Below are positions 1-64,000 of a stretch of DNA of 64,000 nucleotides, piece after piece (position 1 is the stretch's first letter; each line of letters opens with the position of its first letter). The stretch lies in IMG/VR virus record IMGVR_UViG_3300045421_000501, positions 50,183 to 114,182 of that record; one strand, given 5' to 3'. This DNA is from a virus. Both the position numbers and the translations under genes were made by a program. The notes under the pieces were generated by a model. The model did not search any database, had not been told where the DNA came from, and was given only the letters and a program-made list of their open reading frames with translations.

Positions 1-2
1 TA

Positions 3-98
3 GAAGTATTTGTTTGCAATTTGAAAAATTATATACCAATAGGTGAATGGAAAAACACAAATGAACAAAGAAAATTTATTTTGGAATATAAGATATGA
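3..98 (+). CDS. C-terminal fragment of an upstream gene
   Basis: An open frame runs from the window edge to TGA at 96-98 and gives 31 residues ending in ILEYKI. The start lies outside the window. Its stop overlaps the ATG of the next gene (ATGA), the same coupling seen through the glycan cassette, so it is probably another cassette member. No family can be named from this fragment. Confidence 0.6.
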   Translation, partial: EVFVCNLKNYIPIGEWKNTNEQRKFILEYKI

Positions 99-934
99 AA
101 ATATTTGATTCTCTTCTTTTCTTCAATGAATTAGATTTATTGGAACTCAGAATGAATATTCTTGGGGATTATGTAGATTATTTTGTGATCAATGAAGCAA
201 ATGTTACATTTACTGGAAAAGAAAAACAATTATATTTTCAGGAAAATCGTCAAAGATTTAAAAAATGGGATGATAAAATAATACATAATGTGATTATAGA
301 TAATAATGATAATTTTGAAAATTATATTGACGGCAAATTATATCATCGACCATTGAAGGAAGATAACATATATAAACTTCCAATGCACTATCAAAGAGAT
401 GTTTTTCACAGAGACAGTTGCATCTATGGAATTTTGCAAGAAGCACAGGATGATGATATTATATTCACGAGTGATGCTGATGAAATTGCAAATCCGTTGG
501 TTGTCGAAAGAATGGGTGATTGGTTTGATCGAAGCAATCATTATGTAATGGTTGGCCCTTGTTATTATTATTACTTAAATGTTCAGGTAGAAGATAATTG
601 GATGGGAACAAGAGTATGTACTTTAGAGCATCTTAAAACTACTAGTATAGATAAACTAAGGCAATCTCATAAAGATGCTTGGAAAATAATGAGTGGTGGG
701 TGGCATTGGAGTTTTTTTGGTGGAGCTGATCGAGTTCGTGCTAAAATTGAAGCATACGCTCATCAAGAACATAATATAGAACAATTAAAAATGTCAATGG
801 AAAGTAGAATCGAAAATAATGAAGATCCTTGTGGTAGAGATTATTTTAAGCTAAGAACTGTTCCAATTGATAATAGTTTTCCGGAATATATTCAATATAA
901 TAAAAATAAACTTTTGCAATATATTAAAAAATGA
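95..934 (+). CDS. Family 17 glycosyltransferase
   Basis: Product of 279 aa resembling GT17 enzymes (the beta-1,4-N-acetylglucosaminyltransferase III family). The start MKIFDSLLFFNELDLLELR and the phrase YFVINEANVTFTGK are typical of the family. An acidic motif FTSDADEIANP near residues 124-134 is the likely nucleotide-sugar and metal site. It probably moves a hexose or N-acetylhexosamine onto a glycan in the cytoplasm. ATG overlaps the previous stop and its own stop overlaps the next ATG, so it is translationally coupled on both sides. The family call is good; donor and acceptor cannot be read from the sequence. Confidence 0.8.
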   Translation: MKIFDSLLFFNELDLLELRMNILGDYVDYFVINEANVTFTGKEKQLYFQENRQRFKKWDDKIIHNVIIDNNDNFENYIDGKLYHRPLKEDNIYKLPMHYQRDVFHRDSCIYGILQEAQDDDIIFTSDADEIANPLVVERMGDWFDRSNHYVMVGPCYYYYLNVQVEDNWMGTRVCTLEHLKTTSIDKLRQSHKDAWKIMSGGWHWSFFGGADRVRAKIEAYAHQEHNIEQLKMSMESRIENNEDPCGRDYFKLRTVPIDNSFPEYIQYNKNKLLQYIKK

Positions 935-1872
935 ATTTTATTGAAGGTGTAGCAGTTTCAAATCTGTGTGATTATTCATTTGGAGATCAGGCTGGATGTT
1001 TGGGAAGAGTTCCTGGAGCATTCATGAAACAAGCTGATTTAGTCAATCAAGAATTTATTTCAATTTGCAATCAAAATATTGCAAAAGGAAAAAATTTGAT
1101 GACTCTTTTTATTGATAATATTCGATTATATAAAAGACAAATTAAAGCTTCTAATGAAAGGGATCAGAAATGGATTGATGCATTGCATGAAACAAATGAT
1201 CTTTTAGAACTTTGTGGAAAGATTGAGAAAATAAATTTTATCATCTTCACAAATCTTGAAGACACACCAATCGATGAAACAATTCATAAAATAATTCCAG
1301 ACAATGTAATTTCCATACATGCTGTAAATGCAATTTCTTTTGGTAAAAAAGTAATTCCTTTTCCATATGGATTACAAAGAATTTTAAATAATAGTGATAA
1401 TAGAATTCCGATTATTAGTAATTTGATCGAAAAGGAAGTAACACCTAAAAAATTAGTTTATATTAATCACACCAAAGATACCAATTTAAGTGAACGTGGA
1501 GATATTAAAAAAATTCTTGGTAAACACAATTATGTTACTGTGGATGATCGAATTCCATTTGAGCAATATTGCAAACAAATACAAAATCATAAATTTATGA
1601 TTTGTCCACAAGGAAATGGTGTAGATTGTCATCGAAATTGGGAAGTTCTTTATTTAAAAAGAGTTCCAATTATGAAAAAAACTGAATATCTTATGGAACT
1701 TTATAAGGAATATCCTGTTCTTTGGGTAGATGATTATTCAAAAATTACTAAAACATTATTAATAAATAATGATCATCTTTATGTAAGAGCGAAAAATATA
1801 GAAAATAATTTACTCGATTTGTATTCGTTATTTAATAGGATTGTAAGAGATGGAAAAGATAAAATTAAATGA
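931..1872 (+). CDS. Exostosin-like glycosyltransferase
   Basis: Product of 313 aa. The C-terminal third contains KFMICPQGNGVDCHRNWE followed by VLYLKRVPIM, the pattern of the nucleotide-sugar binding half of exostosin/GT47-like GT-B enzymes (conserved F-x-x-x-P-x-G-x-G-x-D-x-x-R/H-x-W-E). The N-terminal part is less recognisable. It starts with ATGA coupling to the GT17 gene and overlaps the next gene by 23 nt. It is likely a glycosyltransferase of the same surface-glycan pathway; substrate unknown. Confidence 0.6.
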   Translation: MNFIEGVAVSNLCDYSFGDQAGCLGRVPGAFMKQADLVNQEFISICNQNIAKGKNLMTLFIDNIRLYKRQIKASNERDQKWIDALHETNDLLELCGKIEKINFIIFTNLEDTPIDETIHKIIPDNVISIHAVNAISFGKKVIPFPYGLQRILNNSDNRIPIISNLIEKEVTPKKLVYINHTKDTNLSERGDIKKILGKHNYVTVDDRIPFEQYCKQIQNHKFMICPQGNGVDCHRNWEVLYLKRVPIMKKTEYLMELYKEYPVLWVDDYSKITKTLLINNDHLYVRAKNIENNLLDLYSLFNRIVRDGKDKIK

Positions 1873-2530
1873 TGTGACTTTATGCTGCATCTCTTCCGTA
1901 AAATTAGAAGAAACTGTATATGCTCTAATAAAAAGTTGTGAGGGATTAGAATTTGCAGAAGCAAAACTCATCGGACATCAAAAACCAGATAACCTTCCAG
2001 ACTATATTAAGTTTGAAGAAACATATCAGATAAAAAGTATTGACGATTATAGTTATTATTGCATCTATAATCTTACAAATCATATTCAAACAAGTCATTG
2101 TCTTTTGATTCAATCTGATGGATATGTAATTCGTCCTTGGTTATGGAATGATTCGTGGATGCAATATGATTATATTGGAGCTCCTTGGCCGGATCGTCAA
2201 AAACAACAAGATGCTTTTATTGATCCTTGGGGAAAAGCTCATAGAGTTGGAAATGGTGGATTTACTCTTCGAAGTAAAAAATTATTAGATGTTCCCAAAC
2301 AAGCACACATTCAATTTGATGTGAATTGGGGTAGATTTTATAAACACATGGGAGCAAAACTTACTGCAGAAGATGGAAATATTTGTGTTCATAATCGACA
2401 TATATATGAAGTACTTGGATGCAAATTTGCTCCAGTAGAAGTTGCATCTAAATTTTCCAGAGAACAAACTTTACCTGATAGTGAAGAAGACACCTTCGGG
2501 TTTCATTATTATTTTCAAGATATAAAATGA
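1850..2530 (+). CDS. DUF5672 glycosyltransferase-like protein
   Basis: Product of 226 aa. The block YIGAPWP (residues ~100-106) and the later VGNGGFTLRSKKLLD (~129-143) are the signature of DUF5672, a GT-A-like family often found in LPS and capsule clusters. A central LLIQSDGY places an acidic residue where GT-A enzymes bind metal. The ATG at 1850 follows a purine-rich stretch and lies 23 nt inside the previous gene. The family call is fairly sure; biochemical activity is inferred. Confidence 0.7.
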   Translation: MEKIKLNDVTLCCISSVKLEETVYALIKSCEGLEFAEAKLIGHQKPDNLPDYIKFEETYQIKSIDDYSYYCIYNLTNHIQTSHCLLIQSDGYVIRPWLWNDSWMQYDYIGAPWPDRQKQQDAFIDPWGKAHRVGNGGFTLRSKKLLDVPKQAHIQFDVNWGRFYKHMGAKLTAEDGNICVHNRHIYEVLGCKFAPVEVASKFSREQTLPDSEEDTFGFHYYFQDIK

Positions 2531-3321
2531 AAGCATCAATTTATCAATTATGGTGGAATCCTTGGGGTGAAGAAGGATTAGATTTTAATAAAAACGTAAG
2601 TATATCTGTAGACAATCTTCAAAATAATTTTGATGCAGATTTAAAAATTTTATTTTTAGCAGAACCATATTCAATTGCACCTACAGTTAATGAAGGAGCA
2701 TTAAATTCCTCAATATTTTTTGATAAAATATATACATTCAATCAAGCAATATTGAACGAATACCCTCAAGCAGAATTATTTCCTTGGGGATCTTCGTGGT
2801 TAGATTTTGACAATCTAAATATTGAGAAGCAAGATGTAATAACATTTGTCACTAGTAATAAATCTCAAACATTGGGGCATAAACTTCGTTTAGATATTTT
2901 TGATTATTTGAATCCGATAGATGAAATTAATGGAATGGAAATTTTTAGTCATATGTCTCCACCATTTCATCAAATTCGAAATGACTTTTTTTATAATGCA
3001 AAATTTCATATATGTGTAGAAAATTCGATTCAAAAAAATTATTTTACAGAAAAAATTATTGATTGTTTTGCAAGTAAAACTATTCCAATTTATTTTGGTT
3101 GCCCAAATTTAGGAGATTGGTTTAATATGAATGGAGTTTATCAATTTGAAAATCTAAAAGAATTAAATGATATTTTAGATTTATTGTCTCCAGATGTATA
3201 TGAGAAAAAAATAAAAGCAATCGAAGAAAATTATGAAATTGCAAAACAATTTTATGGAGAAAATGACGTTGTACCCAGACTTACTAAAAAAATTACTGAA
3301 TTTGTAAATCATGCCATTTAA
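2527..3321 (+). CDS. GT10-like (alpha-1,3-fucosyltransferase family) glycosyltransferase
   Basis: Product of 264 aa. The C-terminal half has KFHICVENSIQKNYFTEKI followed by IDCFASKTIPIYFGCPNL, the GT10 donor-binding signature (F-x-E-N-S...Y-x-T-E-K...P-x-Y-x-G). The N-terminal acceptor half is short and divergent. GT10 enzymes transfer fucose from GDP-fucose to GlcNAc. A GT11 gene (alpha-1,2-fucosyltransferase family) lies nearby, so the final glycan may be fucosylated. ATGA overlap with the previous gene. Confidence 0.75.
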   Translation: MKASIYQLWWNPWGEEGLDFNKNVSISVDNLQNNFDADLKILFLAEPYSIAPTVNEGALNSSIFFDKIYTFNQAILNEYPQAELFPWGSSWLDFDNLNIEKQDVITFVTSNKSQTLGHKLRLDIFDYLNPIDEINGMEIFSHMSPPFHQIRNDFFYNAKFHICVENSIQKNYFTEKIIDCFASKTIPIYFGCPNLGDWFNMNGVYQFENLKELNDILDLLSPDVYEKKIKAIEENYEIAKQFYGENDVVPRLTKKITEFVNHAI

Positions 3322-3988
3322 CGGATCAAATCAGACAAACTACATACAAAAAGATTATTCATTTCTAAGAATCAAACCCGAAGGAATGAAAAATTTAAAA
3401 ACAAACTATTCACAAGTTTGGCAAGATATTTTTGCGTTGGTTGTAAATGATGCAAAACAAGAAGGTACGTTCATTGAAATTGGAGGAGGACAACCAAAAA
3501 TTGGTAATAATACATGGCTTCTTGAAGAACAATATAATTGGAAAGGGTTTTCAATTGAACTTGATGATGAATTATGTTTGATGTGGGAAAATGCAGATCG
3601 AAAAAATACAAAAATATTTAAAGACAATGCACTTATTTTTGATTATGTCCATGCAGTTGAAGAATTAAAATTACCATACCATATGGATTATTTGTCATTT
3701 GATTTAGAACCACCAGAGATAACATTGGAGTGTTTGAAAAAATTTCCTTTTGATAAATTGTCATTCAATTGTGTGACGTATGAGCATGATGCATATCGAC
3801 AATGGGGAGATATTTATGCTCATCGAAATATATTTTTTGAAAATGGATATAGATTAGTTGGTGAAAATTTAAAGAATCGTGGATGTACTATGGAAGAATG
3901 GTTTCTTCATGAAGATGTTGATTCTCAAATTTATAGTAAACTGTATAGTGAAGATTGCGAAGCGTATGAATTGTTATTGGACTTATGA
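3311..3988 (+). CDS. FkbM-like SAM-dependent methyltransferase
   Basis: Product of 225 aa. The segment SQVWQDIFALVV, then GTFIEIGGGQPKIGNNTWLL and WKGFSIE, matches the FkbM-type Rossmann methyltransferase: an E-x-G-x-G SAM-binding loop and an acidic residue ending strand 2. The later MDYLSFDLEPPE matches the D-x-E motif. Such enzymes O-methylate sugars or lipids and are common in phage and bacterial glycan clusters. The start overlaps the GT10 gene by 11 nt. It probably caps or modifies the glycan made by its neighbours. Confidence 0.7.
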   Translation: MPFNGSNQTNYIQKDYSFLRIKPEGMKNLKTNYSQVWQDIFALVVNDAKQEGTFIEIGGGQPKIGNNTWLLEEQYNWKGFSIELDDELCLMWENADRKNTKIFKDNALIFDYVHAVEELKLPYHMDYLSFDLEPPEITLECLKKFPFDKLSFNCVTYEHDAYRQWGDIYAHRNIFFENGYRLVGENLKNRGCTMEEWFLHEDVDSQIYSKLYSEDCEAYELLLDL

Positions 3989-4677
3989 CAAGAATCAGTT
4001 TTTGTATTCCTTGCTATGAAGCCCATGGTAAAGGATATAATTATCTACTTGATGTTTTTTATGCATTAAATAATCAAGTATTCAAGGACTTTAATGTATG
4101 GATTTCCGATCAAAGTAAAGACGATAAAGTATATCAAGCATGTGAAGAATATGCAGATTGCTTTGAAATTAATTATATTAAATATCAAGAAAATATTGGC
4201 AATGTTTCTGCAAATACAAATAATGCAATCAAGTATGCTGACGGCGAAATTTTAAAAATTCATTATCAAGATGATTTTATTCTTACAGAAAATCTTACTT
4301 TTGAACTTGACAAAGTATTTGTTAATGATGTAGAATGGGCAGTAAGTTGTTTTGCACATTCTATTGATGATGGTAGAACACATTATAATGCTAAAACTCC
4401 ATACTGGAATGATAAAATTTTAGAAGGAGTGAATACATTTAGTTCTCCATCCATACTTGCAATGAGAAAAGATTTGAAAGTATATTTTGATCAAAATATT
4501 ACATTACTTTTGGATTGTGATATGTTTTATCAGTTGTATATCAAATATGGAGAACCTATAATAATGACAGATGTTCATATTTCAAATCGTGAACATGCAA
4601 ATCAAACACAAAGAAAAGTTGAACATTTATTATCAACCGAGATTGAATATTTAAAGAGGAAATATGATAGGATTTAA
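3985..4677 (+). CDS. Family 2 glycosyltransferase
   Basis: Product of 230 aa with a GT-A/GT2 start: ISFCIPCYEAHGKGYNYLLD, then NVWISDQSKDD and NIGNVSANTNNAIKYADGE, the usual S-D/D-x-S nucleotide-binding and N-x-G helix segments. KIHYQDDFIL supplies a D-D pair at the metal site. It likely transfers a sugar from a nucleotide donor. It is coupled by ATGA to the methyltransferase and overlaps the next gene by 14 nt. Confidence 0.8.
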   Translation: MTRISFCIPCYEAHGKGYNYLLDVFYALNNQVFKDFNVWISDQSKDDKVYQACEEYADCFEINYIKYQENIGNVSANTNNAIKYADGEILKIHYQDDFILTENLTFELDKVFVNDVEWAVSCFAHSIDDGRTHYNAKTPYWNDKILEGVNTFSSPSILAMRKDLKVYFDQNITLLLDCDMFYQLYIKYGEPIIMTDVHISNREHANQTQRKVEHLLSTEIEYLKRKYDRI

Positions 4678-5446
4678 TCATCTAGGTCGTCATGGGAGAC
4701 TTGGAAATCAAATGTTTCAGTACGCTGGACTCATGGGAATTGCAGATCATAATGATTATGAATTTGCAATTCCACCTAGTAATTTTCAAGATCCTTGGAA
4801 TGATCATCAATTATTTGAGGCATTTAAACTTACAAGTTTAGTCAATATTAAATTTGTAGATGGTCCATATGTTCAGGAAAAAACATTTTCGTTTGATGAG
4901 GATTTATTTAATACTATTCCCGACAATCACAATGTTTTTGGATATCTTCAAACTGCGAAATATTTTTACCATATTCAAAGTGAAGTAAGAGAAAATTTTA
5001 AATTTAAAAATGATATTCTTGGACCATGTGAAGATATGATTCAAAGTGTAGAAAATCCAATTGCATTACACGTTCGTCGAGGAGATTATATTTCAAATTC
5101 GGACAATCATCCCCCTTGTCCGAAAGAGTATTATGATGAAGCATTAAAAAAATTTGATAATAATCGAAATGTGATTGTATTTTCTGATGATCCAGAATGG
5201 TGTAGTCGGGAATTTACTGAGGATAGATTTTTGATATCTGAGGGAGGAGACAATCTTGCAGATCTTTGTATGATGAGTTTATGTGAAGATTTTATTATTG
5301 CAAATTCATCATTTTCCTGGTGGGGATCATGGTTATCTGAAAATGAAAAGAAAAAAATTATTGCACCCAGTCGTTGGTTCGGTAGTGGTTACACTTCGTC
5401 TCACGACATTTCTGATCTCTATTGCTCAAATTGGGAGGTAATCTAA
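4664..5446 (+). CDS. GT11 alpha-1,2-fucosyltransferase-like
   Basis: Product of 260 aa. It opens with a GRLGNQMFQYA block (residues ~11-21), followed by ALHVRRGDYIS (~133-143), where H-x-R-R-x-D-Y is the diagnostic GDP-fucose binding motif of GT11. Further motifs VIVFSDDPEWC and IIANSSFSWWGSWL also match the family. The start ATG follows a good ribosome binding site (GAGGAAAT). Expected reaction: transfer of fucose from GDP-fucose in alpha-1,2 linkage. This is the firmest specificity in the cassette. Confidence 0.85.
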   Translation: MIGFNHLGRHGRLGNQMFQYAGLMGIADHNDYEFAIPPSNFQDPWNDHQLFEAFKLTSLVNIKFVDGPYVQEKTFSFDEDLFNTIPDNHNVFGYLQTAKYFYHIQSEVRENFKFKNDILGPCEDMIQSVENPIALHVRRGDYISNSDNHPPCPKEYYDEALKKFDNNRNVIVFSDDPEWCSREFTEDRFLISEGGDNLADLCMMSLCEDFIIANSSFSWWGSWLSENEKKKIIAPSRWFGSGYTSSHDISDLYCSNWEVI

Positions 5447-6343
5447 ATGAAAAATAATGATCTTGAAATATTGGAACAAAACTGGATGCCCTTGGAAGAT
5501 GTTACTTTTTTAATTCCATTGAGAATTGAAAGTCAAGATAGAATGCGTAATATTATCACAACGATGATTTATTTGCTTCGAAATTTTAATACCAATGTCA
5601 TGATAAAAGAATATGACATGGAGCAAATCTTTATGCAATCTGCTTTTCCTACAATTGAAGATGCAGTTGGAGATAAAGTAAAAAATATTAATTATATTTT
5701 TGAGAAAACTGATGAATTTATTTTTCATCGAACACGACTTCTCAATGATATGATTCAAAATGCAGAAACTCCAATCGTAGTCAATTATGATAGTGATGTT
5801 CTTCTTCCAAAGGAGACATATTTACATGCAAGGCATCTTATTTTGAATGGATATACTAATCCAGAACAACCAAATATAAAACCGGAACCAATTAAAGTTG
5901 TTTATCCGTATGGTTATGGAAATTTTCAGTTTCAAATAAGTGCCACAGATGAAGAAGTTACTAATTTTATAAACAGTAATTTTAATTTTACTGCATTTAC
6001 AAGCATGAGGCAGTATGATGCAAAGTTTGGATTCTGTCAATTTTTTGATCGAGAAGAATATATTCGATTTGGAATGGAAAATGAGAACTTTGTATCCTAT
6101 GGATATGAAGATGATGAAAGATATAATCGATTTAATACACTTTCTCATGTTGCTCGAATCAATGATTATGTTTATCATTTGGAGCATGTAAGAACTCAAA
6201 ATTCTTGGTTTAATAATCCACATATTGAATCAAATAGATTTCTTTGGGAAAAATTAAAAATTCTTCCCAAAGAAAATATAATTGAGTATTATAATAATCA
6301 GAAATATTTAATTGATAGGGGTGTTATTTGTGGACAAAAATAA
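5447..6343 (+). CDS. GT-A glycosyltransferase with GT7C-like C-terminus
   Basis: Product of 298 aa. PIVVNYDSDVLLP gives a D-x-D motif near residue 107. Further on, FGFCQFFDREEYIRFG and VSYGYEDDERYNRF match the galactosyltransferase/chondroitin-type C-terminal domain, in which W/Y-G-x-E-D-D contacts the acceptor. It starts directly after the previous stop with a clear GGGAGG ribosome binding site 8-9 nt upstream, so it may be a re-initiation point in the operon. Donor and acceptor unknown. Confidence 0.7.
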   Translation: MKNNDLEILEQNWMPLEDVTFLIPLRIESQDRMRNIITTMIYLLRNFNTNVMIKEYDMEQIFMQSAFPTIEDAVGDKVKNINYIFEKTDEFIFHRTRLLNDMIQNAETPIVVNYDSDVLLPKETYLHARHLILNGYTNPEQPNIKPEPIKVVYPYGYGNFQFQISATDEEVTNFINSNFNFTAFTSMRQYDAKFGFCQFFDREEYIRFGMENENFVSYGYEDDERYNRFNTLSHVARINDYVYHLEHVRTQNSWFNNPHIESNRFLWEKLKILPKENIIEYYNNQKYLIDRGVICGQK

Positions 6344-7145
6344 AGCATCCTACAAACTAAAAGGATTTCCAAAATGCTTATGGATTAATTTAAATCGTTG
6401 TGTTCAAAGAAAGGAATACATGGAAAATCAATTCAAGTATTGGGAAATCTATGATCATGTAAGAATTTCTGGTATTGATGGTAAGGAAGATGATCCAACT
6501 TCATATTTAAAAGGAAGTGTACCTCACAATATGAATAACGGTGAAATTGGTTGTGTTTTATCTCATTTGAATGCAATTAAATATTTTGTTGAGAAAACAG
6601 ATCTCAATGAAATCATGATTATGGAAGATGATTTGGATATGAATACTGTTAAGTATTGGAATTTTACTTGGAGTGATGTAAGATCAAAATTACCAATTAA
6701 TTTTGATACTTGTCAGTTTACAATTATCAATCCAAATGGAATAACATTGAAATTGCACCAACGGTTTATTAATGATTTTTCTGCTGCATGTTATTTAATT
6801 ACAAGACATCATGCAATAAAAATAATGAAATTGCATAATAGAGGAAATCAATGGAAAATTGATCAAAACATTCGACCAAGAGCAGTATCCGAAGATCTAA
6901 TTTTGGATAGTGGAAAGGGGTATTCTACTCCACTTTTTAACTATAGATTAGACTTAGGATCTGCAATTCACGAAGAGCATATTGATATTTTTCATAAGGA
7001 TAGTGGAAATGCTTTAGATGAATTTTGGAAAATGAATGGACAGGATCAAAACATTTCTCAAATTATGGAATTAGATGAATATTGTGGTAGAATACCACCA
7101 CAGGTTTATATAAATCAAGCAAATTTAGAGAAACAAAACTCATGA
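6330..7145 (+). CDS. GT25-type glycosyltransferase
   Basis: Product of about 271 aa. The N-terminal CLWINLNRCVQRKEYME, the GEIGCVLSHLNAIKYF block and IMIMEDDLDM are the hallmarks of GT25 (LPS beta-galactosyltransferase/LgtB family). The start is a choice: a GTG at 6330 sits 9 nt after AGGGG and lies inside the previous gene, while a TTG at 6312 has no ribosome binding site. I prefer GTG 6330. It ends with ATGA coupling to the oxygenase. Confidence 0.75.
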   Translation: MDKNKASYKLKGFPKCLWINLNRCVQRKEYMENQFKYWEIYDHVRISGIDGKEDDPTSYLKGSVPHNMNNGEIGCVLSHLNAIKYFVEKTDLNEIMIMEDDLDMNTVKYWNFTWSDVRSKLPINFDTCQFTIINPNGITLKLHQRFINDFSAACYLITRHHAIKIMKLHNRGNQWKIDQNIRPRAVSEDLILDSGKGYSTPLFNYRLDLGSAIHEEHIDIFHKDSGNALDEFWKMNGQDQNISQIMELDEYCGRIPPQVYINQANLEKQNS

Positions 7146-7843
7146 AAATTATAGATCATATTGGAATATTTGAAAACTTTGCAAATGAAAACTTTTGCAA
7201 AGAACTAATTACTATTTTTGAATATTGGTTTGAACGAAAATATACATTACAGGAGAATGTAAATTCTCATATAACAGAAGAAAGAAAAGTGAGTTTATTT
7301 AATGAAGGTATTACTCAGTTTCCTGGGAAATCCCTTGGTAGAAAAGATGTTCAATTTTATTTGGAAACAATGGACATTCAAATGGCAATGAATGTTAATG
7401 GTATAGTTGGACAAGCCTTTGAGCAATACATTTCAGAATATCCAGGATTACTAAAAAATGCAGATCCAGTTTCATCCTGGACTACTAAAATACAAAAAAC
7501 TAATTCTGGTGGAGGGTATCATACATGGCATTGCGAGAATGGTGATTTTGGATATCGGGATAGAGTTTTGACTTGGATGATTTATCTAAATGATATTCCT
7601 CATGAAAATGGTGGAGCAACAGAATTTTTTCATCAAAAACTATCCATTCAACCTAGTGTAGGAACACTAGTTCTTTGGCCTGCATGTTATACTCATATGC
7701 ATCGAGGTGGATTTTTGACTGGAGATATTTCTAAATATATTGCTACCGGATGGTTTCTTCGAGAACCGGGACAAGTTTTTAATAAAAGAATGGGAGAAGA
7801 ATGTGGACAAATACAACCTCAAAAATTTGATTTGAATGAATAA
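7142..7843 (+). CDS. 2-oxoglutarate/Fe(II)-dependent oxygenase (prolyl-hydroxylase-like)
   Basis: Product of 233 aa. A double-stranded beta-helix oxygenase is shown by YHTWHCENG (H-x-E iron ligands near residues 129-131), the following LTWMIYLNDIPHENGGATEF, and THMHRGGFLTGDISKYIATGW, which holds the distal His and the basic residue that binds 2-oxoglutarate. This is the P4H-like subfamily common in cyanophages. In this cassette it may hydroxylate a sugar, lipid or protein; the target is unknown. ATGA coupled to the GT25 gene. Confidence 0.8.
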   Translation: MKIIDHIGIFENFANENFCKELITIFEYWFERKYTLQENVNSHITEERKVSLFNEGITQFPGKSLGRKDVQFYLETMDIQMAMNVNGIVGQAFEQYISEYPGLLKNADPVSSWTTKIQKTNSGGGYHTWHCENGDFGYRDRVLTWMIYLNDIPHENGGATEFFHQKLSIQPSVGTLVLWPACYTHMHRGGFLTGDISKYIATGWFLREPGQVFNKRMGEECGQIQPQKFDLNE

Positions 7844-9263
7844 TATTTTTGTAGGAATAGGTGATGCACTTCACGATACCAGTATTTGTGCATTGATTGA
7901 TGGTGAATTTAAGTATCGAAAATCTGAAAGATACTTTGGAGTAAAGCATCACGAAGCTAAAAGTCAATGGTATGCAAATACTTTAAATGATTGGAATATA
8001 ACCAAAGTTGATAAATTGGTTTACACTCATAAAGGTGGAATTGGAAGGGGTAGAAAACCATATGATGGAGAAGAATTTTTGGTCAACGAATCCTTCCCCC
8101 ATATAAAATGCAATGATACAATATGTTTAGATCACCATATTGCTCATATGTTTAGCACATTATCAAGTGCTAAACAACATGCGGTATTTGATGGAAAAGG
8201 ATCTGGATCAAAGGCAAAAGGAAGATTTACTGGATTAATAAAAACTGAAACAAAATTTCAAAGATATAAAAAAATGGGTGCTGGAAGATATTTACAATAT
8301 CTTGGAACAGTATTAAATTTTTCTGGATTGGAAATAGATTTCCCCGGAAAAATTATGGGATTGCAATCATATGGAGTTCCTGATTTAAATCTGGCATCTC
8401 AAATTAACGAAGAGAATATTCTTGATTTTATTGAACCTTGGGTAAGAAAAATACCAAAAAGTACTGATAAAGATTTTCAGAATTTTGTTGCAACTGTACA
8501 TAAGGCATGTGAACTTCAGCAATTAGAATATTTTAAAGAGTTTGATTCGAATGAACTAATTGCATGTTCTGGTGGAGTAATGTTAAACACTGTAATTAAT
8601 ACGGAACTTCGAAAAAAATATAATCTTTATATTCCACCACATGTATATGATGGAGGATTGTCAATTGGATGTCTTAATTATATTGTAAAGAATTTAAATA
8701 TTCCAAACTTTCCTTTTATTCAGGATGATGAAAGACCATTAGAAAATCCATCAGATGATACAATTGAATTCATTGCAGAAAAACTTGCACTTGGTAAAAT
8801 TATTGGATGGTATCAGGGAAATGGTGAGATTGGACCAAGAGCACTTGGCAATCGTAGTATTTTGATGAGTCCTTTAGTTAAAAATGGAAAGGAAATTCTC
8901 AATCAAAAAGTAAAAAAAAGAGAATGGTGGAGACCTTTTGGTGCTTCGGTAATCAAAGAAAAAGCACATGAATATTTTGATATTGATAATAATCCATATA
9001 TGCTATATAATAGTAAAGTATTAGTCGATGAACTATATTCAATTACTCATGTTGATGGTACTTGTAGACATCAAACAGTAACTTCCGATCATAAATTTTA
9101 TTATAAACTCTTAGAAAAATTTGAAGAAAAAACTGGTTTGCCAATACTGTTAAATACATCATTGAATATTGGGGGAAAACCAATTTCATCCAAACTGGAA
9201 AATGCACATGTTCCTGGATTAGATATACTTTGTTGTGGTAATGAAATACATTCTTATAGCTAA
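7836..9263 (+). CDS. NodU/CmcH-family O-carbamoyltransferase
   Basis: Product of 475 aa with both family domains. The N-terminal Kae1-like part has LHDTSICALIDG and DHHIAHMFSTL (metal-binding His residues). The C-terminal part has GWYQGNGEIGPRALGNRSIL and WWRPFGASVI. The enzyme transfers carbamoyl from carbamoyl-phosphate, through carbamoyl-adenylate, to a hydroxyl of a sugar. A carbamoylated sugar on the phage or host glycan is the simplest inference. It overlaps the oxygenase by 8 nt. It is slightly shorter than many family members (~550-600 aa) but the key motifs are intact. Confidence 0.85.
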   Translation: MNNIFVGIGDALHDTSICALIDGEFKYRKSERYFGVKHHEAKSQWYANTLNDWNITKVDKLVYTHKGGIGRGRKPYDGEEFLVNESFPHIKCNDTICLDHHIAHMFSTLSSAKQHAVFDGKGSGSKAKGRFTGLIKTETKFQRYKKMGAGRYLQYLGTVLNFSGLEIDFPGKIMGLQSYGVPDLNLASQINEENILDFIEPWVRKIPKSTDKDFQNFVATVHKACELQQLEYFKEFDSNELIACSGGVMLNTVINTELRKKYNLYIPPHVYDGGLSIGCLNYIVKNLNIPNFPFIQDDERPLENPSDDTIEFIAEKLALGKIIGWYQGNGEIGPRALGNRSILMSPLVKNGKEILNQKVKKREWWRPFGASVIKEKAHEYFDIDNNPYMLYNSKVLVDELYSITHVDGTCRHQTVTSDHKFYYKLLEKFEEKTGLPILLNTSLNIGGKPISSKLENAHVPGLDILCCGNEIHSYS

Positions 9264-9277
9264 ATGTAAAAAATTAT

Positions 9278-10951
9278 ATGATAATTTATAGTTGTATTAC
9301 AAATCAGTATGATAATATATCGAATGATCATTATTATGATCCAGAAGTTCGTTATGTCATGTTTCATGATGGAACCATTGAAAAAAAAGGTTCATGGGAA
9401 TTTATAGAACTTGATATTGATGAAAATTCACATACAAAAAAATCATATCATCCAAAACATCTACCACATTTATATTTTGACTATGGTGAATGCACTGTTT
9501 GGATTGATGGTTGCTATATTATAACTGAAGATTTTGTAAATTTTTCAAAAAAAATATTTGAAACCCATAATTTAGTACTACAAAATCATCCATCAAAACG
9601 AACTTTAGTTGAAGAATTTGCAAAACTTTATTATCGTGGATTTGTAGATGAGGAGAAGTGTTATGAATTGGCTGAAAAAATTTATAACAGTGGATATAAA
9701 TGTTGGATGTATGATCAAACTATCAATTGTTGTGTATGGAGAAAAATAAATAAAGAAGTTATTGATTGGAATAATTCTTGGCATAAGTGGTTTATTTTCG
9801 GTGATATAAGAGATCAAATAGCAAGTTCCTTGGCAGATTATGAAACATTTTCCAGCCATAAAATTGAATTAATTGTAGATTTAAATCATACAACTAGGAA
9901 TAAAAAATATTCACAATCATATGAACTATTAGAACATTCAGATCTTCAACACTTAAAAGTCTTTATTTCAAATATTTCAAATAAATTAGTTACTAATTCA
10001 AAATTATCTTTTCATTCAAATAAAGTTCTTGATGAGAATGAAAATAAATTATACAATTCAGAAATTAAAGTAGTTCCAATTGATAAAAATGAAAATAAAT
10101 TATACAATTCAGAAATTGAAGTAGTTCCAATTAATAAAAATGAAATGATAATATACTCTTGTATTACAAATGGATATGATGAAATTCCAGATCATTATTA
10201 TGATCCAGAAGTTCGTTATGTCATGTTTCATGATGGAACGATTGAAAAAAAAGATCCATGGGAATTTATAGATATTCGAGATTATTGTGATCTAGAATGT
10301 CCTCTCAGATTATCTAATTATCCCAAAACCAATCCACATTTATTTTTTGAAGAAGGATCTAATACAATTTGGATTGATGGTTGTTATGTAATGACAGAAG
10401 AATTTGTCAAAGTCTCTAAAAAAACTTTTCCATTTACAATTCTTAGGCATCCATTTAAATTTTCTTATTACGATGAAATGCTGGAAGGATTTTTATCTGC
10501 TTTTTTTTCTTTTGATGATGGAATTGAGTTCACAAAATTATTATTCGATGATAACTATAACTTCAAGCAATATAGTAGTCCTTTGTGTACTATTGTTTAT
10601 AGAACAACAAATTCAGAAAATCAAAAATTTAATGAGTGTTGGTGGAAATATTCACTCATAGGACCAAATCGAGATCAAGTTGCTTTTGATGCAGCTATTC
10701 AATTCACTAATGTCTTCCCAAATTATATTGAAAAGAGAAATGATTGTGGAATAATTTTAGGGTCTGGATCTAAAATTGGAAGAAAGAAAAAACATGAACA
10801 AAGAGGAAAAATTTCTCAGTGGAAAATGAAACAAAACTTTATTGATGAAATGCGGAAATATGCTAAATTACATCCACATTTTTATGCAAAACATGATCAT
10901 TATGATATGATGATCAATAATAATATTATATCTTCGGATAAATCATTATGA
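9278..10951 (+). CDS. Two-module DUF616 (TOD1/MUCI70-like) glycosyltransferase
   Basis: Product of 557 aa made of two copies of a DUF616-like domain, at about residues 1-215 and 290-550. Each begins MIIYSCITNxYD and contains DHYYDPEVRYVMFHDGT and a WIDGCY motif (putative metal/nucleotide D-G-C). The linker holds two 17-residue direct repeats. The second module has an internal ATG at 10145 and is nearly identical in DNA to the next gene over its first ~159 bp. Plant DUF616 relatives are predicted or shown glycan-synthesis enzymes. It is either a fused gene or a recent head-to-tail duplication. Confidence 0.65.
   Translation: MIIYSCITNQYDNISNDHYYDPEVRYVMFHDGTIEKKGSWEFIELDIDENSHTKKSYHPKHLPHLYFDYGECTVWIDGCYIITEDFVNFSKKIFETHNLVLQNHPSKRTLVEEFAKLYYRGFVDEEKCYELAEKIYNSGYKCWMYDQTINCCVWRKINKEVIDWNNSWHKWFIFGDIRDQIASSLADYETFSSHKIELIVDLNHTTRNKKYSQSYELLEHSDLQHLKVFISNISNKLVTNSKLSFHSNKVLDENENKLYNSEIKVVPIDKNENKLYNSEIEVVPINKNEMIIYSCITNGYDEIPDHYYDPEVRYVMFHDGTIEKKDPWEFIDIRDYCDLECPLRLSNYPKTNPHLFFEEGSNTIWIDGCYVMTEEFVKVSKKTFPFTILRHPFKFSYYDEMLEGFLSAFFSFDDGIEFTKLLFDDNYNFKQYSSPLCTIVYRTTNSENQKFNECWWKYSLIGPNRDQVAFDAAIQFTNVFPNYIEKRNDCGIILGSGSKIGRKKKHEQRGKISQWKMKQNFIDEMRKYAKLHPHFYAKHDHYDMMINNNIISSDKSL
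10040..10141 (+). repeat. Two 51-bp direct repeats in the DUF616 linker
   Basis: Copies lie at 10040-10090 and 10091-10141 and encode ENKLYNSEIKVVPIDKN and ENKLYNSEIEVVPINKN. They are in frame and almost identical, so they arose recently by slippage or unequal exchange. They sit exactly where two catalytic modules are joined and may act as a flexible spacer. Confidence 0.9.
10145..10303 (+). repeat. 159-bp segment duplicated at 10948-11106
   Basis: By direct comparison the two segments differ at one base (10254 A versus 11057 G). Identity starts exactly at the ATG of each module and decays after the GAATGTCCT segment. A 50-bp core (10190-10239) is also exact at 9326-9375 in the first module. 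The pattern suggests recent gene conversion or duplication of the N-terminal part with divergent C-terminal parts. Confidence 0.9.
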
Positions 10952-11775
10952 TAATATACTCTTGTATTACAAATGGATATGATGAAATTCCAGATCATTA
11001 TTATGATCCAGAAGTTCGTTATGTCATGTTTCATGATGGAACGATTGAAAAAAAAGGTCCATGGGAATTTATAGATATTCGAGATTATTGTGATCTAGAA
11101 TGTCCTAAAAGATTATCTTCTTATCCCAAAATCAATCCACATAAGTTTTTTTCTGAGGGTGAAGATACTGTTTGGATTGATGGTTGTTATGTTCAAACTC
11201 AAGAATGGGTAAATTTATCAAAAGAAATATTTAAAAAAAATAAATTTACTCATATTCGACATCCTCTAAAATTTAACTTTATTGAAGAAGCGATTGAGAA
11301 ATATGTGGGATCTTTTAGTACTAGAGAAGACATACTCGAAATTTGTAATTTATTGAAAGAAAAAAATTATAATTTTTATAAGTATTCTAGTCCAATTTTA
11401 TGCTGCATTTGGAGAACAATCACCGAAGAAATGAATATTTTTCATGATACTTGGTGGGAATATTCTTTAATTGGACTAAATCGAGATCAAATTTCTTTTG
11501 ATTATGCTAAACAAAAACATAATTTGAATTGGCAAATTATTGAAGACTGGCTTTCTGTGGGAGTGGATTGGTCTCGTGTAACTGGGAAATTGGCAAGAAA
11601 AAAAATACATCCGCAAAAAGGAGATCTTGAGCAATATTTAAGAAAAGAAGAAATGCTTTCTGAAATATCTAAAATAACAAAAATGCCTTGGAAATTATAT
11701 TTGAAACATGATTTTTCTATATCTATTTATAGATGGGTAACTAATCCAGAACTTCCGAGATCAACTTCGAAGTAG
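10948..11775 (+). CDS. Third DUF616 (TOD1/MUCI70-like) glycosyltransferase module
   Basis: Product of 275 aa, a single DUF616 module homologous to both halves of the preceding protein. It keeps DHYYDPEVRYVMFHDGT, TVWIDGCYVQTQE, a central LCCIWRT and WWEYSLIGLNRDQISF. Its ATG overlaps the upstream stop (ATGA). This last gene of the glycan cassette ends 15 bp before the psbA promoter. The role as a glycosyltransferase follows from the family and context; substrate unknown. Confidence 0.65.
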   Translation: MIIYSCITNGYDEIPDHYYDPEVRYVMFHDGTIEKKGPWEFIDIRDYCDLECPKRLSSYPKINPHKFFSEGEDTVWIDGCYVQTQEWVNLSKEIFKKNKFTHIRHPLKFNFIEEAIEKYVGSFSTREDILEICNLLKEKNYNFYKYSSPILCCIWRTITEEMNIFHDTWWEYSLIGLNRDQISFDYAKQKHNLNWQIIEDWLSVGVDWSRVTGKLARKKIHPQKGDLEQYLRKEEMLSEISKITKMPWKLYLKHDFSISIYRWVTNPELPRSTSK

Positions 11776-11789
11776 AGTATTTATGCTTA

Positions 11790-11818
11790 TTGACATGTAT
11801 TCCAAAATACATTATACT
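11790..11818 (+). promoter_or_regulatory. Sigma70-like promoter of psbA
   Basis: TTGACA (11790-11795), a 17-bp spacer, then TATACT (11813-11818). It lies about 155 bp upstream of the psbA ATG and directly after the glycan cassette, giving a long structured leader. Confidence 0.8.
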
Positions 11819-11852
11819 AAATATTGTTAAGAAATCAAAACATTTCTTACTC

Positions 11853-11949
11853 ACTCCCGCTAACCGAGACCTATGGGAGTCTAAATACGTCCCTTATACC
11901 TATGCAGGAGGGTTGCATAGGAATACTTGTACCGTTCAGCACCTCCTGG
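11853..11949 (+). ncRNA. Structured psbA leader RNA (PhotoRC-like candidate)
   Basis: Two hairpins are visible: ACTCCC/GGGAGT (11853-11858 with 11875-11880) and CCTATGCA/TGCATAGG (11899-11906 with 11914-11921, loop GGAGGGT). The segment CAGGAGG at 11905-11911, mostly in that loop, is complementary to CCTCCTG at 11943-11949, so an alternative pairing or pseudoknot is possible. PhotoRC RNA motifs are known near photosystem genes in marine cyanobacteria and cyanophages; this leader is a candidate, not a confirmed match. No Shine-Dalgarno lies directly before the ATG. Confidence 0.5.
11881..11887 (+). promoter_or_regulatory. Late promoter candidate in the psbA leader
   Basis: CTAAATA matches the T4-like late element seen elsewhere in this window. 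It would let psbA be transcribed late as well as early, and would give a transcript lacking the first leader hairpin. Confidence 0.4.
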
Positions 11950-11974
11950 ACTAATTTACTACCCATTTAATTAA

Positions 11975-12291
11975 ATGACTGCTACAATTGCTTTACAAAA
12001 ACAATCTAATCCATGGAATCAATTCTGCGATTGGATTACTTCTACCAATAACCGCCTTTATGTGGGTTGGTTTGGTACTCTGATGATTCCTACTCTTCTT
12101 GCAGCAACGATTTGTTTCATCATCGCCTTCGTTGGCGCACCCCCGGTGGACATTGATGGTATTAGGGAACCAGTTGCTGGTTCTCTTATGTGGGGCAACA
12201 ACATCATCTCTGGTGCTGTTGTTCCTTCTAGCAACGCAATCGGATTGCATCTATACAATATTTGGGATGCAGCAAGTCTTGATGAGTGGCT
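11975..12291 (+). CDS. psbA: psbA exon 1 (photosystem II D1 protein, N-terminal part)
   Basis: Encodes D1 residues 1-105 plus two bases of codon 106: [20 protein letters not shown], then [18 protein letters not shown] and AASLDEWL, all standard D1. Reading on into the intron adds two residues and then hits TAA at 12299-12301, so splicing is needed for function. Joined to exon 2 (13109-13871) it gives a 359-aa D1 protein, about the normal cyanobacterial length. Phage psbA is known to be expressed during infection to replace photodamaged D1 in the host thylakoid membrane. The exon ends with GTGGCT, which pairs with the intron guide. Confidence 0.95.
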
Positions 12292-12292
12292 T

Positions 12293-12300
12293 TATAAATA
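12293..12300 (+). promoter_or_regulatory. Consensus late promoter at the intron 5' end
   Basis: TATAAATA, a perfect T4-type late element, begins one base after the 5' splice site and 58 nt before the endonuclease ATG. T4 introns are known to express their homing endonucleases from internal late promoters, so this is probably the promoter for the HNH gene. Confidence 0.65.
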
Positions 12301-12350
12301 ATATTGGGTCACTTTAAATCGGGTGAACTGCTGGAAAGCTAAGTTCTCTT

Positions 12351-13022
12351 ATGAAACACAAACATCATCTTACTCCAAAATATCTTGGTGGGTCTGACGA
12401 ACCACAAAATCTTGTAGAGGTTTCTCCAACACAACACGCTATGTTTCATTATTGCAACTGGCGTCTTTGGGAAAATAAAGAAGATATGATTGCTTGGAAA
12501 GCACTTGCAGGGTATTCTTCAAAAGAAGAAATAATCCAACAAGTTATTTCTCTTGCAGGTAAGAAGGGTGGTAAGGTTGCAAAAGAAAGCGGACAACTTC
12601 GTGCTGCTGCTCTTAAACAACCTAAAAGTGTTAGGCAGAAAATTGGTAAAAACCTTATCAACTTTGCCTACAAAAATCCAAAAAATGCAACACAAGAAAC
12701 TCTAACTAATAGAAAGTATAAGAAAGTATTTCACATTTACGAAAAACTAACTGAACGGTCTATTGGTAAACATCTTGGAAATGTTGAGTTTAATCCAGAA
12801 CAAGATAAAACACTTAAAACTGTTTGTTCTATGATACTGGAAAAGTATGGGGTAAAAGTTTATCCTTCACATCTTAATAGTGTTGCTAACGGAAATAGAC
12901 TTTTAACGAGTGGTATTTCTTGCAGTTGGGTTTTAGAGAATACGCCAATCAGCAGCCAAGCCACAGACGATACTTCTGTGGAAGGTTCAGAGACTAGTCG
13001 GTTCAACAAGCGTGTTGAGTAA
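12351..13022 (+). CDS. Intron-encoded HNH homing endonuclease
   Basis: Product of 223 aa. The N-terminal HNH motif is clear: KHHLTPKYLGGSD (His5-His6), Asn20 in QNLVEVS, then TQHAMFHY (His29, His33). The remainder is lysine-rich with helix-rich DNA-binding character. The enzyme should cut intronless psbA to drive intron homing. The reading frame runs through the Q and R elements and the P3 strand of the ribozyme core (12947-13005), so its last ~25 codons also encode catalytic RNA. Expression probably comes from the late promoter at 12293. Confidence 0.9.
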   Translation: MKHKHHLTPKYLGGSDEPQNLVEVSPTQHAMFHYCNWRLWENKEDMIAWKALAGYSSKEEIIQQVISLAGKKGGKVAKESGQLRAAALKQPKSVRQKIGKNLINFAYKNPKNATQETLTNRKYKKVFHIYEKLTERSIGKHLGNVEFNPEQDKTLKTVCSMILEKYGVKVYPSHLNSVANGNRLLTSGISCSWVLENTPISSQATDDTSVEGSETSRFNKRVE

Positions 13023-13108
13023 TACGACATTAGCGCCCGACACCTTATGAAGATAATAGGGTGAAGATATAGTCCAGTCCATATGGAAACATATGGTTCC
13101 CCCGACTG

Positions 13109-13871
13109 CTATAATGGGGGTCCTTATCAACTCGTCGTCTTCCACTTTCTTATCGGCATCTTCTGCTATATGGGTCGTGAGTGGGAACTATCTTACCGAC
13201 TGGGTATGAGACCCTGGATTTGTGTTGCTTACTCTGCACCTGTTGCTGCTGCTAGTGCGGTATTCCTTGTTTATCCTTTCGGTCAGGGTTCCTTCTCAGA
13301 CGGTATGCCCCTGGGCATCTCCGGCACCTTCAATTACATGTTGGTGTTCCAGGCTGAGCACAACATTTTGATGCACCCCTTCCACATGCTTGGTGTGGCT
13401 GGTGTGTTCGGCGGCAGCCTGTTCTCCGCCATGCACGGTTCACTGGTTACCTCTTCCTTAGTGCGTGAAACCACCGAGAGCGAGAGCCAGAACTACGGCT
13501 ACAAGTTCGGTCAAGAGGAAGAAACTTATAACATTGTTGCTGCTCACGGTTATTTTGGAAGACTTATTTTCCAATATGCATCATTCAACAACTCTCGTTC
13601 ACTTCACTTCTTCCTTGCTGCTTGGCCTGTAGTTGGCATCTGGTTCACTGCTTTAGGTGTTTCTACAATGGCTTTTAATCTCAATGGACTGAATTTTAAT
13701 CAGAGTATTCTGGATAATCAGGGTCATGTTATTAAAACTTGGGCAGATATTTTAAATTCTGCTGGACTTGGGCTCGAAGTAATGCACGAAAGAAACGCAC
13801 ATAATTTTCCTTTGGATCTAGCCGCAGCAGAGACAACTATGGTTGCCTTGACTGCTCCTGCCATCGGATAA
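13109..13871 (+). CDS. psbA: psbA exon 2 (photosystem II D1 protein, C-terminal part)
   Basis: Completes codon 106 and encodes D1 residues 107-359. Visible landmarks in D1 numbering: His118 in VVFHFLIG, Glu130 in YMGREWELS (the D1:2-type residue), [16 protein letters not shown], and [16 protein letters not shown] with His332, Glu333, Asp342 and Ala344, ligands of the manganese cluster. A 15-residue C-terminal extension after Ala344 awaits processing by host CtpA. Base composition changes sharply inside the exon: roughly 50-60% GC over 13290-13500, falling to about 30% near 13700. This indicates recombination with host or other phage psbA. Confidence 0.95.
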
Positions 13872-13891
13872 TAACCACTCCAATAATGAGT

Positions 13892-13922
13892 AATACCACC
13901 CCCAAAAAGGGTGGTATTCTTA
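13892..13922 (+). terminator. psbA terminator hairpin
   Basis: A 10-bp stem AATACCACCC / GGGTGGTATT with a 7-nt loop, followed by CTTAT, stands 20 bp after the psbA stop. The U-tract is weak, but stem strength and position fit a terminator. Confidence 0.75.
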
Positions 13923-13928
13923 TAAATA
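13921..13928 (+). promoter_or_regulatory. Late promoter for the metallopeptidase-like gene
   Basis: TATAAATA immediately downstream of the psbA terminator and 22 bp before the ATG at 13951. Confidence 0.6.
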
Positions 13929-13950
13929 AATTATCTTTATATTAAGATAA

Positions 13951-14349
13951 ATGGGAAACTTATCTTGGTTTCTCTCATTTTGTCTTTCACTCACTCCCAT
14001 TACAATTGAACCAATTGGTTCAGATTGTTTTCATAACCCCGAACTGATGGGTCAATACGAAGCAAAAACAGAGACTATCACACTTTGCGAAAATAACATC
14101 ACACTTTCTAAATACTCAAAGGAAGAAGTAGTAAAACACGAACTCATACATTACATTTATCATAAGCATCAAATAGAATCAATCATTCCTGAACCACTCA
14201 TCACTTGGTTGGTAAGAAAAAATATTCCTTCAGATCAAGTAATGTATGTAATTTTAAATGAAGATAAGTATTCTTCAAACGAAGAATTTTCAGCAAGATT
14301 ACTACAGAAACTTCCTTCGTGGATAATTGGAATTGGTATTATTGTATAA
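13951..14349 (+). CDS. Small HExxH metallopeptidase-like protein
   Basis: Product of 132 aa. A hydrophobic N-terminus (residues 3-16) could be a signal or anchor segment. VVKHELIHYIYH (His63-Glu64-Leu-Ile-His67) is a zincin-type H-E-x-x-H motif. The protein is small for a peptidase, the third metal ligand is not obvious, and activity is an inference. It stands alone after psbA under a late promoter. Confidence 0.55.
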   Translation: MGNLSWFLSFCLSLTPITIEPIGSDCFHNPELMGQYEAKTETITLCENNITLSKYSKEEVVKHELIHYIYHKHQIESIIPEPLITWLVRKNIPSDQVMYVILNEDKYSSNEEFSARLLQKLPSWIIGIGIIV

Positions 14350-14355
14350 GAAATC

Positions 14356-14384
14356 TTGTCAAACAAAATCTTTTGTGTTATACT
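14356..14384 (+). promoter_or_regulatory. Sigma70-like promoter of the glutaredoxin gene
   Basis: TTGTCA (14356-14361), 17-bp spacer, TATACT (14379-14384), 45 bp before the glutaredoxin ATG. A short tandem repeat of AAAATTCCTAAAAT lies between promoter and ATG. Confidence 0.7.
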
Positions 14385-14429
14385 AGAAGTTCAATAAAAA
14401 TTCCTAAAATAAAAATTCCTAAAATAAAA

Positions 14430-14666
14430 ATGAATTCAATAGTTTATTCTAAAGATAATTGTCCTTATTGTGAAAAAATTAAACAAGTATTTGAATTGGC
14501 AAATATTGAATATCTAGAATATAAATTGGATATAAATTTTAATAAGGAAGAATTTTATTCCGAATTTGGACAAGGATCAACTTTTCCTCAAATTATAATC
14601 AACAATATGCACATTGGCGGATGTACAGAAACAATAAAATATCTAATGGAAACCAAAGTAATTTAA
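14430..14666 (+). CDS. Glutaredoxin
   Basis: Product of 78 aa starting MNSIVYSKDNCPYCEKIK. The CPYC redox motif is at Cys11-Cys14, with the cis-proline segment TFPQIIINNMHIGG downstream, complete for a phage glutaredoxin (T4 NrdC-like in size). It would supply electrons to ribonucleotide reductase or reduce host disulfides. The frame is open further upstream, but the first ATG after the promoter is 14430. Confidence 0.85.
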   Translation: MNSIVYSKDNCPYCEKIKQVFELANIEYLEYKLDINFNKEEFYSEFGQGSTFPQIIINNMHIGGCTETIKYLMETKVI

Positions 14667-14673
14667 AAATATC

Positions 14674-14818
14674 AATAAATAAAGGTGTTGAACTTTTACT
14701 CAGGAGGAAACCACCAATAAAAGTTATAAACTTTGGTAGATGGTTTTTTCCAATTATCAATAAGGAATTTACCGTTTATTTGGAGATCAAAGATAGGTAA
14801 CTTCTAGGAGGAACGACA
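14674..14818 (+). promoter_or_regulatory. Late promoter and 5' leader of the small membrane protein gene
   Basis: AATAAATA (14674-14681) is a late-type element. The ~137-nt leader that follows holds an early GGAGG (14702-14706) not followed by an ORF I can support. It also has a potential hairpin pairing AAAGTT with AACTTT around 14719-14734, and the strong ribosome binding site AGGAGG just before the ATG at 14819. No gene is visible in this gap. Confidence 0.45.
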
Positions 14819-15034
14819 ATGTTAGCAGCGATAATTTGCTTATCAACATTATGTTGTCTGTTGACATTAGGATTAGGGATTGTAGTCGGATATCTTGCAC
14901 GTCAATATGTTCATGACACAACCCCACAATATTCTCATCCTGAAATGTATGATTTAAATGGAAATAAATTACCAGATGAAATAATTGCTTTTAGGTTTGA
15001 GGGATCTGAATACTTAGATGAATTTGAAGAATAA
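14819..15034 (+). CDS. Small single-pass membrane protein
   Basis: Product of 71 aa. Residues 2-27 form one strongly hydrophobic transmembrane segment with a G-x-x-x-G-like LGLGIVVGYLA. A soluble tail YSHPEMYDLNGNKLPDEIIA rich in acidic residues follows. The ATG has an excellent AGGAGG site. I recognise this as a type conserved among T4-like cyanophages, but no function is known to me. Confidence 0.7.
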   Translation: MLAAIICLSTLCCLLTLGLGIVVGYLARQYVHDTTPQYSHPEMYDLNGNKLPDEIIAFRFEGSEYLDEFEE

Positions 15035-15039
15035 CAATC

Positions 15040-15489
15040 ATGACAAAATTACCGAATAATCCCCTTGTTTTTGAAATTTTCAAAGCAGCTCATGGGGCTA
15101 AAACTGTTGAAAGAAAATTAGAGATTCTCACAGAATATAAAGGGGATCATATTAAGGCATTATTTATTTGGAACTTCGATAAAGGAATTGAAAGTGCTCT
15201 CCCAAAAGGAGAAGTTCCTTATCGAAAAAATCAAGCACCAGCAAATACTCCATCTCATACACGACTTGAGCATGAATGGCACATTCTTTATAACTTTATA
15301 AGAGGTGGAAATGACTCTCTTTCTCAAATGAAGAAAGAGCAAATGTTTATTCAATTGTTAGAAGGTCTTCATGCAGAAGATGCAGAAATTCTTTTGCTTG
15401 TGAAGGATAAAGAATTGCAATCAAAGTATAGAATTACTCGAAATGTAGTTGAACAAGCTTATCCTGAAATTGTTTGGAGGGATAGATGA
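15040..15489 (+). CDS. Conserved T4-like cyanophage protein of unknown function
   Basis: Product of 149 aa, soluble, without signal or membrane segments. It begins LPNNPLVFEIFKAAHGAKT and has a charged centre and a tail ending VEQAYPEIVWRD. The pattern is one I associate with a conserved family in T4-like cyanophages, possibly DUF6433, but I cannot verify that. It is coupled by ATGA to the next gene. Confidence 0.65.
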   Translation: MTKLPNNPLVFEIFKAAHGAKTVERKLEILTEYKGDHIKALFIWNFDKGIESALPKGEVPYRKNQAPANTPSHTRLEHEWHILYNFIRGGNDSLSQMKKEQMFIQLLEGLHAEDAEILLLVKDKELQSKYRITRNVVEQAYPEIVWRDR

Positions 15490-15794
15490 GTATATGGACA
15501 ACCGAAGAAATTGCAAATCTTAAAAAATATAGGATATCACTATTCAAAGAGTCTTGTAGTATAGAGGATTCTTTGAATCCAGATATGCCATATGATGTAT
15601 ATTTGGTGGTTTATCATTTTAATGATAGTGAATGTATGGATTTAGTTAGATGTGCAAAAACTGTCGATATATTTGATGCATACTATGATAAATTTGGAAA
15701 AGAATCTATCAAAAAAATCAAACAGTCTGCAGGAAAAATAAATCCGAAATTATTTTCTACAAAACAAGAATCTAAATCTAAAAGTCGAAGTTGA
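15486..15794 (+). CDS. Hypothetical phage protein
   Basis: Product of 102 aa, mixed helix and strand, with a lysine- and serine-rich C-terminus (KQESKSKSRS). No recognised motif. ATGA coupling to the 149-aa gene implies co-translation. Its stop overlaps the -35 box of the next promoter. Confidence 0.6.
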   Translation: MSIWTTEEIANLKKYRISLFKESCSIEDSLNPDMPYDVYLVVYHFNDSECMDLVRCAKTVDIFDAYYDKFGKESIKKIKQSAGKINPKLFSTKQESKSKSRS

Positions 15795-15819
15795 CATTTT
15801 TTGCAGTTTTTGCTATGAT
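15791..15819 (+). promoter_or_regulatory. Sigma70-like promoter
   Basis: TTGACA (15791-15796), 17-bp spacer, TATGAT (15814-15819), 22 bp before the ATG at 15842. Likely drives the small genes and thyX. Confidence 0.75.
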
Positions 15820-15841
15820 GTAACAAGGAAACAATCATATT

Positions 15842-16009
15842 ATGAACAAAGACAAACTTAAAGTTATTGTAAAAAATTTAGAAATATTAATCCAATCTCT
15901 AAAATCAGAAATTTATTCTGACGTTGATTTTTATAATCAAGATGTTCCTGAAAAAATATTCAATAGAGTTGTAGATTATGATGAAATATTCGAAGATGAT
16001 GATGACTAA
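15842..16009 (+). CDS. Small acidic hypothetical protein (55 aa)
   Basis: Starts MNKDKLKVIVKNLEIL and ends in an acidic run EIFEDDDD. It lies directly after a strong promoter, and its stop TAA shares one base with the next ATG, so it is a real member of this small operon. Amphipathic N-terminal helix; function unknown. Confidence 0.6.
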   Translation: MNKDKLKVIVKNLEILIQSLKSEIYSDVDFYNQDVPEKIFNRVVDYDEIFEDDDD

Positions 16010-16197
16010 TGAGACTTAAAGAAACTATTCGACTTGTAAAAGAAGCACTTCAGAATCCTCATCTATATTCTGAAGCCGAGATTGCTTATATGAAAAAATC
16101 ACTTGATATGGCACTTATTGAACGTGCTCGTAAGCAATATAAAAATAAACAAAAGGGATTTGGAAATTATGAAGACCCAAATAGTCAGACCAATTAG
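16009..16197 (+). CDS. Small hypothetical protein (62 aa)
   Basis: A helical, lysine-rich protein starting MRLKETIRLVKEALQNPHLY. It overlaps the previous stop by one base and the thyX start by 29 nt, so the three genes are coupled. Similar short helical proteins occur upstream of metabolic genes in cyanophages; function unknown. Confidence 0.6.
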   Translation: MRLKETIRLVKEALQNPHLYSEAEIAYMKKSLDMALIERARKQYKNKQKGFGNYEDPNSQTN

Positions 16198-16840
16198 TGT
16201 TACTCCAAATGCAGAGGAGCATATTGCATATTGTGCTCGTGTAAGTAATCCAAGTAATCAAACTAATAATTCTTTTGAGGGATTGTTAAAATATTGTATT
16301 CAACATCAGCACTGGAGTATTTTTGAACACGCATTTATGACTGTTGAAATTAATACTTCATTAGCAATTGCCACACAGATTTTGCGTCATCGAAGTTTTA
16401 CTTTCCAACAGTTTTCTCAAAGATATGCTGATGCAAATTTAATTACTGAAGAGATTCCAATTCCAGAACTTCGTCGTCAAGATACAAAAAATCGTCAAAA
16501 TTCAATTGCTGATTTAGACGAAGAAACAATTTTTGCAATGAATAAAATGATTCAAGATTTGTTTCGAGATGCTCAGGATGTTTATAGGTTTCTATTAGAG
16601 CAAGGTGTAGCAAAAGAATGTGCTCGTTTTGTACTTCCACAGGCAACACAGACACGTCTTTATATGACAGGAAGTATTCGTAGTTGGATTCATTACATCG
16701 ACCTTCGAAGTGCTCACGGAACTCAGGTAGAACATCAAAGAATTGCCGAGAAATGTAAGTGTGTATTTGTAGAAAAATTTCCAACGATTGCTTCTGCATT
16801 AAATTGGATTTGTATTGAGCCACCTTTTAATCTATTTTAG
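16169..16840 (+). CDS. thyX: Flavin-dependent thymidylate synthase
   Basis: Product of 223 aa from ATG 16169 (MKTQIVRPISVTP). The ThyX signature R-H-R-x7-S-x-R is present as RHRSFTFQQFSQR (~residues 73-85). Other family elements are HWSIFEHAFMTVEI and RSWIHYIDLRSAHGTQVEHQ. It makes dTMP from dUMP using FAD, NADPH and methylene-tetrahydrofolate, feeding phage DNA synthesis. The frame is open upstream to 16103, but the family start and spacing favour 16169. Confidence 0.93.
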   Translation: MKTQIVRPISVTPNAEEHIAYCARVSNPSNQTNNSFEGLLKYCIQHQHWSIFEHAFMTVEINTSLAIATQILRHRSFTFQQFSQRYADANLITEEIPIPELRRQDTKNRQNSIADLDEETIFAMNKMIQDLFRDAQDVYRFLLEQGVAKECARFVLPQATQTRLYMTGSIRSWIHYIDLRSAHGTQVEHQRIAEKCKCVFVEKFPTIASALNWICIEPPFNLF

Positions 16841-16857
16841 ATATGAAAGTCTTGTGA

Positions 16858-16865
16858 AATAAATA
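16858..16865 (+). promoter_or_regulatory. Late promoter candidate
   Basis: AATAAATA located 19 bp before the ATG at 16885. Confidence 0.45.
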
Positions 16866-16884
16866 GCTAAGAATTGAAAACATT

Positions 16885-17136
16885 ATGCCTGATTATCCTA
16901 TTGTAAATAAAATAACTGGTGAGAAAAAAGAAATAACAATGAGCATTTCTCAATATGAGAAATGGAGAAAAGAAAATCCAGACTGGGATAAAGACTGGTC
17001 TGCAGGTATAGCATCTTCAGTTAGTGCAGTTGGCGATTTTCAAAGTAAAACTGATGGTGGATGGAACGAAGTTCTACACAAAGTCAGTAAAGTTCCTGGT
17101 TCTGTAGTCAAACCCTACAAAACGGTACATTTCTAA
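16885..17136 (+). CDS. Conserved small cyanophage protein (83 aa)
   Basis: Starts MPDYPIVNKITGEKKEITMS, followed by WRKENPDWDKDW, then a Gly/Ser-rich middle and VSKVPGSVVKPYKTVHF. The layout (short beta N-terminus, W-rich helix, flexible tail) is one I recognise next to phoH in T4-like cyanophages. Function unknown. One base separates it from phoH. Confidence 0.65.
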   Translation: MPDYPIVNKITGEKKEITMSISQYEKWRKENPDWDKDWSAGIASSVSAVGDFQSKTDGGWNEVLHKVSKVPGSVVKPYKTVHF

Positions 17137-17137
17137 G

Positions 17138-17893
17138 ATGACGCAAAGGAAAAAAAGAACTCCTTCTCAAGTCGGTGCTGGTATGTCTGCAAAACAAATA
17201 TCCAGAAAAAAACCATTTAATGTTGATATGATGGTCGATATTGAACCATTAACAGAGAATCAAAGAAAAGTTTTTAATTCCTATAAAGAAGATAAAAATT
17301 TGTTTATATATGGGTCAGCAGGAACAGGTAAGACATTCATTACTCTCTATCTGGCACTCAAAGAAGTTTTAAATCCTTTGACACCTTATAATCGAGTTGT
17401 GATTGTAAGATCTTTAGTTGCTACTAGAGAAATTGGATTTCTTCCTGGAGATCACGACGACAAATCAAGTCTTTATCAGATTCCATATAAGAATATGGTA
17501 AAGTATATGTTTGAGTTACCTACAGACAATGATTTTGAAATGCTGTGGGGAAATCTCAAAACTCAAGAAAGTGTAAAATTTTGGTCTACAAGTTTCATTC
17601 GTGGAACAACACTAGATGACTGCATCATTGTTGTGGATGAGTGTCAAAACTTGAATTTTCATGAATTAGATAGTATAATTACTAGAGTTGGTGAAAATTG
17701 TAAGATTCATTTTTGCGGTGATGCTTCGCAATCAGATCTAATTAAATCGAATGAGCGTAATGGAATTTTAGATTTCATGAAAATTATTCAAGCAATGCCT
17801 GAATTCGATTCAGTTGAATTTGGGATACAAGATATCGTAAGATCTGGTCTTGTAAAAAGTTACATTCTTAATAAAATCGAATTGGGGTATTGA
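17138..17893 (+). CDS. phoH: PhoH-like ATPase
   Basis: Product of 251 aa. Walker A GSAGTGKT (Gly59-Thr66) and Walker B CIIVVDECQN (~residue 165) followed by IHFCGDASQSD identify the PhoH branch of superfamily I P-loop proteins. The phage form consists of little beyond the ATPase domain. In some hosts PhoH responds to phosphate starvation; in phages its role is unproven, with RNA handling or phosphate stress suggested. Its stop overlaps the nuclease start (TGATG). Confidence 0.9.
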   Translation: MTQRKKRTPSQVGAGMSAKQISRKKPFNVDMMVDIEPLTENQRKVFNSYKEDKNLFIYGSAGTGKTFITLYLALKEVLNPLTPYNRVVIVRSLVATREIGFLPGDHDDKSSLYQIPYKNMVKYMFELPTDNDFEMLWGNLKTQESVKFWSTSFIRGTTLDDCIIVVDECQNLNFHELDSIITRVGENCKIHFCGDASQSDLIKSNERNGILDFMKIIQAMPEFDSVEFGIQDIVRSGLVKSYILNKIELGY

Positions 17894-18573
17894 TGTTTAC
17901 ACATGTTAAAATGGAGTTTCCCAAACTCAAAAGGGAAACGATTGATGGGGTAAGATATTATACGGTGAATGGAAAACCAATGGTTTCCATTACATCGGTG
18001 ACTTCTCATTTTAATAAAGAAATATTTTCAAAATGGAGAAAAAGAGTAGGTGAAGAAGAAGCAAATCGTATAAGCAAACGTTCTACAGATCGTGGAACTA
18101 AAGTTCATACTTGCATTGAAAATTTTCTTTATAATAAAGAGATTCCTTCGACGGATCCTTTGCCAAAACAATTATTTCTTCAGGCAAAAAATGCTCTGAG
18201 TAATATCAATAACATTTATGCACTCGAAGAAAGTCTTTATAGTGAATTTCTTGGAGTCGCTGGAACTGTTGATTGTATTGCAGAATATACTGGAGAAAAT
18301 GGAATTCCTGAATTAGCAATTATTGATTTCAAAACCGCAGAAAAACCAAAACCAGTAAACTGGATTGAAAATTATTTTGTTCAGGCAACTGCATATGGAG
18401 TCATGTTTCATGAAATGATGAGCATTGATGTAAAAAAATTAGTCATACTGATGACTTGTGAGAATGGAGAAGTTGCAGTTTATGAAGAATATGATATTGA
18501 AAAATACTATAAACTTTTAGAAGATTACATTAACAAATTTATTGAGGATAAAATGAATGGCAACAAAATCTGA
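17893..18573 (+). CDS. PD-(D/E)XK superfamily nuclease (Cas4/RecB-like exonuclease)
   Basis: Product of 226 aa. RGTKVHTCIENFL, FLGVAGTVDCIAEY and LAIIDFKTAEKPK give the conserved His, Asp and D-x-K catalytic series of RecB/Cas4-like PD-(D/E)XK nucleases, and FVQATAYGVMF the Q-x-x-x-Y motif. No cysteine cluster for a Cas4-type Fe-S site is seen. It probably processes DNA ends in phage recombination or host DNA breakdown. The ATG at 17893 overlaps the phoH stop. Confidence 0.75.
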   Translation: MFTHVKMEFPKLKRETIDGVRYYTVNGKPMVSITSVTSHFNKEIFSKWRKRVGEEEANRISKRSTDRGTKVHTCIENFLYNKEIPSTDPLPKQLFLQAKNALSNINNIYALEESLYSEFLGVAGTVDCIAEYTGENGIPELAIIDFKTAEKPKPVNWIENYFVQATAYGVMFHEMMSIDVKKLVILMTCENGEVAVYEEYDIEKYYKLLEDYINKFIEDKMNGNKI

Positions 18574-18823
18574 AATCAAAGAATTACTTAAACAAAAATT
18601 TCTTTGTCAGGATAAGTTTTCAAATGATATTGAAAATATAGTACAGCAAAATTCTGGAATGAACTATATTGAAGCAATTTGCCTTTATTGCGAGCAAAAT
18701 AATATTGAGATAGAAACTATTTCAAAACTAATTACAAAACCACTGAAAGAAAAATTAAAATGGAATGCAATAGATTTGAATTATCTGAAAAAAACATCTA
18801 GAGCTAAGTTGTCATTATTTTAA
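18557..18823 (+). CDS. 33: Probable gp33 late-transcription coactivator
   Basis: Product of 88 aa. Its size, the WNAIDLNYLKKTSRAKLSLF C-terminus (a hydrophobic tail that could bind the sliding clamp) and its place upstream of 59 and 32 fit T4 gene order 33-59-32. In T4, gp33 bridges RNA polymerase and the gp45 clamp for late transcription. Late promoters are abundant in this window, so such a factor is expected. Sequence alone is too divergent for certainty. Confidence 0.55.
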   Translation: MATKSEIKELLKQKFLCQDKFSNDIENIVQQNSGMNYIEAICLYCEQNNIEIETISKLITKPLKEKLKWNAIDLNYLKKTSRAKLSLF

Positions 18824-18833
18824 TCTAGATTTT

Positions 18834-19532
18834 ATGGAAAATTTTTGTGTAATTTGCTTAAAAATTGGTAATCATTATTCCTCCAATTATGTAAATAATC
18901 TTTATTCTAAGATTAGAAAATTTACGAACAGTGATTTTATTTGCTTCACAGATAATTCATATGGAATTGATGATGGTGTAATTTGTTATGAATTATTACC
19001 AAGACAATCTGAAGGATGGTGGCCAACTTGGAGTAAGATTGAAATTTTTGGAAGAAATGAGATAAAAAAATATTCAAAGAAAATATATTTTGATTTAGAT
19101 TTAGTTATACAAGGGGATATTAATCCCATTTTAAATCATGATGCCGATTGGGCAGTAATAAAATCTGTTTGGAAAGGACTAAAATTTAAAAAACAATATC
19201 CGAAAGAACCATGGTATAATACCAGCGTTATGGTTTGGAAAGATATTGAATGGATTTATGATAAATGGCAGTCTGATTGGGAAAATATTGTAAAAATTTG
19301 GATTGGAACTGATAAGTGGTATTATAATAATAAAATTATTCCCACATATTTACCTAAAGTTTTTTATTCATATCGTGAAGGATCTAAACCAATTCATTAT
19401 TGGGAAAATAATTATCAACCATATATGAAGTTTCAACCAGATTTTTCGGTATGTTTATTTCATCAGAAACCAGATATACATGAACTTGATCCTCAAGATC
19501 ACATCGTAAAAATTTGGAATGACACCCTTTGA
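18834..19532 (+). CDS. Glycosyltransferase-like protein inserted in the replication cluster
   Basis: Product of 232 aa. The N-terminus CVICLKIGNHYSSNYVNNLY, KIYFDLDLVIQGDI (D-x-D, ~residue 88) and CLFHQKPDIHEL resemble GT8-like GT-A enzymes common in phages. It separates gene 33 from 59, breaking T4-type synteny, and overlaps gene 59 by 14 nt. It is a likely cargo insertion related in function to the glycan cassette. Confidence 0.6.
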   Translation: MENFCVICLKIGNHYSSNYVNNLYSKIRKFTNSDFICFTDNSYGIDDGVICYELLPRQSEGWWPTWSKIEIFGRNEIKKYSKKIYFDLDLVIQGDINPILNHDADWAVIKSVWKGLKFKKQYPKEPWYNTSVMVWKDIEWIYDKWQSDWENIVKIWIGTDKWYYNNKIIPTYLPKVFYSYREGSKPIHYWENNYQPYMKFQPDFSVCLFHQKPDIHELDPQDHIVKIWNDTL

Positions 19533-20121
19533 TACTTACAAAGAATATCTTGCGTTCAAGCAACATTTTACAAGAGAAAAATATGATTATTTTAGATATG
19601 CTGGAAAATCAAAAACTAGTTTGCAATCTTTTCACAAAAGAAAAGATCGTTATTTTTTCGAAAAAATGTCTCGAAAGTATAGTGATGAGCAAATCAAAGA
19701 TTTTTTTCTAGCAAATTTTTCACACTGCACCAATCCACATTCACTATGGATTGGTGAAATTATTCGTACCGGAGAAGAAAATTATAATGAATGGAAAAAA
19801 ATACAACAAAGTTTATTCTATCAGTTCAAACAACAATCTGAAATGATGTTGTCTGAATACAATCTAAACAAACTTTTTGATTGTTCAAGGCAACATCCAC
19901 CAATACTAAGATTGTTTTTGGGAGGAGAAATTACTGTTGAAACTTTGGTAATATGGGATAAAATATTTTGTTATTCTAAAAATTTCGATAAGAAACTTTT
20001 AGATCCAATTTGGGAAGCGGTTAGTCTGAAAATAAAAAAATATAAACCATTTCTAAATATTGATATATTTAAATATAAGAACATGTTGAAAGAAAAAGTT
20101 TTGGAGTGTGTAAATGTCTGA
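19519..20121 (+). CDS. 59: gp59-like DNA helicase loader
   Basis: Product of 200 aa. MTPFDTYKEYLAFKQHFT at the N-terminus, KYDYFRYAGKS, KRKDRYFFEKMSRKY and the IRLFLGGEI-like LRLFLGGEITVET segment match the gp59 family. gp59 binds fork DNA and gp32 and loads the gp41 helicase. Length agrees with T4 gp59 (217 aa), and it lies just before gene 32 as in T4. Confidence 0.85.
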   Translation: MTPFDTYKEYLAFKQHFTREKYDYFRYAGKSKTSLQSFHKRKDRYFFEKMSRKYSDEQIKDFFLANFSHCTNPHSLWIGEIIRTGEENYNEWKKIQQSLFYQFKQQSEMMLSEYNLNKLFDCSRQHPPILRLFLGGEITVETLVIWDKIFCYSKNFDKKLLDPIWEAVSLKIKKYKPFLNIDIFKYKNMLKEKVLECVNV

Positions 20122-20446
20122 ATTTTTTCGTTCCGATATTGTTCGTGATGAAATGAATGAGATTTTTGAAATTCAAAAAGATCTTTATAGATCGATAGCA
20201 CATTTTACTTCAATGGATGATTGTGATAAAAGAAATCATATTAATAAATTAAAAAATCTTCTCGATAAACAAGAAATTTTATATGTAAGATTGTCATTGT
20301 CTGACGATCCAGAAGCAAAAGAAATGAAAGAAAAGATTATTTTGACATCAAAGGCAATGGGATTTTCTGATATAGATATGACAATAATTTTTAAAAACAT
20401 GAAAAAAACATTGGATAATCTGGAAAAAAAACTTGACACCCCATAA
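20114..20446 (+). CDS. DUF1825-like protein
   Basis: Product of 110 aa beginning MSEFFRSDIVRDEMNEIFEI, with an all-helical body. The FF-x-S-x-I-V-x-x-E start and size match DUF1825, a family otherwise typical of cyanobacteria. It suggests acquisition from the host. It overlaps gene 59 by 8 nt and carries the gene 32 promoter at its 3' end. Function unknown. Confidence 0.55.
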   Translation: MSEFFRSDIVRDEMNEIFEIQKDLYRSIAHFTSMDDCDKRNHINKLKNLLDKQEILYVRLSLSDDPEAKEMKEKIILTSKAMGFSDIDMTIIFKNMKKTLDNLEKKLDTP

Positions 20447-20461
20447 ATAATCAGTTATAAT
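20433..20461 (+). promoter_or_regulatory. Full-consensus promoter of gene 32 with embedded late element
   Basis: TTGACA (20433-20438), 17-bp spacer, TATAAT (20456-20461): a perfect sigma70 promoter. The spacer contains CATAAATA (20442-20449), a late-type element, so early and late transcription may both start here, 42-60 bp before the gene 32 ATG. Confidence 0.85.
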
Positions 20462-20502
20462 GAACTTGGTGATAATACACCTAATCTAACGAATACAAAC
20501 AA

Positions 20503-21441
20503 ATGTCTTTTTCTGATCTTAAAAAACAATCTCGTCTTGGCAATCTGACTTCTAAGTTGACTGCCGAAATTGAAAAAATGAATAAGGCTTCATCCGGCGG
20601 AACGGATGATCGCGTCTGGAAACCTGAAGTTGATAAAGCTGGAAATGGTTATGCAGTGATTCGTTTTCTTCCTGCATGTAATGGTGAAGAACTTCCTTGG
20701 GTAAAAGTATGGAGTCATGGATTTCAAGGTCCCGGTGGATGGTATATTGAAAATTCTCTGACTACTCTTGGTCAAAAAGATCCTGTTTCCGAAATGAATC
20801 GTCTTCTTTGGAATAGTGGCAGTGAAGCAGATAAAGAGCAAGCTCGTAAGCAAAAAAGAAAATTGTCTTATGTCAGCAACATTTATATAGTAAAAGACTC
20901 TACAAATCCTCATAATGAAGGAAAAGTCTTTTTGTATAAGTATGGTAAGAAAATTTTTGATAAAATTCTAGCTTCAATGCAACCAGAATATGAAGATGAG
21001 ACTCCATTGGATCCATTTGATTTCTGGCAGGGTGCTAACTTCAAATTGAAAATTAAAAATGTTGCCGGATATCGTAATTATGATTCTTCGGAATTTGATA
21101 AATCTTCTGCCTTACTTGAAGGTGATGATGATGCATTAGAAGCTCTTTGGAAAAGGCAATATCCTCTTTCTGAATTTGTTTCTGCGGATCAATTCAAATC
21201 ATATGAAGATCTTGATAGGCGTCTGAAGTCTGTAGTCAATCCTTCTACATCTTCTCGCAGTCTTGATTCTGATACTCTTAGTGAAGATGAAGAGGTTGTA
21301 GTAAAATCACGCTCTCGTATGGATGAAGAGGAATCTGTTCTTCGTAATAGTGTTTCTAAAACTTCAAAGAATGTCAGGGAAGCAGTTACCGAAGAAGAAG
21401 ATGATGATCTATCATATTTTCAACGTCTAGCTGAAGGGTAA
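20503..21441 (+). CDS. 32: gp32 single-stranded DNA-binding protein
   Basis: Product of 312 aa. A basic N-terminus (KKQSRLGNLTSKL) for cooperative binding is followed by the OB core (GYAVIRFLPACNGEELPWVK, HGFQGPGGWYIENS) and NVAGYRNYDSSEF. It ends in an acidic tail EEEDDDLSYFQRLAEG that would recruit gp59 and other partners. The Cys/His zinc ligands of T4 gp32 are not evident. It coats ssDNA during replication and recombination. Convergent with gene 53. Confidence 0.92.
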   Translation: MSFSDLKKQSRLGNLTSKLTAEIEKMNKASSGGTDDRVWKPEVDKAGNGYAVIRFLPACNGEELPWVKVWSHGFQGPGGWYIENSLTTLGQKDPVSEMNRLLWNSGSEADKEQARKQKRKLSYVSNIYIVKDSTNPHNEGKVFLYKYGKKIFDKILASMQPEYEDETPLDPFDFWQGANFKLKIKNVAGYRNYDSSEFDKSSALLEGDDDALEALWKRQYPLSEFVSADQFKSYEDLDRRLKSVVNPSTSSRSLDSDTLSEDEEVVVKSRSRMDEEESVLRNSVSKTSKNVREAVTEEEDDDLSYFQRLAEG

Positions 21442-21517
21442 AACTGAATTCAATTTTTGTTTCAAAAATTTGGACAAAAAAATTCCGGTAAAAAATTTGC
21501 CTTTAAGTTTTTTGGAA

Positions 21518-22183
21518 CTATCTTGGGGTTACAATTCTCAAGTTAGTTCCTTTTTTTGTACGATTATCAATATATTGAGAACTATTTGTATATGTCATAA
21601 TTTCTTTCATATCTTCAAGAATGACTTGAATATAAGAAGGTCTCAATATATAAATTGCACGTTTTTTATCATTTTCGGAAATTTCATAATCTAAATTTGT
21701 ATAACTGGAAAGAATTGAAGATCCTGATAATTGTTTGTTTATTCCCTGATCCGAATAGTTGAATACAAAACTCGAATCAACTTCAATTCCAGATTCTAAT
21801 ACAATTTGATCAAATGAATTTCGAATTTCTTTTGTTTCATAGTGATGAATTTTTGATAAATGCTCATATCCATACTTATTTGTGATATAATTGTCAAGAT
21901 CGACATTTGACATTGGCCATTCATTTCGAACATTGATAATATTATTTGAAATTAATACAATCCAATCATAAAATTGATTGTCATATACTAGTTTTGCTAC
22001 CTGATCTGGACGTAAATCCTCCAAAATATTGTATTTGTCAAATACAGTTGCATTTTGAAAAAAATCTTCTCGTATTTTTCCTCTTCGAAATAAATTCTTT
22101 ACTCTAGTAAAATCTAAACTTGAATTTCGATTTGGAGTTTGGGAAGGATATAAAATATCCGGAAAATCTGTGAAGTATGCCAT
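21518..22183 (-). CDS. 53: gp53 baseplate wedge subunit
   Basis: Product of 221 aa. MAYFTDFPDILYPSQTPNRN and DQVAKLVYDNQFYDWIVLIS with NIINVRNEWPMS are the T4 gp53 pattern; length is close to T4 (196 aa). It joins the wedge with the hub at the baseplate. It is the last gene of the minus-strand structural operon; its start overlaps the stop of the upstream gene by one base. The 76-bp gap to gene 32 contains an AT-rich inverted repeat (AATTTTTG/CAAAAATT) but no strong terminator. Confidence 0.85.
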   Translation of the reverse strand: MAYFTDFPDILYPSQTPNRNSSLDFTRVKNLFRRGKIREDFFQNATVFDKYNILEDLRPDQVAKLVYDNQFYDWIVLISNNIINVRNEWPMSNVDLDNYITNKYGYEHLSKIHHYETKEIRNSFDQIVLESGIEVDSSFVFNYSDQGINKQLSGSSILSSYTNLDYEISENDKKRAIYILRPSYIQVILEDMKEIMTYTNSSQYIDNRTKKGTNLRIVTPR

Positions 22184-23694
22184 TAGAATAAAATATCGGT
22201 ATTGTCTGGTGAATTTGAGAAATCTGTACCAAGATCCTTAATTGATGGATCATCTTGATCTAAATCATAATCTGATGCAAAAATTGGAGTTAATTCTTGA
22301 AATGAAAGCCTCATTTGCATTCTTGCTGGTTGAGATACTGCTATCTCATCTTCATATGCTGCGTAGGATCCTCCGGCAGTATAGTCAAAATCACATCCCA
22401 GCAATGCACATATTTTAAAAGAATTGATTCCTTTGATTCTTCGATTTCCATTCATATATTTTAACCGAAAGACATTTGGAGATCCTAAAAAGAGTAAATT
22501 GTTAGAATTTTTCTTTGGTGACATTCCTTGCTTGAGTAATCTAAAAATGTATCTAATACTATCAGCATCTTTGGGATTATTTGGAGCAAATTCAAAGGTA
22601 AAGTTAAATAATCTTAATTTTGGACCACTGAATAATAATTCAAGATTTGGATTGATTGTTGCTCCGATTGCTCTAGTAATAAATTGAGAAGGATCAACAT
22701 TAATGCCAATTTTACCAAGTGCAACTGAAGCTAAATATCCACTTAGGTAAAATTGCATTCCACCAGAAACTTTTCCGGAGGTAATATTGCTTAAAAGATT
22801 TGAAGCGGAAGTTCCGGCATTTTTAAGTGCATCTACAATATTTCCATTTAAAGCGGTTGATGCCGGTCCAATTGCGCCATAAAAAGCTCCAGCTTCTAAT
22901 GCATTAGCACTTTTTTGCCCCCATTCGACTTCATTTGTAGAAGTAATCTGCTGAGGAACTGGTAATCGTATTGCTGCCAAAAAATCTTTTATATTTGTAT
23001 TTCTTTGAAGACCCTTTGTTACCACTGTGGAAAACGCATCTTTTAAAGTATCTGGATTTGCAAGAAATTGTTGTTGTGGTGCTTGATATGAAAAGATTTC
23101 AATTGATAAGGAATCTTGAGATTTGTCATAAATTGCATCGTATGGATATTGAATGAATTTTTTCTCTCCACGTATTTTTTCATATAATGTTTTTAGTTTT
23201 TCATCATCTTTTTTTCCAATCTCTAACAATTCCTTTGGTATTACTAGTGGAGTAGATTTGTCAGGATCTGAAGGATCAGCAGGAGAATATGTTGCAGGAT
23301 CTTCTGATATGGGTCTAATATTTGAATTTTGTCCGTCGCCAGGATTTATTCGATTCCAAGTATCAGTTTGTTTGGATATTTCTGCGGCTTTATTTGCCTC
23401 ATTTTTTAATCCATTTTTTTCAAAATAACCTTTGATTCTTGAATAATCCGAAGCAAGAGCTAATTTAACAATATCTAAATTGATAATTCTATCAAAATCA
23501 CTTTTCCCAGGTTCAGTATAATTTGTAAATGGATTTCCTGACCATTCAATTTTCAATGGTTGTAAAAAACGTCCAGATGAAGGTGAACCCGGAAATCCTG
23601 ATGGGCTGATATCTGAACTGTATGTGATGGAATAAACTTTACCTTCGATAGTAACAGTGACTCTCTGCAAAGGCGGTAATAAATTAATTGCCAT
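22183..23694 (-). CDS. 48: Probable gp48-like baseplate tail-tube cap
   Basis: Product of 503 aa. The C-terminal half (FNFTFEFAPNNPKDADSIRY, then FRLLKQGM and NVFRLKYMNGN) fits the tail-tube-fold region of T4 gp48/gp54, and its position next to gene 53 fits cyanophage order. The N-terminal 200 residues are phage-specific and rich in Pro, Ser and Asp. It probably caps the baseplate centre and starts the tail tube. Assignment to gp48 rather than another tube-fold baseplate protein is moderate. Confidence 0.6.
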   Translation of the reverse strand: MAINLLPPLQRVTVTIEGKVYSITYSSDISPSGFPGSPSSGRFLQPLKIEWSGNPFTNYTEPGKSDFDRIINLDIVKLALASDYSRIKGYFEKNGLKNEANKAAEISKQTDTWNRINPGDGQNSNIRPISEDPATYSPADPSDPDKSTPLVIPKELLEIGKKDDEKLKTLYEKIRGEKKFIQYPYDAIYDKSQDSLSIEIFSYQAPQQQFLANPDTLKDAFSTVVTKGLQRNTNIKDFLAAIRLPVPQQITSTNEVEWGQKSANALEAGAFYGAIGPASTALNGNIVDALKNAGTSASNLLSNITSGKVSGGMQFYLSGYLASVALGKIGINVDPSQFITRAIGATINPNLELLFSGPKLRLFNFTFEFAPNNPKDADSIRYIFRLLKQGMSPKKNSNNLLFLGSPNVFRLKYMNGNRRIKGINSFKICALLGCDFDYTAGGSYAAYEDEIAVSQPARMQMRLSFQELTPIFASDYDLDQDDPSIKDLGTDFSNSPDNTDILF

Positions 23695-24224
23695 TACCAG
23701 ATTCCTCCAGGATCTACAGAAAATTCAATTCCACCAAGATTTCGAACAAATTTTTCTATGGGCAATAAAACTACTGTTTCCCATTCTTGCATTGCCAGAT
23801 CTAAGAATACAGTTTGTACTTCTGATTTCAAGTATTTATGAAATCCAGTCTTCATATCTTTAATATCTCCTTCGATCAGAGATTGTATAACTCCCATTCT
23901 ATTTCCTGGAGAAAAATAATGCAAATTGATTCCATAAAAATAATTAGATTGATTGTCTATAATATAACATATTGGATTTTTGTCATAATATTTTAGTTTT
24001 TCTGATGTCTTTGCTTGATATTTAAAATACATTAGATGTCCTGCTATAGGAACAGCAGATGCTCTATTTGATGATATTTGTGTTGGATTTACGTCTTCCA
24101 AATAAATATCATCTTCTGACAATTTTCCAAGTTCTTTATCCATAATAGATTCAAAATATTCTCTACTTTTTAATTCTGATTTCGAACCTTTTTTTGATTT
24201 TTCGAACAATGTCTTATATGCCAA
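23694..24224 (-). CDS. Structural protein of unknown function near gp4/gp48
   Basis: Product of 176 aa. A central block VPIAGHLMYFKYQAKTSEKL, YYDKNPICYI and GINLHYFSPGNRMG resembles a small phage protein family with the pattern P-G-x-x-x-x-F-x-Y...L-x-Y-Y-D-x-x-P...G-x-N-L-H-Y-L. It may be part of head or tail completion. It overlaps the gp4-like gene by 11 nt and abuts gp48. No function assigned. Confidence 0.6.
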   Translation of the reverse strand: MAYKTLFEKSKKGSKSELKSREYFESIMDKELGKLSEDDIYLEDVNPTQISSNRASAVPIAGHLMYFKYQAKTSEKLKYYDKNPICYIIDNQSNYFYGINLHYFSPGNRMGVIQSLIEGDIKDMKTGFHKYLKSEVQTVFLDLAMQEWETVVLLPIEKFVRNLGGIEFSVDPGGIW

Positions 24225-24648
24225 GATCCTTCTCCGTGAGTATCTTAAATTCCCATTTTCGATCTAAGCAAAATTCTTCTGCAGCTTTCCATTTTGCAGT
24301 ATTTTTTGCATACTCGTATACTTCTGCAATATAGGAATTTGTTTTTTTTCTTTGAATCTTTGGACCGTTTACTTGTTTTTCTGGTTTTATTTCAATTAAA
24401 CTTTCTACAATATTTCCATTTGTGTTTTTATATTTAATATAAAAATCCGGAAAATATCGATGATATTTTTCATCGGTTGGTGATTTATATGGTATAATAA
24501 TTTCTTCTGACGACCATTTTAGAACATTTTGATTTTTATCACAATAATTCATAAATTTCAATTCCCACAAGGATCGATATACGATTCCAGTAGGATCTCC
24601 TTTATATTTTAGTGGATTTGATGGTGAAAACTTACCCTTATATGACAT
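24214..24648 (-). CDS. 4: gp4-like head completion protein (TnsA-like nuclease fold)
   Basis: Product of 144 aa. MSYKGKFSPSNPLKYKGDPT, IVYRSLWELKFMNYCD, YHRYFPDFYIKY and LIEIKPEKQ match T4 gp4 (gp50/65), with E...P-D...E-x-K catalytic residues as in TnsA-type PD-(D/E)XK nucleases. It finishes packaged heads before tail joining. First gene of the minus-strand operon, behind a late promoter in the 29-bp divergent gap. Confidence 0.85.
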   Translation of the reverse strand: MSYKGKFSPSNPLKYKGDPTGIVYRSLWELKFMNYCDKNQNVLKWSSEEIIIPYKSPTDEKYHRYFPDFYIKYKNTNGNIVESLIEIKPEKQVNGPKIQRKKTNSYIAEVYEYAKNTAKWKAAEEFCLDRKWEFKILTEKDLGI

Positions 24649-24669
24649 ACATAATAATAAACCATAGGC

Positions 24670-24677
24670 TTATTTAG
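24670..24677 (-). promoter_or_regulatory. Late promoter of the minus-strand gene 4-48-53 operon
   Basis: On the minus strand the divergent gap reads CTAAATAA, the late-type element, about 22 bp before the gp4 start. Confidence 0.55.
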
Positions 24678-25424
24678 ATGCCACCAACTCAACGTTTGTA
24701 TTTTCCGGCAGACGCCCTAATAACAGAAGCATTATCTCCGGCATTTAGCAATCAATATGTTGTTCGGATTGATTTTGGAAATAAAACCAAACTTCGATCT
24801 TACTTAACTAGAAATCAAAATACAAATTCAATTGCTTTGGCGGGAGGAAAGGCAACAGACGAAGAATATATTGGAATTTTATGCACGGATGCATTATTGC
24901 CAGGGAGTTCTTTTGATGTTTCGGAAGTAAAAGGATTGAGACAAGGAATTACTAATAAGTATGCAATGCAAAGAATATATCCAGATATTGATTTGACATT
25001 TTATATTGATCAAGATTATTTTCTTGTAGATTTTTTTAATAATTGGATGGAATTTATATCTCCGACATATAAATCCGGAGAAGGATTAGAAAGATCTGCC
25101 AATTTTAATAATGTAGAAGATGCGTCATATAAAAGATTGCAATATCCAGATTATTATAAATGTGATTTGCAAATATCTGCATTCAATAAAGGATTACTTA
25201 CAGATCAAAGTAAACTTAATAAACCAGGAGCACCGCAAGAACCATCAAATATTCGATATTTTGTCAAGAAAGCATTTCCAAAAAATGTAGTGTCTACTCC
25301 ACTAAAATATGGTCCGGCAGATCTAATGAGAGTAACAGTTTCTTTTACTTATGAGATGTTCTTTACGCAAAGAAAAGTTCGTAAAACTAATATATTGGAA
25401 ATTCCAATTAATAATCCTCTCTAA
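24678..25424 (+). CDS. Tail-tube-fold baseplate protein (gp54/gp19-like)
   Basis: Product of 248 aa. The segment YPDIDLTFYIDQDYFLVDFF then NNWMEFISP, the YKRLQYPDYYK block and RVTVSFTYEMFFTQRKV near the end follow the T4 tail-tube (gp19/gp54) fold. It begins a plus-strand baseplate operon, divergent from gene 4. It may be the tail-tube initiator. The specific T4 equivalent is uncertain. Confidence 0.5.
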   Translation: MPPTQRLYFPADALITEALSPAFSNQYVVRIDFGNKTKLRSYLTRNQNTNSIALAGGKATDEEYIGILCTDALLPGSSFDVSEVKGLRQGITNKYAMQRIYPDIDLTFYIDQDYFLVDFFNNWMEFISPTYKSGEGLERSANFNNVEDASYKRLQYPDYYKCDLQISAFNKGLLTDQSKLNKPGAPQEPSNIRYFVKKAFPKNVVSTPLKYGPADLMRVTVSFTYEMFFTQRKVRKTNILEIPINNPL

Positions 25425-25432
25425 TAAACCAC

Positions 25433-25440
25433 GATAAATA
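25433..25440 (+). promoter_or_regulatory. Late promoter of gene 26
   Basis: GATAAATA, 21 bp before the gene 26 ATG at 25462. Confidence 0.6.
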
Positions 25441-25461
25441 AAAACACTGAATTGAAATTAA

Positions 25462-26190
25462 ATGCCATTACCTAAAGTTCCTACACCTACGTATGAATTA
25501 ACTTTACTTTCGACTGGAAAGGTAGTTAAATATAGACCATTTTTGGTTGGAGAAGAGAAAATTTTAATTATTGCAATTGAAAGTGCAAATACTGATGAAA
25601 TCACAGAAGCAGTTAAAAATGTTTTGAAATCTTGTATTTTGACAAAGACTGTAAAAATCGAAAGTCTTCCTAGTTTTGATATTGAATATCTATTTTTAAA
25701 TATTAGAGCAAAATCTATAGGTGAAACTGTTGATGTAATGATAACTTGTCCAGACGATAATGAAACTCAAGTTGAGCATACCGTAAATATTGCGGATGTA
25801 AAATTAGAAATTCCAGAAGGACATACTGAAATTATTGATTTAGGTGAAGAACTTTATTTGAAGATGAGATATCCTTCATTACGTGAATTTATTGACAATA
25901 ATTTTGTATTTTCAAAACAAAATAATTCTGAAATGATTCAAAAAACTTTTGAAATTGTATCTTCGTGTATTGAACAAGTTTATAATAAAGAAGAATCTTG
26001 GTCAATTTCAGATTGCACAACTCAAGAAGTAGTTGAATATCTTCAAACACTTACTTCGATGCAATTTAAACAAATTGAAAACTTTTTTGAAACTATGCCT
26101 AAATTATCATATAAGACTGAAGTTGTAAATCCCAAAACAAAAGTAAAATCAGAAGTAATAATTGAGGGATTATCAAGTTTTTTCGGGTAG
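25462..26190 (+). CDS. 26: gp26-like baseplate hub subunit (T4_baseplate family)
   Basis: Product of 242 aa. MPLPKVPTPTYELTLLSTGK, VKYRPFLVGEEKILIIA and YLFLNIRAKSIGE are the T4 gp26 family hallmarks; the C-terminus has IENFFETMPKLSYKTE. It takes part in hub assembly. The zero-frame product ends SSFFG-stop, and the heptamer T TTT TTC lies two codons before the stop, so ribosomes may slip into a long -1 frame (see next entries). A chaperone role like that of G/GT proteins is therefore possible. Confidence 0.85.
   Translation: MPLPKVPTPTYELTLLSTGKVVKYRPFLVGEEKILIIAIESANTDEITEAVKNVLKSCILTKTVKIESLPSFDIEYLFLNIRAKSIGETVDVMITCPDDNETQVEHTVNIADVKLEIPEGHTEIIDLGEELYLKMRYPSLREFIDNNFVFSKQNNSEMIQKTFEIVSSCIEQVYNKEESWSISDCTTQEVVEYLQTLTSMQFKQIENFFETMPKLSYKTEVVNPKTKVKSEVIIEGLSSFFG
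26178..26184 (+). other. Candidate -1 ribosomal frameshift site
   Basis: T TTT TTC fits the X XXY YYZ slippery rule in the gene 26 frame (AGT TTT TTC GGG TAG). Slippage by -1 avoids the stop at 26188 and continues for 62 codons to TAA at 26370-26372. Confidence 0.6.
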
Positions 26191-26372
26191 TTTTTTGTCA
26201 TACGAGTTTGGAAAGTTATTATGAAATTAATTTTGCACTTATGAATTATCATAAGTGGAGTATTTCTGAACTTGAAAATATGATTCCGTGGGAAAAACAA
26301 ATTTATATTAATTTGTTGGAAAATTATTTGGAAAGTGAAAAATTAAAGACAGCACAAAGCGCAAATGCTTAA
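26184..26372 (+). CDS. -1 frame extension of gene 26
   Basis: The -1 frame is open from 26166 and encodes ...SYYEINFALMNYHKWSISEL followed by ENMIPWEKQIYINLLENYL. That resembles the short W-x-x-x-E-L...P-W-E...I-Y helical domains added to tail chaperones by frameshifting. The only internal ATG (26241) has no Shine-Dalgarno and would cut the domain. The next gene's ATG (26365) overlaps this stop, which fits translation through this frame. Expected fusion: about 303 aa. It could instead be a separately started ORF from TTG 26208 or ATG 26241. Confidence 0.6.
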   Translation, partial: RVVFCHTSLESYYEINFALMNYHKWSISELENMIPWEKQIYINLLENYLESEKLKTAQSANA

Positions 26373-27990
26373 TTCTTTTTTACCGCCAAGAAATCTCCAA
26401 TTTGTTGGAAGAACTAAAGTCAATGATCCTCTTGAGTATTCAAGAAGAATGATGCAAAAAAATGGGGATCCTTTGCGTGAATTTTTAGAATCTTCAGGCA
26501 GAGAAAAATTTATACCTCCAATTTCGATTGGACAAAGAATGAGTAGTGGTTATGATAAACTTTTACTCAATGCAGAAGAAAAATTCCAACGTTTGGCACC
26601 AGAATCAATTCGCAGTTTGGGAAAATTGGTTTTGGAATTTGAACAAATTAATGGTAATCTGAGTCAAATGCAAAAGGAGTTGAAAAATCAACTCAAAAAT
26701 AAACAAAAAATTGCATCTCAGGAAAAGAAAATTGCAGAAGATGAATTAAAAGAACTCAAAGGAATTCGGGGATTATTTTTTGGTATTAGATCTCAGTTTG
26801 CTTTATTTTCTGGAGCTTTGGGAATAAAAGCTCTTTTAGAGGGAAGATATAAAGATGCTGCCATAGATTTCGGAGCATCAATAACTGCAATGATTCCTGA
26901 AATTGCGGCAATCGCCGGAAATATTGTCTTGGGGGGATTGGCAGTAAAAGGAATTTTTGGTGGAGGAATGCCAAAGGGAAATGCTATTCCTAAAATTCCT
27001 CAAACTAGAGCAATTCCTAGAGGTGGAGGAGGAATTGGAACAATACTGGGACTTGCCGGATTAGGAATTGGTACTGCATCTTTATTTGGGCAAAAATCAA
27101 CAGAAACAAAACTTGAGGAACTTCAAAAAAAAGAAATTGGACAGAGAGATAATTTATTAACGCTTGAAGATGTAAATCGATTTACGATTCTTTTGCTGAG
27201 ATTTGAAAAAATCTTAGATAGAATGGTTGGAAAGGATACTGAAAAATCAAAAAAATCTTCAAATTTATCTGGAGATCCATCTCCATTTCCAGGACAAAAA
27301 ACTCCTCTTGAAGAGGGAGAAATTGCAAGTGCAAAAAAAGTTTATGATGGACTAGTTAAAAGAGGATTTGATCCAGAAACTGCTGCAGCAATAACTGGAA
27401 ACATTGCAGCAGAATCTTCATTTAATACTGGAAATGTAAATCCAACATCTGGAGCATTTGGTTTAATGCAATGGTTAGGAACAAGATTAGATAATTTGAT
27501 TAAATTTGCATCATCAAAAGGAAAACCAGTTGCAGATTTAGATACTCAACTAGATTTTATTATGTCTGAAGCAAAAGGATCTGAAAAAAGTAATTATCAA
27601 AAAGTACAAAATGCAAAAGGAATTGCATCTAAAACTGAAGTATTTGCCAGAGAAGTTGAAAGACCTTCAGAAAAAGAAATTCGAGAATCTATGGGAAGGA
27701 GATTGGGTGTTGCAGAAGACGCATATCGTAAATTTTACAAAAATGTAAATTCACCTCCTTTACAAAAACCAGAAATCGGAAATCAATCATCACTTTCATT
27801 TACAACTAATAATGACTTGCCAGGTGGAATTAATTTAATTCCAATACCAATAGCATCTTCACTTCCTCCGACAAAAAACTCTCCTGTTGCATTACCAGCA
27901 TCTTCGCAAGATATTTCATTAGATCCAAAGCAACATTGTATTGAAGAACTTGAAACTTGTACTGTTTATGGAATTCCTTATATGGCATAA
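26365..27990 (+). CDS. Tape-measure/hub-like protein with phage tail lysozyme domain
   Basis: Product of 541 aa. Residues ~85-135 form a lysine/glutamate coiled coil and ~140-235 hydrophobic and Gly-rich segments, as in tape-measure proteins. Residues ~324-455 (AKKVYDGLVKRGFDPETAAA, ITGNIAAESSF, GAFGLMQWLGTR) are a Phage_lysozyme2-type muramidase domain with a catalytic-type Glu in AAESSF. It lies directly after the frameshift ORF, the normal place of a tape measure. Length is close to T4 gp29 (590 aa). Likely carried in the tail to open the host wall at infection. Confidence 0.65.
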   Translation: MLNSFLPPRNLQFVGRTKVNDPLEYSRRMMQKNGDPLREFLESSGREKFIPPISIGQRMSSGYDKLLLNAEEKFQRLAPESIRSLGKLVLEFEQINGNLSQMQKELKNQLKNKQKIASQEKKIAEDELKELKGIRGLFFGIRSQFALFSGALGIKALLEGRYKDAAIDFGASITAMIPEIAAIAGNIVLGGLAVKGIFGGGMPKGNAIPKIPQTRAIPRGGGGIGTILGLAGLGIGTASLFGQKSTETKLEELQKKEIGQRDNLLTLEDVNRFTILLLRFEKILDRMVGKDTEKSKKSSNLSGDPSPFPGQKTPLEEGEIASAKKVYDGLVKRGFDPETAAAITGNIAAESSFNTGNVNPTSGAFGLMQWLGTRLDNLIKFASSKGKPVADLDTQLDFIMSEAKGSEKSNYQKVQNAKGIASKTEVFAREVERPSEKEIRESMGRRLGVAEDAYRKFYKNVNSPPLQKPEIGNQSSLSFTTNNDLPGGINLIPIPIASSLPPTKNSPVALPASSQDISLDPKQHCIEELETCTVYGIPYMA

Positions 27991-29603
27991 TGAAAATACA
28001 ACAACTGGTAAATATATCTCAAAAAATTAAGAATAATACTATTGTCACAAAAAAATTTTTTGAGCAGCAGTCTAGTATAGAAACAGACTTAGATCGAAAA
28101 AAAATAATTAGGCAAAAAAAATTATTAGAAGAGCGAGTTTGGACACTTAAAAAACTTTCGGAAAAATTTGAGGATGCCAAAAAAGAAGCAGAACAATCAA
28201 AATCTGGTTCAGTTAATACTTTATTGGGAGCATTGGGACTTGGTGGAGTTGCAAGAATACTCAAAGGATTTAAATCACCAAGTCCCAAATTTTCATCTAC
28301 AAACTTTACAAAAGTTTTAGGTAAAAATTCTTTATTAAAAAATTCATCAAAATTACTTAAGGGTATTCGCGGAAACGCAGTTCTTTCTACAGTTTTTGCT
28401 GCCTTTGATTTTCAGAATAGGAAATCTCAAGGACAGACTAATTTACAAGCAGGATTTGGTGCTGGTGCATCTGCTGTAGGAGGACTTGCAGGAATGCAAG
28501 CAGGTGGAACAATCGGAGCTGCAATTGGATCAATAATTCCTGGTCCTGGAACTCTAATTGGTGCAGGAATTGGTGCAGTATTAGGTTCATATTTTGGGTC
28601 CACTGCTGGTGGAACAATTTCTGATAAGATTACTGGTGTCGATAAAATTACTGATGGTGGAAGTTTAAGACAAAAACTTGAACAAAGAACTGAAATTGAA
28701 AAATCAAAAATTACAGAAAAAACTTTATTCGGAGATTCTTTAGATATTTTTGAAAGAATATTAGATAAACTTGTAAAAATAAAATCTTTAGACGTTTCTA
28801 GACCACAACCAGTATCAAAATCTGATTTTGTTGAACCAAAAGAACCAGATTTTACTCCTAGTTCTGAAAGTGCAAAAGCACCGGAAGAAGTTCTAAAGGA
28901 TGCTGCAGAATTTAGAAAGCAATTTCCTCTTGCACCAGGAACTCCACAATTTTCAATGCAACCATATGAACTTCAAATGAGAGAAAATACTTCTTTGGGT
29001 TATCTTGGAAATGATCCAACAGTAGATAAGGTTCATACGGAAGGATCTGCACATTATGACAATCGTGCAATTGATATTCCAGTTAATAGTAAAGAACTTG
29101 GAGATAAAGTATCAAGTTATTGGAGGTCTAAAGGATATAGAGTTATATGGAATACTGCGGGACATTATACTCACGTTCATGTGCAATGGGATCGAGGACA
29201 AAAAAAAGACAGAGATAAACCAAACGATTTTTCAATTCAAAAAATTGTAGAAAGAATACAAGATTTTAAATCTACTTTTAATAAGGGTAGTGGCAGAGAC
29301 TTACGAATTGAAGGTTTTGGAACTTATGTTTTAGGTACGGATTGGAAAAAAGATCCTGAAGACAAATTTTTTGATCCGACAGGAAAGCAAATGAATCCAA
29401 ATCAAGTAAAGGATAAACTTAAATTAATTTATGGAAAAGAATCTCAAAAAATTATTAATTTATTTTATCCAGTTCCATCACAACCTCAATCATCATCACC
29501 ACCAAAAATAAATGCCGAAGGCGGTAATGCAAGTATTCCTTCTTCCAATTCATTTGACATCGCTAAATATCATCAATGGATGACTGAAATAAATCTCACA
29601 TAA
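27990..29603 (+). CDS. Second hub/tape-measure-like protein with LAS/M15-like peptidase domain
   Basis: Product of 537 aa from ATG 27990, which overlaps the previous TAA. Residues ~20-65 are coiled coil. Residues ~150-205 are a long glycine zipper (AGFGAGASAVGGLAGMQAGG, then GAAIGSIIPGPGTLIGAGIG), a membrane-active pattern. Residues ~346-395 hold SAHYDNRAIDIPV and HYTHVHVQWD, matching the His/Asp...His-x-His zinc site of LAS (M15-like) DD-peptidases. Paired with the upstream lysozyme protein it could cut peptide cross-links while the other cuts glycan chains. Confidence 0.6.
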   Translation: MKIQQLVNISQKIKNNTIVTKKFFEQQSSIETDLDRKKIIRQKKLLEERVWTLKKLSEKFEDAKKEAEQSKSGSVNTLLGALGLGGVARILKGFKSPSPKFSSTNFTKVLGKNSLLKNSSKLLKGIRGNAVLSTVFAAFDFQNRKSQGQTNLQAGFGAGASAVGGLAGMQAGGTIGAAIGSIIPGPGTLIGAGIGAVLGSYFGSTAGGTISDKITGVDKITDGGSLRQKLEQRTEIEKSKITEKTLFGDSLDIFERILDKLVKIKSLDVSRPQPVSKSDFVEPKEPDFTPSSESAKAPEEVLKDAAEFRKQFPLAPGTPQFSMQPYELQMRENTSLGYLGNDPTVDKVHTEGSAHYDNRAIDIPVNSKELGDKVSSYWRSKGYRVIWNTAGHYTHVHVQWDRGQKKDRDKPNDFSIQKIVERIQDFKSTFNKGSGRDLRIEGFGTYVLGTDWKKDPEDKFFDPTGKQMNPNQVKDKLKLIYGKESQKIINLFYPVPSQPQSSSPPKINAEGGNASIPSSNSFDIAKYHQWMTEINLT

Positions 29604-30877
29604 TGTCTAATTTTCTAAGAGGGCATAAGTTAGTAGAATGTATTATATCTTCTCCTGACGAGTCTCAGAGAAGAGATTTTCGTTTGGATGTTGGAGATAT
29701 TGATTATTATGAAAGTATTTTTGATTATTCAATTTCAATGAATATGATGGTGGGAAATGCAAAAGGATTGTTTAGCAATCTTCCGGTTCGAAGTGGATGT
29801 AGAGTAACAATTAAAATTACTCACCCAAGTGGAGATTTAGTTTTTAATACTGAAAATGATGGATTGTATTTGAGTACTATAAATGCAAATTTCTCAGAAC
29901 CCACAAGAGAATTATTCTCAATTAAATTGGAAGGAAGGGAAGTATTCACAAATCAATCAACAAGAATTTATAAAAAATATACAGGGAAAATAAGTGATAT
30001 TGTTCAAAATATTTTGAAAAATGATTTAAAAACAAATAAGATCAATCAAATTGATTTGACATCAAATGTTTATAGTTTTATGGGAAACTATAAAAAACCA
30101 TTTCAGACTTTAGTTTGGTTATGTCCAAAATCAATTCCAGTGATTGAAGAAAATTCAAAAGAAACTGGATCTGCAGGGTATTTTTTCTATGAAACTTTGA
30201 ATGGGTATAATTTTAGAAGTATTGATAGTCTTTTTAGTCAAATTAGAAATGGTGAATTAACTAAAAATCAAAATGTTTTTGTTTATACTTATACTCCAAC
30301 TTCAACTGCATTTGATTCTAGAAATAATTTTAGAATTGTTTCTACTCCAGTATGGGCAAATCAAAATGATATTCTTTCTCAAATGAGAAATGGTATGTAT
30401 CGATCCAAAAACATTTATTTTGATATTAATAGTAGAAGATATGAAACCGTTGATTATAATATCAAAGATAGTATTGGAAATCAAATTAAAACAGCAAATC
30501 CAAAAACATTTATTCCATTAAATTTGGTGGATGAATCTTCGAGATATATGTTTACGGCTCTGGATACAGGAACTCTTTCTCCTGATGGTGACCTTACTAC
30601 GCCACAAAATCAAGCTTTTTATCAAGCACAAAGTGTTGCACGATACTATACACTTTTTAGTCAGACACTTACAATAACAGTTCCACTAAATAATCAATTG
30701 AGAGCGGGAAATATAATTTATTGTCAATTTCCAAAAGTTAGCACCAGTGCTGGAGATTATGGAAAGGATCCAAATTCTGGATATTATTTAATTACTAGAC
30801 TTAGACATAATTATGGAACGGTTGGGGATTTTACAGGATTAGAACTTGTTAGAGACTCTTACGGAGAATATACATGA
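29603..30877 (+). CDS. 27: gp27-like baseplate hub protein
   Basis: Product of 424 aa. FDYSISMNMMVGNAKGLFSN, LEGREVFTNQSTRIYKKYTG, GYFFYETLNGYNFRSIDSL and the C-terminal YYLITRLRHNYG follow the gp27/GpD hub layout (tube-fold domains around a central spike base). In T4, a gp27 trimer forms the hub torus and holds gp5; here a gp5-like gene follows two genes later. Starts one base inside the previous stop. Confidence 0.75.
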   Translation: MSNFLRGHKLVECIISSPDESQRRDFRLDVGDIDYYESIFDYSISMNMMVGNAKGLFSNLPVRSGCRVTIKITHPSGDLVFNTENDGLYLSTINANFSEPTRELFSIKLEGREVFTNQSTRIYKKYTGKISDIVQNILKNDLKTNKINQIDLTSNVYSFMGNYKKPFQTLVWLCPKSIPVIEENSKETGSAGYFFYETLNGYNFRSIDSLFSQIRNGELTKNQNVFVYTYTPTSTAFDSRNNFRIVSTPVWANQNDILSQMRNGMYRSKNIYFDINSRRYETVDYNIKDSIGNQIKTANPKTFIPLNLVDESSRYMFTALDTGTLSPDGDLTTPQNQAFYQAQSVARYYTLFSQTLTITVPLNNQLRAGNIIYCQFPKVSTSAGDYGKDPNSGYYLITRLRHNYGTVGDFTGLELVRDSYGEYT

Positions 30878-31086
30878 CACCAGTAGAAATGCATATTGAA
30901 AATATTTTAAATGAATTATATGAACCTGAAATTTCAATGCAACGTCGTCGGCATTTAGAAATCGAGATATATAATTTAAAAAATTATCAAAAAAATAATC
31001 CAAAGGAAACTAAAATTCCTTCTACCTTAGAATTATTTTGCGATTCAAATCCAAATGCTCCAGAATGTAAAATCTACGAAAATTAA
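30874..31086 (+). CDS. Small conserved baseplate-operon protein (70 aa)
   Basis: Starts MTPVEMHIENILNELYEPEI, helical, and ends LELFCDSNPNAPECKIYEN with two cysteines. ATGA coupled on both sides between gp27 and gp5 genes, so probably a hub assembly factor or minor component. No family recognised. Confidence 0.6.
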   Translation: MTPVEMHIENILNELYEPEISMQRRRHLEIEIYNLKNYQKNNPKETKIPSTLELFCDSNPNAPECKIYEN

Positions 31087-33059
31087 TGTCACTAATTGAT
31101 TTTAATACAAATAGTAACTATTTTGGCAAAGATGGCCTCAAATTTTGGATTGGGCAAGTCACAACAGATAAAACTTGGATAGAATCTTCTGAATGTTTTG
31201 GATATCGAGCGAAGGTAAGAATACAGGGATGGCATCCTCCAACAGCAGAAGTTTCAGATTCAGATCTTCCTTGGGCACATGTTCCAGTTCCACTTGCATT
31301 TGGATCTGGAAATGGATTAGCAGGAATATCTTTAAATTTGCAGGGTGGTGAAACTTGTTTTGGATTCTTTTTAGATCCTCCACATTGTCAACAACCAGTA
31401 ATTTTAAGTTCACTTTTTACAAATTCTGGAACAGAAAAAGCTTACACTGAAAGTGGTCCAACACCAATTCAGGTGATACCATATTCCGAAGTAAATCAAA
31501 AAAATACCTCAGAATTTAAATTATTTGGATATGATCCAAAAATTGAATTACATGCTGGAAATTCTCCTCAGGGAGGAGTCAAACCAGCAAATTTTGGACT
31601 AACAAAAGGAAATTTAGATCCAAATGGAAATTCAAATAAACAACTTTATTATGATAATTATAAGTATGTGGTTAGTGTTGCAGAAAAATGTAAAAGTGGA
31701 AAGGGAATAACTGGAGAAATTACAAAAATTTTTCGTACTTTTATTAATGTTACGAATGGACTCAAACAAGTTAAATCTGGATATTTAGATCCTATTCTAA
31801 ATGAAATTGTAAAAATAGATCAATTGATTTTAGAAGCCGCAAATGCAATTGCAGGATTATTTGCTCAAATTCTTAGAACTGCAAGAAAATGGCTAATCAA
31901 AGAAATTTATAGTTTGGTTACAAATATTCCAGCAATAAACAATTTATTGAAAGATATTGCAGTTGGAAAGGCAGTGGATGCAATTTATTGTGTTATTGAA
32001 AAAATAATTAAAGGACTTGTAAATTTAGTTGCAAAATATCTGACATCTTTAATTGGAAAACTAACATCAATTCCGATTTGTGCTGCAGAACAATTTGTTG
32101 GAGGAATACTTAGTGATCTTTCGGATACAATTCAAACTCAACTTGGTCCTGCACTAAATGAAATTCAAAAACTTGTAGGACCAATAAACACATTCTTTTC
32201 TTATGTTCAAAGGGCATTAAATTATGCTCAACAAGCAGTTAATTTTCTATCATGTGAAGGTAATGATTGCCAAGAAAAAGGTTATGATTGGTCAGTAAAT
32301 TTTGGTCCGGTTCCAAAAAATGCTCAAGATTTTCAAAGAGTCATTAATGTTTCGAGTTCGATTAGTAATTTGCAAGGAGATGCTTCTAGAAATATTGATA
32401 ATTGGTTCGGGAATCCGAATTCTCCGGGAATTTCTGAGTTGGATGGGTGCAATCCATTCACTATAAATTGTGGAGCGCCAAGCATAACTATTTTTGGTGG
32501 TGGTGGATCCGGAGCAATTGCAAATGCAGTGATTAATGATCTTGGGCAGATTGTAGGAGTTAATATGAGTTCACTAGGATTTGGATATACAAGTGAACCT
32601 TTTGTTTCTTTTATTGATGAATGCGATAATGGCAAGGGTGCTACAGGAACTGCAATTATTAATAATGGTGAAGTCGTGAATATTGTAATTACCAATCCTG
32701 GAAATGGATATTTGCAACCACAGACGGGAACTTCCGATGATACTGGTGTAGATGTTGCAGGTAAACTTGATGGAATTCAAATCATTAATACTGGATATGC
32801 ATATTCTTCTAATGATATAATTACTTCAGAATGTGGAACAATTCAACCAGAATTAGATGATGAAGGAAGAATTATTGGAGGAACTGTTTTATCTGCAGAA
32901 TTAGGATGCACAAGTATTCCAGATTTGACGATAAATACAGTGACTGGATATGGAGCAATTATTCGTCCAATTATAAAATATACCAAGAGAAGTGAAATAT
33001 CTACATTTGTTCCACAAAATAAATTGATTCGTATTGTTGATTGTATTTCTAGTTACTAA
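31086..33059 (+). CDS. 5: gp5-like hub protein, OB-fold domain without lysozyme
   Basis: Product of 657 aa. The N-terminus (WIGQVTTDKTW, AKVRIQGWHPPTAE, LPWAHVPVPLAFG, ETCFGFFLDPPHCQQPVIL) is the gp5 N-terminal OB fold. The middle is a long helical region (residues ~210-390), and the C-terminal part has repeated G-x-G-Y units (GFGYTSEPFVSFID, NPGNGYLQP). The T4 lysozyme domain is absent, and the spike beta-helix is encoded by the next gene. It likely forms the hub centre with gp27. Confidence 0.75.
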   Translation: MSLIDFNTNSNYFGKDGLKFWIGQVTTDKTWIESSECFGYRAKVRIQGWHPPTAEVSDSDLPWAHVPVPLAFGSGNGLAGISLNLQGGETCFGFFLDPPHCQQPVILSSLFTNSGTEKAYTESGPTPIQVIPYSEVNQKNTSEFKLFGYDPKIELHAGNSPQGGVKPANFGLTKGNLDPNGNSNKQLYYDNYKYVVSVAEKCKSGKGITGEITKIFRTFINVTNGLKQVKSGYLDPILNEIVKIDQLILEAANAIAGLFAQILRTARKWLIKEIYSLVTNIPAINNLLKDIAVGKAVDAIYCVIEKIIKGLVNLVAKYLTSLIGKLTSIPICAAEQFVGGILSDLSDTIQTQLGPALNEIQKLVGPINTFFSYVQRALNYAQQAVNFLSCEGNDCQEKGYDWSVNFGPVPKNAQDFQRVINVSSSISNLQGDASRNIDNWFGNPNSPGISELDGCNPFTINCGAPSITIFGGGGSGAIANAVINDLGQIVGVNMSSLGFGYTSEPFVSFIDECDNGKGATGTAIINNGEVVNIVITNPGNGYLQPQTGTSDDTGVDVAGKLDGIQIINTGYAYSSNDIITSECGTIQPELDDEGRIIGGTVLSAELGCTSIPDLTINTVTGYGAIIRPIIKYTKRSEISTFVPQNKLIRIVDCISSY

Positions 33060-33592
33060 TGAATAAAAAAGCCCTTATTATTTCTCATCCTTCGGGTGGT
33101 TTTATTGCCCTTGGAAAAGAAGAGGACAATAAAGATATTGTTCGAAATAGATCTTCTCAAATAACTGGTAAAACTGGTGCAAGTCTAAGAATATTTGATG
33201 ATGGAGCCTGGGAATTAAGATCAACTCAAAATAAAAAAGGATCATCTTTAATTCAAAGCGGAAAAGGTCCACTTACGATTTATTCTGAAGGTGATATTAA
33301 TTTAGAATCAAAAGGAACTTTTTCCGTAAAGGCAAAAGATATTGTAATGCAGGCAACAAATGATATAATTGCAAATGTTGGACATGACTATAGAGTGGAT
33401 GCGAGCAATAATGTAAAAATATTAGGAACTTTGGTTGGTGTTTTTTCTGATAGTAAATTAGTATTAGCATCTCAAGGATGGACATTTATTCGAGGACAAC
33501 CAATTCGTCTTATCGAACCAAAATCAAAACTTCTTCCAACTTCATTGAAAGAGTTTGCAGATAATATCATTAACAATTTTCTTCTAAACTAA
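33059..33592 (+). CDS. gp5 C-terminal-like beta-helical spike protein
   Basis: Product of 177 aa. SGKGPLTIYSEGDINLESKG, TFSVKAKDIVMQATNDIIAN and VGHDYRVDASNNVKIL show the short alternating repeats of the gp5/VgrG triangular beta-helix. It appears to be the membrane-piercing needle split off as its own gene. It shares one base with the gp5 OB-domain gene, so the two are made together and probably assemble into one spike. Confidence 0.7.
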   Translation: MNKKALIISHPSGGFIALGKEEDNKDIVRNRSSQITGKTGASLRIFDDGAWELRSTQNKKGSSLIQSGKGPLTIYSEGDINLESKGTFSVKAKDIVMQATNDIIANVGHDYRVDASNNVKILGTLVGVFSDSKLVLASQGWTFIRGQPIRLIEPKSKLLPTSLKEFADNIINNFLLN

Positions 33593-33593
33593 A

Positions 33594-34436
33594 ATGGCAA
33601 GCGCATCAGAATTTTCAGCACAAAAAATTTATATTGGACCAGAAATTCCAGCAAGAGTGGATGCTTCTGAACTTACTTTGGATGAAAAAGCAATTCCTTT
33701 TTCTGGAACTTTAGCCTGTGTGGGACCAGCATTTTTTGGAATGCCGACAAATCTTGGATTTGCACGAGGTGTAGTTAATGTTGGACCATCGTTGCCACCA
33801 TTTAGTGCTACAATTCCTGGATTATCTTTAGATGTGACTGGAGCAACTCATCATAATGGATTAGTAAATAATTTTGGATTGAGTAATCATATAGGATCTA
33901 CTAATCATATAGGTGCAGCATTTAGTCTTGGTGCTATAATGGATATAGGAGTATCGACAAGAGTTGGAGCTTCTGCAGCTGTTGGTGGAGAAATAAACGC
34001 ACAACCAAATCAAAACGATTCGGCTGTTTATATGACATCAGCAGCACCATTTTATCAACATTTTGGAAATATGAACGTGGCTGGAGCATTTTCTGCATCT
34101 ACAAAAGCATTTGAAATTGATCATCCTACAAAACCGGGAATGAAATTACGTTATGGATCACTTGAAGGTCCAGAAAATGGAGTATATACTCGTGGAACTG
34201 TGACTGTGGATGGAATTATTGAACTTCCCGATTATTGGTCAAAATTAGTTGATCCTGCAAGTCTGACTGTCCAATTAACTTCAATTGGAGTATATCAAGA
34301 ATTGTATGTGGATCATATTGAATGGGGGCAAAAAATTGTGATTAGAAACTCAAGTGGTGGCAAAATTAATGCTTACTATTTTGTTCAAGGTGAACGAATT
34401 GATGTGGATAAACTTGTTGTCGAATTTCAGGCTTGA
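33594..34436 (+). CDS. Virion structural protein, baseplate or spike associated
   Basis: Product of 280 aa. The central part is Gly/Ala/Asn-rich with repeated NHIG-type units (LSNHIGSTNHIGAAFSLGAI). The C-terminal part has KLRYGSLEGPENGVYTRGTV and IELPDYWSKLVDP, a block often found at the end of phage fibre and spike proteins. It directly follows the spike gene, so a tip, plug or fibre-attachment role is possible. The sigma70 promoter for the next gene begins at its last codons. Confidence 0.6.
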   Translation: MASASEFSAQKIYIGPEIPARVDASELTLDEKAIPFSGTLACVGPAFFGMPTNLGFARGVVNVGPSLPPFSATIPGLSLDVTGATHHNGLVNNFGLSNHIGSTNHIGAAFSLGAIMDIGVSTRVGASAAVGGEINAQPNQNDSAVYMTSAAPFYQHFGNMNVAGAFSASTKAFEIDHPTKPGMKLRYGSLEGPENGVYTRGTVTVDGIIELPDYWSKLVDPASLTVQLTSIGVYQELYVDHIEWGQKIVIRNSSGGKINAYYFVQGERIDVDKLVVEFQA

Positions 34437-34461
34437 CACCGTTGCTTAAGTGTGCTAGAAT
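34433..34461 (+). promoter_or_regulatory. Sigma70-like promoter before small genes and tRNAs
   Basis: TTGACA (34433-34438), 17-bp spacer, TAGAAT (34456-34461), 22 bp before the ATG at 34483. It probably drives the two small genes and the tRNA cluster. Confidence 0.75.
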
Positions 34462-34482
34462 ACCAAAGTAATTCAAAATCTC

Positions 34483-34674
34483 ATGTCAAATCTAAATCTT
34501 CAAAACGAATATGTAGACAATCTTAAAGTACATATTGAGAAAAAGTGTTTTTACTTATATGGTTCGGATGGATCTTATGAAACCATAAGTTGTGATACTT
34601 CGGAGCAATTTATTGGTATACTAGAATTTGCTAAATCTAGTATACCAAGTCGAATTACATATGGCACAAATTAG
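34483..34674 (+). CDS. Small hypothetical protein (63 aa)
   Basis: Starts MSNLNLQNEYVDNLKVHIEK and contains CFYLYGSDGSYETISCDTSE; a small beta-rich fold is likely. First gene after a strong promoter, overlapping the zinc-finger gene by 14 nt. Function unknown. Confidence 0.6.
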   Translation: MSNLNLQNEYVDNLKVHIEKKCFYLYGSDGSYETISCDTSEQFIGILEFAKSSIPSRITYGTN

Positions 34675-34819
34675 ATGTCCATATTGTGGGCATATTCTTG
34701 GAAATAGAATTGAATTTGGATCTCACCTTAAAAGATGTAAAGAAAATAATAAATTCAAATTTGATTCTCCAAAAAATAATTCAAAAAGAAGACCCTGGCA
34801 AAGAAATAATCCAAGGTAA
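34661..34819 (+). CDS. Small C2H2-like zinc-finger protein (52 aa)
   Basis: From ATG 34661 the product starts MAQIRCPYCGHILGNRIEFG and continues SHLKRCKE. The Cys6-Cys9...His-x3-x-Cys pattern can bind one zinc. The C-terminus is basic (KNNSKRRPWQRNNPR), suggesting nucleic acid binding. It ends two bases before the first tRNA and is probably co-transcribed with it. Confidence 0.6.
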   Translation: MAQIRCPYCGHILGNRIEFGSHLKRCKENNKFKFDSPKNNSKRRPWQRNNPR

Positions 34820-34821
34820 AT

Positions 34822-34909
34822 GCGAGTGAGACTTGGTAGTCAGAGGAGTTTTATAAACTCTTTCCGCCAGATTAGCGGCTTTGAAGTGGTTCGAATCCAC
34901 TCACTCGCA
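34822..34909 (+). tRNA. Class II-type tRNA with unusual anticodon (UAU by my folding)
   Basis: Acceptor GCGAGTG/CACTCGC, T-arm AGTGG-TTCGAAT-CCACT and a long variable arm (CCGC...GCGG) are clear. The anticodon arm GGAGT-TTTATAA-ACTCT gives anticodon TAT. Bacterial long-arm tRNAs are normally Leu, Ser or Tyr, none with UAU. The D-arm is short (GACT-TGGT-AGTC). Either the tRNA is degenerate or altered, or my arm boundaries miss something. Identity left open. Confidence 0.6.
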
Positions 34910-34932
34910 TTCGTTATTTGCGAATAACGAAT
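34909..34932 (+). other. 10-bp perfect hairpin between tRNA genes
   Basis: ATTCGTTATT / AATAACGAAT with loop TGCG fills the space between the first and second tRNA. It may be a processing signal for the tRNA transcript or a duplicated end. Confidence 0.75.
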
Positions 34933-35005
34933 GCTCGTTTAGCAATCTGGTGAATGCAATCGACTCATAATCGATCCGAGGTGAGTTCAATTCTCACAAC
35001 GAGCA
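34933..35005 (+). tRNA. tRNA with anticodon CAU (Met or Ile2)
   Basis: Acceptor GCTCGTT/AACGAGC, anticodon arm ATCGA-CTCATAA-TCGAT (CAT), T-arm GTGAG-TTCAATT-CTCAC, discriminator A. It lacks the G-C run of initiator tRNA, so it is elongator Met, or Ile read as AUA after lysidine modification by host TilS. The AT-rich phage would benefit from the latter. Confidence 0.85.
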
Positions 35006-35007
35006 TT

Positions 35008-35080
35008 GCCCGTGTAGTCCAATGGCAGAGACAGAGGACTTAAAATCCTTCCAGTATCGGTTCGAATCCGATCACGGGTA
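35008..35080 (+). tRNA. tRNA with anticodon UAA (Leu) but a short variable loop
   Basis: Acceptor GCCCGTG/CACGGGT, anticodon arm GAGGA-CTTAAAA-TCCTT (TAA), variable loop only CCAGT, T-arm ATCGG-TTCGAAT-CCGAT, discriminator A. UAA reads the Leu codon UUA, but bacterial tRNA-Leu has a long variable arm; this gene has a class I shape. Confidence 0.85.
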
Positions 35081-35084
35081 TTTA

Positions 35085-35091
35085 CTAAATA
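35085..35091 (+). promoter_or_regulatory. Late promoter candidate
   Basis: CTAAATA directly after the third tRNA and 24 bp before the ATG at 35116. Confidence 0.5.
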
Positions 35092-35115
35092 AAATTGAAA
35101 AAAATTTTTATAAAA

Positions 35116-35304
35116 ATGGCATATAGAGTTAAATTGGAAATCGACGGACAAACTTCTTATTTGAAATCAATTACAAATCAAATTTTTCTGGATGATCCAA
35201 AATTTGCAAAAAAATTTAAAAATTCGGAACTTGCAGAAATTGCAATCGAAAAATCTAAGTGGCAGTATCAAAGATATTGTATTGTAGAAGAGGTTGAAGT
35301 TTGA
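35116..35304 (+). CDS. Small hypothetical protein (62 aa)
   Basis: From ATG 35116: MAYRVKLEIDGQTSYLKSIT, a beta-strand start, then a charged helix (KKFKNSELAEIAIEKSKWQY). The frame is open to a TTG at 35095, but the late promoter position favours 35116. Convergent with the minus-strand gene ending at 35314. Function unknown. Confidence 0.55.
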   Translation: MAYRVKLEIDGQTSYLKSITNQIFLDDPKFAKKFKNSELAEIAIEKSKWQYQRYCIVEEVEV

Positions 35305-35313
35305 TCAAATAGT

Positions 35314-36033
35314 TTATTCAAAAAAATACTGCTGATTATTTGAATTTTCAAAAACAGAAATAATTTCTGATTTTTTACTAATTTGAGCATCAAGTTGCAT
35401 CTTTGCAGTCTGATATGAATATCTTTGCAATTCCCAAGAAGATCTTGCCTCTTTGAGAAGATTAACTTGAGTTATTAAAGAATTTCTTTGTGTCTGTAGC
35501 GGTGTAATTTGATTTTCAAGAGTACTAATTGATGCTGCATATCCGGTGCAAATGATATCTGTATCAAACGTATAATATGTTCCAATTGCAACTGTAGATG
35601 AAATTTGATTATATGTTCCAATACCAATTGTATTGGATGTAAGAAGTTGTGTTGTTTTTGAAAATGGATTTGGAGAAGTAAATTGCCAAGAATGTAAAGT
35701 TATATCGTCTCTTGTGATGGTAGTAATTCCTGTAATTATTCCTGGGCATCCAAATAAATTTGCGGATACCCCAAGACCAATAATTTGAGATTGTAATTTT
35801 TGAATGTTTGTATTTAATTCTAAAATTTTATGATCAAGTCCGTTGATGGAAGGATTGAATTTTAAGATCTGTTCATTTACACCTTCAAGAATATATTGTG
35901 GATCTGAATTTGAATCTGTTTGAATTATAAGTCCGGAAATTGTTTGATCTAATTGCTTTTTTTGCTCCAAATCTTGAGCAATAGATCTTTTATATGATGC
36001 AATCAAGTACTGAGTTTTTGAACCAAGTGGCAT
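35314..36033 (-). CDS. Coiled-coil protein, possible fibre or structural accessory
   Basis: Product of 239 aa from ATG 36033 (MPLGSKTQYLIASYKRSIAQ). N- and C-terminal thirds are heptad-rich coiled coils (KKQLDQTISGLI; LENQITPLQTQRNSLITQVN). The middle (GIGTYNQISSTVAIGTYYTF) is a Thr/Gly-rich beta segment similar in style to the fibre proteins. The frame is open to 36105, but the late promoter at 36062-36069 lies inside that stretch, so 36033 is chosen. Likely a virion or assembly protein. Confidence 0.55.
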   Translation of the reverse strand: MPLGSKTQYLIASYKRSIAQDLEQKKQLDQTISGLIIQTDSNSDPQYILEGVNEQILKFNPSINGLDHKILELNTNIQKLQSQIIGLGVSANLFGCPGIITGITTITRDDITLHSWQFTSPNPFSKTTQLLTSNTIGIGTYNQISSTVAIGTYYTFDTDIICTGYAASISTLENQITPLQTQRNSLITQVNLLKEARSSWELQRYSYQTAKMQLDAQISKKSEIISVFENSNNQQYFFE

Positions 36034-36035
36034 AG

Positions 36036-36043
36036 TATAAATA
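36036..36043 (+). promoter_or_regulatory. Late promoter of the large fibre gene
   Basis: TATAAATA, 30 bp before the ATG at 36074. Confidence 0.65.
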
Positions 36044-36061
36044 TAGTGAAGAAGGTGTCTG

Positions 36062-36069
36062 TATTTATA
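36062..36069 (-). promoter_or_regulatory. Late promoter of the minus-strand coiled-coil gene
   Basis: TATTTATA on the plus strand is TATAAATA on the minus strand, 28 bp before the ATG at 36033. The two opposing promoters overlap in their transcribed starts. Confidence 0.65.
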
Positions 36070-36073
36070 GTCA

Positions 36074-39000
36074 ATGCCATTAAGTAGATTAGAAAATTTT
36101 CTCAAAGATGTTCAAGGAAACGTAATTTATGTTAATCCTTCAGAACTTGATGCTACAGACGATATTAATAATCAAGGAAATTCAAGGACTCGTCCATTTA
36201 AGACAATCCAAAGGGCTTTACTTGAATCTGCAAGATTTTCATATCAGTTAGGAAAAAATAACGATAAGATTGATAAAACAACAATCTTTGTTGCACCTGG
36301 AATTCATTATATTGATAATCGTCCGGGACTTGCCATTGATACTGGAGGAAATTTAACAGATATTAATGGTTCTTCTGCAACAATTGATCAATTGTCTGTA
36401 GGAACTAATTTTGATATTAATGATCCAAATAATGTTCTTTGGAAATTCAATTCAATTCATGGTGGCGTAATTTTACCAAGAGGAACTTCTGTTGTTGGAC
36501 AAGATTTAAGAAAAACAAAAATTCGTCCAAAATATGTTCCCGAACCAGGAAATTCAAATATTCAAAGATCTGCAATTTTTAGAGTAACTGGAACGTGTTG
36601 GTTTTTTGGATTTAGTTTTTTTGATGCAGATCCAAATGATCGAGTTTATCGAGATTATACTACTAGTGTCTATTCTCCTAATTATTCTCACCATAAACTA
36701 ACTTGCTTTGAATATGCAGATGGAGTTAATATAGTTCCTGGAAAAGGAAATACTGATCTTGATATGTATTACCATAAGCTATCTTTAGCTTATGGTGTTA
36801 ATTCTGGTAGAGCACTTCCGGATTATCCTACAAACACTGATTTTGAAGCAGTTGTTGATGAATATCGAATTGTTGGAGCATTGTCTCAAATTGGAGATAT
36901 CTTAATTGAAGACATCTATTCCGGAACAAATCCAACTGATTCTGTTGCAACTTCAATTGTTACTGTTGTTACAAGAACAAATCATAATCTTTCTGTAGGA
37001 ACTCCTATTTTAATTACAGGAGTTGATAATCCGGAATATGACGGAAGTTGGGTAGTCGCACAAGTAACTTCCGAAACAAATTTTACATATCAAAGAGCAA
37101 CATCTCCAACATCTACTGCAACTCCAGATTTGAGTGGAAAAAATCCAAGAGTATTTGTTGAAAGTGATAGTGTATCTTCTGCTTCTCCATATGTTTTCAA
37201 TTGTTCTGTTCGTTCGGTATATGGATTGAATGGAATGTGGGCTGATGGAGATAAGGCAACCGGATTTAAGTCTATGGTTGTCGCGCAATTTACTGGCATT
37301 TCTTTGAATAAAGATGATAATGCATATGTCAAATATAATACAACTACAGGAGTATGGGAGGATCAAACAACTCTTGGATCCTCAATTTCACTTCATACAA
37401 ATAGTCTTGCAAAACATAAGCCGGATTGGCAAAACTTTCACATAAAAGTATCCAATTCTGGATTGATTCAAGCAGTTTCTGTGTTTGCAATTGGATATGC
37501 ACAGCACTTTGTTGCTGAAAATGGTGGAGACATGTCCATCACAAACTCAAACTCTAATTTTGGAGCAAAAGCATTAGAATCTGACAGATTTAGAGGAGAT
37601 GCATTTCTTCGAGATGATTATGGGTATATTACAGATATTGTTCCTCCTCAAAAGAATACGTCAAAAGAAACAAATATTAATTATCTTGCATTGGATGTAA
37701 ATGCGACTGCAGGAGTAGCAACTGATACTAAATTATATCTTTATGGATATAATCAAAAGGATACTGTTCCACCAAGGTCAATATCTGGTTATATTGTTGG
37801 AAATAGAGTAGGAGATAATCTTTATTGTGAAATTAATAATATCGTTTATGAAGCACCAATTTTGATGCCGGTTCCTCAATCAAATCCTAATTTACGAATA
37901 TCCGCAAGAAAGGAATATTTTGTTGGAAGATCTTCTGGAATTAATTCAATTACTGGAAATACTTTTACACTCGAAACTTCACATAGACTTAATAATGGAG
38001 AATCTGTTCGTATTGTTTCTGAGAATGGTAGTATTCCGGATGGCATCGAATATCGAAAAATTTATTATGCAATTACAAATGGATTAAATCCAGATCAAAT
38101 TCAACTTGCAACTACTTTCAATAATGCTCTCTCTGGAGATGAAATTGTAGGTATTAATAATCTTGGTGGAAAAATAAAAATTGTTTCAAATGTTTCTGAC
38201 AAATTACCAGGAGAACCAGGACATCCAATTCAATTTGATGGTACTGGATGGTATATTGGAGTCGGAGTAAGTAATTCTCTTCGATCTGCAATTGCAATAA
38301 ATCAAGCAAAAATTACTCCAAAAACATCAAACACAACAATTCGAAGAACTCCAGACATTAGAACTGATTCGAGAAAAATTTATCGTTTACGTTATGCAAT
38401 TCCTGAAAATGCATTAAATGCAACACCACCAGCAAATGGATATATTTTACAGGAAAGTAGTTCCGAAATTGATGATACGATTTATCAAAATGATTCGACA
38501 AATATAACTTCTGTCACCAATCTAAGAACAAATACAAATATTATTAATGCTTCTTGGAATTCGAATGTTGGTATTATTACTACACAATATCCACATAATC
38601 TAAAAGTTGGAAATTTAGTTTCAATTAAGCGTCTGAAGAGTACAGTCAATGTAATTGGATCAAATAATCTTGGATTCAATGGACTTTTTGATGTACTTAA
38701 AATTGATGATAGTAAAACATTTAGAATTGGACTAAGCACAAATCCTGGATCAATTTCTACAGTTGCATCAAAGGCTCCATATACATTTGAAGATATATCT
38801 GTAGTCGGTTCTGGAAGAACTGACAGTCCTTATTTTTCAAGAAAAGATTTTGGTCCAGCTTTTCAGATATATAATCAGCAGACAATTCAAGAATATAAGT
38901 CAAATATTCAAGATGGAATATATGATTTGGGCATAAATGCATTCATTTATACCCCTGAGGTTTCTCCATTCTCAACATCTCGAAATAGATTTTCTCAAAA

Positions 39001-41554
39001 TTTGGATAATTTTTATCCATCAATTGATCTGGATAATCCGAATGATGATCCCTCATCCGCAACAAGTTATGCTGTTCGAAATATTATCGGTAAAGTAGAA
39101 ACAAATGATAGTAAGTTAAGTGTAACTAGAGAAACACTAAATGAATTTTTTGCACAAACCGGCATTGGTATTGGTATTACTGGAGCTTCTTTTTCTGGAA
39201 CTACTCTTACTCTTGATACGAATGTAGAGCATAATCTAAATTCAATACAAACTTTTACTATAACCAATTCTGGATCTTCAAATGGAAGAAATTCCGGATC
39301 TGCTGAATTTTATTATAATGTAAATTTTACAGGTGGATCCGGAACAGGTGCGACTGCAGATATTACAGTTAATGCTGCAGGACAAATTACATTAATCAAT
39401 TTAATTGATAGAGGATCAGGATATAGGGTAAATGATGTTCTTACACTTAGAAATGTTCCAACATATGGATCTCCAACTTTATGCACAATTCGAGTTAATA
39501 CAATTTATAGTTCGATTGGAGATGCAATTCAAGTTGTTGGTGTCGGAAGTACTTCTTATAATGGAACTTATCGAATTAAAACAATTCCCGGACCAAAACA
39601 AATTTCTTATACCGGATCCGCTTCTGGAGTATCTACCGCAGGAGGATATATTTTTCATGTTGGAATATCGACAAATATTGTAGATATAAAACATGATGCT
39701 CTAAGTGGAATTGCCACTGTTTTATTAAAATCTGATATTGGATTGAGATCTGGAGATCAAATTGTAATTAATGGATGTACAGGATTTTCTACTGTCTATA
39801 ATGGAACTTTCTTTATTGGTGATCGAGTAGGATATGGATCTTCCTTACTTGTAAATATTGGAATTACGACAAATGCCCCCGCATTTACTGGTATTGCCAC
39901 GGCTCATGGAACTGGAATAGGAATTCGATCAAAGGATCGAAGAATTCCAATCTATGGTGGAGTGACTGATAGATTAATTTCTGGAATGACAACAACAACC
40001 ACATCATTATCGTTGTCAAATAATCTAATGTTCCGTCGTGGAGATTTCTTACTCATCGAAAACGAGATTGTAAGAATTACAAATAATGATATTTCACAAT
40101 GTCTTCGTGGTTTATTAGGAACGAATGCGACTCAACATTTAGAAAATACTTCAGTAAGAAAAATTCGTGTACTTCCTGTAGAAAATCGCAGATATTCAAT
40201 TCTTCGTGCTTCCGGTCATACTTTCGAATATCTTGGATTTGGTCCTGGAAATTATTCGACTGCAATGCCATCGAATCAAGATCGTAGACTATCTTTTGAC
40301 GAAGAATTACTTTCTCAATCATTATCTACCAGAGGTGGATTGGTTGTTTATACTGGAATGAATTCAAATGGAGAATTTTTCATTGGTCGTAAGAAATTTG
40401 ATGCAACCACAGGAGAAGAAATTGCACTAACTGAACAAATTGAAACCGTTCAAGAAGAAGTCATAACAACAAATAATAGTGCAGTATATGATGATCTGAC
40501 TGTCAATAATAATCTCTACAGTAAAGGAAATACTGAAGTTGTTGATCTTGCTCTCAAAGGAAATCGTAGTGGAGACATTTCTCAAACGGTATATGTTGGA
40601 ATTCAAAATAATAATGCTTGTCCAACAAGTGCAAATGATAATATTTTGTTCAGAACTACTTTCACTCGGGGTGGATATATTGGTTGGGTAAAAACAAACG
40701 AAGCAAACACAGCAAATCGTTGGAAACGTTGGGGTAAGATTTCCCATGAATGTTCAAGTGATCATTATGTATTTGATAAAATTGGTGTGGGAGTCACTTA
40801 TTGTGCGGATCAGTATTCCCTTCAAGTTGTTGGAGTAAGTACATTTAGTGGAAATCTTTTTATTACTGGAGTAAGTACATTTAGTGGAAATCTTTCTATT
40901 ACTGGATTCACAACTTCTACTGCAGGTGTGAATATCGGTGCAGGAAATACTTATTATGTAAATGGAAATCCTTTATTGCCTGTTGGTATGGTAATGCCAT
41001 TCGCAGGAACAACTGCTCCTGCAGGATATCTATTGTGCTCTGGACAAGCAATTTCAAGAATAACTTATGCAGCTCTGTTCAATTCAATTGGAACGACTTA
41101 TGGTGCAGGAGATGGCACCACAACGTTCAATGTTCCCGATCTTCGAGGTAGAGTTATTGCTGCTCCTGATAATATGGGAGGATCCGCAGCAAATCGATTG
41201 CATGGACGAGTTGCAAACTCTTCACAAACAACGAATTATAATGCACCAGGAGTTGTTGGTGGAGAACAGGATCATGTTCAATCTGTAAATGAACTTGCAC
41301 AACATGCTCACCCAAATAGTGCTAGTTTGAGTAATATGAATCATACTCATAACATACTACTAGGAGATAATGCAAATAGTGGATCCGGAGATTTTGCATT
41401 AGACACCGGAAGTAATAAGATTGTGACTACACAAAATCCTAATAATTGGAATCCAAGTGTAAGTGTAACTATTAATAATAATGGTTCAAGTTTTCCAATG
41501 AACAATGTTCAACCAACAATTGCAATGAATTATATCATTTTTGCGAATGCCTAA
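36074..41554 (+). CDS. Very large tail fibre/structural protein with collar domain
   Basis: Product of 1826 aa. The N-terminus (MPLSRLENFLKDVQGNVIYV, RTRPFKTIQRALLESARFSY, TTIFVAPGIHYIDNRPG) resembles a pectate-lyase-like beta-helix start shared by large cyanophage structural proteins. The middle is a string of beta-rich repeats with ISTxxG motifs. The C-terminus (VGMVMPFAGTTAPAGYLLCS, TFNVPDLRGRVIAAPDNMGG, EQDHVQSVNELAQHAHPNS) is a phage tail collar domain as in short tail fibres. Probably the main host-contact fibre or baseplate-attached spike. By far the longest gene in the window. Confidence 0.8.
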   Translation: MPLSRLENFLKDVQGNVIYVNPSELDATDDINNQGNSRTRPFKTIQRALLESARFSYQLGKNNDKIDKTTIFVAPGIHYIDNRPGLAIDTGGNLTDINGSSATIDQLSVGTNFDINDPNNVLWKFNSIHGGVILPRGTSVVGQDLRKTKIRPKYVPEPGNSNIQRSAIFRVTGTCWFFGFSFFDADPNDRVYRDYTTSVYSPNYSHHKLTCFEYADGVNIVPGKGNTDLDMYYHKLSLAYGVNSGRALPDYPTNTDFEAVVDEYRIVGALSQIGDILIEDIYSGTNPTDSVATSIVTVVTRTNHNLSVGTPILITGVDNPEYDGSWVVAQVTSETNFTYQRATSPTSTATPDLSGKNPRVFVESDSVSSASPYVFNCSVRSVYGLNGMWADGDKATGFKSMVVAQFTGISLNKDDNAYVKYNTTTGVWEDQTTLGSSISLHTNSLAKHKPDWQNFHIKVSNSGLIQAVSVFAIGYAQHFVAENGGDMSITNSNSNFGAKALESDRFRGDAFLRDDYGYITDIVPPQKNTSKETNINYLALDVNATAGVATDTKLYLYGYNQKDTVPPRSISGYIVGNRVGDNLYCEINNIVYEAPILMPVPQSNPNLRISARKEYFVGRSSGINSITGNTFTLETSHRLNNGESVRIVSENGSIPDGIEYRKIYYAITNGLNPDQIQLATTFNNALSGDEIVGINNLGGKIKIVSNVSDKLPGEPGHPIQFDGTGWYIGVGVSNSLRSAIAINQAKITPKTSNTTIRRTPDIRTDSRKIYRLRYAIPENALNATPPANGYILQESSSEIDDTIYQNDSTNITSVTNLRTNTNIINASWNSNVGIITTQYPHNLKVGNLVSIKRLKSTVNVIGSNNLGFNGLFDVLKIDDSKTFRIGLSTNPGSISTVASKAPYTFEDISVVGSGRTDSPYFSRKDFGPAFQIYNQQTIQEYKSNIQDGIYDLGINAFIYTPEVSPFSTSRNRFSQNLDNFYPSIDLDNPNDDPSSATSYAVRNIIGKVETNDSKLSVTRETLNEFFAQTGIGIGITGASFSGTTLTLDTNVEHNLNSIQTFTITNSGSSNGRNSGSAEFYYNVNFTGGSGTGATADITVNAAGQITLINLIDRGSGYRVNDVLTLRNVPTYGSPTLCTIRVNTIYSSIGDAIQVVGVGSTSYNGTYRIKTIPGPKQISYTGSASGVSTAGGYIFHVGISTNIVDIKHDALSGIATVLLKSDIGLRSGDQIVINGCTGFSTVYNGTFFIGDRVGYGSSLLVNIGITTNAPAFTGIATAHGTGIGIRSKDRRIPIYGGVTDRLISGMTTTTTSLSLSNNLMFRRGDFLLIENEIVRITNNDISQCLRGLLGTNATQHLENTSVRKIRVLPVENRRYSILRASGHTFEYLGFGPGNYSTAMPSNQDRRLSFDEELLSQSLSTRGGLVVYTGMNSNGEFFIGRKKFDATTGEEIALTEQIETVQEEVITTNNSAVYDDLTVNNNLYSKGNTEVVDLALKGNRSGDISQTVYVGIQNNNACPTSANDNILFRTTFTRGGYIGWVKTNEANTANRWKRWGKISHECSSDHYVFDKIGVGVTYCADQYSLQVVGVSTFSGNLFITGVSTFSGNLSITGFTTSTAGVNIGAGNTYYVNGNPLLPVGMVMPFAGTTAPAGYLLCSGQAISRITYAALFNSIGTTYGAGDGTTTFNVPDLRGRVIAAPDNMGGSAANRLHGRVANSSQTTNYNAPGVVGGEQDHVQSVNELAQHAHPNSASLSNMNHTHNILLGDNANSGSGDFALDTGSNKIVTTQNPNNWNPSVSVTINNNGSSFPMNNVQPTIAMNYIIFANA

Positions 41555-41557
41555 ATA
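41551..41557 (+). promoter_or_regulatory. Late promoter candidate
   Basis: CTAAATA overlapping the stop of the large fibre gene, 18 bp before the ATG at 41575. Confidence 0.5.
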
Positions 41558-41574
41558 CTTAAAAATGTAAATAA

Positions 41575-43605
41575 ATGGCATCAGTAAATAAAAATTTTGC
41601 CGTAGAAAAGGGTCTCGAAGTAGGTTCTCAAGCTCTTTATGTAAATGCAGATACAAATAAAACTGGTGTAGGAAAAACTAATCCTGTATATGTTTTAGAT
41701 GTTTCTGGTACGGCAAATTTTGATGGTGTAATTTCAGCAGGTGCAATTGGTATTGGAAGTACTCAACCAGTAAGAGAAGCAGATTTTCGTGGTACGGTTC
41801 AATTTTATGAAGAAGTATATGATGTAAATAATAGTTCTGGCACACTTGGGCAAGTATTAAAATCAGTCGGAACTGCTGTTTCTTGGACAGATCTTGCAGA
41901 AATTCAAGTCAATGCAGCAGGTACAGACTTTCAAGTTCAATATCGAAAAACTGATGGAAAGTTTGGAGGAGCAAATCAATTATACTATAATGATGTTACA
42001 AATCGTGTAGGTATTGGAACATCATTCCCTGAGTATCTTTTTCAAATTAAAAGACCTAGAGATGATAGTCGTAATGGATTTGTTCAAATTGGTGGAACAT
42101 TTTTAGATGCTGCTGGAACTGTAGGACTTGCAAAATCAGTTTTAAGTACAAATTCAAACGGAGAACTTTCTTGGGTAAGCGTTGCATCCTCAGAATATAA
42201 TGTTATTTTTGTTGCTCAGGATGGAAATGATTCGAATGATGGTAAAAGTACTACATCTGCAAAAAGAACTGTAAAATCTGCATGTGGAATTGCTACTGCA
42301 GGAAATGTAATTCGTATTACTGGAGGAGTATATCCAGAAAATAATCCAATTATTATTCCCAAAAACGTAACAATTGATGGGGACGATTTAAGAAATACTC
42401 AAATTATTCCGAAGAATGTTGGACATGATTTATTTTATGTGGATAATGGCAATTTATTACAAAACATGTCATTTGTTGGTGCGGCAAATACCGGATCGAT
42501 GATTGCATTTAATCCAGCATCAAATACGGGAATAATTACACAATCTCCATACATAAGAAATTGTACTAATTTTGTTCCAAAGAGTATTGGAATGAATATT
42601 AATGGAAATCATGCTGATGGAACTAAATCCATGGTTTGTGATAGTTATACGCAGTATAATCAAGGTGGAATCGGAGTATCAATTACAAATGATGGATATG
42701 CTCAATTAGTTTCTATTTTTACAATTTGCTGTGATCGTGCAATTTCTTGTTATTCTGGTGGATCTTGTGATCTAAACAATTCGAATGCATCTTTTGGCAA
42801 TATTGGATTAATTGCTTCTGGTGTCGGAACAGTTCATTATACAGGAATTCTTACACAAACCGCAGTTTTTGAAGATAATGTAATTACGGTTTCAAATCTT
42901 GGTTCAAAACGACCATTTGCAGGACAAGCACTTTATATTGGCGAATTATTTAATCAAGTTATTCGTGTAAATATAACTTCTCCGGGATCCGGATATACTT
43001 CTGCAAATCCTCCGAGAGTTATAATTGGTTCTCCATCAGGACCAAATGGAATTACTGCAGAAGGAGTTGCTGTTGTAAGTGGATTTGGATCTGTTACTTC
43101 TGTAGATTTAATTTCAAATGGAAATCAATATAGATCTGCACCAAGTATTAGTATTGCTTCTCCACTTTCTGGAATTACGGCAACCGCAACAGCAGAAATT
43201 GGTCCAACATATTTCACTATAAATAGTGCTACAACTCCTACTGCAGGAGTATCCACAATCACTCTGGATCAAAATTTACCATCAAATATTGGTATTGGAT
43301 CCACAATTCCTTTTGCTAAACAATCATTAATTCTTGCATCATCGTATACTTTTGAATATGTTGGATCTGGAGTAACTATTTCAACTGCATTTCCATCCTT
43401 TGGAGGTGTGTCAATTCCCGCAAACATGGTTGTATCTGAAAATGGTGGAAAAGTAGTATATACTTCAACAGATGAAAAGGGAAATTTTAGAATTGGTGAT
43501 GGATTTACAATTAATCAACAAACAGGAACAATTACCGGAGATGCTTTCAATAAAAGCATTCAGGCAACTCTAACACCACTCATTATTGCATTAGGAGCAC
43601 AATAA
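41575..43605 (+). CDS. Tail fibre/structural protein with beta-helix domain
   Basis: Product of 676 aa. The N-terminus (MASVNKNFAVEKGLEVGSQA, ALYVNADTNKTGVGKTNP) is an attachment-type start with VGIGT-style repeats typical of cyanophage fibres. Residues ~205-430 (VIFVAQDGNDSNDGKSTTSA, GGVYPENNPIIIPKNVTIDG) form a pectate-lyase-like beta-helix. The C-terminus has SPGSGYTSANPPRVIIG and STDEKGNFRIGDGFTINQQT. It shares its overall layout with the larger upstream gene, so the two are probable paralogues. Confidence 0.7.
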   Translation: MASVNKNFAVEKGLEVGSQALYVNADTNKTGVGKTNPVYVLDVSGTANFDGVISAGAIGIGSTQPVREADFRGTVQFYEEVYDVNNSSGTLGQVLKSVGTAVSWTDLAEIQVNAAGTDFQVQYRKTDGKFGGANQLYYNDVTNRVGIGTSFPEYLFQIKRPRDDSRNGFVQIGGTFLDAAGTVGLAKSVLSTNSNGELSWVSVASSEYNVIFVAQDGNDSNDGKSTTSAKRTVKSACGIATAGNVIRITGGVYPENNPIIIPKNVTIDGDDLRNTQIIPKNVGHDLFYVDNGNLLQNMSFVGAANTGSMIAFNPASNTGIITQSPYIRNCTNFVPKSIGMNINGNHADGTKSMVCDSYTQYNQGGIGVSITNDGYAQLVSIFTICCDRAISCYSGGSCDLNNSNASFGNIGLIASGVGTVHYTGILTQTAVFEDNVITVSNLGSKRPFAGQALYIGELFNQVIRVNITSPGSGYTSANPPRVIIGSPSGPNGITAEGVAVVSGFGSVTSVDLISNGNQYRSAPSISIASPLSGITATATAEIGPTYFTINSATTPTAGVSTITLDQNLPSNIGIGSTIPFAKQSLILASSYTFEYVGSGVTISTAFPSFGGVSIPANMVVSENGGKVVYTSTDEKGNFRIGDGFTINQQTGTITGDAFNKSIQATLTPLIIALGAQ

Positions 43606-43608
43606 AAA

Positions 43609-43947
43609 ATGGCTGCAATTCCATTAAATAAATTTAGAACAATTACACATACTCTTACGACAAGTAGTGTAGGAATTTATACTTGTCCTCCTGGTGTTGC
43701 TTCGCTCATCATATATGGAAATGTTGCAAATGTAGGAACCGGAAGTTCTGTAACTTCATTTACTGTTTTTCACAGTAGAAATCAATCGGATACACAAATT
43801 ATTCAGCTCGGAAGAATACCTTCTCAAGATTCGATGTCATTTATTGATGGAAGATTGGTTCTGGAAACCGGAGACATTTTGAAAATTCAAGGTGATTTGA
43901 ATAATACTATGAAATGTATTATTAGTATACTGGAGAATGCTAAGTAA
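43609..43947 (+). CDS. Small virion protein or fibre accessory (112 aa)
   Basis: Product of 112 aa, predicted all-beta: GIYTCPPGVASLIIYGNVAN, then DTQIIQLGRIPSQDS and GDILKIQGDL. It resembles short jelly-roll-like structural proteins found between fibre genes. Starts 3 bp after the previous stop and overlaps the next gene by one base. Function not recognised. Confidence 0.6.
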   Translation: MAAIPLNKFRTITHTLTTSSVGIYTCPPGVASLIIYGNVANVGTGSSVTSFTVFHSRNQSDTQIIQLGRIPSQDSMSFIDGRLVLETGDILKIQGDLNNTMKCIISILENAK

Positions 43948-44963
43948 TGGCAAGACTTCTTTCTGGTAGAGTTGGAATCACTAGTTTTTCTGGATTATCT
44001 ACTGATAGATATCAATGGATTGATGCAAGTCAATCAGAACCAAATTTAAATCTTCCTGAAAACAATAATTATGTTTTGTATAGTGATGTTGCAGGAAATC
44101 GTTATTGGGGTCCAGTTTCTCCTAGCGGAACAGTTAATGGAATTACTGTTCAGGATGAAGGAGTTACACCTGTAGGATTTGCAGGATCAATTACAATTGT
44201 AAATTTTGTAGGATCTGCAGTCACTGTATATGAAACAAAACAAACAGTAGGTGGTAGTGAAGTTGGTGTTGCGACTGTAATAATCGGATCACTTCAAAAT
44301 GGTATTACAATTAAAGATGAAGGTGTAGTAATTCCTGCTGGTGGAGTTGGAATTATTACTACAGTTAATTTTGTAGGATCTGCAATTAGTGCGGTTGCAA
44401 CTTCTTCTGGAATTGCAACTGTAACAGTTAATAATCTTGGAATCACTGTTCAGGATGAAGGTGTAGTAATTCCTGCTGGTGGAGTTGGAATTATTACTAC
44501 AGTTAATTTTGTAGGATCTGCAATTAGTGCGGTTGCAACTTCTTCTGGAATTGCAACTGTAACAGTTAATAATCTTGGAATCACTGTTCAGGATGAAGGA
44601 GTCACTCCTGTAGGGTTTGCAAACTCAATTTCAGTTGTAAATTTTGTTGGTGATATTGTTCAGGTTGTTCAAACAACACAAACTATCAATGGAAATACAG
44701 TCGGAGTTGCAACTGTACAGTTCGGAACATTTGAATCTGGAGTTGGCATTGGTAGCTTTATTGAGGATCCAATGTATGATGTTGAATATTTAAATCCAGA
44801 AGTTGGACTTTCAACAAATTTAACCATTGATTCAAGTAATATGCCAAATGCAACAAAATCATGGACTTCATATGAACAATTCAATATAAATCAAAATGTA
44901 ATTTTTACGATTGGTAATGGGAAAACATTTATCGTAGATATTCTAAATTTAGCATCAGTCTAG
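43947..44963 (+). CDS. Tail fibre protein with 46-residue tandem repeats
   Basis: Product of 338 aa. Residues ~60-250 are built from repeats of the type GITVQDEGVVIPAGGVGIIT followed by TVNFVGSAISAVATSSGIA. Two copies are identical in DNA, and flanking copies (VTPVGFAGS, VTPVGFANS) are diverged. The unit looks like one beta-layer of a fibrous shaft. The non-repeat C-terminus (ESGVGIGSFIEDPMYDVEYL) may be the tip. Starts one base inside the previous gene. Confidence 0.75.
   Translation: MARLLSGRVGITSFSGLSTDRYQWIDASQSEPNLNLPENNNYVLYSDVAGNRYWGPVSPSGTVNGITVQDEGVTPVGFAGSITIVNFVGSAVTVYETKQTVGGSEVGVATVIIGSLQNGITIKDEGVVIPAGGVGIITTVNFVGSAISAVATSSGIATVTVNNLGITVQDEGVVIPAGGVGIITTVNFVGSAISAVATSSGIATVTVNNLGITVQDEGVTPVGFANSISVVNFVGDIVQVVQTTQTINGNTVGVATVQFGTFESGVGIGSFIEDPMYDVEYLNPEVGLSTNLTIDSSNMPNATKSWTSYEQFNINQNVIFTIGNGKTFIVDILNLASV
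44316..44591 (+). repeat. Two identical 138-bp direct repeats
   Basis: Copies at 44316-44453 and 44454-44591 appear identical base for base and encode 46 residues each, in frame. They can expand or contract by recombination without breaking the gene. Confidence 0.95.
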
Positions 44964-44965
44964 GT

Positions 44966-44973
44966 TATAAATA
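44966..44973 (+). promoter_or_regulatory. Late promoter of fibre gene 45005
   Basis: TATAAATA, 31 bp before the ATG at 45005. Confidence 0.65.
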
Positions 44974-45004
44974 AAACAAAGAAAAAATTTAAAACAAAAA
45001 TATA

Positions 45005-46402
45005 ATGTCATTACTTCGCGTAAATACGATTCAGAATAGAACTGGAACCGATAAAGTAACTTTTCCTTTTGGAATAGGTGTTACAAACGGAATTCAAGTT
45101 TCTGGAGTAATTACCGCAACATCTTTTGTCGGAAGTGGTATTTCCTTGACAGGAGTTCAGGGGACAATTACTCTTCAGGGTCCAGGGCTTACTAATTTAT
45201 CTGGTATTACAACAATTAATGTTGGTGCAGGATTAACTTATAATCAATTTTCTACTGGAATTGGTAGTATTGGAATTTTACCTCAAAGTACTGTTACTGC
45301 AACAAATGTTACTGCAACAAATGCGAGAATTACCGGAATTGCAACACTAAGTTCAGTAGGACTTACAACAATTAATTCTCTTGGTGGAGGTGAAATTCGA
45401 GCTCAGGGATTGAAATCATTAATTAGACAATCTTTTGAGACTAGAGCAGAATTAACTTCACAACTTGCAGCAGATTATCATGGAGCAATTGCTCATACTC
45501 ATGATGATGCTCAAATTTATCTTGCTAGAGTAAATGGAGTTTGGGATAGATTGGTAAAAGAAAATCATACTGCAGGAATTATTACATCTTCGAATGGATT
45601 TTCTGGAAATTTAGTCGGAAATGTAACTGGAAATGTAACTGGAAATATAACTGGAAATATAACTGGAAATGTAAATTCGACTGGTGTTTCGAATATTGCA
45701 TATTTGCAAGCAACTACAATTAAAGTTGCAACAGCAGCAACAGTAGCTACAGATTTGACAGTAGAAAGAAATCTCAATGTTTCTGGAGGAATTGTTGGAA
45801 ATATTTTTTCAATTAATAATAGCGGCGTTTCGACGATTTCATATCTTCAAGGAACAAATATTAATATTACTGGAATATTGACAGCAGCATCCGTAAACGC
45901 TAGTGGCACAATTACAAATTCCACATTTTCTCAAGTAGCAAATTATGCAGGAATTGCTACGACAGTAACTTTAGTTGCAACAAATACTACAAGTGCAAAT
46001 CACTTTATTACTTTTGTAGATACTGCAACTGGGAATGAAAATGTAAGAACTGATACTGATCTTACATATAATCCAGGAGCAAATTTACTCACTGCTGGAT
46101 GGTTTTCTGGTAGAGTATTGTCTACTCATATTAATAATACCGGAGTATCAACTTTTTCCGGAAATATGACACTTGCTGCAGATATTATACCGGATACAAA
46201 CAACATTAGAAATCTTGGATCTGATACTGTAAGATGGGCAAATATATACGCAAATGACATGCACCTTTCAAATAAAGGTGGATCAAATAGTGTAGATGGA
46301 ACTTGGGGAGATTGGACACTTCAGGAAGGTGAAAATGATATATTCATGCTCAATAATCGAACAGGAAAGAAATTTAAAATTAGCATGACGGAAGTTTCCT
46401 AA
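45005..46402 (+). CDS. Tail fibre protein
   Basis: Product of 465 aa. Repeats of NVTGNVTGNITGNITGNVNS type and ISTVSYLQGT-like units make a shaft. LKSLIRQSFETRAELTSQLA with HTHDDAQIYLARVNGVWDRL forms a distinct domain. The C-terminus (IPDTNNIRNLGSDTVRWANI, then GDWTLQEGENDIFMLNNRTG, KKFKISM) is shared with the next gene and is likely a trimerisation or receptor-contact tip. Expressed late. Confidence 0.75.
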   Translation: MSLLRVNTIQNRTGTDKVTFPFGIGVTNGIQVSGVITATSFVGSGISLTGVQGTITLQGPGLTNLSGITTINVGAGLTYNQFSTGIGSIGILPQSTVTATNVTATNARITGIATLSSVGLTTINSLGGGEIRAQGLKSLIRQSFETRAELTSQLAADYHGAIAHTHDDAQIYLARVNGVWDRLVKENHTAGIITSSNGFSGNLVGNVTGNVTGNITGNITGNVNSTGVSNIAYLQATTIKVATAATVATDLTVERNLNVSGGIVGNIFSINNSGVSTISYLQGTNINITGILTAASVNASGTITNSTFSQVANYAGIATTVTLVATNTTSANHFITFVDTATGNENVRTDTDLTYNPGANLLTAGWFSGRVLSTHINNTGVSTFSGNMTLAADIIPDTNNIRNLGSDTVRWANIYANDMHLSNKGGSNSVDGTWGDWTLQEGENDIFMLNNRTGKKFKISMTEVS

Positions 46403-46408
46403 TAAATA
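46401..46408 (+). promoter_or_regulatory. Late promoter of fibre gene 46437
   Basis: AATAAATA at the stop of the previous gene, 28 bp before the ATG at 46437. Confidence 0.5.
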
Positions 46409-46436
46409 AAAAAGTAAATTGTAATATACAAGTACT

Positions 46437-48608
46437 ATGTCTAGAGCCAGAGAACTGGCAAAATTTGGTGCTCGTCAACAAATAATATCAGGAATTAGTT
46501 CCTTTGTTGGAGTTTCAACTTTTGCTTCAGATGCCTATTTTTACAACAATATTGATGTCTTAGGAAACTTAAATGTTACAGGAGACACAACATATGATAA
46601 AACCACATCTACAAATTCAACAATTACTGGAGTTTCAACTACAAAAGATTTAGTTGTAACTCAAAACGCAATTATTACTGGTATTATAACCGCAGGAAAT
46701 GATAAAGTAGTTATTGGAGCGGGAGTAACAAATTTATTAGTTCGTGGAAACGCTAGAGTTACCGGCATTCTAACTATTGGTTACGCTAGTGCTACACTAT
46801 CAGACGCGGGAATGATTATTGGAGGATCAAATGTTCATTCCCTTGGCGTCGAAACACTTCAAGTCAATGCATCTGGGTTAAATGCAACTGGTATAGTTAC
46901 TGCAAGCGCATTCGTTGGAAGAATTACTGGTAATATCAATGCAACTGGTGTTTCGACTGCAGCTCAATTACAAGCAACCACAGTAAACGTAAGTGCTGCT
47001 GCTACTGTTCCAACTCTAAGTGGTACTACAGCCACCTTTACAAATATTGTAGCAAATGGAAGAATTACTGGTAATATCAATGCAACTGGTGTTTCGACTG
47101 CAGCTCAATTACAAGCAACCACAGTAAACGTAAGTGCTGCTGCTACTGTTCCAACTCTAAGTGGTACTACAGCCACCTTTACAAATATTGTAGCAAATGG
47201 TGGATTTGCTGGTAATATCAATGCAACTGGTGTTTCGACTGCAGCTCAATTACAAGCAACCACAGTAAACGTAAGTGCTGCTGCTACTGTTCCAACTCTA
47301 AGTGGTACTACAGCCACCTTTACAAATATTGTAGCAAATGGTGGATTTGCTGGTAATATCAATGCAACTGGTGTTTCGACTGCAGCTCAATTACAAGCAA
47401 CCACAGTAAACGTAAGTGCTGCTGCTACTGTTCCAACTCTAAGTGGTACTACAGCCACCTTTACAAATATTGTAGCAAATGGTGGATTTGCTGGTAATAT
47501 CAATGCAACTGGTGTTTCGACTGCAGCTCAATTACAAGCAACCACAGTAAACGTAAGTGCTGCTGCTACAATTGGTGGTGATCTAACCGTTACCGGAAAC
47601 TTTACTGTAAATGGAACAACAACAAATGTTAATACAACAAATTTAGTTATTGAAGATAAAAATATTGTACTTGCGGATGTAACAACTCCTACTGATACTA
47701 CTGCAGATGGTGGTGGTATTACTATTAAAGGTACTACAGATAAAACATTTAATTATGTAAACAGTAATACATCTCTTACTTCCTCAGAGAATATTAATAT
47801 TGTTTCTGGAAAAACTTATAAAATTAATGGAACTGATGTTTTAACATCATCTCAAGTTCTTGGTAAAGCAGTTCCTTCAGGCGTAATTGTTGGTACTACA
47901 GATACTCAAACACTTACCAATAAGACACTTACTTCACCAACACTAACTACTCCAGCATTAGGAACACCTTCTTCAGGTACTCTTACTAGTTGTACTGGAT
48001 TACCTATTTCTACTGGTGTATCTGGTCTTGCTACTGGAGCTGCTACTTTCTTAGCAACACCTTCATCGGCAAACTTAGCAACATTAGTAACTGATGAAAC
48101 AGGATCTGGAGCACTTGTATTTGCTACGAGTCCAACTTTAGTAACTCCAGCATTAGGAACACCTTCTTCAGGTACTCTTACTAATTGTACTGGATTGCCC
48201 ATTAGTGGTTTGACTCCATCCACAACTACTTCTCTTGGTGTAGGTTCAATTGAACTTGGAAATGCAACTGATACTTCAATCACCAGAAGTGCTGCTGGTA
48301 CAGTTCAAATTGAAGGTGTTACTATTGCTACTGCAACCAATACTCTTACACTCACTAACAAAACAATTGGTGCTGCTACAATTTCTGGAGATCAAATTCC
48401 TAATGCGAACAATAGTATAAACCTTGGTTCATCCGCTAACCGTTGGGCAAACGTTTACTCAAACGACTTAGACTTGTCCAATGAAGGAAATGCAAATGGA
48501 ATTGATGGAACTTGGGGATCATACCTCATTCAAGAAGGTGAAGAAAACCTATATATTATTAATAGAAGAAGCGGCAAAAAGTTCCGCTTTGTTCTTGAAG
48601 AAATTTGA
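46437..48608 (+). CDS. Long tail fibre protein with five 47-residue repeats
   Basis: Product of 723 aa. The N-terminus [20 protein letters not shown] is a common start of cyanophage fibres. Residues ~165-378 consist of four full and one partial 47-aa repeat beginning [21 protein letters not shown] second repeat type ([20 protein letters not shown]) occurs near 500-580. The C-terminal [20 protein letters not shown], then [20 protein letters not shown], matches the tip of the preceding gene. The repeat number probably sets fibre length. Confidence 0.8.
46929..47570 (+). repeat. 141-bp tandem repeats (4.5 copies) in a fibre gene
   Basis: Copies start at 46929, 47070, 47211, 47352 and 47493; the last is partial (78 bp). 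Differences are confined mainly to the codons for RIT versus GFA at the joins. Near identity shows recent expansion or ongoing homogenisation. Confidence 0.95.
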
Positions 48609-48617
48609 TTTGCAACT

Positions 48618-48625
48618 TATAAATA
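48618..48625 (+). promoter_or_regulatory. Late promoter of gene 48646
   Basis: TATAAATA, 20 bp before the ATG, followed by a strong AAGGAG ribosome binding site. Confidence 0.7.
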
Positions 48626-48645
48626 TACAAGGAGATTAACACAAA

Positions 48646-49287
48646 ATGCCTTTATATGGAGACGGCGTAAACGTCACTAAAACTACATCCGCTACGGCTG
48701 CAACCTATGGTTCGGCAAATGCAATTCCGATTATTACTGTTGATGCGAATCAACGAATCAGTGCAATCAATACAACCGCACTTACACTTACTGCGGCAAT
48801 TAATGCAAATGCTTCTGCTGGTGATATTGGAACCTATGCGTTTCTACAACAAAATAATAGTACCACATCATATGCTCCAGGATCTACCTTAGCCGGGTCT
48901 TCATTATTTTATTCAGATTCTACTGGAAGACTTTATACGTCTTCACAACCTGCAGGCAATTGGAAGTGTATGGGATATGATTCTGGTGCTGCTTTAGTGA
49001 ATACTGGAACAGGAACTGGATCCGGATCCGGATCAGGTACAATTTCTGGCAATACAGGAACCGTCAATGTTTCTGGTACAATTTCTGGTACTGCGAGTGG
49101 TGGTAACCTATCTACTAATAGTGGTTTTCAACCACAGATTAAAGCAGCGAGTGTTAGCGGAACCTTCTCTGGATCTGGTTCGTCATCATCAGTAACCGGA
49201 ACAGCGTCAGTAAACGTTACCGTAAACTCAGTTACGGTCAATACCACAGTTGCATATTCTGCAACTTTGTGGATGCGTTATTCTTAA
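48646..49287 (+). CDS. Tail fibre or adhesin-like protein
   Basis: Product of 213 aa. SANAIPIITVDANQRISAIN and QQNNSTTSYAPGSTLAGSSL lead to a Gly/Ser/Thr low-complexity stretch (TGTGSGSGSGTISGNTGTVN). It ends VAYSATLWMRYS, an ending often found in distal fibre proteins. A good ribosome binding site and late promoter indicate high late expression. Probable adhesin tip; receptor unknown. Confidence 0.65.
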   Translation: MPLYGDGVNVTKTTSATAATYGSANAIPIITVDANQRISAINTTALTLTAAINANASAGDIGTYAFLQQNNSTTSYAPGSTLAGSSLFYSDSTGRLYTSSQPAGNWKCMGYDSGAALVNTGTGTGSGSGSGTISGNTGTVNVSGTISGTASGGNLSTNSGFQPQIKAASVSGTFSGSGSSSSVTGTASVNVTVNSVTVNTTVAYSATLWMRYS

Positions 49288-49301
49288 TGTAGGAGAAAAA
49301 A

Positions 49302-49706
49302 ATGACAGTAAAATACGAAATTATAGCAGCAAGAAATCCAAAATGGGCACATCCGGATCATAATCGAATTGATCTGGAAGTTGATTTTGCAGATTTGCCG
49401 GAACATTGGTTACCATACACATGTTGCCCAGACGATGTTGTTGAGCATTCGAGAGAACTCTATACTCGTGCAATTAATAATGAATTTGGAGAAATTCAAG
49501 AATTTGAACAAAAGGATCTTTGGTATCCTTTAGATCAAACCTTTGTGCAAGTAAGTAATGAATCTTTAGTACAGATTCTTCTTGAAAAAGGAATTCTTAC
49601 TGACGAAGAAGTTGATCAAATTTTGGTTGAAGATACGAGAACCGTCGCATTCGCAATTACGACGAGTCAACCAGGACACCGTGTATTTAATGGCGGAATG
49701 TTCTAA
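49302..49706 (+). CDS. Probable fibre-associated or assembly protein (134 aa)
   Basis: Product of 134 aa. EHSRELYTRAINNEFGEIQE resembles the helix of tail-fibre assembly chaperones (R-A-x-x-G-E-F/Y-G-x-I). The N-terminus has WAHPDHNRIDLEVDFADLPE. Placed right after a fibre gene with an AGGAGA site, an assembly role is plausible but not shown. Confidence 0.5.
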   Translation: MTVKYEIIAARNPKWAHPDHNRIDLEVDFADLPEHWLPYTCCPDDVVEHSRELYTRAINNEFGEIQEFEQKDLWYPLDQTFVQVSNESLVQILLEKGILTDEEVDQILVEDTRTVAFAITTSQPGHRVFNGGMF

Positions 49707-49709
49707 TCG

Positions 49710-50609
49710 ATGATTTCAGAAAAGTGGCAACACTCAATGAATCGCTATCTGGGAATTCCCCTAGATAGCGATTTTTTTGATTTTTATATTCAACCAGGAA
49801 TTTGTAAAGAAATTATAGGAAAATTTGATAAATTTTATTCAAATTCAATTTGCATTGGATCGAATAAAATTTATTGCTGGTCAGAATTTCACGCTAAAAA
49901 AATAAATTCAATATATGCAACTTGTCCATTTTTATTTGATCTTGCAAGAGTCGCAATCAAGAAAAAATTTAATTCAAGAGGATCATTATTTTTTCTACCC
50001 AGAGAAGATCGTGTAGTCAAACGTAATAATGATATGAAATGGAAAGATATACTGAAATCTGCACCACAACCAATTACAATTCTTTCTGCATATCGAAAAC
50101 AAGATTTTTGGAATTCAAATCTTGAGATTGCAGTCGAAAGTTTAACCGAAGTAAAAACTAGACAATTTCGTCTATCAGAATTATTATTATCTCATGAATA
50201 CATCTATGTACCTTTACCAAGTTCGGATACATTTTATGCAAATTTTTTGAACAAAAAAGTAATTCATTATGACAATATTGAAAATTATTCGTCTAAAAAA
50301 CAATCAGAAATTATTTCTCCGAGCATTTATCTTCGATATTTAAATTGGTCATATGAGAAAACAAATGAAATTCAAAAAAAATTCTTTGAATTTAATTTGA
50401 GTCAATCTGATTTTGATTTTTTAACAAAAAAAATGCTAGGTCTTGAGGTATTAGAATCCCCAGAAGACTTAGCAGAAAAACTTTTATTGAGAGAATATTC
50501 TTTTGATTCTTTATCCAGTGAATGCTATCAATGGATAAAACAAAAATCTAAAAAACTTGTAAATTCTAAATCTAGTAGTGAGTTCACTAATCTATACAAA
50601 CAATTTTAG
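49710..50609 (+). CDS. Hypothetical protein, possibly glycan related
   Basis: Product of 299 aa. No clear family. PQPITILSAYRKQDFWNSNL and EYIYVPLPSSDTFYANFLNK (an ordered S-S-D-x-F pattern) recall the donor half of GT-B glycosyltransferases. Its N-terminus contains GIPLDSDFFDFYIQPGICKE. The stop overlaps that of the minus-strand HAD gene by 4 bp, so the two operons converge exactly here. Function uncertain. Confidence 0.4.
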   Translation: MISEKWQHSMNRYLGIPLDSDFFDFYIQPGICKEIIGKFDKFYSNSICIGSNKIYCWSEFHAKKINSIYATCPFLFDLARVAIKKKFNSRGSLFFLPREDRVVKRNNDMKWKDILKSAPQPITILSAYRKQDFWNSNLEIAVESLTEVKTRQFRLSELLLSHEYIYVPLPSSDTFYANFLNKKVIHYDNIENYSSKKQSEIISPSIYLRYLNWSYEKTNEIQKKFFEFNLSQSDFDFLTKKMLGLEVLESPEDLAEKLLLREYSFDSLSSECYQWIKQKSKKLVNSKSSSEFTNLYKQF

Positions 50610-50953
50610 AATTGTCGAAAAAAATCAGAATCATTCCATCCTTTATCATCCACATAATGCATTGCTCTGGGTTTTCCAAAAAATAATTGATGATATTGAA
50701 CTCCCCATTTTTTCAATTGATTTTCCGTCAATAAACGCATTCTAATGTCTGCCAAAAATTGATTATTTTGAGAATCAATCATTCCACGAGCAGTCATTAA
50801 ATAAATTGTTGCTCCATTATTAAAAAGTTGATTGATGATATTGATTCTTGAATAAATTGGTTCCGCATTTTCGCAATCACCTTTCATTTCATTACAAATT
50901 GTACCGTCAATATCAAAACAGTACACTTTTGAATTTTCTGGTATATCCATCAT
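50606..50953 (-). CDS. HAD-family phosphatase (capsule-biosynthesis type)
   Basis: Product of 115 aa. VYCFDIDGTICNE is HAD motif I (D-x-D-G-T), IYLMTARGM carries motif II (Thr), and YHQLFFGKPRAMHYVDDKGW gives the Lys and the acidic motif IV. The small capless form is typical of phosphatases in capsule and heptose/Kdo clusters. Last gene of the minus-strand sugar cassette; it probably dephosphorylates a sugar phosphate intermediate. Confidence 0.75.
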   Translation of the reverse strand: MMDIPENSKVYCFDIDGTICNEMKGDCENAEPIYSRINIINQLFNNGATIYLMTARGMIDSQNNQFLADIRMRLLTENQLKKWGVQYHQLFFGKPRAMHYVDDKGWNDSDFFRQF

Positions 50954-51009
50954 ATATTTGTAAGAGCAGTTTCATTATACAACAGAATTTCTCAAATGTC
51001 CAGAAAATA

Positions 51010-51489
51010 TTAGATTGTGTTTAATTCTGCTCCACATTCTCGGAAGAACATATAAAACTGCCACAGGACTTCTACTTCAAATTCGTGAAATGTAAGTTCA
51101 TCTGTTGTAAAATCAATGCGGTGACATTGATTTTTTTGAATTAATAAAGTTGGAACAGTCGAATGTCGTTTCGGGGCAATTAAAAATCGATTTATATTTT
51201 CAATATTTTCTAAAGCATTTGAAATTGGAGAATTAATTCTCGTTGTAATTCCAATAATTAGATCCGCATTCAATGCTGCATAATCTACCCATTTTTGATG
51301 CCAATTTTCATCACCACCCAAAGCGGTAAGATGAATCGCAGTTGGAGCAAAACAAAACTTCTGGAGATATCGAGACATATCACTTGCAGCATGTTCCGCA
51401 ACTGCCATATTGCCACCATTACCAATAATGGCAATGCTTTTTGCATTTTTTATAAATGAAACAAATTTTTGATAGTTTATATTAAGCAT
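51010..51489 (-). CDS. gmhA: SIS-domain sugar isomerase, GmhA-like
   Basis: Product of 159 aa. SIAIIGNGGNMAVAEHAASD is the GmhA/SIS substrate loop (G-N-G-G-S-x-x-x-A-x-H). Phosphoheptose isomerase turns sedoheptulose-7-P into heptose-7-P for LPS. It is shorter than cellular GmhA (~190 aa), and the Ser of the loop is Asn here, so the substrate may differ. Overlaps kdsB-like gene by 13 nt. Confidence 0.65.
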   Translation of the reverse strand: MLNINYQKFVSFIKNAKSIAIIGNGGNMAVAEHAASDMSRYLQKFCFAPTAIHLTALGGDENWHQKWVDYAALNADLIIGITTRINSPISNALENIENINRFLIAPKRHSTVPTLLIQKNQCHRIDFTTDELTFHEFEVEVLWQFYMFFRECGAELNTI

Positions 51490-52175
51490 TTCTCTACCTC
51501 AATAATATCTTCTGGACGATCAACTGCTAACGTTCTATATTCTAACATAAATGGCGTAATTTTGACAGCTCCAATAAAACCAAAAGTATCTAAACCATTC
51601 CATTCATTGACTAATGTTAGATCATATTTTTCCCAGTTCTGAATAATTTTTGTTTTATAAACATATAACCCAGAAATTCCATATAAATTTTTACTTCTCA
51701 TTTCTGGATTTCTTGTCAAATGAGTAACCTGTTGATTATTTACAATACATTTTACACAATCATGATCTAAAATATCTTTTTCATTGACAGGATATATTGC
51801 CTGCGAAAAATCATGATTATTTTTTAGAGTGAATTCTATCATATTATCAAGTACATTTGAATCAATTAATGGTTCATCTCCTTGAAGATTGACAATGTAA
51901 TTACTTTCCACAGTCTGAGATACTTCTGCCACGCGATGAGTGCAGGTATTATGTTTAGTTGTGATTTGGGATTCATATCCATTAATTTCACACAATGTCT
52001 TTATAATTAGATCTTCTGTAGCAATAATGATACGATCAATATATTTACATCGAGAAGCAATGTCTGCAACTCGAAGAATCATTTCTCTTCCTAAAATTTT
52101 TGCGAGTGGTTTTGAAGGAAACCGACTAGAATTTAATCTTGCAGGAATAATACAGGTTATTTTTTCCATTTCCAA
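51477..52175 (-). CDS. kdsB: KdsB-like CMP-sugar cytidylyltransferase
   Basis: Product of 232 aa. CIIPARLNSSRFPSKPLAKI is the nucleotide-binding loop of CMP-Kdo synthetase, followed by YIVNLQGDEPLIDSNVLDNM with the catalytic Q-G-D-E. AVDRPEDIIEVEKCL closes the fold as in KdsB. It activates Kdo, or a related ulosonic acid, with CTP. Kdo synthase (KdsA) is not in the window, so the phage may draw on host Kdo or use another sugar. Confidence 0.8.
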   Translation of the reverse strand: MEMEKITCIIPARLNSSRFPSKPLAKILGREMILRVADIASRCKYIDRIIIATEDLIIKTLCEINGYESQITTKHNTCTHRVAEVSQTVESNYIVNLQGDEPLIDSNVLDNMIEFTLKNNHDFSQAIYPVNEKDILDHDCVKCIVNNQQVTHLTRNPEMRSKNLYGISGLYVYKTKIIQNWEKYDLTLVNEWNGLDTFGFIGAVKITPFMLEYRTLAVDRPEDIIEVEKCLI

Positions 52176-52855
52176 TAATCAAAATCGTTTTTAAAAAATT
52201 TATGAATTAAATTTAATTGTTTGTCGGAAAATATTTTCGATACTTTTTCTGCAGTATATGTTCCAGTTTTTTTTGTATGTGGAATATTTTTTGAAATATT
52301 ATATATCTCACACAGATTTTCTAAATCCTCTTGAAGATTTGAAAATCTAATTGTATATAAATTTGAATGTTCTAATGCTTTATCGTAAAATTCATATTGT
52401 CTATAGATTTCTAAATGAAATTTATTTAAAATAATATCACTAAAACCATATTTCAATGGTTGCATAAATCGGGAATCAAATTTTGATCTTAGATATTCTT
52501 CGGATGTTTTTTCAATTGAATTTCCTTTATTATATTCTTCGATTCCTTTTCCAGACCATGCACATTCGGATGCACAAATTTCATATGGATGACGAATTGC
52601 AATAACTGGTCTTAGTTCCGAAACATCAAGATTTTGAGTCAATTCCTTGTAGTTTGTATGTTCTTTAAAATTTTCGGAGTATGATTTTTGATATTTTCCT
52701 TGGCGATATTGATTATCTATGTTTTCACTTTTGCGAAATTTAGTGAAAATGTCATTTTTTTCTTGACATAATTGTCCAAGAACACATTCAATTGTTGTTC
52801 CCGCAGTCTTTGCCGGTTTGAGAAAATAAAAACCATGAGAAAATGAAACTAACAT
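52157..52855 (-). CDS. Sulfotransferase-family protein
   Basis: Product of 232 aa. FYFLKPAKTAGTTIE is the 5'-phosphosulfate (PAPS) loop and RPVIAIRHPYEICASECAW the 3'-phosphate motif with the expected Arg. This is the pattern of carbohydrate sulfotransferases. It would sulfate a sugar in the cassette product. ATG overlaps the aminotransferase stop; the stop overlaps the kdsB-like start. Confidence 0.7.
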   Translation of the reverse strand: MLVSFSHGFYFLKPAKTAGTTIECVLGQLCQEKNDIFTKFRKSENIDNQYRQGKYQKSYSENFKEHTNYKELTQNLDVSELRPVIAIRHPYEICASECAWSGKGIEEYNKGNSIEKTSEEYLRSKFDSRFMQPLKYGFSDIILNKFHLEIYRQYEFYDKALEHSNLYTIRFSNLQEDLENLCEIYNISKNIPHTKKTGTYTAEKVSKIFSDKQLNLIHKFFKNDFDYWKWKK

Positions 52856-53838
52856 AATTTGTCTGCAATATACTCTACTTCGTTATCAGTTAATTCTGGG
52901 TAAATTGGAATACTTAAGACTTTTTGAGATAATTTTGTTGCAATTGGTTCATTACTTAAAACATAGGAATAATTAATTCTTGTATCAATTCCAAAATTTT
53001 TCAAAGTTTCTCTAATTTTTTCTCTTTCATCGGTTTTAATTACAAATTTTTGAAATGCATGTTTTTGGTGATTTTTGATAACTGTCTCATATTTTATATT
53101 TTCTTTCCAGAATTTTGCAATTTTGTTTCGTCTTTCTTGCCATTCATTCAAATAAGATGATTTTATTAATAAAAGAGCACAATCCAACTCACTCATTTTT
53201 GAATTTGTTGCAAATTGTGTATATTCTGGATGATGATGATGTCTAAACTTTTTGGAAAATTCTATAACTTCGGAAAGACAAGATACGATTGCTCCGCCAT
53301 TTCCGTAGCAGGGTAAATTTTTCATCGGATCAAAACTAATTGTTGTAATTTGTCCAATTCGTTTATAATCATTTCCACACCAATGTTGAGCACCATCTTC
53401 AAGAATAATTGCCTCAGTTTCAAAAGATTCTAATGGTGCTCCATATAATCCAACAATACAAATTAGATCATTTTTTTTCGCATTTATATTCTGATAATTT
53501 ATGATTCCAAAATCATCCACATCTACATAAACAATTTTACATTTAGATCTTTGAAATGCATTCTTAGTTGCAATAAAAGTAAAAGCTGGAAGAAATACTG
53601 TTCCGTCATGAGTTTGTTTATACCATTCTGCAACGATTTCTAGTGCTTGAGTTCCACTGTGACAAGTAATTGCAGTTTGTTGATTTTTGAAACTCAACCA
53701 AGATTCAAATTTCTCGGTATATTTTCCTAACATTAATTTTCCAGTAGAAAATATTTCATCCGTTTTATCAAGTGTTTCTTGTCTTAGATTTTTATATTGC
53801 CTGTCTAAACCAGTAAATGCTATTTGATAACCATTCAT
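52849..53838 (-). CDS. DegT/DnrJ/EryC1 sugar aminotransferase
   Basis: Product of 329 aa. TAITCHSGTQALEIVAEWYK, TVFLPAFTFIATKNAFQRSK, IILEDGAQHWCG and ISFDPMKNLPCYGNGGAIVS show the PLP fold, with the internal-aldimine Lys in DPMKN and the Asp of LEDGAQ. It adds an amino group to a keto-sugar nucleotide. Starts 47 nt inside the epimerase gene upstream, a long overlap that suggests tight coupling. Confidence 0.85.
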   Translation of the reverse strand: MNGYQIAFTGLDRQYKNLRQETLDKTDEIFSTGKLMLGKYTEKFESWLSFKNQQTAITCHSGTQALEIVAEWYKQTHDGTVFLPAFTFIATKNAFQRSKCKIVYVDVDDFGIINYQNINAKKNDLICIVGLYGAPLESFETEAIILEDGAQHWCGNDYKRIGQITTISFDPMKNLPCYGNGGAIVSCLSEVIEFSKKFRHHHHPEYTQFATNSKMSELDCALLLIKSSYLNEWQERRNKIAKFWKENIKYETVIKNHQKHAFQKFVIKTDEREKIRETLKNFGIDTRINYSYVLSNEPIATKLSQKVLSIPIYPELTDNEVEYIADKLC

Positions 53839-54745
53839 AATAATATTTTAAACCTTCTTCTAAATTTGTTTGTGGAGAATATCCAAAGTCATTTGCTGCA
53901 TTATCAATACAAAGAGTATCTCTACTTGGAAATTTATCATCTTTATCTTTGAGAATAATTTCACCTTTACCGACAATTTGTTGAATTATTTTTGCTGCGT
54001 CAAGTAAAGTTTTACCTTTGCCTCTAGTGATATTATAAATGTTTTGATTAAAATTTGCAAGAGATGCTAATACAATTCCTTCTGCAGTATCTTCTACATA
54101 TGTAAAATCTAATTTTTCATTACTACCTTTTACAATCATTGGATTGCCATTTATTGCATTTAGCATAAATTTAGCAATGACTCGATCTTTGACATCACGA
54201 GGACCATATACAGCTGACGGACGAATAATTGTATAAGGCATTTTATATCTATAATGATAGTCTTCGACAATTTTTTCTCCAGCATATTTCATAATTGCAT
54301 ATAATCCTTTTGGATTGCAAATTTGATTTTCTGATGCAGGACCTTTGAAGTCACCATATACCATAGAAGAAGAAATATAAACAAATTTTTTATCTTTACA
54401 TAGTTCCAAAATATTCACCAATCCTTGCATCATTGTTTTAGATCCTTCTTGTGGATTTAGATCCACAGATTTTTGTCTAGGATATGAAGCTAAATGTATA
54501 ACAATATCTGGATTGAATGAATTGAATACACTATAAAGGGCAATAAATTCACAGACATCAAAATTTAATATTTCAGAACGAATATATTTTTTTCTTTCAT
54601 CTAAAAGATAACTTATTTCTTTTTCTGGAATAGATCCATATGTCTTATGATTATCAATCACAAGAACCTCATGATTTTTATTTTCTAATTTATGAACAAC
54701 TTGATGTCCAATAAATCCACATCCACCAGTAACAAGTATTCTCAT
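53792..54745 (-). CDS. NAD-dependent sugar-nucleotide epimerase/dehydratase
   Basis: Product of 317 aa. MRILVTGGCGFIGHQVV holds the G-x-x-G-x-x-G NAD loop. YISSSMVYGD and LYAIMKYAGEK give the extended-SDR Ser/Tyr-x-x-x-Lys triad, and TIIRPSAVYGPRD follows. It acts on a UDP-, GDP- or CMP-sugar to supply the substrate for the aminotransferase. First gene of the minus-strand cassette. No clear promoter is visible for it; the adjacent strong promoters point the other way. Confidence 0.85.
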   Translation of the reverse strand: MRILVTGGCGFIGHQVVHKLENKNHEVLVIDNHKTYGSIPEKEISYLLDERKKYIRSEILNFDVCEFIALYSVFNSFNPDIVIHLASYPRQKSVDLNPQEGSKTMMQGLVNILELCKDKKFVYISSSMVYGDFKGPASENQICNPKGLYAIMKYAGEKIVEDYHYRYKMPYTIIRPSAVYGPRDVKDRVIAKFMLNAINGNPMIVKGSNEKLDFTYVEDTAEGIVLASLANFNQNIYNITRGKGKTLLDAAKIIQQIVGKGEIILKDKDDKFPSRDTLCIDNAANDFGYSPQTNLEEGLKYYYEWLSNSIYWFRQAI

Positions 54746-54749
54746 AAGC

Positions 54750-54778
54750 TTGACAAATAATTAAAATGTATATAAAAT
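54750..54778 (+). promoter_or_regulatory. Upstream sigma70-like promoter (tandem pair)
   Basis: TTGACA (54750-54755), 17-bp spacer, TAAAAT (54773-54778). First of two promoters facing gene 54864. The palindrome GGGTTAAAACCC (54789-54800) lies between them. Confidence 0.65.
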
Positions 54779-54808
54779 AACTCTGTCAGGGTTAAAACCC
54801 AATATGGA

Positions 54809-54837
54809 TTGACAAAGCTATGTTTATGTGTTATTAT
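54809..54837 (+). promoter_or_regulatory. Downstream sigma70-like promoter (tandem pair)
   Basis: TTGACA (54809-54814), 17-bp spacer, TATTAT (54832-54837), 26 bp before the ATG at 54864. Confidence 0.75.
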
Positions 54838-54863
54838 AGCACAGAATTTGTAATTTTGCATTA

Positions 54864-55052
54864 ATGAACAAAACATTCAAAAAGAACATAAAGTTACTTA
54901 TGTCCTCTTATTGTGATGCTGCAATTCGACAATCAAAGAAAAATGAAAAGAATGCAATTGCATTGTATCAAGAAGTTTTTGTAGACAAATTAGATCCAAC
55001 AGCAGATATGAATTATGAATGGATATTTTCTCTATGTCAGATGGACACTTGA
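54864..55052 (+). CDS. Small hypothetical protein (62 aa)
   Basis: Starts MNKTFKKNIKLLMSSYCDAA, helical and basic at the N-terminus. Expressed from two strong host-type promoters, so probably an early gene. Its last codons form the 5' side of a hairpin that recurs before cobS. Function unknown. Confidence 0.6.
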   Translation: MNKTFKKNIKLLMSSYCDAAIRQSKKNEKNAIALYQEVFVDKLDPTADMNYEWIFSLCQMDT

Positions 55053-55063
55053 AGAACTGTCTA
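55042..55063 (+). other. Recurrent hairpin, copy 1
   Basis: TGGACA / TGTCTA stem with a 10-nt loop ending GAAGAAC. Copy 2 at 57299-57320 has stem TGGACA / TGTCCA and loop ending AAAGAAC. The C/U difference keeps pairing (G-U), which suggests a selected RNA structure. Confidence 0.65.
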
Positions 55064-55067
55064 CTTG

Positions 55068-55091
55068 CCACCCCAAAAGGGTGGTTTTTTT
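55068..55091 (+). terminator. Rho-independent terminator
   Basis: CCACCC-CAAAA-GGGTGG followed by seven T residues: a textbook intrinsic terminator closing the 62-aa gene. Confidence 0.9.
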
Positions 55092-55121
55092 GTTACTATA
55101 CCTTCAGTTGAAAAAAAGTTT

Positions 55122-57248
55122 ATGCCAGTTAATTTTGAAATTAAGGGAAATCTTGCAAGACTTCTTGCAACAGAAAATTTGATTGTTGAGCATAAGAAAG
55201 TAGAAACCGCTCAGTTTGATATTGATAATCGAGTTCTAACTCTTCCAGTTTGGGAAAAAGCTTCTGCAACTGTATATGATATGTTAGTCGGGCATGAAGT
55301 TGGACATGCTTTATATACGCCTTTAACCGAATGGAAGAAAACTGAAGAATATAAAAATGTTCCTTACGATTATGTCAACGTTGTAGAGGATGCTCGTATT
55401 GAGAAATTGATGAAAAGAAAATTTGCCGGACTTTCAAGAGATTTTTATAATGCATATCAAGAACTCAATCGTGAAGATTTTTTTTGCACAAAAGATTCTG
55501 ATCTTAACGAATTTCTTCTAATTGATAAAATTAATTTATATTTCAAAATTGGTGCATATTTGGTAATTGATTTTTCTGAAATTGAGGAAGAATTTATTGT
55601 ACAAATTCGTAATTGTGAAACCTTTGAAGAAGTTTTAGAAATTTCAAAAAATATTTACGAATATACTAAATCCCAAAGGATTGAGAAAAAATCATTTTCA
55701 CCAAACGAATCTTCAGGTGAAGATCAACAACAAGAAAATCAACAAAGTTTATCAGAAACTTCGGATCATAATCAAACAAAGTCTGAAGACTCTTTTCCCG
55801 ATGAAGAAGAAAATAATTCTGAGCAAAATGAAAATTCAAATTCTACTTCCGTAGAAAATTCAATTGATGAAAGTAAAACTCAGAGAGCATTTAGTTCAAA
55901 TACTCAACAACTGATAGATAATTACAGTGTTTCGGATACTTTATATTTGACTCTTCCTGAAATTGATTTAAATCAAATTTTAGTTACTTTTGATAAAATT
56001 TTTGATCATCTAAAAAGATTTTATCATATAAATGATAATGATATTATTAGAAATGAAGTAATTCAATTTAATCAATTTAAAAAATCTTCAGTAAAAGAAG
56101 TTAATTATTTGGTCAAAGAATTTGAAATGAAGAAATCTGCGGATTCTTATTCTCGTTCTTTAGTTTCTAAAACTGGTGTATTGGATACATCTAAACTTCA
56201 TACCTATAAGCATAATGAGGATCTTTTTCGAAAGGTAACTGTTATTCCTGAGGGTAAAAATCATGGATTGATTTTTATTTTGGATTGGTCTGGATCTATG
56301 CAATGTACAATTCAAGATAGTATTAAGCAATTGTTTAGTCTTCTTTGGTTTTGTCAGAAAGTTAATATTCCGTTTGAAGTTTATGCATTTAGTAATGATG
56401 CATGGGCATTGAATCAAAAACCAGGAGAATATTATTCGAATTGGGATAATTATCCCACTACTAAGGAATGGAAAGAACGTCAAGTTAGCATTGAAGGATC
56501 TTTTCGTATGGTGAATATTTTTAGTAGTAAGTCGAAGAAAAGAGAGTTTGATGAAATGATGAAACTTATGTGGATTCTTAGTAAATCTTTTGTTTCTTCA
56601 CAGATTCCAAATACATCTGCTTTTGGATTGTCTTCGACTCCATTTAATGAAAGTATTATTGCACTTCGACCAATTTTGCGTAAATTTATTTCCGAGAATA
56701 AATTGCAAAAATGTCATACAATTTTCTTTACTGATGGTGAAGGAAATCCTGCAACATATAATACATATTTGAATTATGGAAAAGATGAATATAAATTTAA
56801 AGAAAAAAGTCGTCGAATAGTCAGATCAAATTTTTTTATTCGCAATTCAATTACGGGTAAGACTTATAATGCCGGAAACAATGACAGTGAAAATAGTGCT
56901 GCAATTCTCTTAGCAATCAAAGATGAATTTAGTCAAAGTAATTTTATTGGATTTCGTTTGATTGATAGAAAAGAATATCGTAGTTTTTATGATTGGTATG
57001 CACACATCGAATTTGATTCTTATGATCGGATGAGAGAGAGTATCAAAAAACAAGGAAGCGTTTGCCTCAAGTCATCTGCATTCGATATACTTTTTGGAAT
57101 TCCATGTAGCAATCTTTTTACTGATACTGAATTTTCTGTGTCTGAAGATGCTTCCAAAAGGGAAGTTTCGAACGCTTTTCGAAAAATGTTCAGGGGAAAG
57201 ATGACAAACAAGAAAGTTCTGTCAACCTTTATCTCTCAGATTGTTTGA
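55122..57248 (+). CDS. vWA-domain protein with N-terminal HExxH motif (CobT-like)
   Basis: Product of 708 aa from ATG 55122 (MPVNFEIKGNLARLLATENL). Near the N-terminus DMLVGHEVGHALYTP gives H58-E-x-x-H62, a zinc-metallopeptidase-like site. Residues ~200-260 are a low-complexity acidic/Gln/Ser linker, and ~380-600 a von Willebrand A domain with the MIDAS D-x-S-x-S in FILDWSGSMQ. The layout resembles CobT-type partners of MoxR/CobS AAA+ ATPases, and a CobS-like gene follows. The frame is open to 55065, but that start lies in the terminator. Confidence 0.75.
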   Translation: MPVNFEIKGNLARLLATENLIVEHKKVETAQFDIDNRVLTLPVWEKASATVYDMLVGHEVGHALYTPLTEWKKTEEYKNVPYDYVNVVEDARIEKLMKRKFAGLSRDFYNAYQELNREDFFCTKDSDLNEFLLIDKINLYFKIGAYLVIDFSEIEEEFIVQIRNCETFEEVLEISKNIYEYTKSQRIEKKSFSPNESSGEDQQQENQQSLSETSDHNQTKSEDSFPDEEENNSEQNENSNSTSVENSIDESKTQRAFSSNTQQLIDNYSVSDTLYLTLPEIDLNQILVTFDKIFDHLKRFYHINDNDIIRNEVIQFNQFKKSSVKEVNYLVKEFEMKKSADSYSRSLVSKTGVLDTSKLHTYKHNEDLFRKVTVIPEGKNHGLIFILDWSGSMQCTIQDSIKQLFSLLWFCQKVNIPFEVYAFSNDAWALNQKPGEYYSNWDNYPTTKEWKERQVSIEGSFRMVNIFSSKSKKREFDEMMKLMWILSKSFVSSQIPNTSAFGLSSTPFNESIIALRPILRKFISENKLQKCHTIFFTDGEGNPATYNTYLNYGKDEYKFKEKSRRIVRSNFFIRNSITGKTYNAGNNDSENSAAILLAIKDEFSQSNFIGFRLIDRKEYRSFYDWYAHIEFDSYDRMRESIKKQGSVCLKSSAFDILFGIPCSNLFTDTEFSVSEDASKREVSNAFRKMFRGKMTNKKVLSTFISQIV

Positions 57249-57260
57249 GGTAAGAAAGAG

Positions 57261-57289
57261 TTGACACGCTTCTAAAACCGTTCTAAATT
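57261..57289 (+). promoter_or_regulatory. Candidate promoter upstream of cobS-like gene
   Basis: TTGACA (57261-57266) with TAAATT (57284-57289) at 17 bp; the -10 is weak. A second -10-like TATTAT at 57350-57355, 22 bp before the ATG, has no good -35 and may need an activator. Confidence 0.4.
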
Positions 57290-57296
57290 ATACATG

Positions 57297-57322
57297 AGTG
57301 GACAATTAAAGAACTGTCCACT
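57297..57322 (+). other. Recurrent hairpin, copy 2, in the cobS leader
   Basis: AGTGGACA / TGTCCACT, 8-bp stem, loop ATTAAAGAAC. See copy 1 at 55042. It may stabilise mRNA or act as a processing or regulatory site between the vWA and CobS-like genes. Confidence 0.65.
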
Positions 57323-57377
57323 TCTTCAACACAAGACACAATTTTTTGCTATTATAAGGAAGTTCTGAGATTCAATT

Positions 57378-58496
57378 ATGCCTCGCTCCATCGACTTCAA
57401 CTGCCACAAGCAGCAAATTATTGATAATTTCGGTACGGAAATTGATGCCGATATGATTCGTGCATATTGCAATCAAAATAAAGTTTCATATGTTACAATT
57501 ACAAAATATCTAAATCAGTATAAAATTGGTAGAGGTAAATGGAATATGAGTATTGATGACACTAAAAAACAACTCGAAACTTTGGTCGAAGATAATCTGT
57601 CTATGTCTAAGACAATGTTTATCGAGCAAAATTTAATTCCTTCTAAAGATGATACTTTCGTACAGTTTGGTAATTTCAAAGATCTCAAAAAAGTTATTGC
57701 TTCTCGCCAGTTTTATCCTATATTCATTACCGGGCTTAGTGGTAATGGAAAAACTTTTAGTATTGAGCAAGCATGTGCTCAATTGAATCGAGAATTGATT
57801 CGAGTGAACATCACTGTCGAAACGGACGAAGATGATTTGATTGGTGGATTTCGTTTGATTCATGGCGAAACTGTTTGGCATAATGGTCCTGTAATCGAAG
57901 CACTTCAAAGGGGTGCAATATTACTTCTCGATGAGGTTGATCTTGCAAGTAATAAAATTCTATGTCTTCAATCTATTCTTGAAGGAAAGGGAGTTTTTCT
58001 CAAAAAAATTGGCGAATATGTAAAGCCTTCTTCCGGATTTACGATTATCGCAACTGCAAATACCAAGGGTAAAGGATCTGATGACGGACGTTTTATTGGC
58101 ACGAATGTGTTGAATGAAGCATTTCTCGAACGTTTTCCTGTAACCTTTGAACAAGAATATCCGAATCCAACAATCGAACAAAAGATTCTTGAAGGAGTTG
58201 CTTTAGATTATGGTGTAGAAGATCGTGATTTTTGCAAACGTCTTGTAGAATGGGCAGAGATTGTTCGTAAAACCTTTTATGAAGGTGGTATTGATGAAGT
58301 TATTTCGACTCGTCGATTGGTTCATATTATCAAGGCATATGCAATTTTTGCCGATAAAATGAAATCCGTGGAAGTTTGTTTGAATCGTTTTGATCTTGAA
58401 ACAAAAACTTCATTCATGGAACTTTACACAAAACTTGATGATACCGTAACCATTTCAAACTATCAAGAGAATAGTCAAACAGTTACGACTTATTAA
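57378..58496 (+). CDS. cobS: CobS-like MoxR-family AAA+ ATPase
   Basis: Product of 372 aa. Walker A GLSGNGKT (Gly119-Thr126), Walker B AILLLDEVD (~178-186), sensor-1 IIATANTKG and LNEAFLERFPVTFEQEYP match CobS/MoxR. In bacteria CobS is part of cobaltochelatase; in cyanophages the gene is widespread and its true role, possibly as a remodelling ATPase with the vWA protein, is unproven. An N-terminal ~100-residue extension includes a helical DNA-binding-like segment (VSYVTITKYLNQYKIG). Confidence 0.85.
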   Translation: MPRSIDFNCHKQQIIDNFGTEIDADMIRAYCNQNKVSYVTITKYLNQYKIGRGKWNMSIDDTKKQLETLVEDNLSMSKTMFIEQNLIPSKDDTFVQFGNFKDLKKVIASRQFYPIFITGLSGNGKTFSIEQACAQLNRELIRVNITVETDEDDLIGGFRLIHGETVWHNGPVIEALQRGAILLLDEVDLASNKILCLQSILEGKGVFLKKIGEYVKPSSGFTIIATANTKGKGSDDGRFIGTNVLNEAFLERFPVTFEQEYPNPTIEQKILEGVALDYGVEDRDFCKRLVEWAEIVRKTFYEGGIDEVISTRRLVHIIKAYAIFADKMKSVEVCLNRFDLETKTSFMELYTKLDDTVTISNYQENSQTVTTY

Positions 58497-58539
58497 TAAC
58501 CTACATATTATTTAAATTCAACCAAATCAATTTGATCTC

Positions 58540-58695
58540 ATGATTAATTTTTCTTTAGAAACAACTGACAACTGTAATGCAGACGAATATGAGATTATAA
58601 GTAATCTTATATTTGAAGAAGAAGATGATGAATTTGAAGATGAACGAGGATCACAAGACAAATATGCGGAAATGGCACAAAGATTTTACGCTTGA
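58540..58695 (+). CDS. Small acidic protein (51 aa)
   Basis: ATG 58540 to TGA 58695: MINFSLETTDNCNADEYEII then an acidic run FEEEDDEFEDERG. Strongly acidic, like DNA-mimic or clamp-tail proteins, but no family known. It follows cobS and carries the next promoter at its stop. Confidence 0.5.
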   Translation: MINFSLETTDNCNADEYEIISNLIFEEEDDEFEDERGSQDKYAEMAQRFYA

Positions 58696-58720
58696 CAAAT
58701 TCATTCAAATTCACTAAAAT
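58692..58720 (+). promoter_or_regulatory. Sigma70-like promoter
   Basis: TTGACA (58692-58697), 17-bp spacer, TAAAAT (58715-58720), 25 bp before the ATG at 58746. Confidence 0.7.
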
Positions 58721-58745
58721 GTCCTTCATAAACCAAGTTGGTATC

Positions 58746-58916
58746 ATGATTACTGAAAGGGATTTAAAATCGCATGATGATTATGAAAGCTTTGCCAAGT
58801 ATCTTGGAATTGAATATGAGGATTATTTTGAATTGATTGGAAAAGATTCTGATGATGAATTGGAAAAAAATCTGAGTAATATAAGTAATACTTATGCCAC
58901 TCATAAGAAACGCTAA
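58746..58916 (+). CDS. Small acidic hypothetical protein (56 aa)
   Basis: Starts MITERDLKSHDDYESFAKYL and continues with EYEDYFELIGKDSDDELEKN. An upstream in-frame ATG (58719) falls inside the -10 box, so 58746 is the likely start. No recognised family. Confidence 0.55.
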   Translation: MITERDLKSHDDYESFAKYLGIEYEDYFELIGKDSDDELEKNLSNISNTYATHKKR

Positions 58917-58928
58917 TCATTCAACCCC

Positions 58929-58956
58929 TTGACAACGCTACTGATTCTGCTATAAT
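58929..58956 (+). promoter_or_regulatory. Strong sigma70-like promoter
   Basis: TTGACA (58929-58934), 16-bp spacer, TATAAT (58951-58956), giving a leader of about 60 nt before the ATG at 59024. Confidence 0.8.
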
Positions 58957-59023
58957 AAGGGGACAAAGAGAATGAGATGCGCTCTAAAGACACTCAAAAC
59001 TGTACACTCGATTTGTTTTTATC

Positions 59024-59254
59024 ATGTCTGCTCAAATTATGAACATCGCCAATTCCACTGCCATTGAATCTGTTTCTTTTGGTGATAATAGTGCTGTTGG
59101 TGTACGTTTCAAAGGAAACGATTCTGAATATGGTTTTCTTGCCAAAGATCAGAATGCAGTTCGTAGTGCTCTGGAAACCGCTATCGGCAAAGGTGATAGC
59201 ATTGGCAAATTGATCGCAACTCTTCGTAGCGAAGGTCAGCTTCAAGCTGTCTGA
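59024..59254 (+). CDS. Small conserved phage protein, KTSC-like
   Basis: Product of 76 aa: MSAQIMNIANSTAIESVSFG, then NSAVGVRFKGNDSEYGFLAK. The beta layout (I-x-x-V-x-F...V-x-F-x-x-x-x-x-Y-x-F) recalls KTSC domains. It stands alone between a consensus promoter and a strong terminator, so it is probably highly expressed early. GC is higher than its neighbours. Confidence 0.55.
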   Translation: MSAQIMNIANSTAIESVSFGDNSAVGVRFKGNDSEYGFLAKDQNAVRSALETAIGKGDSIGKLIATLRSEGQLQAV

Positions 59255-59263
59255 GAATAAAAA

Positions 59264-59299
59264 CTAGGCATCTACTTCAAAGAGTAGTATAAGTCCTAG
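59264..59299 (+). other. Two-tier hairpin after gene 59024
   Basis: Outer stem CTAGG/CCTAG and inner stem CTACT/AGTAG with a 6-nt loop, separated by internal loops, followed by a run of A. May protect the 3' end of the short mRNA or be a small RNA. Confidence 0.5.
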
Positions 59300-59335
59300 T
59301 CAAAAAAAAACCGAATATATATACTTTGTCATTCT

Positions 59336-59359
59336 AACCTCCTTTATCGGAGGTTTTTT
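59336..59359 (+). terminator. Rho-independent terminator
   Basis: AACCTCC-TTTATC-GGAGGTT with a T-rich tail, 11 bp before the next ATG. Confidence 0.88.
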
Positions 59360-59369
59360 AGTTTAACCC

Positions 59370-60437
59370 ATGAAATTTTATAAAATTCAATCTATTCGTA
59401 TTGAGACTTCTGATTATTGTAATCTGAAATGTCCTTCATGCCTTCGATACAGTAATAATAAAAATTATAAAGTCAAGGAACTCAATCCAATTGAATCTGT
59501 TAATAAAAATCATATTAGCATTCAACAAATTAAAAAATGGTTTCCTAGAGAATTTCTAGCAAAAAGAGTGAATGGAATTGTATTATGTGGACAAGCAGGT
59601 GAACCTGTTCTTGCACCAGATTTTCATGAAATTGTAAAATATTTTATTTCATGTAATTGTTTTATTACCGTATCTACAAATGGTTCTGTTCATGAAAAAG
59701 AATGGTGGGCAGAATTAGCAAAAATTTCCAGAAAAAATGTTGTAATAAAATTCTGTCCAGATTCTATCAAACCAAATAATAATTTGTATAGAATCAATTC
59801 CGATACAAATAAAGTGATTGAGAATATGAAAACTTATAATGAGAATGGAGGATTATCTCAATATTCTTGGTATATTTTCAAACACAATGAAGATGAACTT
59901 TTAGAACATAAAAGAATTTCCGAAGAAATTGGATGTGCAAGTTTTGTGGCAGAATTTCCAAATGGACTTGAAAGAATTGATTATTATACTGTAGATGATG
60001 GAAAACGAAACTACAGGATTGAACCATCCACAACATTTTCGGATCGAAATACTTTTCCAGAACAAGGGAAAATATTTTGCAAAGCAAAACATCGAAAAAT
60101 GTTAGAAGTTTCTGCAAATGGAATTTTGTATCCTTGTTGTTTTCTTGCCTCAGAATTTCGAAAAGCATATAATAATTTTTTTATAAATGAAAATGATACT
60201 TCTGTGAGTGGAAATATAGATAGATATCATTTTGTTCGAGATATTGAAAATCAAGGTGGAATCAAAACACTTTCACTAAAACATTACACAATATATGAAA
60301 TATTGGATACTCCACTTTATCAAAAAGTAATTGAAAATACTTGGAACAATGATGGGATTTGTAAAAAATTTTGCACCAGTGCAGATCAAAGAATCAGTCA
60401 AAACATCAACGGAATTAATATTATGAGGTCATACTGA
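59370..60437 (+). CDS. Radical SAM/SPASM-like enzyme
   Basis: Product of 355 aa. TSDYCNLKCPSCLRY gives C17-x3-C21-x2-C24, the radical SAM Fe-S motif. GIVLCGQAGEPVL is the SAM-binding G-G-E-P-like loop. C-terminal cysteines (GILYPCCFLAS, GICKKFCTS) suggest a SPASM-type auxiliary cluster. Such enzymes modify peptides or sugars; the target here is unknown. Possible link to the glycan genes is speculative. Its stop overlaps the next ATG. Confidence 0.8.
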   Translation: MKFYKIQSIRIETSDYCNLKCPSCLRYSNNKNYKVKELNPIESVNKNHISIQQIKKWFPREFLAKRVNGIVLCGQAGEPVLAPDFHEIVKYFISCNCFITVSTNGSVHEKEWWAELAKISRKNVVIKFCPDSIKPNNNLYRINSDTNKVIENMKTYNENGGLSQYSWYIFKHNEDELLEHKRISEEIGCASFVAEFPNGLERIDYYTVDDGKRNYRIEPSTTFSDRNTFPEQGKIFCKAKHRKMLEVSANGILYPCCFLASEFRKAYNNFFINENDTSVSGNIDRYHFVRDIENQGGIKTLSLKHYTIYEILDTPLYQKVIENTWNNDGICKKFCTSADQRISQNINGINIMRSY

Positions 60438-60592
60438 TGTTATTACTTGTAGCACTTTTAACTTGCCAACAAGCACAAATTTTAATTGCAAATATTCAAC
60501 TTAATAGAACATTGAATGAGCAACAAAAAAAAGAACTTATATCTGAAGTATTAAATTTTACAGAAAAAAAATGTATTTTTCAAAAGAAATGA
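60437..60592 (+). CDS. Small secreted or membrane-anchored protein (51 aa)
   Basis: MLLLVALLTCQQAQILIANI: a short hydrophobic N-terminus with a Cys at position 10, lipobox-like but not canonical (LLTC). A charged tail contains a second Cys near the end. ATGA overlaps on both sides place it in the radical SAM operon. I recognise the style from other cyanophages; no function known. Confidence 0.55.
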   Translation: MLLLVALLTCQQAQILIANIQLNRTLNEQQKKELISEVLNFTEKKCIFQKK

Positions 60593-60831
60593 TAAATTAT
60601 TTCTGCATTCTTTTGATTGGAATTATTGCATATCTGATGATTATAGATGAAAATATTGCAATTTATATGACTCTAATGACTAAACTAATCAAAGTTAATA
60701 TTCAAAGATTTTTTTGGGCAATTCATTTTCACCCAAAAAATCCAATACAAAACTTTATTATTCGTCGAAGATCATATAAACTTGCTCAAGAAATGATGAA
60801 GAAACTTTGGAAAAATAAAAAGGTATTATAA
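60589..60831 (+). CDS. Small membrane protein (80 aa)
   Basis: From ATG 60589: MINYFCILLIGIIAYLMIID is a transmembrane segment. A basic amphipathic tail follows (FIIRRRSYKLAQEMMKKLWK). Start chosen because ATG overlaps the previous TGA. Could act at the host inner membrane; function unknown. Confidence 0.6.
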   Translation: MINYFCILLIGIIAYLMIIDENIAIYMTLMTKLIKVNIQRFFWAIHFHPKNPIQNFIIRRRSYKLAQEMMKKLWKNKKVL

Positions 60832-60834
60832 ATA
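60827..60834 (+). promoter_or_regulatory. Late promoter of gene 60855
   Basis: TATAAATA, 20 bp before the ATG. Confidence 0.65.
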
Positions 60835-60854
60835 ACTAAAAAGTATCTGTAAAA

Positions 60855-61391
60855 ATGAACACACAAGACTATCGCAATCTTCAAGAAGCATATATGGAAG
60901 TTTATGAACAAGAAAAAGCTAGAGGTCCTAGAATATCAGATTTTTATGATTTGCAGGATAATAATCCAGCTGAGTCTGGTGGACCTAAAGGTGGTGGAAC
61001 AATAAAGGGGCCAAAAAGAAAAAATGTTATAAGAAAAGAAGAAGTAGACATTTATGACATCATCCTCTCACACCTTCTTGATGAAGGATATGCAGAAACA
61101 CCAGAAGCAGCAGAAGTCATTATGGTGAATATGAGTGAAGAATGGATGCAAAGTATTGTTGAGGCATATCAAGAACCAAGATTTAATAGAAAGAATTACC
61201 TCGCCAAACTTTCTAAAAGAGGTGGTATGGGAATGGGAACTCCAGAAGACCCTCACGGTTATAGAGACCCAAGAATGACAAAAGTAGGTGCCGAGTTTTC
61301 AAAAAGAAAAACTGCTGCTGCAAGAGCAAAGAAAACTGGACAACCAGATAGTTACAGAGCAGAAAAGGAAGCACAATCAAAAAATTGTTGA
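60855..61391 (+). CDS. Conserved cyanophage protein, possibly virion associated
   Basis: Product of 178 aa. MNTQDYRNLQEAYMEVYEQE, a Gly/Lys linker, then EVDIYDIILSHLLDEGYAET followed by PEAAEVIMVNMSEEW, a helical block I recognise as recurrent in T4-like cyanophage proteins. The C-terminus is basic. Late expression suggests a structural or packaging role. Confidence 0.6.
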   Translation: MNTQDYRNLQEAYMEVYEQEKARGPRISDFYDLQDNNPAESGGPKGGGTIKGPKRKNVIRKEEVDIYDIILSHLLDEGYAETPEAAEVIMVNMSEEWMQSIVEAYQEPRFNRKNYLAKLSKRGGMGMGTPEDPHGYRDPRMTKVGAEFSKRKTAAARAKKTGQPDSYRAEKEAQSKNC

Positions 61392-61419
61392 TTTCAATTT
61401 CTAAACTGGTACAATCTCC

Positions 61420-61448
61420 TTGACTTCTAGTTGAGGAGGTTTTATAAT
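61420..61448 (+). promoter_or_regulatory. Sigma70-like promoter
   Basis: TTGACT (61420-61425), 17-bp spacer, TATAAT (61443-61448), 23 bp before the ATG at 61472. Confidence 0.75.
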
Positions 61449-61471
61449 ATGAGAGTAAATACACCCGAATT

Positions 61472-62104
61472 ATGAGTTTCACAGCAAAAGCAACTCTAAA
61501 ATATGAAGCAACTTCTGACTTCAAAAATACTGATGATTTTCTTCCAAATGAAAATTTTGTATATGAGTTTGATTGTGATGATTTGAGTACGACTCAAATG
61601 TTCAAGGCATATGAAAAGTTTCTTCTTGCTGCTGGATATAATGAACATAACATAATGTCTGGTGCTTGTTCTCTTGCTTTCAGTGACTGGAGAAGTCCAG
61701 AAATGATGAAGAAAGTCGCAAAAGAGTATGATTTAATTTTGAGTGAAGATGCGAATAATCGTATACTAGAACTGGAAAGGGAAAACTGGAATCTGATTTC
61801 AAAGGTTCGTGATTTGTCTGCAAAACTTTCACGTCTTCAAGATCCTGATAATCCCAATTATACGAATGAAGAAGTGGAGGCAATGACTGAAGAGATTCTT
61901 AACGATGTGAATATTACAACTTTGAGAAAAGCTTATCGGGTGTGTAGGGATTGTGGAGATAAGTATGGAGAATATAAGGGTGGAGTTTTTTCTACATGGG
62001 AATCAACCTGTCATGTGTGTAAAAAAACCAAACCTGTAACTGAGGTAGGAAATTATCGTTATTTGCAGAAAGGTATTCAGGAGTTGAAAAATGAAACTAT
62101 TTGA
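61472..62104 (+). CDS. Hypothetical protein with coiled coil and zinc ribbon
   Basis: Product of 210 aa. A heptad-rich helix (RILELERENWNLISKVRDLS) is followed by a C-terminal CRDCGDKYG...CHVCKK zinc ribbon (two C-x-x-C pairs). It could bind nucleic acid or a host protein. Overlaps the next gene by 14 nt. Confidence 0.6.
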   Translation: MSFTAKATLKYEATSDFKNTDDFLPNENFVYEFDCDDLSTTQMFKAYEKFLLAAGYNEHNIMSGACSLAFSDWRSPEMMKKVAKEYDLILSEDANNRILELERENWNLISKVRDLSAKLSRLQDPDNPNYTNEEVEAMTEEILNDVNITTLRKAYRVCRDCGDKYGEYKGGVFSTWESTCHVCKKTKPVTEVGNYRYLQKGIQELKNETI

Positions 62105-62348
62105 TTTCAATTATCGTTACGATTTTGGACATGACATTTATCTTCAGTTCTTGATTATAAAAGGGTGGTGTTTATTTCAATTCAATTTAAGTTGGAATGA
62201 GGATACCGGGTTTCCATATTTGCAGATTACTTCTGGAAGTAATGGATTATTTGGTTTTATGTTTTGGATATATAAGTTTGGAATAGATTTTGATATTCTA
62301 TCCAGAACTTGGAATTTTGATTATTGGGAGGTAGAAGATGAAGATTGA
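62091..62348 (+). CDS. Hypothetical protein rich in aromatic residues (85 aa)
   Basis: MKLFDFNYRYDFGHDIYLQF, many Phe, Trp and Tyr; GLFGFMFWIYKFG may be a short membrane-associated segment. Acidic end. Coupled to the zinc-ribbon gene. No family recognised. Confidence 0.5.
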   Translation: MKLFDFNYRYDFGHDIYLQFLIIKGWCLFQFNLSWNEDTGFPYLQITSGSNGLFGFMFWIYKFGIDFDILSRTWNFDYWEVEDED

Positions 62349-62362
62349 AATTGAATTTTGAT

Positions 62363-62369
62363 CTAAATA
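62363..62369 (+). promoter_or_regulatory. Late promoter candidate
   Basis: CTAAATA, 20 bp before the GTG start at 62390. Confidence 0.5.
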
Positions 62370-62389
62370 CTTAAAAAGTTAGATTCAAA

Positions 62390-62947
62390 GTGAAAACTTT
62401 CAAACAGTTTATAGATGAAGTCACTCTTAATAAAATGATGAGAAACACACAAGAAAGAGACACCGCAATGGTATCTCGTGATCGTGGATCTCAGTCAGAA
62501 AAAGAGAATCGTGATGAGAGAGAATCTCTTGAAAAGAAACTCAGAAGAAAAAGAGTTGGGTTTAGCAAAGTTGTTGGATCTTATGACGAAAAGGGCGAAG
62601 GAAAACCTGAGACCGAAGTTTCATACCAACTCACAAGAAATCCGAAGAAACAATCTCGGAAAGGTTTTGAGAGAATGGTGAGGAACATTGGTAAGAAACC
62701 AGGACCATCTGGTGAAGCACAACATAGTGTCATTACTCAGAGAAAAGGTCAAGAAGCCAAACTTCACCCAACATCAGAAAGAGGCGATTCATTTCCTATC
62801 GGTAAAGTCAAACCTGGTAACAATCCAGATCAATCTATTGGACAAACTACCGTAGGTAAGGTAAGATCGGGTAAGAAGCCAAGTTCTAAAGAAACTCAAA
62901 CAAAACACAAACAAAACAGAGCATTTCACTATTCCTCCGATGACTAA
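62390..62947 (+). CDS. Basic protein, possible virion or packaging protein
   Basis: Product of 185 aa from a GTG start (MKTFKQFIDEV), a beginning shared by several T4-like phage proteins. The body is lysine- and arginine-rich with low complexity (ESLEKKLRRKRVGF, QTKHKQNRAFHYSS). The late promoter and high charge suggest DNA or capsid contact. GTG is the only start near the promoter. Confidence 0.55.
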   Translation: MKTFKQFIDEVTLNKMMRNTQERDTAMVSRDRGSQSEKENRDERESLEKKLRRKRVGFSKVVGSYDEKGEGKPETEVSYQLTRNPKKQSRKGFERMVRNIGKKPGPSGEAQHSVITQRKGQEAKLHPTSERGDSFPIGKVKPGNNPDQSIGQTTVGKVRSGKKPSSKETQTKHKQNRAFHYSSDD

Positions 62948-63119
62948 ATCATTTCCCTACCAACATTTTGTTGACGAAGAACAGAACCTCGTGTGGGTTC
63001 ACTATAATGGTGGTGGGCAACTAGGCCGCTATGGTGTTCCTCAACTGGTCAAGAAGTTCTACCCAGGATATACCTATAAGTTCTGTTCGGAACAACAACT
63101 TAAACAAGCCCAAATCTAA
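62940..63119 (+). CDS. Small hypothetical protein (59 aa)
   Basis: MTKSFPYQHFVDEEQNLVWV with VHYNGGGQLGRYGVPQLVKK. Overlaps the previous gene by 8 nt. Base composition is higher in GC than the surroundings, hinting at separate origin. Function unknown. Confidence 0.5.
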   Translation: MTKSFPYQHFVDEEQNLVWVHYNGGGQLGRYGVPQLVKKFYPGYTYKFCSEQQLKQAQI

Positions 63120-63122
63120 ATA
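63116..63122 (+). promoter_or_regulatory. Late promoter candidate
   Basis: CTAAATA overlapping the previous stop, 45 bp before the ATG at 63168. Confidence 0.4.
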
Positions 63123-63167
63123 ATTAAAAATATGACAGTCTAAAGAACTTGTGAATGAGGTATTGAA

Positions 63168-63392
63168 ATGACCGAAATTAAACTTTGTAAAGATTGTAAG
63201 TGGTATAAAAAATCTTGGTTTGAGCACTTTATTGGCATGGGAGACGGATATGATACTTGCCACAATCCAGTAGTGAGTGGAAATTTTGTAACAGGTAAAA
63301 CAAAAGATGGTCGTTTTTGTGAGAATATGAGACGACCTTATGGTATGTGTGGTGAAGAAGGTAAATATTGGGAGGAACGAAGAAGAATGTGA
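63168..63392 (+). CDS. Small Cys-rich protein (74 aa)
   Basis: MTEIKLCKDCKWYKKSW, then DTCHNP, GRFCENMR and YGMCGEEGKYWE. The C-x-x-C...C...C...C-G pattern matches small zinc-binding phage proteins. Function unknown. Confidence 0.55.
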   Translation: MTEIKLCKDCKWYKKSWFEHFIGMGDGYDTCHNPVVSGNFVTGKTKDGRFCENMRRPYGMCGEEGKYWEERRRM

Positions 63393-63445
63393 TATGATAA
63401 AAGTTATCAACACAGCAATCAGAATGTTTCATAGAAAAATTAAAA

Positions 63446-63619
63446 ATGACTAACAAAGTCAGATACACAGGTTTTGGTCCTTACAAAGATCAATTTGTGA
63501 CTGGTCAAATCTTCACAATCAAAAAGATGATACCTTATGCCTGGCACGAAAACTTTACTTTTGAAGAAGTGAAAGGTGAATATCATACCATTTTCTTTGA
63601 GGATGTGAAAGATACTTGA
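63446..63619 (+). CDS. Small hypothetical protein (57 aa)
   Basis: MTNKVRYTGFGPYKDQFVTG, then QIFTIKKMIPYAWHENFTFE. A small beta-rich (SH3-like) domain is plausible. It lies between two genes in the same direction with normal spacing; no family known. Confidence 0.5.
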   Translation: MTNKVRYTGFGPYKDQFVTGQIFTIKKMIPYAWHENFTFEEVKGEYHTIFFEDVKDT

Positions 63620-63638
63620 ATAACTGGCACAGGGGCAC

Positions 63639-63667
63639 TTGAAAACAGGTGATCTTTCTGGTATGAT
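63639..63667 (+). promoter_or_regulatory. Sigma70-like promoter
   Basis: TTGAAA (63639-63644), 17-bp spacer, TATGAT (63662-63667), 25 bp before the ATG at 63693. Confidence 0.65.
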
Positions 63668-63692
63668 ACATTTGTGAATTGAGAAAACCTTT

Positions 63693-63881
63693 ATGTCTTC
63701 AAGGTGGGTTAAAAATCCAGATGAAATTGTTTTGGAAGATGTGAAGATGGTTCATTATGAGACGATGGAAGAAGGCAGAGCAGTATGGTTGGGCATCTAT
63801 CTCAACAACGGAAAAATATATCACCTAAACATCGGCGGTGATAATCTTTATGTAAATTATAGTGATGAGACCTATGACTGA
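63693..63881 (+). CDS. Small hypothetical protein (62 aa)
   Basis: MSSRWVKNPDEIVLEDVKMV with VWLGIYLNNGKIYHLNIGGD, a likely all-beta fold. Follows a host-type promoter; overlaps the next gene by 8 nt. Function unknown. Confidence 0.5.
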   Translation: MSSRWVKNPDEIVLEDVKMVHYETMEEGRAVWLGIYLNNGKIYHLNIGGDNLYVNYSDETYD

Positions 63882-64000
63882 ACGAGACCTTACTTATGAA
63901 CTTCTCTACACCAACTATGTTGACATGGAGAATGGTGATGATGTAGAATCGATTGACTATCGTTCTTTGATTCATATTATCACAGAGATGATGACTCGTA
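63874..64000 (+). CDS. Start of a gene cut by the window end
   Basis: ATG 63874 (an in-frame ATG also at 63865) opens MTERDLTYELLYTNYVDMEN and stays open to the window edge (42 codons). Helical and acidic; no family can be named. Confidence 0.5.
   Translation, partial: MTERDLTYELLYTNYVDMENGDDVESIDYRSLIHIITEMMTR

Follow-up and report, generated by a model that had tools for sequence, protein, structure and literature searches.

Does gene 26 of this T4-related virus make a single protein, or does a -1 slip of the ribosome near its 3' end add a longer form, after the fashion of G and GT in phage lambda? In phages with long tails, it is the tail assembly chaperones that set up the length of the tail and the assembly of the hub. 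T4 has long been cited as the exception to their conserved frameshift, a passage of Atkins 2016 (PMC5009743) describing the G-T frameshift as widely conserved except in T4. Vladimirov, Gautam and Davidson (Virology 2022) identified the tail assembly chaperone genes of T4-like phages, and a 2025 paper (PMC12846349) cites that study for poly-T -1 signals in the TAC-N genes of these phages. The main idea, a frameshifted T4-like chaperone, was thus published in 2022 and the locus described here is an additional member; the value of the present analysis therefore lies mainly in annotation and in the details of the stimulators. New beyond what has been described may be the Shine-Dalgarno (SD)-like stimulator, a covarying hairpin in marine phages and, in Ackermannviridae, a frozen site without the heptamer.

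The original prediction, made from the letters of the window (the whole 64,000-nt stretch of viral DNA that was analysed), was that a G/GT design recurs here in a gp26 context, and this holds with respect to the heptamer, the frame, the missing initiation signals and the position of the gene. We consider it very probable, on the sequence and its relatives, that gene 26 encodes a T4-related tail assembly chaperone made in a short and a long form by a -1 slip on T_TTT_TTC. What the sequences show is the anatomy, the phase, the conservation, the SD signal and that both forms have homologues in T4 (gp26 and gp51); the slippage itself, its rate, the binding partners and the chaperone function are what we infer from this.

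Organization of the gene 26 locus

The 0-frame product of gene 26 belongs to the PF12322 (gp26-gp51) family, with a match to the Pfam T4_baseplate profile at E 9.6e-69, well over the curated cut-off, and another to PHROG 150 at 5.7e-72; its AlphaFold model has a mean pLDDT of 86. As listed in Table 1, the gene ends TCA AGT TTT TTC GGG TAG, and the heptamer claimed for this end is present in the correct phase, although only one codon, and not two, separates it from the stop. A slip to the -1 frame would open the full 62 codons that had been foreseen, giving a fusion of 241 + 62 = 303 aa. The extension, described beforehand as a conserved-looking helical domain, has tblastn matches in 581 phage records and matches PHROG 634, 'baseplate hub assembly catalyst', at 9e-26; the first start codon in its frame is a TTG at 26208. 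By analogy, the 0-frame product would be the short form (TAC-N, counterpart of lambda gpG) and the extension would be the C-terminal domain of the long form (TAC-NC, counterpart of lambda T).

Table 1. Coordinates of the features at the end of gene 26 (positions are those of the window)
Feature	Coordinates	Strand	Evidence
Gene 26, 242-aa 0-frame product	25462..26190	+	PF12322, PHROG 150, AlphaFold
SD-like GAGGGA, 8 nt upstream of the heptamer	26164..26169	+	anti-SD energy peak
Slippery heptamer T_TTT_TTC, in slippery phase	26178..26184	+	read from sequence
-1 frame extension, 62 codons and TAA (26370-26372)	26184..26372	+	tblastn, PHROG 634, relatives
0-frame stop TAG, a single codon (GGG) after the heptamer	26188..26190	+	read from sequence
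Possible downstream RNA structure, long stem with inner hairpin	26197..26287	+	folding z
Next gene with tail lysozyme domain, probably all or part of the tape measure	26365..27990	+	PF18013, PHROG 9570

The sequence TTTTTTC by itself is common in this AT-rich window, with 26 occurrences on the plus strand and 52 on the minus strand (78 in total); GAGGG-N8..12-TTTTTTC occurs once against 0.09 expected. The site exceeds chance on this count, and mainly by the conservation of the heptamer and of the -1 domain in relatives.

The next gene matches PF18013 at 2.2e-30 and the tape measure family PHROG 9570 at 4.8e-25. The earlier description of it as tape-measure-like is borne out by these profile matches and by its position, which together make the label likely. 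Gene 26 and the -1 ORF are two overlapping ORFs directly upstream of a tape measure gene so assigned, the arrangement looked for in a frameshifted tail assembly chaperone. The ATG of the next gene sits 5 nt ahead of the -1 stop, so that this gene and the -1 ORF overlap by 8 nt, and lacks a good SD (+0.7 kcal/mol); among the 47 lineages with a placeable next gene, 44 have the next ATG no more than 12 nt away from the -1 stop. Because the ATG falls inside the end of the -1 ORF, coupled translation of the next gene is likely, and given the missing SD and the same arrangement across lineages, the few slipping ribosomes may also aid translation of the tape measure gene. A further gene at 27957-29603 likewise has tape-measure-like PHROG matches (phrog_167, 1.9e-10; phrog_794, 1.7e-9), and the tape measure may therefore be divided over two genes.

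Conservation of the heptamer and of the -1 frame

Relatives of gp26 were collected from IMG/VR and from annotated phages and dereplicated at 90% nucleotide identity to 91 genes, 81 of which represent lineages of the single-gene type. The C-terminal domain is encoded in the -1 frame in every one of the 81, and never in the 0 or +1 frame. The heptamer T_TTT_TTN, 6-15 nt ahead of the stop, is kept in 74 of the 81, and at least T_TTY is present in every one. It is spread over Kyanoviridae, KVP40-like and other Straboviridae and Emdodecavirus, and is also found in Pootjesviridae, a Methylophilales phage and one member of the Ackermannviridae. An in-phase slippery sequence near the 3' end of the first ORF is thus retained in relatives, and the alignment of relatives that had been proposed as a check brought up none of the contrary observations named with it. 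Regarding the possibility that the split is an assembly error or a decayed gene, i.e. one continuous ORF broken by a sequencing frameshift, nothing speaks for it except that the window is a single record, while 81 dereplicated lineages, isolated phages among them, are split alike at the identical codon, which refutes it; we regard it as vanishingly improbable.

TTT serves as the first Phe codon in all 74 heptamer lineages, while synonymous changes occur in almost every other conserved degenerate column, and the preceding codon ends in T in all 74 with the residue itself varying (S, D, N, A, G). From codon usage, the summed log10 P is -11.8 for the first Phe codon and -19.5 for the preceding T, values that overstate significance because the lineages were treated as independent and their kinship was ignored. 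We found no counterexample to this pattern beyond the Ackermannviridae. Downstream, the sequence has the codon pattern of the -1 frame, with zero -1 stops in 38 sequences.

A run of T might also make RNA polymerase slip, so that the fusion would come from mRNA length variants. The slip site is indeed such a run, reaching T7 or T8 in some relatives; it counts, however, no more than six T in the window or in the majority of relatives, and the codon phase together with an SD-like element at ribosomal spacing fits ribosomal slippage better. Transcriptional slippage is therefore extremely unlikely, and a ribosomal -1 slip is the reading that we retain.

Putative stimulatory elements and initiation signals

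Across the 74 lineages, the anti-SD energy has a peak 7-15 nt upstream of the heptamer with a mean of -5.65 kcal/mol, whereas the start codons of gp26 give a weaker -3.3. Compared with a synonymous-codon null, the element is again stronger (-5.68 vs -4.44, z -7.7, 0 of 200), and the Glu of the EG motif is written GAG in 30 of 49 cases against 26% overall. These observations suggest that the SD-like GAGGGA is likely a frameshift stimulator.

Downstream of the heptamer, folding is somewhat more stable than in shuffled sequence (mean z -1.8). In marine phages, an 11-bp hairpin begins 5 nt after the heptamer and shows compensatory changes, with 87.9% of cells paired and a covariation score of 0.228 vs 0.124 in shuffles, in a set of 24 lineages partly picked because the stem was visible. 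Since RNAalifold predicted no consensus structure over all 39 cyanophage sites, the hairpin is claimed for this 24-lineage marine subset. The window lacks a proximal hairpin of the marine type (z +1.56), a point against the proposed mechanism; a longer structure over 26185-26290 (folding z -3.06) gives a weak indication and is unlike the 11-bp marine hairpin.

The prediction that the -1 ORF has no internal ribosome binding site agrees with what is seen across lineages, where start codons in the -1 frame are without SD (mean +0.76 vs -3.3 kcal/mol at gp26 starts). Their positions are scattered from -1 to +95 nt, often within the conserved domain, and for both reasons independent translation is unlikely as a general rule; the second ORF lies in the shifted frame and lacks initiation signals of its own. 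That ribosomes nevertheless read the -1 ORF as a small gene of its own ('gp51'), by reinitiating past the stop of gene 26 or through coupling, would be in keeping with an ATG 5 nt past the 0-frame stop in about 20 of the 81 lineages and with most database records, which annotate it as its own gene. Yet apart from the scattered, SD-less starts, conservation begins at the heptamer and not at any start codon, the ATG of marine phages is buried in a stable hairpin, the strong SD-like element aims at the heptamer, a site without a start codon, and in T4 gp51 the two domains are fused in one frame. Keeping these points in mind, we judge a separate gene to be very unlikely and favour the frameshift.

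Sites without a canonical heptamer

The -1 domain persists in seven Ackermannviridae lineages that have no canonical heptamer, which counts against the heptamer mechanism. In six (L090, L187, L191, L192, L194 and L094) the site reads ATT TTC ATT TAA after GAG, GAA or CAG. Among Kuttervirus and the relatives of Erwinia phage Bue1, a near-invariant block, ATTTTCATTTAATTTTTGAAATTG, of about 24 nt spans the 0-frame stop, with 19/20 and 18/20 identical against about 5-15/20 in the surroundings. As a tentative reading of this alignment, on balance more doubtful than not, the block could be a non-canonical recoding site, for example for a single tRNA-Phe slip on U_UUC. If this were true, one protein ratio would have been reached by three solutions, namely tandem slip, non-canonical slip and, in T4, gene duplication.

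In Vibrio phage 1.244.A (L089) gene 26 ends CTT TTT CGC TAA and the -1 domain is conserved. Judging by these codons, nothing but a single-tRNA slip on T_TTT is possible at the site.

Comparison with T4 gp26 and gp51

Vladimirov and colleagues reportedly described frameshifting in several T4-like groups, and two separate genes in the T4 group. In T4, gene 26 and gene 51 are separate and divergently transcribed; PMC3004832 presents their products as hub assembly chaperones, gp51 being needed for assembly yet absent from the particle and the location of gp26 being disputed. Both proteins match PF12322, gp26 (208 aa) along its whole length and gp51 (249 aa) over residues 1-201, and gp51 also matches the full PHROG 150 profile including its C-terminal end. 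Unlike the window, T4 draws its two forms from separate genes without a heptamer; the domain that the -1 frame of gene 26 specifies in the window is part of gp51. A profile built from -1-frame products alone found six T4-type gp51 proteins, each at its C-terminus (1e-8 to 7e-13), and no gp26. In a survey of 18 T4-type loci, one contig ends within gene 26 ahead of the site, and the heptamer is absent in all 17 copies readable to the gene end, several of which keep Phe-Phe, now as TTC TTT. Since the -1-domain profile finds the C-terminus of gp51 only and T4-type gene 26 has no heptamer, gp26 is the counterpart of the short form and gp51 that of the long form, and T4 is by sequence a natural control, with the long form as a separate gene and gene 26 devoid of both heptamer and -1 domain. 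The tree has three clades (single-gene, T4 gp26 and T4 gp51); being unrooted, it is silent on the ancestral arrangement.

An AlphaFold model of a T4-type gp51 (pLDDT 92.9), built on an alignment of gp51 and -1 products, has a series of helices as its C-terminal domain. Another alignment, which combined gp51, gp26 and C-domains, was dropped for folding because its C-terminal third was misaligned. Sequence searches of the PDB with gp26 and T4 gp51 gave zero matches, and Foldseek against the PDB found nothing significant for either the gp26 model, the best match being HK97 2ob9 at E 0.87, or the gp51 model; among the BFVD matches of the gp51 model is a 'Tape measure chaperone' (E 0.017). That no solved tail assembly chaperone gives a significant fold match to the gp26 model, even with 2ob9 at the top of the list, speaks against the chaperone reading.

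Proposed mechanism and known frameshift systems

In the mechanism that we propose, most ribosomes would stop at the TAG and release the short form. The SD-like element, and probably RNA structure further downstream, would pause a fraction of them; these would slip by -1 on T_TTT_TTC, the tRNA-Phe in the P and A sites re-pairing on TTT TTT, and then read the 62 further codons to yield the long form. By analogy with lambda G/GT, many short and few long copies would coat the tape measure protein from the next gene, the C-terminal domain would recruit the next tail or hub component, and both forms would be absent from the finished virion.

The likeness to lambda lies in the -1 slip at the end of the first ORF, giving a short and a long form just ahead of the tape measure gene, and in a second ORF without an independent start. 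The protein family, however, is another one and the fold match is not significant; lambda slips on GGGAAAG, while the window has T_TTT_TTN with an SD-like stimulator. The E. coli dnaX -1 frameshift uses an A_AAA_AAG heptamer, an upstream SD-like element and a downstream hairpin. The site shares with dnaX a slippery heptamer and an upstream SD-like element, to which the marine relatives add a hairpin at about 5 nt, but the gene is unrelated and the heptamer differs.

Annotation and wider meaning

Taken together, a single frameshift gene would supply both forms in many relatives of T4, abundant marine cyanophages among them, and two genes would do so in T4 itself, whereby T4 gp26 and gp51 gain a concrete role. 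The short 'gp51' entries in cyanophage genomes very likely do not stand for independent genes, and the proper annotation of gene 26 and the -1 ORF would be a joined frameshift CDS. Many databases list the -1 ORF as a separate 'gp51' or omit it: after gene 26 of L001-L003, L087, L088, L090, L103 and L104, public records either carry no annotation for it or name it gp51 with an arbitrary start.

Elsewhere in the window, at 34821-34910, ARAGORN places a tRNA-Ile of 90 nt (anticodon TAT) next to a tRNA-Met and a tRNA-Leu(TAA); its length and anticodon are unusual, and the call may be a mistaken one.
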